Virus record (IMG/VR): IMGVR_UViG_3300032249_000095
Span: 1-33,788 of that record
DNA from: a virus
DNA: 33,788 bases
Direction: 5' to 3' (one strand)
The notes under the pieces were generated by a model. The model searched no databases. It was given only the letters and a program-made list of their open reading frames with translations, and was not told the DNA's origin. The translations under genes and the position numbers were made by a program. This document shows positions 1 through 33,788 of the stretch, piece by piece; position 1 is the first letter of the stretch, and each line of letters opens with the position of its first letter.

Positions 1-1020
1 TAATGTATCTGCTGTTGTTGTTCCGTCAGGTGCAGTTGTTGAATTGGCTGTAATTGAACTATTTGATTTAGTCCATACCGCATCATCAAAAGCCTGTGAA
101 TAACCAATTAAATTACTACCAGTTCCCCTTAACACTCCTGTCTGTCCTGTAATCGTAGTAGCGTTTACAGTAGATGGGGTAGTAGCACCTAAGGGGGTAT
201 TTTGAATAGCACCAGCTACTAGGTTTGTACCATCGTAAGTAAAGTTAGAAGCATCAACAAGATTACCGCCAGTAGAAGCATAAACAACTCGCCCCGATGT
301 TAAGCCTGTATCTGTAAGGTCTGAAAAGCGACCAGTAGAAGCAGTTGTAGCACCGATAGTAGTGCCATTGATTGTGCCGCCTGTGATGGCTACTGCGTTG
401 GCATTTTGGGTGGACATTGTGCCAAAGCCAGTAATATCACTAGCATCTAACGTATCCCAAGTTAAATTTGTTCCATCGCTTTTAATGTATTTATTAGTAT
501 TAGATCCACGAGTCTTATAAAACTCGGCTAAGGCAACCAACTCTGCTTGGCGATCTGTTAGTTTGTCATCTCTACCACCACCGCCACCGCCTGTTGGCAT
601 AACAATCCATTCGCCCCAAGTACCAGGTTCCTTCTCAAAGCGGATCATTAAACCTTTTTTCTCATGCTTGGGCATTGGGCCAATATCGCCCTTAGAGCCA
701 TCTAATCCTTTTAGACCTTGAAAGCCACGTTCTCCACGCTCTCCAGTATCGCCCTTAGCGCCAGACTCTCCTTTGTCACCCTTGTCACCCTTTTGACCGG
801 GATCACCTTTATCGCCTTTGTCACCTTTTGGACCAGTAATGGATTTTCCTGGGATACCTTGTGGTCCCATTGGGCCAGTATCGCCTTTGTCACCCTTGTT
901 GGGTTGGACAATAATTTGACCAGCATCACCCTTTTCACCTTTAGGGCCTTGCTGGCTTTTTGTCTTTTGGGCAACCTCTAATGCTCTAGCTGCTAACGCT
1001 CGTGCTACGTCATCACGCAT
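1..1020 (-). CDS. Tail fibre, N-terminal part (collagen-like; runs off the window)
   Basis: The reading frame is open for 340 codons from an ATG at 1020 to the window edge without a stop. Residues about 25-115 are Gly-X-Y collagen-like triplets rich in GDK and GPK, which normally form a trimeric fibre shaft. A poly-glycine hinge (about 144-149) follows, then a mixed region, and finally the start of a module with the motifs GYSQAFDDAVWTKS and APDGTTTADTL. That pattern opens a lectin/carbohydrate-binding-like module common in phage fibres. The start overlaps the portal stop by 8 nt, so the two are translationally coupled. The missing second half of the module is found at the other end of the window (33788 downwards), so the two pieces are probably one gene. 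Fibre identity is firm; the exact receptor is unknown. Confidence 0.88.
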   Translation of the reverse strand, partial: MRDDVARALAARALEVAQKTKSQQGPKGEKGDAGQIIVQPNKGDKGDTGPMGPQGIPGKSITGPKGDKGDKGDPGQKGDKGDKGESGAKGDTGERGERGFQGLKGLDGSKGDIGPMPKHEKKGLMIRFEKEPGTWGEWIVMPTGGGGGGRDDKLTDRQAELVALAEFYKTRGSNTNKYIKSDGTNLTWDTLDASDITGFGTMSTQNANAVAITGGTINGTTIGATTASTGRFSDLTDTGLTSGRVVYASTGGNLVDASNFTYDGTNLVAGAIQNTPLGATTPSTVNATTITGQTGVLRGTGSNLIGYSQAFDDAVWTKSNSSITANSTTAPDGTTTADTL

Positions 1021-2632
1021 TTGGTAGAACCTCTGATAGTTTGTTTACACCAAGCATATCTAAAATCTTTTTATCGGTCTCACCGCCAGCTCCAATCTCT
1101 GGATTTTGCTGTGCGGCCTGAGCTGCCATCTGTGCTGCCTGTTGCAAATTATATTGCCTCTCAGCGGAGTCAAAACGCAATTTGCTTGGGATGCCCAACT
1201 TGTCTGCAATGTAGTCTGTAATCTCTCCGAGCTTTGGAGTTGCCTGACCCTCTGGTCCAAAGCCTTGAGCCATCTGTACGAACTGCATAACATTGGTTAC
1301 GTCTTCCATGTTCTGAGCCATGGCCAATGGAGCAACTGGTGCTACCTTAACCTCTAGTCCATTAACACGCAATGGCATATCGATAATGCCTCGGTCATCC
1401 ATCACTTGCAATATTTTTGCAACAAGAGGAATCATGGTCTCATTAATTAATCGGCCAAATGCAGATCCTAGGTTCTGACTCAACTCCTTCATGCGTTCTA
1501 CAACCTCTGTTGCGGAGCGAGCAGACATATTATCGGGAGGCAAACTCTCGTCTAGCAGTATGCGCTTGATGTTCCCTCGTAGGTCTCCCATGATAATCTG
1601 AGCCACATTAAAGTCACCAGCTCGTGGCAATGGCTTTAGTGACTCGCCCTGTGGGCCTCCGTTTCTAGCTACAGGGATGATTGCTCCTGGGATAATCTTA
1701 ACAGTTGCTGGGTTAAGAACTCCATCGTCAGCAGCTGTATACACACCAGATATAGCCAAAGATGCATTCTTCAATACTAGCTCTAGTGTTTTGTTCAATG
1801 TCTTGATATCAGGCAACGCAGTAATCAATGGGCCTCTGCCGTATATTTCACCAGCCACTTTCATATAGCGACTGACTACCCAAGGGCTAGTCTTTAATCT
1901 GCGATAGACCAGCTCTTGCTTAGATTCTTTGTGGATAACGTGATAGCAGAAATCTCCACGCTTTGGATCAAATACTGTAGCCTCAATCAACTCAAAGTCT
2001 TCTGTTGGCTTGTTGTCTATCTTGGTTTGTAGATCAGATGGAATCTCGGCATCTCTCCATTGCTGGATAATTGCCTCACCCTTAATACGCATACGTCTGT
2101 ATACATTGTCTACCTGACCATTAGCGCCCTCTTCAAAGGCAACTAAGAACTGTGGCACAGGAATGAAGTTGATTGGGGATGTGTCATCACCAGGCTGAAC
2201 CATCATTACTGCTGTACCAACTGCCAGGTCAAGTAAGAACTCGCCCATCGCAATGTCAAAGTTAGACTGCTTGAGAGTTGCAAACATCTTGTCTGCGTAG
2301 ATATCAAGAGCTGCTGAGGCTTCTGCCTTGCGGTCTTCTGGAATATCTGGGCCAGTTTCTAATCTGCACCACTTACGCTGTGGCGGGAATATTCCTGATT
2401 GTAGGCGGTTGGCAAAGCGCTGAGTTGAATTAATAGCGGTTGCATCAAACACACGATTCATCTTCTTAGCACCGCCAACCTTACCATCATAATACCCGTC
2501 ATAGAGATTACGCTGTGGCAGAGCGAACTCATATGCCTCATCGTATAGGTCTCTAAAATCCTCTTTCTTACGCAACGCAATATCGTGGCGCTTGAGTATG
2601 TCTTCGGGTTTTAATCTCATCATTTCAGCCAT
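1013..2632 (-). CDS. Portal (head-tail connector) protein, T7 gp8-like
   Basis: At 539 residues it is close to T7 gp8 (536 aa). Typical portal features are an N-terminal helical region with the FALPQRNLYDGYYDG and ATAINSTQRFANRLQSGIFPP segments, the central wing/stem region (YGRGPLITALPDIKTLNKT), and the SARSATEVVERMKELSQNLG segment near residue 370. The protein forms the dodecameric ring at one capsid vertex through which the terminase pumps DNA and to which the tail binds. The start shares one base with the upstream stop (TAATG), and its 3' end overlaps the fibre start by 8 nt. The family assignment is from recognised motifs and length; no odd residues were seen. Confidence 0.95.
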   Translation of the reverse strand: MAEMMRLKPEDILKRHDIALRKKEDFRDLYDEAYEFALPQRNLYDGYYDGKVGGAKKMNRVFDATAINSTQRFANRLQSGIFPPQRKWCRLETGPDIPEDRKAEASAALDIYADKMFATLKQSNFDIAMGEFLLDLAVGTAVMMVQPGDDTSPINFIPVPQFLVAFEEGANGQVDNVYRRMRIKGEAIIQQWRDAEIPSDLQTKIDNKPTEDFELIEATVFDPKRGDFCYHVIHKESKQELVYRRLKTSPWVVSRYMKVAGEIYGRGPLITALPDIKTLNKTLELVLKNASLAISGVYTAADDGVLNPATVKIIPGAIIPVARNGGPQGESLKPLPRAGDFNVAQIIMGDLRGNIKRILLDESLPPDNMSARSATEVVERMKELSQNLGSAFGRLINETMIPLVAKILQVMDDRGIIDMPLRVNGLEVKVAPVAPLAMAQNMEDVTNVMQFVQMAQGFGPEGQATPKLGEITDYIADKLGIPSKLRFDSAERQYNLQQAAQMAAQAAQQNPEIGAGGETDKKILDMLGVNKLSEVLPNA

Positions 2633-3021
2633 TATTCAATCTCCGAATCCATTAACATTGTTCTACCTCTTAATCTTCCAGCTTTTTCAAGCCTCTCATA
2701 GTCTGCTTTTGTTATGCCAACCTCGTCAGGATTTTTTCCTGTTTCACGCATGAAATATTCTTTCCATGCTGTTGGGTGGCTTTCAGATTTCAACATCTTT
2801 CCACCCTCATCAGACGATGGCCAATGGAATTTATTTTTATCGTATGGGTCTCTTTCTGGTCTAATGCCAGCCTTCCAAGCAGCTCGATAGTCGTAATCTG
2901 TCGTATCTAGGTCTGGAGCCTCGTCATATTCTTTGACGTACTCTTTAAACCATTCAGTACCTTTTATCCAAGATAGAAATGATTTTTCTTCAGCTGGAGA
3001 TAATTCTGTCATTTCAGCCAT
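2632..3021 (-). CDS. Conserved phage protein upstream of portal, unknown function
   Basis: The product is 129 aa, acidic and rich in aromatic residues, with the segment TDYDYRAAWKAGIRPERDP (about 41-59), followed by a HWPSS and ESHPTAWKEYFM region. Similar DYDYRAAWKAG segments are familiar from hypothetical proteins in other phage structural operons, but no function is known to me. I chose the ATG at 3021 because AAAGG lies 6 nt upstream. A longer frame beginning with TTG at 3048 would overlap the preceding gene. The stop shares a base with the portal start. The context suggests a head-tail or packaging-associated role, which is inference only. Confidence 0.8.
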   Translation of the reverse strand: MAEMTELSPAEEKSFLSWIKGTEWFKEYVKEYDEAPDLDTTDYDYRAAWKAGIRPERDPYDKNKFHWPSSDEGGKMLKSESHPTAWKEYFMRETGKNPDEVGITKADYERLEKAGRLRGRTMLMDSEIE

Positions 3022-3022
3022 A

Positions 3023-3295
3023 TCAATCCTTTTTGTGTCTATTTGCAAAGTTACGAGCTGCCTCTTTGCTACCGAATCCCCACGCTTGCAACGCTTTCTT
3101 TAAGCGAGTTGGTCTGCCTTTTTCATCTACTAAAGGCCCAGCCATCCCACCAAAGCGAGCAGCAAAAGATACCCTTCTTGGGTTGGTTCCACCCTTAACT
3201 GGGGCTTGTAGGTTTCCACCTTCTTTGCGCTCAAAGTATTTGCGCCCAGCCTCGTTAAGTCCACCACTTGGGTTCTGATGTTTTTTTAATGTCAT
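3023..3295 (-). CDS. DUF6321-like small basic phage protein
   Basis: This 90-residue protein is strongly basic, with the segments NPSGGLNEAGRKYFERKEG (about 8-26), PVKGGTNPRRVSFAARFGG and GRPTRLKKALQAWGFGSKEAA. The GGLN-AGR-YF, NPRR-SF-AR and P-RL---L-AWG pattern is what I recognise as the DUF6321 family, found in phage structural operons. Function is unknown; a DNA-associated or capsid-lumen role is possible from the charge. The ATG at 3295 forms an ATGA overlap with the preceding stop, the habit of this operon, and is preferred over a TTG three codons earlier. Two bases separate its stop from the next start. Confidence 0.8.
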   Translation of the reverse strand: MTLKKHQNPSGGLNEAGRKYFERKEGGNLQAPVKGGTNPRRVSFAARFGGMAGPLVDEKGRPTRLKKALQAWGFGSKEAARNFANRHKKD

Positions 3296-3885
3296 TCGTA
3301 CCAATCTATACGCATCTCAGCCATCTGAGAGCTGCTATTTACGTTTGTTAAACGAAACAGATATGTTGTTAATGGTTTTAAAATAAATTCAAAACTAAGG
3401 CCTTTGCCACCAGCCCCGCTTCTGTTTCCTTGGCCTTCTGCGCTAGTAATAAGCTCGCTATAAAATTCTGTTCCAACGCTTGTTACAGTTGGATTCAATA
3501 CGGCTGCGCCAACACTCGTAGTTGTCAATGAGCGATTACGTCTGTGAGCCGTCATCGCTGTACCACCGCTAGTCGTTGGAGCCTCATAAATATAAATCTC
3601 AGCCTCCCCGCCACATTGATAATCAAGAGAGGCATGGGCATCAACACCGGCTGGGAAAGCTATAGCAATATTAATACTTGAGCCAACCGCCAATCTACCA
3701 TTATCTGGATGTGTTTTATACACATAATACGCACGACCCTCATGCAAACGCAGATGATTTATATCAACTGTTGGGAATGGTCTATCCGATCCAGCTAGAG
3801 ATTGATTGCCATCTTTATCTGTATAGCTTGGAGAAACGTGGCGAGATTTGGTAGTAAGCGACTCACGCTCAACAAGTATGGCCAT
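3292..3885 (-). CDS. Probable virion structural/decoration protein
   Basis: The protein has 197 residues and a beta-rich composition without membrane segments. Recognisable features are GGEAEIYIYEAPTTSGGTAMTA, an RRNRSLTTTSVG stretch, a central TVTSVGTEFYSELI strand, and a C-terminal LKPLTTYLFRLTNVNSSS segment ending in RIDWYE. Proteins with this EAPT, LKP-T-YL-R-TN and -VEWYE pattern are common beside the portal in podovirus and siphovirus genomes and are usually called minor structural or decoration proteins. It starts one base into the upstream stop (TAATG) and overlaps the DUF6321-like gene by 4 nt. The virion role is inferred from family pattern and operon position. Confidence 0.75.
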   Translation of the reverse strand: MAILVERESLTTKSRHVSPSYTDKDGNQSLAGSDRPFPTVDINHLRLHEGRAYYVYKTHPDNGRLAVGSSINIAIAFPAGVDAHASLDYQCGGEAEIYIYEAPTTSGGTAMTAHRRNRSLTTTSVGAAVLNPTVTSVGTEFYSELITSAEGQGNRSGAGGKGLSFEFILKPLTTYLFRLTNVNSSSQMAEMRIDWYE

Positions 3886-4073
3886 TAGTCTTCTTCATCC
3901 TCTAGCTCGGATGCTTTGTACAAATCTTCATCATTTGGCTTGGAACGGCCAGCCTTTTGAGCAAGCATCTTAGCCACTTTCTTTTGGAATGGTGTCAACT
4001 CCATAGGCTTCTTCTCTTCCTCGCCCATGCCTTTGTGGTCTTCGCCAAACTCAAACGATAGTTCTACTTTCAT
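3885..4073 (-). CDS. Small charged protein with LTPxQKxxAK motif, unknown
   Basis: The 62-aa product has an acidic start, a basic middle and a very acidic C-terminus (ASELEDEED). Residues 26-48 read L-T-P-F-Q-K, A-K, A-Q-K-A-G-R-S-K-P-N. The same skeleton occurs in the product of the adjacent upstream gene (4070-4222), so the two look like diverged duplicates of one short helical module. The ATG at 4073 overlaps the upstream stop as ATGA. No function is known. It belongs to a cassette of tiny proteins between the terminase/gp13-like genes and the portal. Confidence 0.72.
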   Translation of the reverse strand: MKVELSFEFGEDHKGMGEEEKKPMELTPFQKKVAKMLAQKAGRSKPNDEDLYKASELEDEED

Positions 4074-4222
4074 TTTTTAGATGCTCTCATGTTATCTACA
4101 AGATTTGGATATGGTCTACCAGCTTTCTTGGCCATCGCTTTAGCAGCAGCCTTCTGCATGGGAGATAACTTTTCTGGCTTGCCTAAACTTTTAGGTCTTT
4201 CTTTTTCCCAAACTTCTTTCAT
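4070..4222 (-). CDS. 50-aa lysine-rich protein, paralogue of its downstream neighbour
   Basis: This short frame of 50 aa starts at an ATG at 4222 and ends with TGA at 4070-4072. It is tied to both neighbours by ATGA overlaps, which is the main reason to trust such a small gene. The sequence is lysine- and alanine-rich, with LSPMQKAAAKAMAKKAGRPY at 19-38, matching LTPFQKKVAKMLAQKAGRSK in the next gene. A single amphipathic helix is likely. Function is unknown; the charge allows nucleic-acid binding, but nothing in the sequence proves it. Confidence 0.7.
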   Translation of the reverse strand: MKEVWEKERPKSLGKPEKLSPMQKAAAKAMAKKAGRPYPNLVDNMRASKK

Positions 4223-4377
4223 TTTTTCTTCGCCATTCCAGCCTCGCTCATTGCAATTGCAACGGCTTGCTTTTGAGATTTAACAACTGGGCCACCCTTA
4301 CCAGAATGTAGACCGCCAGCCTTGTACTCTCGCATGACTTTGGCTACTTTCTTTTGCATCTTCGCTTTATTATCCAA
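4219..4377 (-). CDS. DUF6496-like small basic protein
   Basis: The 52-aa product is lysine-rich, with a KKVAKVMREYKAGGLHSGKG segment followed by VVKSQKQAVAIAMSEAG and a terminal AKKK. The KV-KVM-E-K-G-L-S-GK and PKQAVAIA-SEA pattern is the one I know from DUF6496 proteins, widespread small proteins in bacteria and phages without known function. The TTG at 4377 is the likely start because GGAGG stands 8 nt upstream; it overlaps the preceding stop by 8 nt. An ATG at 4359 would give 46 aa without a good ribosome site. The stop overlaps the next ATG (ATGA). Confidence 0.75.
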   Translation of the reverse strand: MDNKAKMQKKVAKVMREYKAGGLHSGKGGPVVKSQKQAVAIAMSEAGMAKKK

Positions 4378-4618
4378 GGCTATTCCCTCCACCTAAAGTC
4401 TCTTGCATACCCATCTCTGCATTTAATCGTGCATCCGATAGGAGTTGACGGCCTCTGCGCTTTGAGCCACGCATTCTTGCGCCAGCCTCTTCTTGTGCTT
4501 GTGTTGCTTGTGTTGCTTTTTCAGCTTCAGCTTTTTTTCCAGACTCGGCTACTTTTGCTGCGGCTTCCGAAACAGGGTTGTTGTATCCACCACTACCACC
4601 GCTAAATACTCCACCCAT
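4370..4618 (-). CDS. Small Ala/Glu-rich protein, tandem paralogue A
   Basis: The 82-aa product starts with a glycine-rich MGGVFSGGSGG, has a helical Ala/Glu/Lys middle that could form a coiled coil (about 17-47), and ends with RRGRQLLSDARLNAEMGMQE and TLGG. The next upstream gene (4621-4866) has the same plan: MGGLFGG start, A/E/R-rich helix, then R-MLLSDTRLTPETGIQTLG. The two are therefore tandem duplicates that have diverged, or two members of one small family. Their position beside the gp13-like and terminase genes suggests a structural or packaging role. No function is known to me. Confidence 0.78.
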   Translation of the reverse strand: MGGVFSGGSGGYNNPVSEAAAKVAESGKKAEAEKATQATQAQEEAGARMRGSKRRGRQLLSDARLNAEMGMQETLGGGNSLG

Positions 4619-4620
4619 GA

Positions 4621-4866
4621 TTAGTACCCTTTCATTTCGTTAGAGCCAAGCGTTTGAATGCCTGTCTCTGGGGTTAAACGTGTATCGGATAGCAACATAC
4701 GGCTACCGCCACGAACTCTTGCTCTAGCACGAGCTGCGTTTTGTTCTGCGAGCTGTCGCTTTTCCTCTTCAGCTTGCGCCCTAATCTTTTCGTTCTCTGC
4801 TTTAGTCTCAGCAGCTGCTCGTTCTGCACCGCTGGTATCTGGAGATCCACCAAATAGTCCACCCAT
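4621..4866 (-). CDS. Small Ala/Glu-rich protein, tandem paralogue B
   Basis: The 81-aa product begins MGGLFGGSPD, continues with a long charged helix rich in Ala, Glu and Arg (about 13-50), and ends with GGSRMLLSDTRLTPETGIQT. It shares its layout and C-terminal LLSD-RL--E-G motif with the following gene. The ATG is directly after the upstream stop, with GAGG just before it. A glycine-rich N-terminus followed by a coiled-coil-like helix is compatible with a minor virion protein. The family is recurrent near terminase genes of aquatic podoviruses as far as I recall, but remains uncharacterised. Confidence 0.78.
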   Translation of the reverse strand: MGGLFGGSPDTSGAERAAAETKAENEKIRAQAEEEKRQLAEQNAARARARVRGGSRMLLSDTRLTPETGIQTLGSNEMKGY

Positions 4867-5361
4867 TTAATACCTCGTCATTAGTAAGTAATCTACCTTG
4901 TCAGGGCCATACATCTTTAAAACTGTTTCGGTCTCAAACTTTAACGCTTTTGCATAACGTATAGCCCGAATATCGTCAGTTCTAACAGTTATTTGCAATC
5001 TGTGCAAGTGCAGATATCGCATTGAGATATCTACAAAGGATCTGCCACATCTGAGCATGGATGCTGGGTACTCTCTAGCCTGATTATCAAAAATGCTCCA
5101 CATCTCGCCAACTCCACCCCAGAACAAGACAACTCCGAATATCGCTATCGGTCTGTTTCTGTAGAAAGCGGTTACCGCTGTGCCAAGAGTTGATTGGCTA
5201 TATATCATGGAGCGTAGGTCATAGCCCCTAGCCACAGCCAACAGCTCTGGCTGGGTGGTATCGAGCTGGTCAAAGTGGTCAATAACGAATGGCAGATAGA
5301 ACACCCCTCTCTTGGGGTGCATCTCCTCGTTTAATACCTCGTAGGGTATAGTCACTTTCAT
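4867..5361 (-). CDS. T7 gp13-like protein with GNAT-type fold (DUF2833-like)
   Basis: The 164-residue product has the look of a GNAT-fold protein. A central strand pair (RPIAIFGVVLFWGGVGEMWS) is followed by a helix (YPASMLRCGRSFVDISM), a strand LHRLQITVRTDD, and the C-terminal RAIRYAKALKFETETVLKMY, which matches the end of acetyltransferase domains. In T7-like phages the equivalent gene is gp13 (DUF2833), needed for virion assembly and not a proven acetyltransferase. T7 gp13 is 138 aa, so this one is slightly longer. It overlaps the terminase stop by 4 nt. I see no clear Q/RxxGxG/A acetyl-CoA loop, which argues against enzymatic activity. Confidence 0.8.
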   Translation of the reverse strand: MKVTIPYEVLNEEMHPKRGVFYLPFVIDHFDQLDTTQPELLAVARGYDLRSMIYSQSTLGTAVTAFYRNRPIAIFGVVLFWGGVGEMWSIFDNQAREYPASMLRCGRSFVDISMRYLHLHRLQITVRTDDIRAIRYAKALKFETETVLKMYGPDKVDYLLMTRY

Positions 5362-6917
5362 CTTGAGAATATATCAAAGTCGCTGTTGGCCACAGTCTGG
5401 GCTACATATGTTCTTGATGACACATCCCCTGGGCGAGTCATGCGCTTGTATTCACCGCCACCGAGCAAGAGATATCCAAAGGCATCACCAACGTGGGAGT
5501 GTTCGTTTTTGTTTGGGCTATCCCTAAACCGCTCCTGACCAGAGCCGACTGATACCCGCTTGAAGTGGTATCCACCCGCTAGAGACTTGCGTAGTAGCTT
5601 ACATTTACTGTCAACCATCAGCCCCGGCTTGCCGTTAATAAGACGTTGCATGGGCGCAGCAGCGGATTCTCTGCGAACCTTGAAGTCGTTTGATGGGGTT
5701 GGCTGTGCCTTGAGGCCAAGAGTCCTTAGAAAGTCAAAGGCCGTTACCTCATAGATCGCATCTCTAGCCATACCAGCTGGATCGCCCCACACCAATACTT
5801 GTATTCCTGGGTACTTTGCGTTGATTTCAGCCACGAGCTGGTGGCCAAAGCGCTCCAATCCCATGTCAAAGGTAACAATCTCGTCAATCACTTGCCACCT
5901 ACCGCTAGGCAACCTCTGCCCAATCACCGCAGCGGGTGTTAAACCAAAGTCAAGACCAATCTGGATCGGCACAGAGTTGTCCAAAATTGTCTCTCCAGAC
6001 ATGATGTTATCGTCATATTCAGGCCAAACCGACTTACCCTCTTGGACATAGGTATATTTGCCTTCTGCGTAGCATCGGATCCAATCTAGATTCTTACCCA
6101 ATAGCATCTGCTGATAGTAGCCAGCCGGTAGATTGGCTACGTTTTCAGCCTTCTTGTTTAGCTGCCACCACTTACCCGCTGAGAAGATGCAGTCATTGGC
6201 CTCTGGGTTTTCGGGCAGATCGTCTTTGCCAACTTCAATAACCCCGCCAGGTTGCTTGTAAAACTTCCAAGCATATGGTCCTGTCATCTTTTCTTTCTCG
6301 GCCATCCTAAACCACCAATGGTCATCATCCATTGGGTTGGTATCCATCCAGATGCCATGCCAACTAGCACCACCATCTCGCTTGGTAGGGTATCTACCTA
6401 CTCGGTGTGTAAGGCCATCGATTACAGCCTTGGGCAACTCTCGTGCCTCGTTAACCCATGCCCCTGTTAGCTCTAGGGATAATAGCTTTCTAACGTCTTT
6501 CGGTTGGTCAAGCGCTAAGAAGATTACCTCGCAATCGAGACCCGCAGCTCCATCCCTTGCCGGTAGTCGGATGTGGTGGGTAATCGGTGGGGTATAAAGC
6601 ATTGGCCCAAAGGTATTCTCTGGGAAAAGGTCTTGCCACGTCTTAATTGTGGTTGTCTTGAGTTCGGGGTAGCTATTGCGTACAATGACAAAACGGGTAT
6701 ATCGGACACCATCGATAGGGGAGGGCTTTTGCTGAATGGCTCTGATGAACACCTCAGCAGCGCACGCATAGGACTTGCCAGACCCTACTGGACCCATCAT
6801 CCCACGCACGAACGCATTGCTCGTTAGGAACTTGTAAACCTCTGGGGATTTGGAAAAATCTAAGCTAATACCATTGGTCGGTATCTGCTTACTTGACATC
6901 TCTTTTGTTTTAGCCAT
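5358..6917 (-). CDS. terL: Terminase large subunit (packaging ATPase-nuclease)
   Basis: The 519-aa product has the full two-domain plan. Walker A is GPVGSGKS (42-49). The Walker B-like segment GAWVNEAR ends with catalytic Glu157, and a DTNP motif follows at 192-195. The nuclease domain has GLDFGLTPA (Asp323), VLVWGDPAG (Asp379) and HSHVGDAFGY (Asp478), the usual acidic metal ligands. The enzyme docks on the portal, pumps DNA and cuts concatemers. It heads the leftward late operon from a 56-bp intergenic region shared with the divergent metallophosphoesterase gene. The probable small subunit lies apart at 9364-9786, separated by genes on the other strand. No strong ribosome site precedes the chosen ATG; Met7 is an alternative start. 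Confidence 0.95.
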   Translation of the reverse strand: MAKTKEMSSKQIPTNGISLDFSKSPEVYKFLTSNAFVRGMMGPVGSGKSYACAAEVFIRAIQQKPSPIDGVRYTRFVIVRNSYPELKTTTIKTWQDLFPENTFGPMLYTPPITHHIRLPARDGAAGLDCEVIFLALDQPKDVRKLLSLELTGAWVNEARELPKAVIDGLTHRVGRYPTKRDGGASWHGIWMDTNPMDDDHWWFRMAEKEKMTGPYAWKFYKQPGGVIEVGKDDLPENPEANDCIFSAGKWWQLNKKAENVANLPAGYYQQMLLGKNLDWIRCYAEGKYTYVQEGKSVWPEYDDNIMSGETILDNSVPIQIGLDFGLTPAAVIGQRLPSGRWQVIDEIVTFDMGLERFGHQLVAEINAKYPGIQVLVWGDPAGMARDAIYEVTAFDFLRTLGLKAQPTPSNDFKVRRESAAAPMQRLINGKPGLMVDSKCKLLRKSLAGGYHFKRVSVGSGQERFRDSPNKNEHSHVGDAFGYLLLGGGEYKRMTRPGDVSSRTYVAQTVANSDFDIFSR

Positions 6918-6973
6918 TGATTTTTAACACTTTTCAGTTAATATAAGCTAACTTTATCATTATAAGGTATGTC
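6918..6973. promoter_or_regulatory. Divergent intergenic control region (terL / metallophosphoesterase)
   Basis: These 56 bp separate two genes that start in opposite directions, so promoters or read-through signals for both must lie here or further upstream. The stretch is very AT-rich. On the minus strand it contains TATAAT, ideal as a -10 box, about 40 nt before the terminase start, but no clear -35. An inverted repeat AGTTA-8-TAACT (AGTTAATATAAGCTAACT) sits in the middle. Assignment is by position and composition only. Confidence 0.45.
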
Positions 6974-7933
6974 ATGGTACGAAAAGCGTGTAGTGACGAA
7001 GAATTTATTGCGGCTTGGAAAGAACACCAATCCCCTGAAAAGGTGAGCCTAGCTATTGGTCTTAGCAATCGCAATGTTATGAAGAGGCGCAGAATAATAG
7101 AAAATAAATATGGCATTATTCTAGAGGCTCTGTCACCCTCTGGCCAGCCTAAGATTTATATTCCTGATGAGCAGATGCAAGCTAACGTCACCATCGACAA
7201 TGGTGTCATCTTAGTTGGCTCTGATTGCCACTACAACCCAGAGTACGTTACGACAGCTCACCGAGGCTTTGTTGAATTTGTAAAGTATCTGAAACCAAAG
7301 ATTGTGATTCTCAATGGAGATATTGCGGATTTCGCTAGTATCTCAGCGCATCACCGCATTGGCTGGCAGAAAGGCCCCACAGTCAAAGAAGAGCTAGATG
7401 AGATCCAAGACAGGCTCGGAGATATTGAAAAGGTAAGACCGGCTGGCTGTAAGCTAATGATTACGATTGGTAACCATGACCTACGATTCTCAGGCAAGCT
7501 GTCTAACGTCTTACCCCAGTACGAGGGCATCAAGGGTTTTGATATTGCTGACCACACAATCCATTGGAAATGGTACTGGTCTATCATGGTCAACCAGACT
7601 TGCATGATTAAACACCGCTGGCACAACGGAGTCCATGCGGTCTACAACAACACCATGAAATCGGGTACGAGTTTCGTCTCGGGTCATCTACATTCTCTCA
7701 AGATAACCCCTTGGACAGACTACACCGGCACACGATATGGGGTAGATACTGGAACGATGGCCTGTATCAAGGATAACCAGTTTGCGTATACAGAAAACAA
7801 CCCGGTCAACTGGAGGGCGGGTTTCGCAGTATTGACCTTTATCAACGGCAAACTCATGCCCCCAGAGCTGGCAGAGGTTATCAATGAGGATGAGGGTCTA
7901 ATTTATTTTCGTGGTCAATTAATGAAAGTATGA
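6974..7933 (+). CDS. HTH-metallophosphoesterase fusion protein
   Basis: The 319-aa protein has two parts. Residues about 7-48 form a helix-turn-helix-like segment (DEEFIAAWKEHQSPEKVSLA and following), like those at the N-terminus of many phage nucleases and small terminases. Residues 75-265 carry the calcineurin-like phosphoesterase motifs: GSDCH (Asp84, His86), LNGDIAD (Asp116), IGNHDL (Asn167, His168), KHRWH (His214) and SGHLH (His238, His240). This is a complete two-metal site. The substrate is not evident; with a DNA-binding head, a nucleic-acid phosphodiester is the best guess. It is followed by an SprT-like gene with a 4-nt overlap. The pair is on the strand opposite to its neighbours. 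Confidence 0.9.
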   Translation: MVRKACSDEEFIAAWKEHQSPEKVSLAIGLSNRNVMKRRRIIENKYGIILEALSPSGQPKIYIPDEQMQANVTIDNGVILVGSDCHYNPEYVTTAHRGFVEFVKYLKPKIVILNGDIADFASISAHHRIGWQKGPTVKEELDEIQDRLGDIEKVRPAGCKLMITIGNHDLRFSGKLSNVLPQYEGIKGFDIADHTIHWKWYWSIMVNQTCMIKHRWHNGVHAVYNNTMKSGTSFVSGHLHSLKITPWTDYTGTRYGVDTGTMACIKDNQFAYTENNPVNWRAGFAVLTFINGKLMPPELAEVINEDEGLIYFRGQLMKV

Positions 7934-8286
7934 AACTGACATCCACTATTCTCAAAAACATATACAAGATGCTCGTCATCTGTGAGCCTTTTGATAAGTG
8001 GGATATGCCGTTAGCAGAGCAGATAAAGTTCATCGTAGATCACGATCCTGACACCATGGGAACATTTCTCTATGATGATGGGGCTGACAAGTATGAACAC
8101 GTCATCACTATCTCAGCAGCAAGGTGTGGGTTCTTGGATACAGTCATTCGGACAATGGCGCACGAAATGATCCACGCTAGTCGGTGGAATACGTCAACCG
8201 CTGCATGGCAAAAGCATGATAAGGTGTTCCGTTCTCGTGCCTTTGCCGTATCTCAGTCTATGGGCTTCGATCCACTAGAGCTTTGA
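7930..8286 (+). CDS. SprT-like zinc metallopeptidase
   Basis: The 118-aa protein has a HEMIH zinc-metallopeptidase motif (His78, Glu79, His82) inside IRTMAHEMIHASRW, and a downstream KHDKVFRSRAFA segment where His96 is the likely third ligand, as in SprT/Spartan-like domains. The usual C-terminal zinc ribbon of cellular SprT is missing. Family members cleave proteins bound to DNA, but the target in a phage is unknown. ATGA overlap with the metallophosphoesterase stop means the two are co-translated. Its 3' end meets the lipoprotein gene, transcribed towards it, after only 7 nt, with no visible terminator between. Confidence 0.85.
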   Translation: MKLTSTILKNIYKMLVICEPFDKWDMPLAEQIKFIVDHDPDTMGTFLYDDGADKYEHVITISAARCGFLDTVIRTMAHEMIHASRWNTSTAAWQKHDKVFRSRAFAVSQSMGFDPLEL

Positions 8287-8293
8287 TATAACT

Positions 8294-8575
8294 TTAATAT
8301 AACGTCAGCTTATATCGTGGCGCACAATAAACGTCTATAACGATATCGGACACCACAGTACCAACTCTACGTTTGGCGGTAACAATAACAGCTCTCATAC
8401 CACCGGCCTCGCACTCCATTGCAGCGTTAACTGTCTCGTTGCGGCTCATTGGATAAGCCGTTTTATCTAAGACCAACTCTGCATTTTGCATTGGCTGTGG
8501 TGGTGGTGTTACTTGTTGCGTGGTTCCACAGGCTGTTAACAATACTGCAATACCAACAATAATTACTTTTTTCAC
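8294..8575 (-). CDS. Small lipoprotein
   Basis: The 93-aa product begins with a classical lipoprotein signal peptide: MKK, a hydrophobic core (VIIVGIAVLL) and lipobox LTAC with lipidated Cys16. Gly17 at +2 would allow outer-membrane sorting. The mature part starts with a Pro/Gln-rich linker and has two more cysteines (in NAAMECEAGG and IDVYCAPRY) that could form a disulfide in the periplasm. It is not an Rz1 by its pattern, because it is not embedded in an Rz gene and the Pro-rich part is short. Superinfection exclusion or a lysis role is possible but not shown. It is the last gene of the leftward early block. Confidence 0.82.
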   Translation of the reverse strand: MKKVIIVGIAVLLTACGTTQQVTPPPQPMQNAELVLDKTAYPMSRNETVNAAMECEAGGMRAVIVTAKRRVGTVVSDIVIDVYCAPRYKLTLY

Positions 8576-8681
8576 GAGATTTTCCTTTTGCTTGTTATGT
8601 TATAAAAATGTTACGTAATGTATACATATGGTAACGATTATGTATAAAAAGTTACACATTATGCGGTGATTCATGCGGTGA
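8576..8681. promoter_or_regulatory. Repeat-rich intergenic region before the lipoprotein gene
   Basis: This gap holds a tandem direct repeat ATGCGGTGATT at 8661-8671 and 8673-8683 (12-bp period; the second copy runs into the stop of the 48-aa gene). It also holds a perfect palindrome ATGTATACAT, two ATGTATA copies, and GTTAC/GTAAC boxes at three places, two of them as an inverted pair. The density of repeats in an AT-rich leader suggests a separate promoter with operator sites for the lipoprotein gene. A TATAAC hexamer on the minus strand near 8603 could be a -10 box, but no convincing -35 was found. Confidence 0.4.
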
Positions 8682-8828
8682 TTATTTAGTGGCTAATATG
8701 TAAAGCCCTACATTGCTAAACGCATAGCCACTATATACCACCGCCATAGGCACGTTACCCTTGAGTCCTTGCTCTACAGCTATGTAGCCATAAATCAGAC
8801 CTGTAACGATAATCAGCCAAGAACTCAT
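8682..8828 (-). CDS. 48-aa small membrane protein
   Basis: The frame runs from an ATG at 8828 to TAA at 8682-8684. The product has two hydrophobic segments, SSWLIIVTGLIYGYIAV (2-18) and VPMAVVYSGYAFSNVGLYI (26-44), linked by a short polar EQGLKGN. It looks like a helical hairpin in the inner membrane. The start overlaps the previous stop as ATGA. Small two-helix proteins of this kind occur in many aquatic phage genomes; a holin-like or host-takeover role is possible, but the sequence does not decide. Confidence 0.68.
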   Translation of the reverse strand: MSSWLIIVTGLIYGYIAVEQGLKGNVPMAVVYSGYAFSNVGLYILATK

Positions 8829-8893
8829 TTACCAGCTTTTCTCAGCGCAATATGCTTTTGTAGGATGTGCCAGAACTCAGATTTAATAATCAT
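8825..8893 (-). CDS. 22-residue coupled mini-gene
   Basis: This very short frame (start ATG at 8893, stop 8825-8827) encodes a basic peptide beginning MIIKSEFWHILQKHI. By itself it would be ignored, but its ATG overlaps the stop of the gene before it and its stop overlaps the ATG of the 48-aa membrane protein, both as ATGA. It may be a real peptide or only a coupling device that carries ribosomes across the gap to the next gene. Confidence 0.4.
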   Translation of the reverse strand: MIIKSEFWHILQKHIALRKAGK

Positions 8894-9036
8894 TTTGTTT
8901 TGTCCAAATCTTTTAGTTCATAAAAGGATAATTTATTTTCCAGCTGCGCTATTCGGTCTGCTTGCTGTTCAATGATGTTTTTGTATTTAACAACTAAATT
9001 AAACAATGTATCTTTTGATAGGTCGTTTGAATTCAT
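8890..9036 (-). CDS. 48-aa coiled-coil-like protein
   Basis: The product starts MNSNDLSKDTLFNLVVKYKN and continues with a heptad-like IIEQQADRIAQLENKLSFYE segment, so a short parallel coiled coil is likely. The start at 9036 has GGGAG at the right distance and lies directly after the upstream stop. A longer frame reaching back to 9102 would overlap that gene by 65 nt and begin with unconvincing sequence. Function is unknown. Confidence 0.68.
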   Translation of the reverse strand: MNSNDLSKDTLFNLVVKYKNIIEQQADRIAQLENKLSFYELKDLDKTK

Positions 9037-9037
9037 C

Positions 9038-9283
9038 TTAATCTCCCGCCCAGCGGACACCAGAGCGCCCAAGCCTGGTATTAATACTGAACTCCATATC
9101 ATTGGCTAATCTGCACAGCTTTTCGTTATCAGACTCTTCATCGTCTAATGGAATAAAGCCAGCAAATGGAACTGGCTCCGTATTCGCACAATGGTGGATC
9201 TCATCAATCGGCAACCGCTCTCCGCAATGCTCACAACTATTACGCATCGCTTCTTCTCTATCTTCAGTCGTAAACGTGGTCAT
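9038..9283 (-). CDS. Small zinc-binding-type protein
   Basis: The 81-aa product carries CEHCGERLPIDEIHHCAN near its N-terminus. C-x2-C followed by H-H-C gives four to five possible zinc ligands, similar to the DksA/TraR type of short zinc finger. The rest is acidic. The ATG at 9283 is preceded at 6 nt by AGGAG; a GTG one codon earlier is too close to that site. A 16-bp palindrome stands about 20 bp upstream of the start, so this gene is the likely first target of a regulator and heads the small-gene run down to 8682. Confidence 0.72.
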   Translation of the reverse strand: MTTFTTEDREEAMRNSCEHCGERLPIDEIHHCANTEPVPFAGFIPLDDEESDNEKLCRLANDMEFSINTRLGRSGVRWAGD

Positions 9284-9301
9284 CACAATCTCCTCAGTTA
9301 A

Positions 9302-9317
9302 ATAGCGATATCGCTAT
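9302..9317. promoter_or_regulatory. 16-bp palindromic operator ATAGCGATATCGCTAT
   Basis: This is a perfect inverted repeat in the 80-bp gap between the probable small terminase gene and the zinc-finger gene, just upstream of the latter's ribosome site. The core AGCGATATCGCT recurs exactly at 13348-13359 in front of the recombinase operon. A shared palindrome in two non-coding control regions is strong evidence for a common DNA-binding regulator. Confidence 0.65.
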
Positions 9318-9363
9318 AAACGAGATTCTTTCCTAAAAAAATAGAAAAGTAAAGGGGTTGTTG

Positions 9364-9786
9364 TTATTTTATTTCTACGTCTTCAATATCGGGTGGCTTG
9401 ATATTGATGCCAATAACCGATGGCTTATCTGAATCCTCTGGGCTATCAAGCAATCCAGAGGCCTTGGCTAGTAGGCGCAGCACTCCAACCTTGTCGTACA
9501 GCTCTAACTCTAGATTACCGTCTTTATTAACCTTAATACTGCGGATGGCTTGTAGAGCGTGTTCTGGAATATCCTTAGATGCCTTGACTTGGATGTTGCC
9601 TTGGTCATCCCACTCCATAATGTCTGTGATTTTCGTATTGGCCATACAGAGTAGGCTATAAGCTACCGCCTCCTTGTTCTCCATAATGGTAGCGGAGCGC
9701 TCTAACCTCTTCTGTATAGACCGAATCCCGCCCCAATTCTGCATGGAGGGGATCTGCGTACTTAGATTTGACTTAACTCTAGCCAT
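9364..9786 (-). CDS. terS: Probable terminase small subunit
   Basis: The 140-aa product has a basic N-terminal part with NWGGIRSIQKRLERSATI, a helical stretch EAVAYSLLCMANTKITDIM, then EWDDQGNIQVKASKDIPEHA and AIRSIKVNKDGNLELELYDK, closing with VLRLLAKASGLLD. The segment with D-x-G, K-S-D-(I/L)P-H-A and DK--L--L-K--G-LD is what I associate with small terminases of aquatic podoviruses. Such proteins bind the packaging start site and feed DNA to TerL. It shares one base with the preceding SSB-like gene (TGATG). It is unusual that this gene sits in the early block, well apart from terL. Confidence 0.65.
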   Translation of the reverse strand: MARVKSNLSTQIPSMQNWGGIRSIQKRLERSATIMENKEAVAYSLLCMANTKITDIMEWDDQGNIQVKASKDIPEHALQAIRSIKVNKDGNLELELYDKVGVLRLLAKASGLLDSPEDSDKPSVIGINIKPPDIEDVEIK

Positions 9787-10037
9787 CAGAATGGAATATC
9801 GCTATCTGACCTAGGCATCTCATCGTTGCCACGAGGGGTAAAGCCAGCTTGCTTGGGCTTGCCGATCTTCCCGGTTAGGTACCTCTTGCCTGTCTTGGCC
9901 TGTTTCTCATACGCATTGAACCAATACTCAAGGCCGTCAGCCAGCTTGATACTGCCAGACCAATCCGCATCTGTTTCTCCACGCTTTCTGTCGTTGACGA
10001 ATAGCTTAAAGCTACCTTCTTTCATTTCATAGTCCAT
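9786..10037 (-). CDS. Small ssDNA-binding-like protein with SSB-type IPF tail
   Basis: The 83-aa product has an aromatic/basic core (FKLFVNDRKRGETDADWSGS, then GLEYWFNAYEKQAKTGKRYL) resembling small phage proteins with an OB-like or beta-barrel plan. It ends with a flexible polar stretch and MPRSDSDIPF. The acidic DIPF end copies the C-terminal tip of bacterial SSB (DDDIPF), the docking site for host replication and repair proteins. I infer an ssDNA-binding protein that recruits host factors, which fits the lack of any other SSB here. AGGAG is placed 6 to 7 nt before the ATG. Confidence 0.65.
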   Translation of the reverse strand: MDYEMKEGSFKLFVNDRKRGETDADWSGSIKLADGLEYWFNAYEKQAKTGKRYLTGKIGKPKQAGFTPRGNDEMPRSDSDIPF

Positions 10038-10049
10038 ACTTCTCTCCTC

Positions 10050-10220
10050 TTATGGTTTAAATTTACTTTCTTCAATTGCCTCTACTACGTTTGCTGACTC
10101 CGACAGCCTCTGAGACTCCACTATCATCGCATGAATAACTGCTTGTAGGGAGAAACCCTGTCTCAGTAAGCCAAGACTACAACTGTGCAGCTCTCGCTTC
10201 AACTTCTCTTTCTCTTCCAT
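10050..10220 (-). CDS. 56-aa hypothetical protein
   Basis: The frame from ATG 10220 to TAA 10050-10052 begins MEEKEKLKRELHSCSLGLLR and continues as one or two amphipathic helices (VIHAMIVESQRLSESANVVE). AGGAG lies 5 nt before the ATG, the best argument that it is real. It sits 12 nt upstream of the SSB-like gene and is the first gene after the GC-rich gap that follows the replication-type protein. No family recognised. Confidence 0.65.
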   Translation of the reverse strand: MEEKEKLKRELHSCSLGLLRQGFSLQAVIHAMIVESQRLSESANVVEAIEESKFKP

Positions 10221-10401
10221 TTCATCTCCTTAAAAAAGTGGGGAAAAATTGAGTGGGACACCCCGCCCATAGTGGCAAGGGTGGGGGGAGAGGTATGCCA
10301 CTCGCTGGCAGACCGCCTCTGGCCAAGCGCAGAGGGCATCGTGCTTTCTGTATACACACCCACCTCTGCCTGTGCCGTATGCATACCACCGATTGGGTAC
10401 G
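10221..10401. other. GC-rich gene-free block beside the Rep-like gene; candidate origin
   Basis: About 180 nt with no supported gene. Several frames are open by chance because the block is GC-rich, but none has a ribosome site or protein-like sequence. It holds G-runs (GGGTGGGGGGAGAGG near 10280), repeated CCCAC boxes on the minus strand (three between about 10235 and 10285), and an A/T run next to the 10220 start. The neighbouring protein is a winged-helix replication-type protein. Repeats plus an AT-rich stretch beside a Rep-type gene is how many origins look, so this is a possible origin, by inference only. Confidence 0.3.
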
Positions 10402-11121
10402 TTACAAGCCATGGCTGTAGTCAATGATGGAGGCTGGTCGCTCTGGTCTGGCTCTCAACCACAGCTCCAGGTCATGTGCGAACTGCTCATTGGTTAAACC
10501 TATCGATTCCGCAACCTCGATAGCCTTCAGGTCTAGCTCATTTATCGTTTTCTTGTCTTTATATATTTTCCCATATAAGAGACTCACTATCTCCAACTTG
10601 CTGTTATAAGCCAATACTGCCTCACCATTGCTCTCAACCACTCGCTTGCTATCCACATATTCCCCAAGTGTTTTCACAGCCTTAGCGCTCGTTTTAGACC
10701 CCTTCTTAGCCATCTCTCTCTCCTCTTTCAAAATCATGTATGGACTTCTTCCATCCTCAGTATTCAATGCCAACGCATCAGCCAATGAGATATCTTCGTT
10801 ATAAACAATCCTCATGGTTGATGTGTGGCTCATTCGTGCGCCCTTGGTTAGCCGATCAACGTAGTTCTTCTCCCTCAACTTCGTCATCTGGGCGGTAATG
10901 GTTCTGCGACTGACTCCTAGATCCTTAGCCAATCTCTCTTGACCAACCCAAGTTATGCCACTTCGGTTCGCATAGGCACACACCATGCAAAGAACTCTGA
11001 GCGCCCCAAGACTCAGGCTCTTATCCATCACAGCTCGCAATGGCACAATCGCTATCTGCCTTCGATCTTGTGGCTTTGGCTTTATCCTAATCTTAGGTTT
11101 CTTTGGGATATCAAAATTCAT
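10402..11121 (-). CDS. Winged-helix replication-initiator-like protein
   Basis: The 239-aa protein opens with a basic tail (PKKPKIRIKPKPQDRR) followed by a winged-helix domain. SLGALRVLCMVCAYANRSG leads into the HTH itself, VGQERLAKDLGVSRRTITAQ (about 59-78), and KLREKNYVDRLTKG as the wing. This plan is that of phage replication-initiator or MarR-like DNA-binding proteins. The C-terminal half has helices ending LWLRARPERPASIIDYSHGL. The ATG at 11121 follows GTGAGG at 9 nt; a GTG at 11136 is itself part of that ribosome site and is unlikely as start. Recruiting the host replisome is the presumed role. A transcription regulator is the alternative. Confidence 0.68.
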   Translation of the reverse strand: MNFDIPKKPKIRIKPKPQDRRQIAIVPLRAVMDKSLSLGALRVLCMVCAYANRSGITWVGQERLAKDLGVSRRTITAQMTKLREKNYVDRLTKGARMSHTSTMRIVYNEDISLADALALNTEDGRSPYMILKEEREMAKKGSKTSAKAVKTLGEYVDSKRVVESNGEAVLAYNSKLEIVSLLYGKIYKDKKTINELDLKAIEVAESIGLTNEQFAHDLELWLRARPERPASIIDYSHGL

Positions 11122-11132
11122 TGAATAGAACC

Positions 11133-11336
11133 TCACCCGCTTATATAAGCGAGATATCTCTTTCGAGAGTGTCTATCGTTTATCGCCATGCTTAGGCTAT
11201 TCGCCATCACAATGCTAGGCCCGATCTCTTCGATGGTCATCCCTCGTGATTCAGCTGCGTTTATCTTGGTCTGGCAACACTCCATTCCAAAGGGCTGGGT
11301 TATGGCCCCGAGTTGTCTTTTTAGCAGATTAGCCAT
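11133..11336 (-). CDS. 67-aa hypothetical protein
   Basis: The product begins MANLLKRQLGAITQPFGMEC and includes GMTIEEIGPSIVMANSLSMA and RHSRKRYLAYISG. It has two adjacent cysteines (CC) and a possible short HTH-like helix pair, but no family is recognised. It overlaps the upstream zinc-ribbon gene by 8 nt and ends 11 nt before the Rep-like ATG, so it is part of the same coupled chain. The last codons lie within two palindromes that may regulate the Rep-like gene. Confidence 0.65.
   Translation of the reverse strand: MANLLKRQLGAITQPFGMECCQTKINAAESRGMTIEEIGPSIVMANSLSMAINDRHSRKRYLAYISG
11138..11160. promoter_or_regulatory. Twin palindromes before the Rep-like gene
   Basis: A perfect 14-bp palindrome CGCTTATATAAGCG (11138-11151) is directly joined to a 10-bp palindrome GAGATATCTC (11151-11160). 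They lie about 20-40 bp before the Rep-like start and inside the last codons of the preceding gene. Two fused palindromes within coding DNA are unlikely by chance and could be an operator or an RNA structure that tunes translation of the Rep-like gene. Confidence 0.45.
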
Positions 11337-11508
11337 GAGTTTGTAAAGGATTATCTTTCAATTCAAATTCACCGAGTTCTACTGTCCACCACGAGCAATA
11401 ACACTCCTTGCAGACTCTACGTCTTCTGATCCAGTTCTTAGTCTCATGCGCCCTAGTCTCAGCTACCTTAATCTCAAAGCTGTCACAGCCATCATTCACA
11501 CAAATCAT
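11329..11508 (-). CDS. Mini NrdR-type zinc ribbon protein
   Basis: The 59-aa product starts MICVNDGCDSFEIKVAETRA and has IRRRRVCKECYCSWWTVE near the middle. C-x4-C, then a strand with A-TR, then RRR-C-x2-C and an aromatic-T-x-E end is the layout of the zinc ribbon of NrdR, the repressor of ribonucleotide reductase genes. The ATP-cone domain that normally follows is absent. ATGA overlap with the PP-loop gene and an 8-nt overlap with the next gene support it despite its size. It could bind NrdR boxes in the host genome and affect dNTP supply, or be a generic zinc ribbon. Confidence 0.65.
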   Translation of the reverse strand: MICVNDGCDSFEIKVAETRAHETKNWIRRRRVCKECYCSWWTVELGEFELKDNPLQTHG

Positions 11509-12227
11509 TTGTTTAACTCTTGCTCCGCTATTTGACAGAAAATACTACACTCAATGTTTGGCTCTTGTGGGTAATTGCCATCGGTTGGCTTTAACTCATC
11601 GAGATATCTATCCTTGAATATAGTTTGCTTTTTAAATCTTTCGAGCTTTGCCATGCGGTCAAAATGCTCTGGAAAGTCAACCTTTATCTTGTTCCAGTAA
11701 CCCATGCCACCTTTAACGCAGCCGATGCAGTTGTTATTGTGATACCCAAGTTTATACATGGCTGGCAACTCAATACCAGCATTTTTAAGAATGGCTAAAC
11801 AATCCTCTTTGCCAAGACCTTTATCAATTAATGGAGTCCAAATATTGACATCAGCATTGGCATCTATAAACCGATCCAATCGAGCTTGCTCTTCTGCTGT
11901 ATAGCCAAACACTTGCCGGTCTGTTGGCTTTTCAAAGCGCTCTCTGATCTGCTTTTTCAATGCCCTGGTGCATGGTGCGCCCTTTGGTGTTCGTATGTAA
12001 TTCTTTTCAAACACTCGATAGATTGACCTATCGTAAAAGTCATTACCAAGAACCTCAATCTTCTGGCCAAACCATTGCTCACATTCAGTTAGGAACCTTT
12101 TGTTGTCAGGATGCTCTTCTTTAACCTCTGTATAGGCTATGACCACCTCTCCAACAGCCTCTTTCAAAGCTATCTTGGTGGCCACAGCACTTGCAGCTCC
12201 ACAGCTAAACCAACAGACTGTTCTCAT
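11505..12227 (-). CDS. PP-loop ATPase, PAPS-reductase-like
   Basis: The 240-aa protein starts with MRTVCWFSCGAASAVATKIA, a PP-loop variant (SCGAAS at 8-13 in place of SGGxDS), as in phage proteins annotated as PAPS reductase. Further conserved points are APCTRALK (Cys86), the VFGYTAEEQARLDRF segment, WTPLIDKGLGKEDC, and a Cys pair in NNNCIGCVKGGMGYW (Cys167, Cys170). Family members activate a substrate by adenylation; in phages, roles in DNA or RNA sulfur modification or in cysteine supply have been discussed without proof. The cysteine set suggests a metal or Fe-S site. It overlaps both neighbours by 4 nt. Confidence 0.82.
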   Translation of the reverse strand: MRTVCWFSCGAASAVATKIALKEAVGEVVIAYTEVKEEHPDNKRFLTECEQWFGQKIEVLGNDFYDRSIYRVFEKNYIRTPKGAPCTRALKKQIRERFEKPTDRQVFGYTAEEQARLDRFIDANADVNIWTPLIDKGLGKEDCLAILKNAGIELPAMYKLGYHNNNCIGCVKGGMGYWNKIKVDFPEHFDRMAKLERFKKQTIFKDRYLDELKPTDGNYPQEPNIECSIFCQIAEQELNK

Positions 12228-12538
12228 TGCTCTTGCTTTCTCTTCCAGATATCTAACATGGCTGCGTACAACTTAGCATAGCCAGCCTCGCCACGCACCC
12301 TTGCCACTTCCTGGAGGTACAGTTGCCGAGTTCGCTTGGATCTAAACTTTCGAAAGACCCATTTGGCCTCACAGTACACCCTAAACTCGTCTGAATAGGA
12401 TCCAACCGCTCTGCCATTCGGCAGATGAACCAGCCTGGATGTTGGGTGAACCTTACGACAAGCGAAACAGATGGGTCGTAATACATTTATTTGCTCTCCC
12501 TCTCTGTTTTCCTTCTGTAACAATCCTTGCACATCCAC
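12224..12538 (-). CDS. Putative zinc-finger protein (start uncertain)
   Basis: The reliable part is the C-terminal 85 residues: PICFACRKVHPTSRLVHLPN, then SDEFRVYCEAKWVFRKFRSK, and a helical end ARVRGEAGYAKLYAAMLDIW. C-x2-C with a later Cys suggests zinc binding. The frame stays open back to a TTG at 12604, but no ATG exists in it. GTG at 12538 (GGAAGAG 7 nt upstream) is my choice; GTG 12532 or TTG 12523 are alternatives. An ATG with a good GGGAGAG site at 12486 opens a different frame whose product looks unlike a protein, so a frameshift here is possible. The stop overlaps the PP-loop ATG. Confidence 0.6.
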   Translation of the reverse strand: MDVQGLLQKENREGEQINVLRPICFACRKVHPTSRLVHLPNGRAVGSYSDEFRVYCEAKWVFRKFRSKRTRQLYLQEVARVRGEAGYAKLYAAMLDIWKRKQEQ

Positions 12539-12684
12539 CGCCTGACTCTTCCCTTTGCGCTTACTTTCCAATTGCCACCTTCTATATGTACGCTGTATTG
12601 ACAATTACTGCACCAGCGCTTGCCAGTAATACTGGACTCAGCCTGGACAGCCTTTGTGTATACGTCTTTATCGTGTGTACCCAT
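12487..12684 (-). CDS. 65-aa zinc ribbon protein
   Basis: The product has a clear two-knuckle zinc ribbon: KRWCSNCQYSVHIEGG (Cys25, Cys28) and VRRWMCKDCYRRKTERE (Cys52, Cys55), with a short basic C-terminus. The start shares a base with the RusA stop (TAATG), so it is translated with RusA. Such ribbons bind nucleic acid or protein partners. It could assist RusA or be a transcription factor; the sequence does not tell. Confidence 0.7.
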   Translation of the reverse strand: MGTHDKDVYTKAVQAESSITGKRWCSNCQYSVHIEGGNWKVSAKGRVRRWMCKDCYRRKTERESK

Positions 12685-13037
12685 TACTTGATTTCTTCAA
12701 TCATTACTTTGATAGAGCCACCCGGCACAATCTGTGAGCCACGATAGATCGACAGCTCATCAATCTGTGAGTCATCATCAAACAGGCCAGCATCTTGCAA
12801 GCTGTCTAACACGCTCTTGATGCGGTTATCGATGTCGAATACTCGCTTATCTCTTGGCCACACCACCATACTCACAGAGAGTCTCTTCGTACCCATTTTG
12901 GGAAAGTCACCACCAGAAATGTACTCGGCCACAGCTTGCTTGTACTCTCGCCCAGCCTTACTCATGTAGGTGGCATGAGCGCCCCTACGATAGTAAGTAT
13001 TGACCGATGGCGGGAACGGCAGCTCTAGGACAATCAC
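12684..13037 (-). CDS. rusA: RusA-type Holliday junction resolvase
   Basis: The 117-aa protein has the family signature. ELPFPPSVNTYYRRG lies at the N-terminus, and the catalytic region is RVFDIDNRIKSVLDSLQDAG (Asp68, Asp70, Lys74) followed by LFDDDSQIDELSI with the further acidic ligand. RusA dimers cut four-way junctions symmetrically, here to resolve recombination intermediates made with the YqaJ exonuclease and ERF protein encoded on the other strand. The start is GTG at 13037, overlapping the RHH stop as GTGA. Length equals the E. coli prophage RusA (120 aa). Confidence 0.93.
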   Translation of the reverse strand: MIVLELPFPPSVNTYYRRGAHATYMSKAGREYKQAVAEYISGGDFPKMGTKRLSVSMVVWPRDKRVFDIDNRIKSVLDSLQDAGLFDDDSQIDELSIYRGSQIVPGGSIKVMIEEIK

Positions 13038-13207
13038 GCAAGCATCTTGTTTAGACGTTGCGATAGATCCCCTTGCTTGCTCAAAGCAGAGCGCAACTCA
13101 TCATTAATGATGACAGCTATAGGCTTATTGCGCTGTTGGGCAGTCTGTTCTAACAAGGTTCTAACATCTGGGCGCAGTCGCACCAGGAATGGCTTTAATT
13201 CGGTCAT
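13034..13207 (-). CDS. Ribbon-helix-helix (Arc/MetJ-like) regulator
   Basis: The 57-aa product starts MTELKPFLVRLRPDVRTLLE. It has a beta strand with alternating polar residues (KPFLVRL, 5-11), helix A (PDVRTLLEQTAQQRN), a turn at NKP, helix B (IAVIINDELRSALS), and a basic end. That is the RHH repressor plan, where strands of a dimer read the major groove. It heads the leftward block and is divergent from the serine recombinase gene across 180 bp that carry a palindrome and a promoter, the typical place for an autoregulated switch gene. Overlap GTGA with rusA. Confidence 0.75.
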   Translation of the reverse strand: MTELKPFLVRLRPDVRTLLEQTAQQRNKPIAVIINDELRSALSKQGDLSQRLNKMLA

Positions 13208-13311
13208 TGTTTGCCTTATTTAGTTGAGATATCTGATTGTAGACTAAATATAGCGTAATAAGATTAGGGTAAACACCTACCAATTTAGTTAAAAAAAACT
13301 ACATTTAGTTC

Positions 13312-13339
13312 TTGACGTGTGTTTTGGCTGTGGTAAATT
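13312..13339 (+). promoter_or_regulatory. Predicted sigma70-type promoter of the recombinase operon
   Basis: TTGACG (13312-13317, 5 of 6 to the -35 consensus) is followed after 16 bp by TAAATT (13334-13339, 4 of 6 to the -10 consensus). The expected start of transcription is near 13346, immediately before the palindrome at 13348. The recombinase ATG follows at 13388 with AGGAG 6 nt upstream. It is the best host-type promoter seen in the window, and the phage has no RNA polymerase of its own. Confidence 0.6.
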
Positions 13340-13347
13340 AACACCTA

Positions 13348-13359
13348 AGCGATATCGCT
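13348..13359. promoter_or_regulatory. Palindromic operator AGCGATATCGCT at the transcription start
   Basis: This is a perfect 12-bp inverted repeat placed at about +3 to +14 of the predicted promoter, where a bound protein would block transcription. The identical core stands at 9304-9315 before the zinc-finger gene. The RHH product encoded just to the left, or the recombinase itself, are the candidate binders. Confidence 0.65.
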
Positions 13360-13387
13360 ATTAACCACCGAGACACAGGAGTTAACT

Positions 13388-14038
13388 ATGTTTGTAACCT
13401 ACTACAGAGTATCAACACAACGTCAAGGCCAATCAGGTCTTGGCTTAGAGGCACAGCGTTCTGCCGTACAGGCTTACCTTGCTGGCAAAGAAATCATTGC
13501 AGAGTTTACTGAGGTTGAGTCTGGCCGTAAGACAGACCGCCCACAACTCGCAGCTGCTCTTGCATTGGCTAAGAAAAATAAAGCCACACTCGTGATTGCT
13601 AAGTTGGATCGTCTTGCTCGTAACGTGCATTTTATCTCTGGCTTGCTTGAGTCTAACGTGCAGTTCGTAGCAGCTGATATGCCAGAGGCAGACCGCACAT
13701 TCCTACAGATGGCTGCTGTGTTTGCTGAGTGGGAGGCAAAGAAGATATCTGAGCGCACCAAATCAGCTCTAGCAGCTGCCAAAGCTCGTGGAACTGTATT
13801 GGGTTCACCAACTCCACAGATCGGCTCACAGGCTGGTTTAAAGGCTATCAGCGACAGATGCGATGCATACGTCAAGAAAGTCGCACCCACTCTGCAAGAC
13901 ATCGTTAGCCGGGTAGGCACTAATTTGCGTACAGTTGCAGCCGAGTTGCAACTGCGTGGTATCAAGACCGCTAAAGGTTTAGATGTATGGCATCCCGCCC
14001 AAGTAGGAAAACTTTTGAGAAAGGTTCAATATGCTTGA
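13388..14038 (+). CDS. Small serine recombinase (resolvase/invertase type)
   Basis: The 216-aa protein has the resolvase catalytic domain: TYYRVSTQRQGQSGLGLEAQ with nucleophile Ser9 and Arg7, the KLDRLARNV motif (Arg75, Arg78), and FAEWEAKKISERTKSALAAA at the dimer helix. The C-terminal part holds an HTH-like segment (TLQDIVSRVGTNLRTVAAEL, about 168-187). At 216 aa it is like Tn3/Gin-type enzymes and far shorter than large serine integrases, so site-specific resolution or inversion is more likely than prophage integration. It is first in the rightward operon behind an operator-controlled promoter. AGGAG is 6 nt before the ATG. Recombination sites were not identified. Confidence 0.9.
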   Translation: MFVTYYRVSTQRQGQSGLGLEAQRSAVQAYLAGKEIIAEFTEVESGRKTDRPQLAAALALAKKNKATLVIAKLDRLARNVHFISGLLESNVQFVAADMPEADRTFLQMAAVFAEWEAKKISERTKSALAAAKARGTVLGSPTPQIGSQAGLKAISDRCDAYVKKVAPTLQDIVSRVGTNLRTVAAELQLRGIKTAKGLDVWHPAQVGKLLRKVQYA

Positions 14039-14210
14039 TTTAATCACCACCATTCTGGCCTTGGTTTATATCGTAGGCAGTCTGCTTGTAATCACTATGC
14101 TTGTACTGGGTGCATACATAGTAGTACAGAACACCCAGTTCTATGCAAGATGGCAACGTAAGCGCAGAGAGCGCCTCGCTGAAAAATTTATGGAGAGTCT
14201 AAAAAAATGA
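14031..14210 (+). CDS. 59-aa single-pass membrane protein
   Basis: The frame starts at an ATG (14031) 8 nt inside the end of the recombinase gene and ends with TGA at 14208. The product has a long hydrophobic N-terminal half (ITTILALVYIVGSLLVITML and following, 5-32), then a polar basic tail (QRKRRERLAEKFMESLKK). It is likely N-out or N-in anchored with the basic tail in the cytoplasm. No family recognised. Overlaps on both sides show that it belongs to the operon. Confidence 0.68.
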   Translation: MLDLITTILALVYIVGSLLVITMLVLGAYIVVQNTQFYARWQRKRRERLAEKFMESLKK

Positions 14211-14338
14211 AAGCATGGAACCAACATAACCAATCTTCCAAAGACTTGTACAAGTACAAGCCAGAGGACAGCATCATTGACCGAGTTATCGCCACGCTCT
14301 CGGTCATTGCATTTATCTTAATCGTGGCACTTTCATAA
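14207..14338 (+). CDS. 43-aa tail-anchored mini membrane protein
   Basis: The frame from ATG 14207 (ATGA overlap) to TAA 14336-14338 encodes MKAWNQHNQSSKDLYKYKPE, a short polar domain, followed by a C-terminal hydrophobic helix (VIATLSVIAFILIVALS). The arrangement suggests a tail-anchored inner-membrane peptide. Together with the previous gene it forms a pair of small membrane proteins in the recombination operon. Function is unknown. Confidence 0.6.
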   Translation: MKAWNQHNQSSKDLYKYKPEDSIIDRVIATLSVIAFILIVALS

Positions 14339-14346
14339 GGAGAACT

Positions 14347-14520
14347 ATGTCAACCATATACGACATCAATAAGCATTATGTGCCATCGCAAAAGACAGAT
14401 GTGATGGCCACATTTATTAAGCATGGATTCCAACCCCCATCCGAGTGCAGTAAGCATCAAAAGAAATGGGAAATCTACCGCAACCTTTTATCAAGGAATG
14501 AAAAACGTGAGCAAAAATGA
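14347..14520 (+). CDS. 57-aa hypothetical basic protein
   Basis: The frame from ATG 14347 to TGA 14518-14520 encodes MSTIYDINKHYVPSQKTDVM, then ATFIKHGFQPPSECS and a basic helix (HQKKWEIYRNLLSRNEKREQ). AGGAG is 5 to 6 nt upstream of the ATG, directly after the previous stop, which supports the call. No family recognised; the basic helix could contact DNA. Confidence 0.62.
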   Translation: MSTIYDINKHYVPSQKTDVMATFIKHGFQPPSECSKHQKKWEIYRNLLSRNEKREQK

Positions 14521-14752
14521 TACGCAACTTCAAACAATACTGGCCCATCTCAAGCAAAAGAAAGCTCGTGGTATTACTTCTTGGGATGCTATTAGCACCT
14601 ATGGTATTACTCGCCTGGCACACTACATACACCTACTTAGAGCAAGCGGTTATCGAATTGCTGACCAGTACGAGCATGAGCCAGACAACCGAACCCACAA
14701 GTGGAAACGCTACTGGCTTACAAGTTCACCAAAAGCTGTAGCAAAAAAATAA
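14507..14752 (+). CDS. Winged-HTH DNA-binding protein
   Basis: The 81-aa product reads NDTQLQTILAHLKQKKARGI, TSWDAISTYGITRLAHYIHL, LRASGYRIADQYE and ends with a basic RTHKWKRYWLT strand. TQ---IL-HL, ITSW-AI--YGITRLA--I--LR--GY-I is a recognisable small phage winged-helix family. GTG at 14507 has AAGGA 9 nt upstream and is my start; ATG 14498 is an alternative, and the frame stays open back to 14423. It overlaps the 57-aa gene end by 14 nt. A transcription or recombination accessory role is plausible. A second frame over the same bases is discussed as a finding. Confidence 0.75.
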   Translation: MSKNDTQLQTILAHLKQKKARGITSWDAISTYGITRLAHYIHLLRASGYRIADQYEHEPDNRTHKWKRYWLTSSPKAVAKK

Positions 14753-14764
14753 GGAGAAATAATA

Positions 14765-15721
14765 ATGGTAGGTAAGGTCACTCCCAACGATATGCTCTCT
14801 GCAAGCCGCCTCCCAGCGGTTTGTGGGATGAGCCAGTATCGCTCGCCAAACGATGAGTTGCTTTCAAGTATTGCAGCCATCGATGGTAAGGAATTAGAAA
14901 ACATCAGTAACGAGTCAATGGATTGGGGCAACAAGCTAGAGCCAACCATACTGACCGAGGCAGCTCACAGGCTGGGTTGCCACCAGTTAGACATCAACCA
15001 CGAGAAACCATACTTCCACGATAAGTGGCCCATTTCATGCAGTCTCGATGGCACAGCCACAGGATCGATGGAGGAGGTCTTCACCGATCCAGAGCGTGGC
15101 ATCTATGTGGTGGGTCAGTCTTCTATAAGACTTGAGGGTACAGGAGTCTTGGAGGCCAAGCTAACTGCTATGGATGCCGAGGATGTCTTGCCCCTGTATC
15201 GGGGGCCAATCCAACTGCAAGCGCAGATGGCTATCACCAAGGCATCATGGGGCGCTATCGCTGTGCTGTATCGTGGCACAGAGTTGCGGATCTTCTTGTT
15301 TGGACCACACGCAGAGACCTTAGAACTCATTGAGAGAACGTGCAAAGAGTTCCAAGACAAGCTGGATCGCTATAAGAACACCGGCTACATTGACCACTAC
15401 CCACCCATCAGCCCAAAGGATGCAGCTAGAACTTGGTCTACTAGCTCGGATAGTGAGCTAGTAAAGCTGGATGATTATGGTGTGGAGCTGACCAAATTAA
15501 TCTTAGAAAACAAGCAAAAAATATCTAGGCTTGAAGAGGAAACGGCTAAGGCACAGACTGAGATTATGGGAATGATGAGAGACCACAGCCATGCATTGGC
15601 TGGTGACTTTCAGATAACGTGGCCTCAGCGTAGCTACAAAGCAGCCCCAGCCAAGATTGTGCCAGCCAAAGAGGCTTACACAATTCGTCAATCAACATTA
15701 AATATTAAGGCATTCAAATGA
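14765..15721 (+). CDS. YqaJ-type recombination exonuclease
   Basis: The 318-aa protein shows the lambda-exonuclease/YqaJ core of the PD-(D/E)xK nucleases: SMDWGNKLEPTILTEA (Glu59), WPISCSLDGTATG (Asp95), GTGVLEAKL (Glu130, Lys132) and PIQLQAQMAI (Gln152). A C-terminal helical part (KLILENKQKISRLEEETAKA) looks like a coiled coil. These 5'-3' exonucleases resect dsDNA ends to give 3' tails for an annealing protein. The next gene is an ERF-type annealase with ATGA overlap, the standard two-component pair. AGGAG stands 8 nt before the ATG. Confidence 0.88.
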   Translation: MVGKVTPNDMLSASRLPAVCGMSQYRSPNDELLSSIAAIDGKELENISNESMDWGNKLEPTILTEAAHRLGCHQLDINHEKPYFHDKWPISCSLDGTATGSMEEVFTDPERGIYVVGQSSIRLEGTGVLEAKLTAMDAEDVLPLYRGPIQLQAQMAITKASWGAIAVLYRGTELRIFLFGPHAETLELIERTCKEFQDKLDRYKNTGYIDHYPPISPKDAARTWSTSSDSELVKLDDYGVELTKLILENKQKISRLEEETAKAQTEIMGMMRDHSHALAGDFQITWPQRSYKAAPAKIVPAKEAYTIRQSTLNIKAFK

Positions 15722-16476
15722 AAGCAATATCAACCGCACTAGTAAAGGCTCAAAAGGAATTTGGGCCAGCGCTCAAGACATCCACTAACCCACACTTTCG
15801 CAGTCGCTATGCTGACCTATCCGCTTGCGTGGAGGCAGTCATCGATGCGCTAAACAATAACGGCATCGCTCTGATACAGAAGTGTCATGAGTCTGATACA
15901 GGAGTCAATGTAGAAACATTGCTACTGCATGAGTCTGGCGAGTCTCTGTCCTGTGGAGTTCTGCACGTTCCAGCCAGCAAGCAAGACCCCCAAGGGTATG
16001 GATCCGCTCTGACCTATGCTCGCAGATACAGCCTCATGGCTGCCTGTGGGATAGCGCCAGAGGATGACGATGGTAACGCTGCCTCTAGAACCGCTAGAAA
16101 CCCCCTAGATTCGATTCCTAAAGTACCGCCAGTACCTACAGCTATGCCAGCAAAGAAAGTCGATCTGAACTCGATTAAAGAGGACATCCCAAGTAGTGGC
16201 GAAAAAACAACACTTCCGACACCGGGGTCAGTTAGGCTACAGATCCCAGGCAAGGATGCCGTCAACTGTAAAAACATTGAAGAGTTTATTAGCCAATACA
16301 ACACAGTTGCGGACAAGGTAGCCAACTCCAAGCTGGCTCTGGCCGATAAACAAAAGAAACTGTTGGAGTTTAATACGCTGAATAAGGACACCATCGAGAT
16401 GCTCTCGCCCATTCAGATGGTCATAATGACCAGCGCAAAGCAGAATCGTAAGAAAGTATTAGATGGTGTTGCTTAG
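15718..16476 (+). CDS. erf: ERF-family single-strand annealing protein
   Basis: The 252-aa protein has the ERF domain in its first 115 residues: TSTNPHFRSRYADLSACVEA (22-40), then NNNGIALIQKCHE, and PQGYGSALTYARRYSLMAAC (91-110) with the YGSALTYARRY signature. A Pro-rich linker (PKVPPVPTAMPAKK) leads to a C-terminal helical domain that may carry protein contacts. ERF rings anneal complementary strands, promote circularisation or concatemer formation, and work with the upstream exonuclease. Its 3' end overlaps the oppositely oriented endolysin gene by 18 nt. Confidence 0.9.
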   Translation: MKAISTALVKAQKEFGPALKTSTNPHFRSRYADLSACVEAVIDALNNNGIALIQKCHESDTGVNVETLLLHESGESLSCGVLHVPASKQDPQGYGSALTYARRYSLMAACGIAPEDDDGNAASRTARNPLDSIPKVPPVPTAMPAKKVDLNSIKEDIPSSGEKTTLPTPGSVRLQIPGKDAVNCKNIEEFISQYNTVADKVANSKLALADKQKKLLEFNTLNKDTIEMLSPIQMVIMTSAKQNRKKVLDGVA

Positions 16477-16941
16477 GTAGAGCGCTCGCTCATCATTGCG
16501 CCTTGACACCAATCCTTTGAGAACCTTGCCGCCAGCCTTTGTCCAATCGAGAAAGGCTTCAGCGGCTCCCTCAAAGTCTCCACGATTGTGTTTCATTCTG
16601 AGGCTAGATCGCTGAAGATTGCCTAGCCCAACATTAAACGCAAAGCTGACGAGTGCGCCAAACCTCCCAGGAGTAAGGCCATCAGGACATAGTCTGCGTA
16701 CCCCGCTTTCAAATCTTTGTAAATCTTGAGCAAGAATTTCATCTACCTCTCCCATTGATAGAGTGCGGTTCCAGCCATCAGGAATAGGCAAAGCCTTGCG
16801 CTCGGCTATTGGAACCTTGATATGGTTTGGATCAATCACATGGCCAACTCCAACTGTCCACAGTAATGCTGGGCATTGGTATGGCTTTTGTTTCACACCT
16901 TCGTGGTGCTTAATCATCTCGATGACTTTGTGGTCAATCAT
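16459..16941 (-). CDS. Endolysin, GH24 lysozyme
   Basis: The 160-aa protein has the phage T4-type lysozyme start, MIKHHEGVKQKPYQCPALLW followed by TVGVGHVID. Glu14 and Thr29 of the E-D/C-T triad are present, with Cys23 at the Asp position, a known variant in this family. Later segments are PGRFGALVSFAFNVGLG and ALYLSN at the end. It cleaves the glycan strands of host peptidoglycan. No signal-anchor is present, so it needs the holin encoded just upstream (4-nt overlap) to leave the cytoplasm. It is the last gene of the late operon. Confidence 0.93.
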   Translation of the reverse strand: MIDHKVIEMIKHHEGVKQKPYQCPALLWTVGVGHVIDPNHIKVPIAERKALPIPDGWNRTLSMGEVDEILAQDLQRFESGVRRLCPDGLTPGRFGALVSFAFNVGLGNLQRSSLRMKHNRGDFEGAAEAFLDWTKAGGKVLKGLVSRRNDERALYLSNTI

Positions 16942-17420
16942 TTTTTAAATGCTTGTGTACCGAACCAGAAAGCGACTACAGAACTCCAGATGATTTGTGT
17001 CTCGTTATCCCATAGGACATCAAGAGCAATGCTGAAGTCAACTCCTGTCTTCCAAGCGTAGACGAAACCAAAGATTTCTACGAAAGCAAAGAGGACAAAC
17101 ATTCCATAGGTAATCGCTGGGCGCACCATTGCACGAGCATTAATGACCCATGTGGATGCACCTTGGCCAATGGCTATGTCATGGGCATAGAGTGACTCAC
17201 GCTCTTGTACTGCTGTGGTCATAGCTATCTGGTCTGTGCGGATCTCTTCGATGCGCTCTTGGGATGCGAGGCCAGCCTTACGCATCTCCAGTTCACGCTC
17301 GATCTGGAGTCTAGCAAGATCCATCTCGTGTGCTTTGTCTGATTTATCTTGGAAAAAATCTAGGAGCTTTGGTAAGCCACCGGCTAGGAATGAAACGAGA
17401 GTTGTTAACAAAGTAAACAT
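16938..17420 (-). CDS. Probable holin (3-TM, GTA-holin-like)
   Basis: The 160-aa protein has three hydrophobic segments: residues 1-20 (MFTLLTTLVSFLAGGLPKLL), about 106-128 (AITYGMFVLFAFVEIFGFVY) and about 143-158 (IIWSSVVAFWFGTQAF). Between the first and second lies a charged coiled-coil-like region (RLQIERELEMRKAG). The WVINARAMVRPAITYG motif before the second segment is what I recognise from the 3TM holins of phages and gene-transfer agents. It would form the membrane lesion that frees the endolysin encoded next. Its start shares a base with the preceding stop. Confidence 0.8.
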   Translation of the reverse strand: MFTLLTTLVSFLAGGLPKLLDFFQDKSDKAHEMDLARLQIERELEMRKAGLASQERIEEIRTDQIAMTTAVQERESLYAHDIAIGQGASTWVINARAMVRPAITYGMFVLFAFVEIFGFVYAWKTGVDFSIALDVLWDNETQIIWSSVVAFWFGTQAFKK

Positions 17421-17866
17421 TATTTATTTCCCCATACTAAAAAATAAGCTATCCATGCAGCGACTGCGAAACACCAGAACTGCGCCCACTTGGCTTTGGC
17501 TAGATCAGAATCAAAGGCTTTCTGCAACTCTTTCTCTTGTTTCTCTAGCTTTGCTTTAAGTGCCTCAACCTCTGCCCACCGCTTGCCATACTTCTTTAAG
17601 AACTCTGCTCGCATTCTTTCTTCTTCTCTGCGTACTTGCTCTTCATGTTCCCATTGCATCAACACACGCTTGAGAAACAATTCTTTTCGTACCTCGTTCT
17701 CACGCAGCTCTCTGCGCCTGTCAAGGTTGCGTTGCTGGGCTACATCGGATGCTTCTTTCTGCGTATCTGCAATGCTTTTGGACAGCTCTTTGCCGACTTC
17801 ACGACTAGCGTTTAGAGAACTGCTGATGCCCTTTGCGCCATCAAGAAACCCGAACTGATCTGCCAC
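17420..17866 (-). CDS. Coiled-coil, C-terminally anchored protein of the lysis cassette
   Basis: The 148-aa product begins with a short hydrophilic part, then a long charged coiled coil (about 30-120; REENEV-, EEQVRREEERMRAEF, ALKAKLEKQEKELQ), and ends in a single membrane helix (AQFWCFAVAAWIAYFLVW). The plan is the reverse of an i-spanin, where the helix is N-terminal. The start is GTG at 17866, directly after the previous stop. A lysis-regulating or envelope role is inferred from its place between a small TM protein and the holin. Confidence 0.7.
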   Translation of the reverse strand: MADQFGFLDGAKGISSSLNASREVGKELSKSIADTQKEASDVAQQRNLDRRRELRENEVRKELFLKRVLMQWEHEEQVRREEERMRAEFLKKYGKRWAEVEALKAKLEKQEKELQKAFDSDLAKAKWAQFWCFAVAAWIAYFLVWGNK

Positions 17867-17867
17867 A

Positions 17868-18062
17868 TTAGTTGCCGATCTTGATATGACCCATCCCAGC
17901 TAGGAATGTAACTAAACCTACAGCTCCGACTCCAATAATCCAAAAGAACTTGGTGACCACAGACTTACCGATATTGGTATAGACCTTTTCAATGACACGC
18001 TCAGTCACCTTCTCAACGATATCTTCAATCTCTTTTTCGGTAAGCTGTGTCATAGTAATCAC
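17868..18062 (-). CDS. 64-aa single-TM protein of the lysis cassette
   Basis: The product has an amphipathic, charged N-terminus (TEKEIEDIVEKVTERVIEKV) and one membrane helix at about 39-58 (FFWIIGVGAVGLVTFLAGMG). It resembles small membrane proteins next to holins in aquatic podoviruses. The start GTG at 18062 overlaps the upstream stop as GTGA; an ATG three codons later is the alternative. It may be an antiholin or a second holin component. Confidence 0.7.
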   Translation of the reverse strand: MITMTQLTEKEIEDIVEKVTERVIEKVYTNIGKSVVTKFFWIIGVGAVGLVTFLAGMGHIKIGN

Positions 18063-18208
18063 GCTTTCTTTCGTACTGTTTTGCGTACTACTTTCTTGGC
18101 AGCCTTGCGAGTTGGCTTAACAGCGACTGGTTTTTCAATAGGAAACTCAAGTGTTGCCCTGGGAACAAAGCCAAAACGATCTAGAATCCATGTAAATATA
18201 AAGTTCAT
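18059..18208 (-). CDS. 49-aa basic protein
   Basis: The frame from ATG 18208 to TGA 18059-18061 encodes MNFIFTWILDRFGFVPRATL, then a proline-containing linker and a strongly basic tail (PTRKAAKKVVRKTVRKKA). GGGGG sits 4 to 5 nt before the ATG. The hydrophobic start may lie at the membrane surface and the basic tail in the cytoplasm. It joins the fibre gene to the lysis cassette. Function is unknown. Confidence 0.62.
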   Translation of the reverse strand: MNFIFTWILDRFGFVPRATLEFPIEKPVAVKPTRKAAKKVVRKTVRKKA

Positions 18209-18220
18209 ATATCCCCCTAA

Positions 18221-19585
18221 TTAACTAGCATCGTTAAGTCTTGTTATTATGAAATAACTTCCAGCCGCAGCAGTTCCACCAAAAGCACCAAAAGAACTTA
18301 ATCCAGAGCCAGAATCTTTTGAATATGTAAACTGAATATATTGATTTGTTAAATGAGTAATATCAAATATAAATTCACCAGAACAATCTGCATATGATGA
18401 AAGTGGAACCGTTACAAAATTTTGTACAAGACCACTATCAGGGCTTCCGATTATTTTTTTAACGGCTTTTAATGAAAAATTCTTTGCGCTTCCGGCTGAG
18501 TTATAAACATTAATATTAAATTTAATTCTATATTGTCCAAAATAATTGAAATACAATTTTCCAGCTGAAAAATTTGTTGAGTCATATGTTACTGGATCAT
18601 TCCCAAAAATATTGACACCACCAACAAACCCACCAAAATTATTCAAAGGAAAAACGTCATCTGAAATCGAACCAGATGGCCAATTAATATCTGATGAATT
18701 TTTAAATTGACTAGATATATTTAAATTTAAAATATCTTTTGTCTGAACTTGATTGATTGCAGACTGAGCAACAATATAAACAATATCTCCAGCAGTTGCT
18801 CCGCTAGATAAAATTACGCTTGCTCCATTTGTTGCCGTGTATGTAGTTGGCGCTCTTAAAGCCCCATTAACAAACACAAAAATATTATTAGGTGCATATC
18901 CAGAATTAAATACAAATGTTGTTTGTCCAGACGTTGCGGTATATTGTTGCGACAACATTTGTGAAGAAACAATTGGTGTCCAACTAGAGCCATCAAAAAA
19001 ATAAAGTCTAGTTAAACTGCTGTTGTAATAAGTATCACCACTTACCATTGCCGTGCCATTTGGCCGAGTCGATGGGTTTGATGTTAACGCTCCATAATAA
19101 GCAACGTCTGGCAAATTGCCTTGAACTAGCGGATTGCCCGATGAATCAAACCCAAGATATCTACTTGCTCTTGCACTTGCGCTTGGCAAAGTCATATTAA
19201 TTGTCGTTGGATCTATTGCTGGCGCTTTAATAGAACGCTCTGCTGTCTCGGCTACTTGTTGCGAATAGATGGTTTGAGAATCTAAATCAGTATTGAGAGT
19301 GCTGGCGAACAAGTCACCGCCTGTCGTATAGTCGCTAGTGCGTTGAATTGCTCTTGCGCCAACAATTGCTATATTGCCTGTGCCAGCGGTTACTAGGGTA
19401 ATTGATCCTGTGCCGTTAGCATTAATGGTTACGCTGTAATCTGTGGTCAGAGTCAGTAATGTACTGCCCCGATATACAGCGATATCGGTATTGGCAAGAA
19501 TTTCAAACGTAAACGAGTATGGCCCGACACCAGTATTTGTGTAGACCACACGTCTTGCTACGTTAGATATCGCATAATCAGCCAT
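18221..19585 (-). CDS. Tail fibre with T7 gp17-type N-terminus
   Basis: The 454-aa protein starts with a domain like that which attaches T7 gp17 to the tail (YAISNVARRVVYTNTGVGPY; the R-VV-T--G---Y-F-FE pattern, then NTDIAVYRGSTLLTLTTDYS), up to about residue 150, including TLNTDLDSQTIYSQQVAETA. A middle module has SSQMLSQQYTATSGQTTFVF and FVFVNGALRAPTTYTATNGA, a beta-rich element frequent in fibres. The C-terminal 160 residues (Asn/Ser/Phe-rich) are unlike the rest, probably receptor binding. The corresponding DNA (18230-18740) is clearly more AT-rich than the N-terminal part, a sign of exchange. Confidence 0.88.
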   Translation of the reverse strand: MADYAISNVARRVVYTNTGVGPYSFTFEILANTDIAVYRGSTLLTLTTDYSVTINANGTGSITLVTAGTGNIAIVGARAIQRTSDYTTGGDLFASTLNTDLDSQTIYSQQVAETAERSIKAPAIDPTTINMTLPSASARASRYLGFDSSGNPLVQGNLPDVAYYGALTSNPSTRPNGTAMVSGDTYYNSSLTRLYFFDGSSWTPIVSSQMLSQQYTATSGQTTFVFNSGYAPNNIFVFVNGALRAPTTYTATNGASVILSSGATAGDIVYIVAQSAINQVQTKDILNLNISSQFKNSSDINWPSGSISDDVFPLNNFGGFVGGVNIFGNDPVTYDSTNFSAGKLYFNYFGQYRIKFNINVYNSAGSAKNFSLKAVKKIIGSPDSGLVQNFVTVPLSSYADCSGEFIFDITHLTNQYIQFTYSKDSGSGLSSFGAFGGTAAAGSYFIITRLNDAS

Positions 19586-19622
19586 AATATTTCCCTAATC
19601 TAGTTGATTTTTTCATAAAAGT

Positions 19623-22508
19623 CTATCGCTTGTATTTCCCATAATCACGCTTTGCTTGCTCTACATCTCTTAGTGCCTCGGCAAGATCGGGGTCTTCTGC
19701 AATTAATATCTTCTTAGCCATGCTATATCTATCCGATATCTCTTTGCTAATAATCGACTGAGCTTTACCTAAGTCAACTGATGCCAAATCTTGCAAGTTC
19801 TGGCCAAGACTCTCAACTGCTTTTGCTAGTGAACCATCTTGGGTTGCTATCTCAATCCAGCGGTTGTACTGACTAGCCGACAACTTGATTCCTTCAATAC
19901 TTTGGTTTGGTATATACATTGGAATGTTGTACTCAACCAATACGGCATGAGCTGGGCTGAACTTACCATCCGATAACTTTAGGGGATTAAACATCTCATA
20001 AAGGTTACCTTTTCCAACCTTTTGCACGTCACCAGTAATTGGGTCAAATTGACGTGGCAAGCTGTCAGATGTCAAGGGATTGCGAGACTTGTAGTAATTG
20101 ACTGCCTCATAGAATCCACGCACAGCTGGCTCAACTAGGTCTTGCTTAAAGCCCATCTCGCCCGGCATTGTGTTGGATCTAGTTGGGTCAACGATACGCT
20201 CAATCGCTGCCACAAAAGAACTGTGGGTTCCTAGTGGAGATCCACCGATAGCAAACTCGGATACTTGCTTAGATGCTTTCTTGATTAAGTCATAGAAAAT
20301 AGATGGGGCATCTTTAGATCCAGAAGTAAATACCTTGCTGATATCGCTAAAGCCTTGGAGCATTGGTTGCTCTGAGAGATATTGGTATATACCAATGGTA
20401 GCACCCATGGCCATCTTCTCCATTTCTGTGCCTCCATGAGTCATCTGTGCATACTCGCCAGCTGTAGCACCGATTCCAAGCAATGTGGCAATTGGCTCTA
20501 GACCAGCATAAGAAATATAGACTTTGTCTGGACCATACTTAACTGACGTAATCTTTTCAAACTCAGCAAGCAAGTCAGGATCTACATCAGCCTTATTAAA
20601 TACCATTGAGTATTGTTGCCAGCCTGTACCCTCTAATGCCTTCTTGTCATCCATCCGCATTGGGCCGTAGCCTGTCAGCTTGCCTTCAAATGTACCAGCG
20701 CTGACTGAGTAAATCATTGCACCGCCAAGGGTAACACGAGCCATTGCTTGGTCTCTGCGAATACCGCCAGCATTAAAGTCACCCCAGAATCGTGGGCTTG
20801 CAAAGTTTAAGCCTGGAGTTCTAGCCATTGCCTCTAAAGCAATATTGGTTGGAGTCTTAACGAATGGTACAAATATCTTAATTAATGGATTCTGAGCTGC
20901 TGACTGCAAGCCTTGCAAGGATTGCTCTAGTTCACGAGTGAACGTAACTGTACGAGATACAGCCTTAGCAGCTTCGTCAATATCTGGTGTTGGGTTGGCA
21001 AGCAAACTAGCTGTTAAGTCAGATGCCTGTTTAGCTGCCTCATCTGGAGTAAGGCCAGATTGTATTAACTTCTTATACATTCTGTCACCTTCTCTAGCTG
21101 TTATAGCATTTAATTCCATGCGATAACCAAGACCCTTAAAAAATTCATCCTCTGCCATAAGCGCTCTGCCAGGCAACGTAACAAACTTGCCCCAATAACG
21201 CAACGCATTACTAATGGCTTTACCTGTATCAGAATCACCAAAGTCAATGTCAAATGCATCTCGCCCAACTCGGCCAGTTTCAATCTTGGTGAATGGATCA
21301 GTTGACGTATTCTTGATAAATGCAGTACCAGCTATTTCGCCACCCTCTCTAAGGCCATACAAGAATCCAACAGCCTGTGCATATAACTCGTTTGTTGAGA
21401 TAGCCTCTTCGCCACCCTTAAACAATAGGTTTCTACCTTTGCCGATAAAGGATGCAACAGCTCGCTCTGGCATCTGTAATGCGCCAAAGAATAAATTACC
21501 AGCAATATTCTTAGCATGGGTTACTGGGCTAGACAATAGACCATTAATCCAAGTTGAGAACCACACATCTTTAAGAGTCCCTGATATTGCTTTATCTGCA
21601 AGATTTGCCATTGCAGCTTTGCTTGATAACGCTGTGTACTTATTGGCTAGGTCAAATGCAGACTCAATGCCACCAGCCTCTGTCATTAAACCAGCAAGCA
21701 TCTCGCCTCTGTTAACTGATGACTGTCTAGCCTGGGAGAAAATACCAAGGGATCTAGCAATATCTACTTGTCTACCTTTAACTGCCTTAGCAACAACACC
21801 CTCATAGGCAATGGCTTGCAAGAACTCTGAAGACAGTTCGTCTGTTAGTGTGCCGTTAGCCTTAGCCTCTTTAACCTTTAAGCCAAGGTCATAGGTTCTC
21901 TTGCTGGCATCAGACTGAACCAATAGCATCTTGTATGCTTTGCCGTAGTCAGCCTCTGTGGCCACGCTTGGATCTATCAACCTAGCAACAAATGCCTCAT
22001 CGTATCCCTCAGCAGATGCCTTAGCAGCGAAATCGGTATAGCTAATTCTCTCAAACTTATCTGCGCCAACTGACCTAGCAACAGCCTCAATGTGCTGTTT
22101 AAAAGTGTCTGGGCCATCAATCAAATCTAGGTTAAACACAGTCTCTGGCACACCAGCTGCAACCTCTGTTGGTGTGGGTGAGGGTTTACCCGTAGTCGGC
22201 ATGGTTGGAGTGGCTTTTTCAATAGCCTCTGCCTGTGCTGGCTTGGCTTCTTTAATGACTGTATAAGGGCCTACTTTCCCTGTCTCTGTACCTTCGGGTA
22301 GGATAGGTCTTTCTGTGCGCTTGGGCGCTCTTTTAATAGTCTCTCTAAGCATTCCCTTAAAGCCAGCTACTAAGGTTGGCTCAAACTCAGGATTCTGATC
22401 TGTTAGGGCGGTGGGATCTAATGGCTCGGATTCTGGTGGCAGCGCAGCAACATCTTGCTCTACTGTCGAAAGTTCATCTAACCGCTCGTTTAATGGCTTA
22501 ATGGACAT
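19623..22508 (-). CDS. Large internal virion (ejection) protein, gp16-position
   Basis: The 961-aa protein is the largest of the four core genes and holds the place of T7 gp16 (1318 aa). The N-terminal 130 residues are Pro/Glu/Thr-rich and probably flexible. A helical part follows (about 140-310), then DVWFSTWINGLLSSPVTHAK and NIAGNLFFGALQMPERAVA (about 314-350), a segment I know from ejection proteins of aquatic podoviruses. No transglycosylase motif (the N-terminal lytic domain of T7 gp16) was seen. In the virion it would lie in the core and enter the cell to form part of the DNA channel. One-base overlap with the preceding gene. Confidence 0.8.
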   Translation of the reverse strand: MSIKPLNERLDELSTVEQDVAALPPESEPLDPTALTDQNPEFEPTLVAGFKGMLRETIKRAPKRTERPILPEGTETGKVGPYTVIKEAKPAQAEAIEKATPTMPTTGKPSPTPTEVAAGVPETVFNLDLIDGPDTFKQHIEAVARSVGADKFERISYTDFAAKASAEGYDEAFVARLIDPSVATEADYGKAYKMLLVQSDASKRTYDLGLKVKEAKANGTLTDELSSEFLQAIAYEGVVAKAVKGRQVDIARSLGIFSQARQSSVNRGEMLAGLMTEAGGIESAFDLANKYTALSSKAAMANLADKAISGTLKDVWFSTWINGLLSSPVTHAKNIAGNLFFGALQMPERAVASFIGKGRNLLFKGGEEAISTNELYAQAVGFLYGLREGGEIAGTAFIKNTSTDPFTKIETGRVGRDAFDIDFGDSDTGKAISNALRYWGKFVTLPGRALMAEDEFFKGLGYRMELNAITAREGDRMYKKLIQSGLTPDEAAKQASDLTASLLANPTPDIDEAAKAVSRTVTFTRELEQSLQGLQSAAQNPLIKIFVPFVKTPTNIALEAMARTPGLNFASPRFWGDFNAGGIRRDQAMARVTLGGAMIYSVSAGTFEGKLTGYGPMRMDDKKALEGTGWQQYSMVFNKADVDPDLLAEFEKITSVKYGPDKVYISYAGLEPIATLLGIGATAGEYAQMTHGGTEMEKMAMGATIGIYQYLSEQPMLQGFSDISKVFTSGSKDAPSIFYDLIKKASKQVSEFAIGGSPLGTHSSFVAAIERIVDPTRSNTMPGEMGFKQDLVEPAVRGFYEAVNYYKSRNPLTSDSLPRQFDPITGDVQKVGKGNLYEMFNPLKLSDGKFSPAHAVLVEYNIPMYIPNQSIEGIKLSASQYNRWIEIATQDGSLAKAVESLGQNLQDLASVDLGKAQSIISKEISDRYSMAKKILIAEDPDLAEALRDVEQAKRDYGKYKR

Positions 22509-24487
22509 TATTGTTCTCCAATGGCCATACCGCCAGGTTGGCCTGTTACGCTAGTTGTATTTCCTTTGGCAGCTCTGCCTCGTTTTCCGCTCCCCATGTC
22601 TCCGGCATTCCCTCCGGGTACGCTAGGCCCAGATAGTTTTCCCTGGTCAGCGGTAGGCTGAATTTCTTGAGCAGCTCCAGAACGTAGTCCACTTCTTTCC
22701 CACTCTGGGGGGTTGATTCCATTTGCTGATTTGAATACTTCATCTCTTGCCTCCGTTTGAGATATCTGTCCTTTTCTATATTTTAACCAAATACTATCAA
22801 TTAATTCAGAATTTTTTGCATTTTTAAATGTGTCTGGGAATAGGCCTCTTACCGCCTCCCATGTAATGGACTGCATTTCTCTTGGCAATACACCACGTTC
22901 TTGGGCAGCTCTGCGGTAAGCCTCAGCATACAGGCCATAAGTACCTTGTACCCCAGTTACTGAGCTATTCTTTGGCCCAACCTGACCAAGCACATTTGAG
23001 CCAAAGTTATGAGCTACTTCCGTAGAAGCCCCAGACAAAGGTCTAAGCAAACCAGCGGCAACAGCATGAGTGTCAATAGTTACATATCCAGCCGGATTAG
23101 TTGGGTCATAAATATTGTTGTAGAAATTGCGAACCTTATGTTGCTGTCCAAGGTTATTGCTAATATTTGCTAATGTTGGGTTTTCAAAAATGTTAATCGC
23201 TTTACCAATTTCATTTAAAGAACCCCAACCAGTTTTGTATGGCACACCTTTGTCAGTCAACCTAACTCCGGCAAACGTGCCTTCTGGGTTTACGATCTGA
23301 TGTTCACGAGGATTATATGCTTGGTCATAAGTACGCAACCACATAGCCTTTAATCCTGGATCATCTAGCTCTGCTAATGTTTTTCCACGAATTGCATCAA
23401 CCATTGGTGCATATTGTGGCTTGGCCCAAATTATCTTGGCCATATCATCCATTGAGCTATCCCATTTAAAGGATTGCTTATTGGTCATTGTATCTAGAAC
23501 ACGCTCACCAAGAGACACATTCATAAACCAATCTTTTTGTGGAGACAATACAGCTAGTACACCAGAAATTGCATTGTCATTGGCTCCATATTTTCCTGTC
23601 CAATCATCCACAATGTTACGAGCGCCATCGTACCAGAGCTTGCTGCGTTGACGAGTTTGCTCTGGAACCTTGTCATATAAATACAAAAGGTTATCTTTTA
23701 CTTCTGTAATAAAATCTTCTGCACGTTTTTCTGGATTTCTTGCTTTAGATGCAAAATTAGGATACTGCTGAACTAAACCCATATTGTGTTTAAATGCCTC
23801 TGGATCTTTTTTAATTGCCTCAAAATCAACAATTAAATTAGATGCTAATGGATCCTCTGTTGCCTTAACTGCTGTTGGCAATCGAGTGCTTACAACACTT
23901 GCTCTTTGACCTACTGGAGCAATATCAGTAATTCCACCAATAGAACGCAAATAACTTTCTGCCATTTCTCCAGCTTTTGGAGCTACTGCTTTAGCTGCTC
24001 CCTTAACCACTTTTGGCACATCCAACAATCCTGGCGCTGGCAAGAACTCTCCAACAGCCTGTGCTACATCAACTGTCTTTTGGCGCTCTGCTGCATTTGG
24101 TGCGCCAGCTGGTACAACTTGAGGCAATTTATTGCTTTGCAAAACCTCTTCAGAGGTTGGGAACATACGCTTTCCCATTACAGCCTCTGCACCTTCTTGG
24201 TTAATCAAGTCAACAATAGAGCGGATGTCTCCAGGCAATCCAATTGCAGCGCCTGTAGCACCACGCATTGCGCCAGCCAAGGTATCCAATAAAGCAATTA
24301 ATGGCTTGTCTAAACCACCAGCCCTTGCTGACTGTTGAGGAGTAACACCAGCTCTGCCAAGCCTAACCCCAGTTTGTGGAACGTCAGACGTTACTGGACC
24401 AGCAGCCAACATCGTATCCTCTACAGGCATCTCGGTTGGCAAGACAGAGTCTTTAGCCAAGTCATCCATGAATCGTTGGTCAATCAT
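22508..24487 (-). CDS. Internal virion protein with embedded DUF7178-like domain
   Basis: The 659-aa protein has an N-terminal part with AGAMRGATGAAIGLPGDIRS (about 71-90), typical of ejection proteins. Then residues about 284-550 form a domain with KLWYDGARNIVDDWTGKYG, AVLSPQKDWFMNV (312-324), KVRNFYNNIYDP (451-462), TIDTHAV (470-476) and SITWEAVRGLF. This order of motifs (W-Y--A, A-LSP---W--N, KVR-FY-NI, V-ID-HA) is that of DUF7178 proteins of phages, a helical fold that may be related to HhH-type DNA-repair enzymes. The end is Gly/Ser-rich. The gene is coupled to both neighbours. An enzymatic role on entry is possible but unproven. Confidence 0.78.
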   Translation of the reverse strand: MIDQRFMDDLAKDSVLPTEMPVEDTMLAAGPVTSDVPQTGVRLGRAGVTPQQSARAGGLDKPLIALLDTLAGAMRGATGAAIGLPGDIRSIVDLINQEGAEAVMGKRMFPTSEEVLQSNKLPQVVPAGAPNAAERQKTVDVAQAVGEFLPAPGLLDVPKVVKGAAKAVAPKAGEMAESYLRSIGGITDIAPVGQRASVVSTRLPTAVKATEDPLASNLIVDFEAIKKDPEAFKHNMGLVQQYPNFASKARNPEKRAEDFITEVKDNLLYLYDKVPEQTRQRSKLWYDGARNIVDDWTGKYGANDNAISGVLAVLSPQKDWFMNVSLGERVLDTMTNKQSFKWDSSMDDMAKIIWAKPQYAPMVDAIRGKTLAELDDPGLKAMWLRTYDQAYNPREHQIVNPEGTFAGVRLTDKGVPYKTGWGSLNEIGKAINIFENPTLANISNNLGQQHKVRNFYNNIYDPTNPAGYVTIDTHAVAAGLLRPLSGASTEVAHNFGSNVLGQVGPKNSSVTGVQGTYGLYAEAYRRAAQERGVLPREMQSITWEAVRGLFPDTFKNAKNSELIDSIWLKYRKGQISQTEARDEVFKSANGINPPEWERSGLRSGAAQEIQPTADQGKLSGPSVPGGNAGDMGSGKRGRAAKGNTTSVTGQPGGMAIGEQ

Positions 24488-26103
24488 TTTTGAATAGCCC
24501 TTACTTGTCTCATAATCTTTTTACGCACATCTTCGTTCTTAATACCAGCACGTCTTAAATCTTCATCAGTCCAATTCTCTTTGTACTCAAGACCATTTTC
24601 TTTGGATATGCTTTCAAGACTTTTCCTAGCTGTTTCTTTTGCGTTAACAGAATCAGCAATCTCTTTCTCTTTAACAAGTGTTTGAGCTGCTTCCATAGCA
24701 TTAAATGGCAAGCCAGCATTTAAAGCATCTTGTTTCTGTTGTGCTAATGTTGCTTTGGCTCTAGATGATTTTGCTTTTGAATCCTCTAAGCCTGGAGACA
24801 ATGGATCATTAATCCCAAGGGTGTTATCAATAAACTGTCTAGCAGCGCCCATGTCTTTCTCGTTACCACGAGCAACCTTCTTGAGGGTGTTTGCTTGTTT
24901 CCAAGATATCTGACCAGCTTTAGCAAGGCCATCTATGTCAGTCTCTCCAAGTTTGCCTCTATCTGCTAATGACTCAAAGTTGCCATAGTTCTGTGGATTA
25001 GCACCAGCCAAATCACCATTGAGCCAAGCCTTGCGTTTTTCATCTGGCAAAGTAATGCCTAATGCTTTTGACTGTCTGTAAGCCTCTGATCCACTAATCT
25101 TGCCAGCGTACAAGTTATCTTCAATGGTGTTTAACTCATCAACATTTTTTGATGCGTTTAACTTGCTGGCTCGCTCCCACATGGTAGCCTCTTCACCGGC
25201 TCTTTCAATATATGCTTTCTTGAGTTTGTCTCTGTCAACAGTCTTCATTACTTCTGACAACTTTCCAAAGTTACCAGACTCAATTAACTTAATTGCTTGT
25301 GATGGGGTATCTGCAAATGTAGGGCTTAGTGTGTAATCAACAATAGCATTAAGAACTTTTTTGTTGAAGTCTTCCATAGATGACTTTACAAATTCTGCTT
25401 TACCAGTTTGTATAGCGGCATCATAAACTCTGCTTCTTTCTGATTTAATTCTGTTAGAAAGCATTGTTGGATCATTTTCAGACTTTAATGTATCAGCAAT
25501 AATGGTTGATGTAGCAGCCAATGCATCACTTGCTAAAACAACTTTTCCTTCTGCAACAATTTTTGCAAAGTTCTCAGTTGCTTTTACATATACAGCATTA
25601 CCAGCTGTAGCCATAGAGCTTCTAAACCTTAATCCCTCTTCAGCATCTACAGAACTAATTGCTTTAGCATATCCAGCGGTTAATGATTTAATTGTGGTTT
25701 GAACTTCTTTTAAATCAAAAGATCCTGTTTCTACAGTAGCGCTTAACTTAGCCAACTCTTGACGGCCAAGAACCTCTAATTCACTACGCAATTGACCAGC
25801 CTGTACTTTTCTAGCGGCATCACCAAATGCTGTGCCAGGCTTTGCAAATAATTCAGCTGGGCTTTTACCTTCTTGCATAGCAGTCATTACTTGCTCTGCG
25901 CTTGGCATATTCTCAGCGCCATATTGCATACCTTCACGCTGGGCTTTTTCTGTTGCCTCTTTAAATGCAAATCCAGACAGCCTATCTAAAGCAGAATTAA
26001 TACCTTGAGTCATAGAAATTTGCTCTTTAATATTTGCAAATTCTAGACGTGGGATGTCTGCTGGCAGATAGCCAGTTGGTTGGTAGCGTGGAAGTTCAGC
26101 CAT
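24484..26103 (-). CDS. Internal virion protein, gp15-position
   Basis: The 539-aa protein is largely alpha-helical and Ala/Lys/Glu-rich, with a start MAELPRYQPTGYLPADIPRL that is typical for proteins in this place of podovirus operons. Helical stretches recur up to the basic end (EDVRKKIMRQVRAIQK). No catalytic motif or membrane segment is visible. In T7 gp15 (747 aa) forms the middle of the ejected core tube. Position after a gp14-like gene and before two larger ones supports this role. The 3' end overlaps the next gene by 4 nt. Confidence 0.75.
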   Translation of the reverse strand: MAELPRYQPTGYLPADIPRLEFANIKEQISMTQGINSALDRLSGFAFKEATEKAQREGMQYGAENMPSAEQVMTAMQEGKSPAELFAKPGTAFGDAARKVQAGQLRSELEVLGRQELAKLSATVETGSFDLKEVQTTIKSLTAGYAKAISSVDAEEGLRFRSSMATAGNAVYVKATENFAKIVAEGKVVLASDALAATSTIIADTLKSENDPTMLSNRIKSERSRVYDAAIQTGKAEFVKSSMEDFNKKVLNAIVDYTLSPTFADTPSQAIKLIESGNFGKLSEVMKTVDRDKLKKAYIERAGEEATMWERASKLNASKNVDELNTIEDNLYAGKISGSEAYRQSKALGITLPDEKRKAWLNGDLAGANPQNYGNFESLADRGKLGETDIDGLAKAGQISWKQANTLKKVARGNEKDMGAARQFIDNTLGINDPLSPGLEDSKAKSSRAKATLAQQKQDALNAGLPFNAMEAAQTLVKEKEIADSVNAKETARKSLESISKENGLEYKENWTDEDLRRAGIKNEDVRKKIMRQVRAIQK

Positions 26104-26111
26104 AATTTATA

Positions 26112-26684
26112 TTAGAGTGGTTGTGGTTCTGTTGATGGTGCGCTACCAATTTTTGCATACATAAATCCAGCAGAACCTAGCTTACCAGCTGCATCAAAAT
26201 AGCCAGCCTGTTCAGCAATCTGACCAGCGCCTTCGTAAAGACTTGCCTGAATCAATCCGCTACGCTTAGTCATGTCTGCGTTTTGCAATGCAAAGGTAAA
26301 CTCTTTACCACCTTTTGTATTGTTGATGGATTGTATTAATCCAGCAGATCCTTCAAAGCCTTGTGTGCCACCAGCAAAGCCACGAGCCACCACAGCTGCA
26401 TTAGCCTCATTGGTGCGCCTAAGAATCTGGTTAGCTTGTAACTCATATTGCACAGCTCTGCGGTCAGACTCAACTTCTGCTTGCTTGGCTTGCATCTGAT
26501 ACATTTTTCTTTTGTCTTGACCAGCCTGAATTGATCCAGCTGCGCTAACAACAGTTAAAGCAATGGCTGCTGCCGTAATTGGATCCTGATATTTCTGTCC
26601 AATATGCTTGTTTACTGCTGGGCCATTAAATGGATCGCCAATTGGGCCATCAAAGTTTTTAATGTCTTGTCTAGAAAATCTCAT
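26112..26684 (-). CDS. Internal virion protein, T7 gp14-like
   Basis: The 190-aa protein includes a hydrophobic stretch DPITAAAIALTVVSAAGSIQ (about 35-54) followed by a long helix (KMYQMQAKQAEVESDRRAVQ YELQAN) and the RTNEANAAVVARGFAGGTQG segment, and SGLIQASLYEGAGQIAEQA at the end. T7 gp14 is 196 aa with a similar hydrophobic-helical plan and is inserted in the outer membrane on infection. It follows TTPB by one base, the order seen in T7-like genomes. Assignment is from plan, size and position. Confidence 0.83.
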   Translation of the reverse strand: MRFSRQDIKNFDGPIGDPFNGPAVNKHIGQKYQDPITAAAIALTVVSAAGSIQAGQDKRKMYQMQAKQAEVESDRRAVQYELQANQILRRTNEANAAVVARGFAGGTQGFEGSAGLIQSINNTKGGKEFTFALQNADMTKRSGLIQASLYEGAGQIAEQAGYFDAAGKLGSAGFMYAKIGSAPSTEPQPL

Positions 26685-26685
26685 A

Positions 26686-28680
26686 TTAAGTTCCTTGATG
26701 TGTTGCTACTTTGTACTCTAAACCGAGCAAGGTCATCTTTAATGGTACGTCTTGCTCAACTGTAATCTTGCCTTCTGTCGTATAACCCAATATTCCATGC
26801 AATGTCTTTGTGCCTGTGTATTCGTCAACTGCCTCATCAAGAATATCGCCAAACGCTCTGAATGGTACTTGGATTGTATTAATCTTTAAGTGTTGGGTGT
26901 TGGCAACCAATGCGTTAACCTCAACGATTCTCTTCTTAAATCCAATGCGTGTGCCTGTCTGTAGCTTTAGGTCAACTGGCATGGTTACAGCTCGTACTGT
27001 GATTGGTAAGCCAACCTCGTATTTTGTTGCTGAAGAACGTGGGAATGTGACTGTGCCACCGCCTGGTACCGCTTGGTCAGCCTGTACAGATCCATCAAGA
27101 ATGACGTTAACTGTCTCTGTGGCTACATGGCTCATTGAGACGGATGCAGCAGCTCCACCAGTTTTAGATGAGTCTGTTAACAAATCATTGTCAAAAGCCT
27201 CAACGTAGTATTGGAATGTGCCGTTTACATTGCGCTTTGCTATTGTGTAAATGGTTGAAATATCCACACCTACGTCAACAAAGGATCCGTCAACTGTAGT
27301 GAACTCTGATGGAGCAATTACGTTTTGCGCTCTTAATAACGAGAATACGGCCATTGTGCCGTCATCGCTATTAGTAATTAACAGTAAGTCGTTTTCGTCA
27401 GTAGCCACAGACCTACGCAAAGCCATGCGAGATGGAGTCCGTAAGAGATGCCCAGCAAGAAGCGATATCTTTTGTGTGACGTATGTAAGTTGCGTATCAG
27501 TATAAGCAAACTCATTTAATGCCTTTCCTTGTCTCTGTACAAATAATGTACCAGACTCTAACTGCTGAACCCGAATACCTTCTTTAATGCCGTTACGGCT
27601 TGCTGTTTTAACAAAGAAATTCGTTGGAGTAATTGGGTCAAGACCATTTTGGGGTACATAGAACTCACCTCCTGTAGTAAACACTTGCAAGTCTCGGCCA
27701 GAGATAATGTCAACGATAGCGTTAAATGTGTTGGTGTCTAGGGTTGCCTCTACCGCATCATCATCCAAACCCTCTGTTGGATCAAAGTCAAAGAACAATC
27801 CAACCTTAGAACCCCATATCGTTGATGGGCGAGACTTCGATCCACCAAAGTACAGACGGCCTTCATGGAATGTTACAGAGCGTGGCCAGCCTTTACCGCT
27901 TGACCAAACAGCCTCATAACCTGACTCGTATTCCCATGAACCATTAGCAATTGCTGATGTGTTAAAAAATGGGAACTCAGTAATTGCATCAACTGATGTG
28001 CCAGATGTGTACTTAACAATCTTGGCTCTGCCTTGTGGAGTTGCGTTGACATATTGACCAACGCTGCCAGAAGTAAACACGCTAGACGATGCGGTCAACG
28101 TAACCTTACCAGATACAGCAGATGGTGTTAGCGTACCCGCTGGATTAGAAAAAGCAGCGGTGAAAGAATACTTTGGAATAGAATCAAAGGTAATAGCAGA
28201 AGCAGTCCAGGTAGCATCAGTACCTCCTCTTACAATTTTTACTGGGTTGATATCTGGGTGAACCACAATCAACGTATCAGCCGATTGAGTCCAAACAATA
28301 TTTGCTAGACGTGCGCCAGTTAAGCCAACTCCTGACGTGTCAAGATATGGGTTGCCAGAACCATTAATGTTGGTAATCTGATTCTTGTTTTTGAATACAT
28401 ACATCCGATTATGCGTAAAGCAAAGCATATAGGAATCCGATGTGCTGAACTCAAACTCAACTAAACGTGTGCCGTTACCGGCTGATTCTGTGCTACTGTT
28501 TGGTAGCGATGCAATGTACTTTGTGCCGGGTCTACGTCTAATGCCACCTTGTGGCTGGCAGACCACATTGGTGGCCTCTTCTAATGCGTTAGCGTAGGCT
28601 GCTAAATCAACCCTTGCTCGGAGCAATGGGTCTAACTCGCCTGTAGAAAAGTTTGTCTGGATAGAGACAAAGCGAGCCAT
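26686..28680 (-). CDS. Tail tubular protein B (nozzle)
   Basis: The 664-aa protein has the well-known start ARFVSIQTNFSTGELDPLLR, then ATNVVCQPQGGIRRRPGTKY (about 38-57), which is the hallmark of gp12-type tail nozzle proteins, together with LVEFEFSTSDSYMLCFTHNR and SVTFHEGRLYFGGSKSRP (about 268-285). T7 gp12 is 794 aa, so this version is shorter. It forms the hexameric tail tip that binds the fibres and opens for DNA exit. The start shares one base with the TTPA stop (TAATG). Confidence 0.95.
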   Translation of the reverse strand: MARFVSIQTNFSTGELDPLLRARVDLAAYANALEEATNVVCQPQGGIRRRPGTKYIASLPNSSTESAGNGTRLVEFEFSTSDSYMLCFTHNRMYVFKNKNQITNINGSGNPYLDTSGVGLTGARLANIVWTQSADTLIVVHPDINPVKIVRGGTDATWTASAITFDSIPKYSFTAAFSNPAGTLTPSAVSGKVTLTASSSVFTSGSVGQYVNATPQGRAKIVKYTSGTSVDAITEFPFFNTSAIANGSWEYESGYEAVWSSGKGWPRSVTFHEGRLYFGGSKSRPSTIWGSKVGLFFDFDPTEGLDDDAVEATLDTNTFNAIVDIISGRDLQVFTTGGEFYVPQNGLDPITPTNFFVKTASRNGIKEGIRVQQLESGTLFVQRQGKALNEFAYTDTQLTYVTQKISLLAGHLLRTPSRMALRRSVATDENDLLLITNSDDGTMAVFSLLRAQNVIAPSEFTTVDGSFVDVGVDISTIYTIAKRNVNGTFQYYVEAFDNDLLTDSSKTGGAAASVSMSHVATETVNVILDGSVQADQAVPGGGTVTFPRSSATKYEVGLPITVRAVTMPVDLKLQTGTRIGFKKRIVEVNALVANTQHLKINTIQVPFRAFGDILDEAVDEYTGTKTLHGILGYTTEGKITVEQDVPLKMTLLGLEYKVATHQGT

Positions 28681-29294
28681 TAATACCTCACAGCAATAAG
28701 TGAGAAATCATTAATAGCGTTTGTTGGCTGTCCTTGGCCATCAATATTCATAGCTTGTCTTAGGTATCCACCTCTGCCATTTTCTGCTGGTGATCCAATA
28801 GCGACAGACTGCCAATACTGGCTCTTCTCGGTCTGATCTGTAATAGGTAAAGCAAGATGCCAAGTCATCATATATTTTAGCAACTGCACAAAATAACTAG
28901 GCATATCGTATTCAGGTACGGCATATTGATAATCAATATAAACCTCTTCATAGTCAGTCAATAACTTGCTGCCCATGATTCTGTATTCTTTGCGTGGTGG
29001 GATGCCAACAGCACTTGTGTCATATACGGCTCTGGGCGATCCTAAGCGGTCTCCAGGCAGTTGATATTCGTAGCGGTACTCATTGGTAGGAGTTGTTACT
29101 AATCTACCAATAGAAGTCTTTTTAAAGCTAAATGACCAAGGGTAAAGTATTAGGGCTTGATTGCGAATATCCGCATATAAGCGGTCTGCAATAGATGCCT
29201 CATCAGTTCCTTCATCAAACGAGGAGATGGGCTTTGCGCCTAACATTACGCAAGCATCAGAACATATTGATAGTGCGGTATCGCCAGCTGCCAT
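28680..29294 (-). CDS. Tail tubular protein A (adaptor)
   Basis: The 204-aa protein (T7 gp11: 196 aa) reads GDTALSICSDACVMLGAKPI, SSFDEGTDEASIADRLYADI and RNQALILYPWSFSFKKTSIG, then the YRYEYQLPGDRL motif, all typical for the gp11/gatekeeper family. It forms the ring between portal and nozzle. A strong hairpin lies just upstream, between the previous gene and its ribosome site (GGAG before the ATG). Co-translated with TTPB. Confidence 0.93.
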   Translation of the reverse strand: MAAGDTALSICSDACVMLGAKPISSFDEGTDEASIADRLYADIRNQALILYPWSFSFKKTSIGRLVTTPTNEYRYEYQLPGDRLGSPRAVYDTSAVGIPPRKEYRIMGSKLLTDYEEVYIDYQYAVPEYDMPSYFVQLLKYMMTWHLALPITDQTEKSQYWQSVAIGSPAENGRGGYLRQAMNIDGQGQPTNAINDFSLIAVRY

Positions 29295-29313
29295 CTAAAT
29301 CTCCAATGTAAGA

Positions 29314-29348
29314 ATGGGCTATCGCCAGTTTTGCCAGCAATAGCCCAT
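29314..29348 (-). promoter_or_regulatory. Intergenic RNA hairpin before TTPA
   Basis: ATGGGCTAT (minus strand, 29348-29340) pairs with ATAGCCCAT (29322-29314) as a perfect 9-bp stem, extended by two G-C pairs after one mismatch. It is not followed by a T-run on the minus strand, so it is not a standard terminator. It stands in the 71-bp gap between the 90-aa protein and TTPA, where it could mark an RNA processing site, protect the capsid mRNA end or reduce downstream expression. Confidence 0.5.
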
Positions 29349-29365
29349 CTTGATACTAATTACGA

Positions 29366-29638
29366 TTAGTCAGTATCGGTTGCACTTACAGTTGTACCAT
29401 CAGCAATATCAACAGAAGTTGACGTTACTTGGTTAACATAAGTTAATACAAGACTTGGGGTTGTGGTGTCATATACAAACAGAATGTCACCAACTTTAAC
29501 CATGTCTTTTAACGCTGCAAAATAACCAGCTGTATTAACAGTAGCTTGGGTATCAGCAGTTTTATACAAATACATCGATGGAGCATTACCAGCCTTCGAT
29601 GCACATACAGTTACTAAACCATCAGCAGAATATGCCAT
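29366..29638 (-). CDS. Small beta-rich structural protein
   Basis: The 90-aa product includes MAYSADGLVTVCASKAGNAP, YLYKTADTQATVNTAGYFAA and KVGDILFVYDTTTPSLVLTY, ending SVDIADGTTVSATDTD. Y-T-DT-ATV-TAGYF and (V/L)GD-I-V-- are recurrent in small proteins directly after capsid genes in many phages; they may be head decoration or head-stabilising proteins. The exact role is unknown. It follows the capsid gene by 17 nt with a ribosome site (GGAGAG) before the ATG. Confidence 0.75.
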   Translation of the reverse strand: MAYSADGLVTVCASKAGNAPSMYLYKTADTQATVNTAGYFAALKDMVKVGDILFVYDTTTPSLVLTYVNQVTSTSVDIADGTTVSATDTD

Positions 29639-29655
29639 ATCAGTCTCTCCTTAGA

Positions 29656-30498
29656 TTAAGATTCACGAGCGGTGATTTTGACAATACCCTCATCATCGAT
29701 AATAATCGATCCAGCAGAGAAAATGCTGTTCACTAGGAACGAGGTCTTCTCAGGGATGTAATTAATTTCGGTGCGTGGGGCAATACCTTCTGCATAGCCA
29801 AGTGCATCTTTATGGAAAGCAAAGCAAGTGCGGTCTAAAGAACCATCAACTGCTAAGCCACCCTCAGAGCGGTCACCAAGGATATGGAAAGTAAAGCCCA
29901 AGAAAGTATTGATTTCACCAGCAACAAGTGCTTTAACAGTATTGAAGTCAGAGCTAGTTACTGCTGTCTCAGACAACAACGATGATAAGCCATTTGCGTG
30001 GAGGATAATATGACGGCCCTCTGGAGGTACGTTATTTTTATCCAACAGCTTCTTAGCTTCACGCAACTTGGCTACGTTCATGTTGGTATCAGAACCGCCG
30101 ATATCGTTAGAAACAGTCAAGCTGGTGCTGGTATTTCCGAGTGCATCAAGAATCAACTGGTCTTGTCTACGGCCAATAGCGTTGGACAATACTTGTACCA
30201 ACTCTTGGCGCTCGTCAAAATTGACTTTAGCTTGGGTAAAGATATCGCTGTATTCAGCAGCGTTCCAATCTTGCAATGTGCAAGTTACGTTGCTAAATGC
30301 TACGTTTAATGGAGTTACGTCAGATTGTGCAATGCGTGGGGTAGCCACACCTTTGCCAACCTTTGGAAACTTAACAGTAGAGCCTTCAACTCCTCTGCGC
30401 TGACGAACAGCACCTACCAGCATAGCCTTGCCCTGGAAAGCCTGTTTTACCTCAGCATCAAATAGAGTTACAAAGGCATTAGATAATGAAATGCTCAT
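29656..30498 (-). CDS. Major capsid protein
   Basis: The 280-aa protein starts SISLSNAFVTLFDAEVKQAF, continues with AMLVGAVRQRRGVEGSTVKF (25-44), typical for the N-arm/E-loop start of this capsid family, then AAEYSDIFTQAKVNFDERQE, RQDQLILDALGNTSTSL, and KLREAKKLLDKNNVPPEGRH with the VPP-GR motif of the P-domain, and ends with IIIDDEGIVKITARES. HK97 fold is assumed from the family. It has its own long leader after a terminator, which would set its expression apart from the scaffold gene upstream. AGGAG is 6 nt before the ATG. Confidence 0.92.
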   Translation of the reverse strand: MSISLSNAFVTLFDAEVKQAFQGKAMLVGAVRQRRGVEGSTVKFPKVGKGVATPRIAQSDVTPLNVAFSNVTCTLQDWNAAEYSDIFTQAKVNFDERQELVQVLSNAIGRRQDQLILDALGNTSTSLTVSNDIGGSDTNMNVAKLREAKKLLDKNNVPPEGRHIILHANGLSSLLSETAVTSSDFNTVKALVAGEINTFLGFTFHILGDRSEGGLAVDGSLDRTCFAFHKDALGYAEGIAPRTEINYIPEKTSFLVNSIFSAGSIIIDDEGIVKITARES

Positions 30499-30708
30499 GT
30501 ATTTCTCCTAAAAGGTAAAAAAATAAATTGGGTTTTTGCTTTGGTGTGCCTGTTGCCAGGGCCTACGCTTGCTACTTGCGGTAGCCAATCGTCAGATTAA
30601 TCTGCATCAAGGGCCAATTAAATGGTATGCCTTAATGAGTTTCTAGCAGAAATGTAGGAAAAATACAACATCTAGTGAAATATTTTTTATACCAACTAAA
30701 TGTTGATG
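30499..30708 (-). promoter_or_regulatory. Capsid gene leader with conserved-looking secondary structure
   Basis: This gap between the terminator and the capsid ATG holds no supported gene (longest frames under 20 codons without ribosome sites). On the minus strand it contains CCTGGCAACAGG (30560-30549; a 4-bp stem with a GCAA tetraloop), GCTAC-CGCAA-GTAGC (30585-30571; 5-bp stem) and the perfect palindrome CAGATTAATCTG (30593-30604). The capsid promoter must lie here or further upstream; TTGTAT-17-TAGAAA is a weak candidate near 30677-30649. Confidence 0.45.
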
Positions 30709-30738
30709 AAAAAACCCCCGGCAAACTGCACCGGGGGG
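30709..30738 (-). terminator. Rho-independent terminator after the scaffold gene
   Basis: On the minus strand CCCCCGG (30737-30731) pairs with CCGGGGG (30721-30715) around a 9-nt loop, followed by TTTTTT (30714-30709). All seven pairs are G-C, so this is a classical intrinsic terminator. It lies 31 nt after the scaffold stop and before the capsid gene, so it would cut or lower transcription from upstream late genes, and the capsid region would depend on read-through or its own promoter. Confidence 0.88.
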
Positions 30739-30768
30739 AGGGTCACTCTCGTGAGGAGATTTCTTATT

Positions 30769-31545
30769 TTAGCCGAAATTTTGAGCAAACATTCGCTCAA
30801 CCTTGGCTCGGTAGGCTGGATCTGTCTTGTACTTAGGATCGCCAACCATCTGGTACAACTCATCTTTCGATGGCGCACCTTCAATCGGAGCTGACTCAAC
30901 TGGGATGCGGGATCCCTCATAAGTCTCTCGGAGTTTCATCAAAGCCTTTAAGCCTTTGGCTGTACCGCCCATATACTTAAATTCCTCAAAGTCATCCTTG
31001 CCCCAGATTCCTTTGTTTACAAGACCCCTAGCCCAATCAGTCATGCCTTTAATAATGACATCTGCATTAGGACCAAGAGCTGCCTTCTCTTCTGCTAAAG
31101 ACCTGGTTACATTTTCTACCTTCTCAGCGCCCATGCCGACAACCTTACCAACAAGGTTATCTAAAGCCAACTGCGATATCCCATGCTCCTTTGCCCAATC
31201 TAATACATGGGAGCGTACAGGATCTGTCTCTGGCAAAGAGCCAAATGCTGAGGTGTCATACTTACCATCAGTCGGGGCTTTGTGTTTGCCTTGCGATATC
31301 TGTTTCCTAAGATCCATCCAAGACTTTGCTATGCCCTCAAGATCGGGGGCTGAATCGTCTTTCTTCCAAAAGTTCTCAGGCCACCAATCTGGCCTGTCTA
31401 AGGGGGTGTCATCCTCTGGTTCAGATAAATGAGCTATTGCGGTTGATTCTGGGTTTTGTGATACGGCTTGACTGTCTTCAGCGCTAACTGAATCCAATAG
31501 GCCGCCTTCTGTTTCTGCGGGTTGGACTGCTTCAGTCGTTTCCAT
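30769..31545 (-). CDS. Scaffolding (capsid assembly) protein
   Basis: The 258-aa protein is acidic and helical without domains of fixed enzymes. It begins with a disordered acidic 50 residues, then DRPDWWPENFWKKDDSAPDL (about 50-69) and EGIAKSWMDLRKQISQGKHK, typical of T7 gp9-type scaffold N-termini (PEKF-K-G----E-LAKSY-EL). The basic C-terminal end (ELYQMVGDPKYKTDPAYRAK, VERMFAQNFG) is where scaffolds bind the capsid shell. It directly precedes the capsid gene, as in T7, but with a terminator between. The start shares a base with the upstream stop. Confidence 0.88.
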   Translation of the reverse strand: METTEAVQPAETEGGLLDSVSAEDSQAVSQNPESTAIAHLSEPEDDTPLDRPDWWPENFWKKDDSAPDLEGIAKSWMDLRKQISQGKHKAPTDGKYDTSAFGSLPETDPVRSHVLDWAKEHGISQLALDNLVGKVVGMGAEKVENVTRSLAEEKAALGPNADVIIKGMTDWARGLVNKGIWGKDDFEEFKYMGGTAKGLKALMKLRETYEGSRIPVESAPIEGAPSKDELYQMVGDPKYKTDPAYRAKVERMFAQNFG

Positions 31546-31808
31546 TACATTTTCCTTGCTTTTAAGATCCTTGCTTCAAGATCCCGTACTACAGAGTTCT
31601 GCCCTTCTCGATAGAACGCATAGCTTGGGTCAGAGCCAGGCAAGGCAACTGGCTGCTCTAACAAAGCTGACCTAAGCCACTTCATTAGTTTTTCTCCATC
31701 CTCTGAGCCAAAAACTCGGAGGCATAATTTATTTAAATCCTCAGTTGCTTGTTGAGAATCTCTAACGTCTGTGGCTACGTTTTCTAACCCTTCCCAGCCG
31801 TCATTCAT
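31545..31808 (-). CDS. Bbp19-like phage protein
   Basis: The 87-aa product contains LCLRVFGSEDGEKLMKWLRS (about 28-47) and DPSYAFYREGQNSVVRDLEA (about 60-79). F-(T/S)--G---L--L and the YREGQ-SVVR-(I/L) end is the pattern of the Bbp19 family, small proteins in phage structural operons near portal and scaffold genes, of unknown role. The ATG at 31808 shares a base with the upstream stop (TAATG), preferred over a TTG two codons earlier. Confidence 0.78.
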   Translation of the reverse strand: MNDGWEGLENVATDVRDSQQATEDLNKLCLRVFGSEDGEKLMKWLRSALLEQPVALPGSDPSYAFYREGQNSVVRDLEARILKARKM

Positions 31809-32074
31809 TAGCAATCCTCTGCGCCTTCGTAATCACTATAGGTCTTTAGAACCTCGTAGATTGCAGGAATTAAGTCACCCTTTAAATCTTCCATGTTGAT
31901 ATAGTGTGCGTTTTCTTTGACTGTAGCCATATTGCCATGCCTTGCTGACTCGTCATAATGAATAGCGACTTGGACTTGGATTTGGTCTTTAGTGCCAAAG
32001 AAGTTAGTGATTCTAGCGTAGGCTTGTGGGGCTGGTACGCCAAATTGGGTTTGAACTGCGAGCTTTAATGCCAT
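31808..32074 (-). CDS. 88-aa conserved structural-operon protein
   Basis: The product starts MALKLAVQTQFGVPAPQAYA, a beginning I recognise from small proteins in several phage groups, followed by a strand (IQVQVAIHYDESARHGNMAT) and IYEVLKTYSDYEGAEDC at the end. Such proteins have been assigned to baseplate/tail or neck regions by position only. It lies 9 nt after the fibre stop with GGAG before the ATG. Function is unknown. Confidence 0.75.
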   Translation of the reverse strand: MALKLAVQTQFGVPAPQAYARITNFFGTKDQIQVQVAIHYDESARHGNMATVKENAHYINMEDLKGDLIPAIYEVLKTYSDYEGAEDC

Positions 32075-32083
32075 GATTTCTCC

Positions 32084-33788
32084 TTAGTATGTCATTTCGG
32101 TTGTGCGGATTTGTGCTACTGTTCTAATTGTCGTACTAGCTTGTCCTGTAAAGGTAACTCTTAAACCACCATTGGTCGTATCTGCTGTTACTGCAATAGT
32201 CCATGTTGCCGCACCTACATCAGCGTAAGAAGACATTACTGTAACTCCAACAAGGGTAGTAGCCGCAGCGTTAGCACCTCGTTTAATTACACCTTCGATA
32301 GTCCAGCCTTTAGTGTTACCACCGCCAGTAACTCCTGATATAACTTCACCAGTAAAGAAGTAAGCAGAGTTATTAGGTAGTATTACTTGGTTTGTTGTTC
32401 CTGCGGCTGAAGTATTTGAGCGTAATGCTGTAGCAGTAGCGTCTGTAGTTTGAGTAGCCAGTACAAGCAATCCAGTTTGTGAAGTTCCTGATACATCTGC
32501 AATTGGATTAGAACAAGCTGCAAATACAGCATTACCTTGAATACTTCTTGTCGTACCTCGCCTTCCACCTAAACAAGTGGTATAGTCACCACTTGCTGTA
32601 TTTCTTGACCCAAGAACCGATGAACTAAGGTCTGGTGCTGAATTACCAAATCCAGCCCCAATAAAACTTGCTATACCTGCCGCTGTATTACCAGCAGCAC
32701 TACCAAATGTACCGCCACCAGCAATGACAGAACCAATACCTGTAGCTTGGTTTTGCTGACCCCCACCAACAAAACTCCAATCCCCACTAGCCACATTCCT
32801 ATTAGCCGCAGTACCAGCATCACCACCGCCACCGATAAATGAATAACTACCTGTAGCTTGGTTATTACCACCGCCTACTACTACTCCATGAGGAGTAAAG
32901 AAAGATAGAGTTGCTGTTCCGCTTCCGCTTGCTACAGTTGATAATGTTAATGAAGTTCCTGAAATAGCGGCAACATAGGTTGTTGGAAAAGTAATGTAAG
33001 TACCAGTTATTAATTGACCAACTTTGATGTTTGCGTTAGACCCTGACAGCGTTACGGCTGTTGTGCCGTTCATTGTTGCAGACTGTGTTGTTACGGCTGA
33101 GTTTGAAGTTGTAGAGTTAATTGTTCCATTTCCAACAAAACCAAAGTATCCACTAGCTGTATTAGTTTGTCCACCAACGACAGCACCATAAGCAAAGTTT
33201 GCAGTATTATCATTACCGCCACCAATAAATGTTGAAGGGCTGGTTGCGTTATTTCTTGCTCCAGCAACAACTACTGCTTGTGAACTACTAGCAGTATTTT
33301 GAAAGCCAGCACCAACAAAAGAATCTTGACCGCTAGATGTATTGTTTCTACCTGCACCAATAAAAGCATAAGTACCACTAGCTACCCTTGCCGCAGTATC
33401 TCTAACAGTCTGCCAATCAACAGCATTAGCACCCCTAGCATTACCACCTGCTGTAGTAGATGTAGTAGCTTGTGCTTGTAATGCGCCTGTTCCTGCTGGT
33501 TGTACAAATAAAGCACCATTAGACTCTAATCCAATAGTAGATACTCCACTAAAGGATAGGGTAGGAGTTCCGTAGACTCTTGTTGGCGTGGTGGCTACAT
33601 AAGAGTTTGCAGTTGAACCAAATTCAAGCTGAACACCCCACAGAAAAACACCGCTTGTTCCATCTCCTGTATAACTATTGGTTGTTCCGTTATCTAGAAA
33701 AACTATTGGTCTAGCAACAGTTCCAGTCGCTACTGCAACTACAATACATCTATACCAACCATTTCCAGCAGATACGATTGAAGCTGAA
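32084..33788 (-). CDS. Tail fibre, C-terminal part (YadA-head-like repeats; enters from the window edge)
   Basis: The frame is open from the window edge (first complete codon 33786-33784) to TAA at 32084; an internal ATG at 33073 is not a natural start because the upstream frame is clearly coding. It begins with AGNGWYRCIVVAVATGTVAR and GDGTSGVFLWGVQLEFGSTA, the end of a lectin-like module. Then come repeats of the type F(I/V)G-G--N-A(S/T)G that form YadA/trimeric-adhesin-head-like coils (FIGAGRNNTSSG, FVGAGFQNTASS, FVGGGQQNQATG). The C-terminal 110 residues (AYFFTGEVISGVTGGGNTKG, WTIEGVIKRGANAA) match a receptor-binding-like domain of aquatic phage fibres. It probably continues the gene at 1-1020. 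Confidence 0.85.
   Translation of the reverse strand, partial: SASIVSAGNGWYRCIVVAVATGTVARPIVFLDNGTTNSYTGDGTSGVFLWGVQLEFGSTANSYVATTPTRVYGTPTLSFSGVSTIGLESNGALFVQPAGTGALQAQATTSTTAGGNARGANAVDWQTVRDTAARVASGTYAFIGAGRNNTSSGQDSFVGAGFQNTASSSQAVVVAGARNNATSPSTFIGGGNDNTANFAYGAVVGGQTNTASGYFGFVGNGTINSTTSNSAVTTQSATMNGTTAVTLSGSNANIKVGQLITGTYITFPTTYVAAISGTSLTLSTVASGSGTATLSFFTPHGVVVGGGNNQATGSYSFIGGGGDAGTAANRNVASGDWSFVGGGQQNQATGIGSVIAGGGTFGSAAGNTAAGIASFIGAGFGNSAPDLSSSVLGSRNTASGDYTTCLGGRRGTTRSIQGNAVFAACSNPIADVSGTSQTGLLVLATQTTDATATALRSNTSAAGTTNQVILPNNSAYFFTGEVISGVTGGGNTKGWTIEGVIKRGANAAATTLVGVTVMSSYADVGAATWTIAVTADTTNGGLRVTFTGQASTTIRTVAQIRTTEMTY

Follow-up and report, generated by a model that had tools for sequence, protein, structure and literature searches.

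Predicted control of the divergent early promoters of a MEP301-like phage by an Arc-like repressor and a lone NrdR-type zinc ribbon

Arc-like phage repressors are a known kind of regulator, and Arc of phage P22 (immI) is the described protein to which the repressor considered here is best compared. It resembles Arc in profile and, as a predicted small ribbon-helix-helix (RHH) protein, is proposed to act on palindromic operators so as to turn down an early promoter and limit its own synthesis. It differs from Arc in its low sequence identity, in its operator, and in being wired to a recombination operon and to a second promoter 4 kb away; the ant gene and the Mnt partner were not seen in our phage. 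A second comparison is with bacterial NrdR, which shares with a small phage protein from the same region the zinc ribbon fold, an RRR motif, paired boxes over promoters and specificity residues in the same place. The phage form, however, targets a phage early region, and its ETR variant goes with recoded boxes at wider spacing. In the Tn3/gamma-delta res region, too, repeated sites separate a serine recombinase gene from a divergently read neighbour, but the sites described here go with the RHH gene and with promoters rather than with the recombinase. The pairing of an Arc-like repressor with a lone NrdR ribbon is new.

The nearest isolate is the Methylophilales phage MEP301, whose TerL and portal proteins are 77% and 78% identical to those of our phage. 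It belongs to the same phage group and has the same RHH-RusA and recombinase-RecE-Erf order. Its RHH protein is nevertheless only 38% identical, it lacks the palindrome AGCGATATCGCT described below, and it has no NrdR ribbon and no NrdR boxes near the RHH gene. The MEP301 paper describes no such regulation and mentions neither a repressor nor lysogeny, and the papers found give no description of gene control in the MEP301-like aquatic phages, a large and abundant group.

The window, meaning the whole 33,788-base record analysed here (G000), has a GC content of 44.5%, and no exact terminal repeat was found in it. Portal, tail and internal virion proteins identify a short-tailed phage. Its leftward order RHH-RusA-SSB-TerS and rightward order recombinase-RecE-Erf are common to MEP301. 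The RHH gene is the first of the leftward RusA/replication operon and the small serine recombinase the first of a rightward operon with a RecE-like exonuclease and Erf; as originally predicted, the two diverge across 180 bp (positions 13208-13387). In our overall explanation, which we hold to be likely, this interval is where a short-tailed phage of the MEP301 type controls its early genes in both directions. Three proteins served as queries to gather relatives, namely the recombinase, the RHH protein and the product of the gene starting at 9280; the palindrome was not used as a query. In this way 120 loci with a PFLVRLRP-type RHH were counted, and one contig can supply several loci. The catalytic residues of the serine recombinase are invariant, and in recombinase relatives from further clades the RHH gene is divergent from the recombinase in every locus holding both.

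Table 1 Genes and candidate regulatory sites of the divergent early region (window coordinates)
Feature	Position	Strand	Details
Arc-like ribbon-helix-helix repressor (predicted)	13034..13207	-	57 aa; beta strand KPFLVRL; phrog_582 E=0.0024
Small serine recombinase	13388..14038	+	216 aa; Pfam Resolvase E=1.4e-29
Recombinase-operon promoter	13312..13339	+	-35 TTGACG 13312-13317; 16-nt spacer; -10 TAAATT 13334-13339
Operator O1, AGCGATATCGCT	13348..13359		At recombinase-promoter transcription start; exact in 117/120 same-RHH-type loci
Operator O2, ATAGCGATATCGCTAT	9302..9317		16-bp perfect palindrome; fronts 9280 gene; same place in relatives
Zinc-finger-like protein	9038..9280	-	80 aa; ATG at 9280; downstream of O2
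Degenerate operator O3 (putative autoregulatory site), TGAGATATCTGA	13225..13236		GATATC at RHH promoter in nearly all relatives of this RHH type
NrdR-type box 1, ACTACATTTAGT	13298..13309	+	Exact match to ACWAYATNTWGT
NrdR-type box 2, GCTATATTTAGT	13243..13254	-	1 mismatch to ACWAYATNTWGT; just upstream of RHH -10
Central element, TAGGGTAAACACCTA (TAGG-N7-CCTA)	13265..13279	+	Conserved; between two promoters
Lone NrdR-type zinc ribbon	11329..11508	-	59 aa; ETR replaces DSR; Pfam Zn_ribbon_NrdR E=6.8e-9

Several weak lines of evidence point consistently to an Arc-type RHH fold for the 57-aa protein. Its phrog_582 match is to an Arc-like repressor family. Scans of 18 RHH relatives matched Pfam Arc in 7/18, RHH_1 in 5 and RHH_3 in 4, and a profile comparison with Arc gave an hhalign probability of 79%. 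Searches of the PDB gave weak matches only (Arc, E=0.68). The AF2 monomer model predicts helices at residues 13-26 and 30-44 and an extended N-terminus with the strand unpaired, at a mean pLDDT of only 67. The single-sequence scores are weak and the model modest; the family matches are weak but consistent.

The original prediction placed a palindrome over the predicted start of a TTGACG-16-TAAATT promoter, with an exact copy of its core at 9304-9315, and the window bears this out with no other exact copy. The first base of O1 lies 8 nt past the -10 hexamer, which puts the palindrome at about +1. The second copy had been described as preceding another early gene; its position stands, with the correction that this gene reads leftwards from 9280. 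The 10-bp core of AGCGATATCGCT did not occur in any of 100 dinucleotide shuffles. Near matches at 15251, 19478, 22026, 27461 and 30238 of the window all lie inside coding sequence and were rejected.

A search of related phages found the palindrome kept at the same two places. The exact 12-mer occurs within 900 nt upstream in 117 of the 120 PFLVRLRP-type RHH loci; of the three exceptions, one is cut at a contig end and two (L058 and L064) have near versions. Among 11 diverged representatives the 12 palindrome columns are 100% identical, with most flanking columns at 25-60%. The distance from the -10 to the palindrome is 7-8 nt in relatives despite unrelated promoter sequences, and in loci with cargo genes ahead of the recombinase the palindrome remains at the operon promoter. 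Such cargo genes are variable and lie between O1 and the recombinase in many loci (L003, L012, L046); the gap reads as a hot spot for small early genes. O2 fronts homologues of the 9280 gene in relatives. The 9280 gene and its homologues in L033, L130 and L135 keep an EPIPFAG/EPVPFAG motif across clades and the zinc-finger part in some only; in distant homologues EPIPFAG persists although the zinc finger is missing. Among long records, AGCGATATCGCT copies number exactly two in the window and in the L130/L044-type clades, one in the L034, L056 and L038 records and none in L082, L201, L207 and L256; the reverse-read control for this count was zero in all long records. Eighteen near-full or partial records yielded no additional full operator.

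The original prediction of a two-operator regulon with an autoregulated repressor is well supported for O1 and O2, which are kept and whose sequence covaries with the RHH strand (see below), but it overlooked a third site and the two NrdR-type boxes. O3 directly follows a putative RHH -10, TACAAT (13236-13241, minus strand), and, where the divergent region is intact, most PFLVRLRP clades carry a further GATATC at or upstream of the RHH start. Examples are TCAGATATCTCA after TACAAT in the window, TAGCGATATCTA after TATGAT in L056, and TGTATGCTCACAGATATCGG in L130. L040 has no GATATC site by the RHH start, and the L038/L041/L042 group has another gene ahead of RHH. Across 26 RHH clusters, 28 GATATC sites lie within 160 nt upstream of RHH versus 2.05 expected, an enrichment whose P value is only indicative because the clusters are related. 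As O3 lies over the RHH gene's own promoter, this operator-like site, present in nearly all relatives of this RHH type, supports the predicted autoregulation. The divergent region of a related phage group (L220, L223 and L225) has three GATATC sites at intervals of ~35 bp, which may form an array of operators.

A second class of candidate sites lies against the recombinase -35 and within the RHH promoter. NrdR-type box 1 ends 2 nt short of the recombinase -35 and is present in all 76 of the 76 loci with the window's RHH start; its gap to TTGAC is 2 nt in 37 of 50 distinct regions, and box 2 is paired with it in relatives. Both boxes were scored against ACWAYATNTWGT, which we take to be the NrdR-box core consensus and which both ACTA-N4-TAGT and CACAA-N4-TTGTG repeats fit. 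We had considered the inverted repeats at the -35 as clade-specific sites of an HTH protein, a reading rejected since the NrdR-box consensus accounts for both forms. A two-box layout over promoters is confirmed for NrdR in published work. Between the two promoters, the TAGG-N7-CCTA type of element is found upstream of RHH in 115 of 191 loci, with 148 copies in 1.79 Mb overall.

The leftward operon also encodes the 59-aa zinc ribbon. It aligns with positions 6-45 of 147 only of TIGR00244, below the cut-off, and the ATP-cone domain is absent from it. It matches NrdR in the PDB (E=5e-7), and its AF2 model (pLDDT 87) has NrdR as all of its best 13 Foldseek matches. Phage ribbons have invariant C3, C8, C33, C36 and R29-R31, corresponding to the four Cys and the Arg-rich motif of the NrdR N-terminus. 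Among loci whose sequence continues for 3 kb or more beyond the RHH gene, the ribbon gene was present in 68/68 PFLVRLRP loci and in no locus of another clade. Clades without the ribbon gene have no boxes in the 300 nt upstream of RHH; exact boxes occur at a background rate of 0.002 per 300 nt.

The form of the boxes also follows the form of the ribbon. In Streptomyces (S.) coelicolor NrdR, D15 and R17 read bases, and R17A abolishes binding (PMC9110341). At the DNA-reading residues of the solved NrdR, phage ribbons carry DSR or ETR. ETR loci have paired CTA..TAG boxes, and all DSR loci with boxes in range (7/7) have one CAA..TTG box, the other being CAA..TTG or mixed. The DSR/ETR change probably represents one evolutionary switch. 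Spacings within box pairs are 40, 43-45, 52-55 and 63 bp and exceed the spacers tested for NrdR, which tolerates 14-17 or 24-27 bp. They cluster by helical phase better than random (resultant 0.66, P=0.0025, 9 distinct values), but at 4-6 turns and with the 40-bp spacing as one class. A second NrdR-type pair, at 30665-30676 and 30695-30706, lies upstream of the major capsid gene (29656-30498, minus strand). These boxes are 30 bp apart, near the canonical NrdR spacing, and are also seen in L289, L290, L304 and L298 and absent in the other clades looked at.

The lone ribbon is a probable reader of the NrdR-type boxes, and good circumstantial support exists for it as a second regulator. As the boxes form a second operator class, the 180-bp region is probably not under the RHH protein alone. 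The boxes could instead be read by host NrdR, and early expression of the phage would then be tied to the dNTP pool of its host. Full NrdR occurs widely among bacteria, binding pairs of boxes that lie over promoters, and the boxes of the DSR clade have the canonical form. Against this, related phages without the ribbon gene are without the boxes, and the CTA..TAG boxes of ETR phages depart from canonical CACAA..TTGTG in step with the phage's own protein. We consider host NrdR an unlikely reader.

For the GATATC palindromes, the identity of the reader is suggested by covariation with the RHH beta strand. Across clades, the strand KPFLVRL goes with operator AGCGATATCGCT, FNKFFVRL with GTTGAGATATCTCAAC (as in L080), NTLLIRL with GCGATATCGCAGCGATATGC, FYFRL with AGATATCTG, which is repeated, and KPFMVRL with TGCGCTATCACTGCGATAGCGCA. 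The clearest discordant case between RHH and recombinase is L071, whose recombinase shares 65% identity with that of the window over the C-terminal domain. L071 has a different RHH strand and no palindrome, whereas L056, L032 and L038, with C-terminal domains only 52%, 55% and 56% identical, have the same RHH strand and the palindrome. By this comparison, the palindrome tracks the RHH beta strand and not the recombinase DNA-binding domain. The L071 recombinase (10001-10636) is itself chimeric, its catalytic half being 58% identical to the window's against 65% for the C-terminal half, which suggests domain swapping. MEP301, L147 and L148 have a KPFLVRLT strand and AGCGATATCGCT was not found in them, so the core strand alone does not set the operator. 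Because the operator, the RHH strand, the NrdR ribbon and its boxes are for the most part markers of a single clade, their co-occurrences are not many independent events. Nonetheless, palindromes kept at both places and differing where the RHH beta strand differs make a multi-operator RHH regulon well supported, and an RHH-repressed, autoregulated early regulon is likewise well supported, if not proven, by these sequence comparisons.

Two other readers of the palindromes were weighed against the RHH protein. A host transcription factor would be consistent with the recurrence of the GATATC core across several phage clades, but the operator varies by clade together with the phage RHH beta strand and a site also lies at the RHH gene's own promoter; the palindrome is not known to match host LexA or other known host sites, and we judge a host factor very unlikely. 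The palindromes might also be crossover or accessory sites at which the serine recombinase inverts or resolves the 4-kb segment, with self-repression as by gamma-delta resolvase at res. The recombinase gene adjoins one copy, full-length records of the nearest clades have two, and the asymmetric flanks of the two copies are mutually inverted. However, the palindrome sits at transcription starts, with little variation in its distance from the -10, goes with the operon promoter rather than the recombinase gene, and is single in the L034, L056 and L038 records; no inverted arrangement was seen among loci with both copies, and in L071 the state of the palindrome is discordant with the recombinase C-terminal domain. 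Given where the palindrome lies, the clades with only one copy, the absence of inversions in these loci and the case of L071, we reject this highly improbable reading and retain the RHH protein as the predicted reader.

The original prediction also raised control of an alternative life style, which the window does not bear out: a bistable switch between lysis and lysogeny, in which RHH and another regulator would repress each other, would fit divergent promoters that share operators and a distant family relative that is a probable prophage, but has only a slight chance of being correct given that the window proteins scanned include no second repressor of CI/Cro type, no CI/Cro pair and no tyrosine or large serine integrase, and that the prophage relative uses its own tyrosine recombinase, located after RecE where the window has Erf. 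That relative (65% TerL identity) lies inside the 186-kb contig JAIXTP010000026.1 of a Hyphomicrobiales MAG (L307, L309, L310). The element, about 35 kb long, has RecE and the tyrosine recombinase at one end and RHH and the recombinase at the other; the genes beyond it are host-like. It is bounded by a 16-bp direct repeat, GTCGCATAAGACATAT, with copies ~35.3 kb apart. The repeat resembles a dif site. The phage family thus probably includes at least one prophage, this element, but it does not follow from such a relative that the region in the window is a lysogeny switch.

In the RHH and NrdR-ribbon model that we favor, host RNA polymerase would read both divergent promoters and the 9280-gene promoter after infection, and the 57-aa Arc-like repressor would be made from the leftward operon. 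The repressor would then occupy AGCGATATCGCT where transcription of the recombinase operon (O1) and of the 9280 gene (O2) begins, blocking initiation, and at the weaker GATATC site O3 in its own promoter it would hold down its own level. The predicted net effect is that early recombination genes are shut off after a delay, while the repressor regulates itself negatively. The lone NrdR zinc ribbon, made from the same leftward operon, would bind one box by the recombinase -35 and the other upstream of the RHH -10, so that both promoters would be repressed or tuned. Sites, conservation, placement and co-variation are what we observe; from these we infer that the proteins bind, that repression follows, when it sets in, and in which direction the NrdR ribbon acts. 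This whole account, RHH shut-off at O1, O2 and O3 together with the NrdR ribbon on both promoters, is in our estimate probably correct.

Without an ATP-cone, the phage ribbon has no known nucleotide sensor. We lean, by a small measure, toward a broader proposal in which an NrdR ribbon freed from its nucleotide-sensing domain and an Arc-like repressor would together exert two-layer control over divergent early promoters, and in some phages also over the major capsid gene, with an Asp-to-Glu change in the reading motif accompanying the recoding of boxes from CAA..TTG to CTA..TAG. For MEP301-like phages, control is here predicted to the base from conservation alone, and the natural RHH/operator pairs could give recognition rules for RHH proteins. 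If the NrdR part is true, a widespread bacterial DNA-precursor sensor would have been cut to its DNA-reading domain and reused by viruses. It would also represent a natural specificity change at residues known from cryo-EM, making the NrdR recognition code directly testable.
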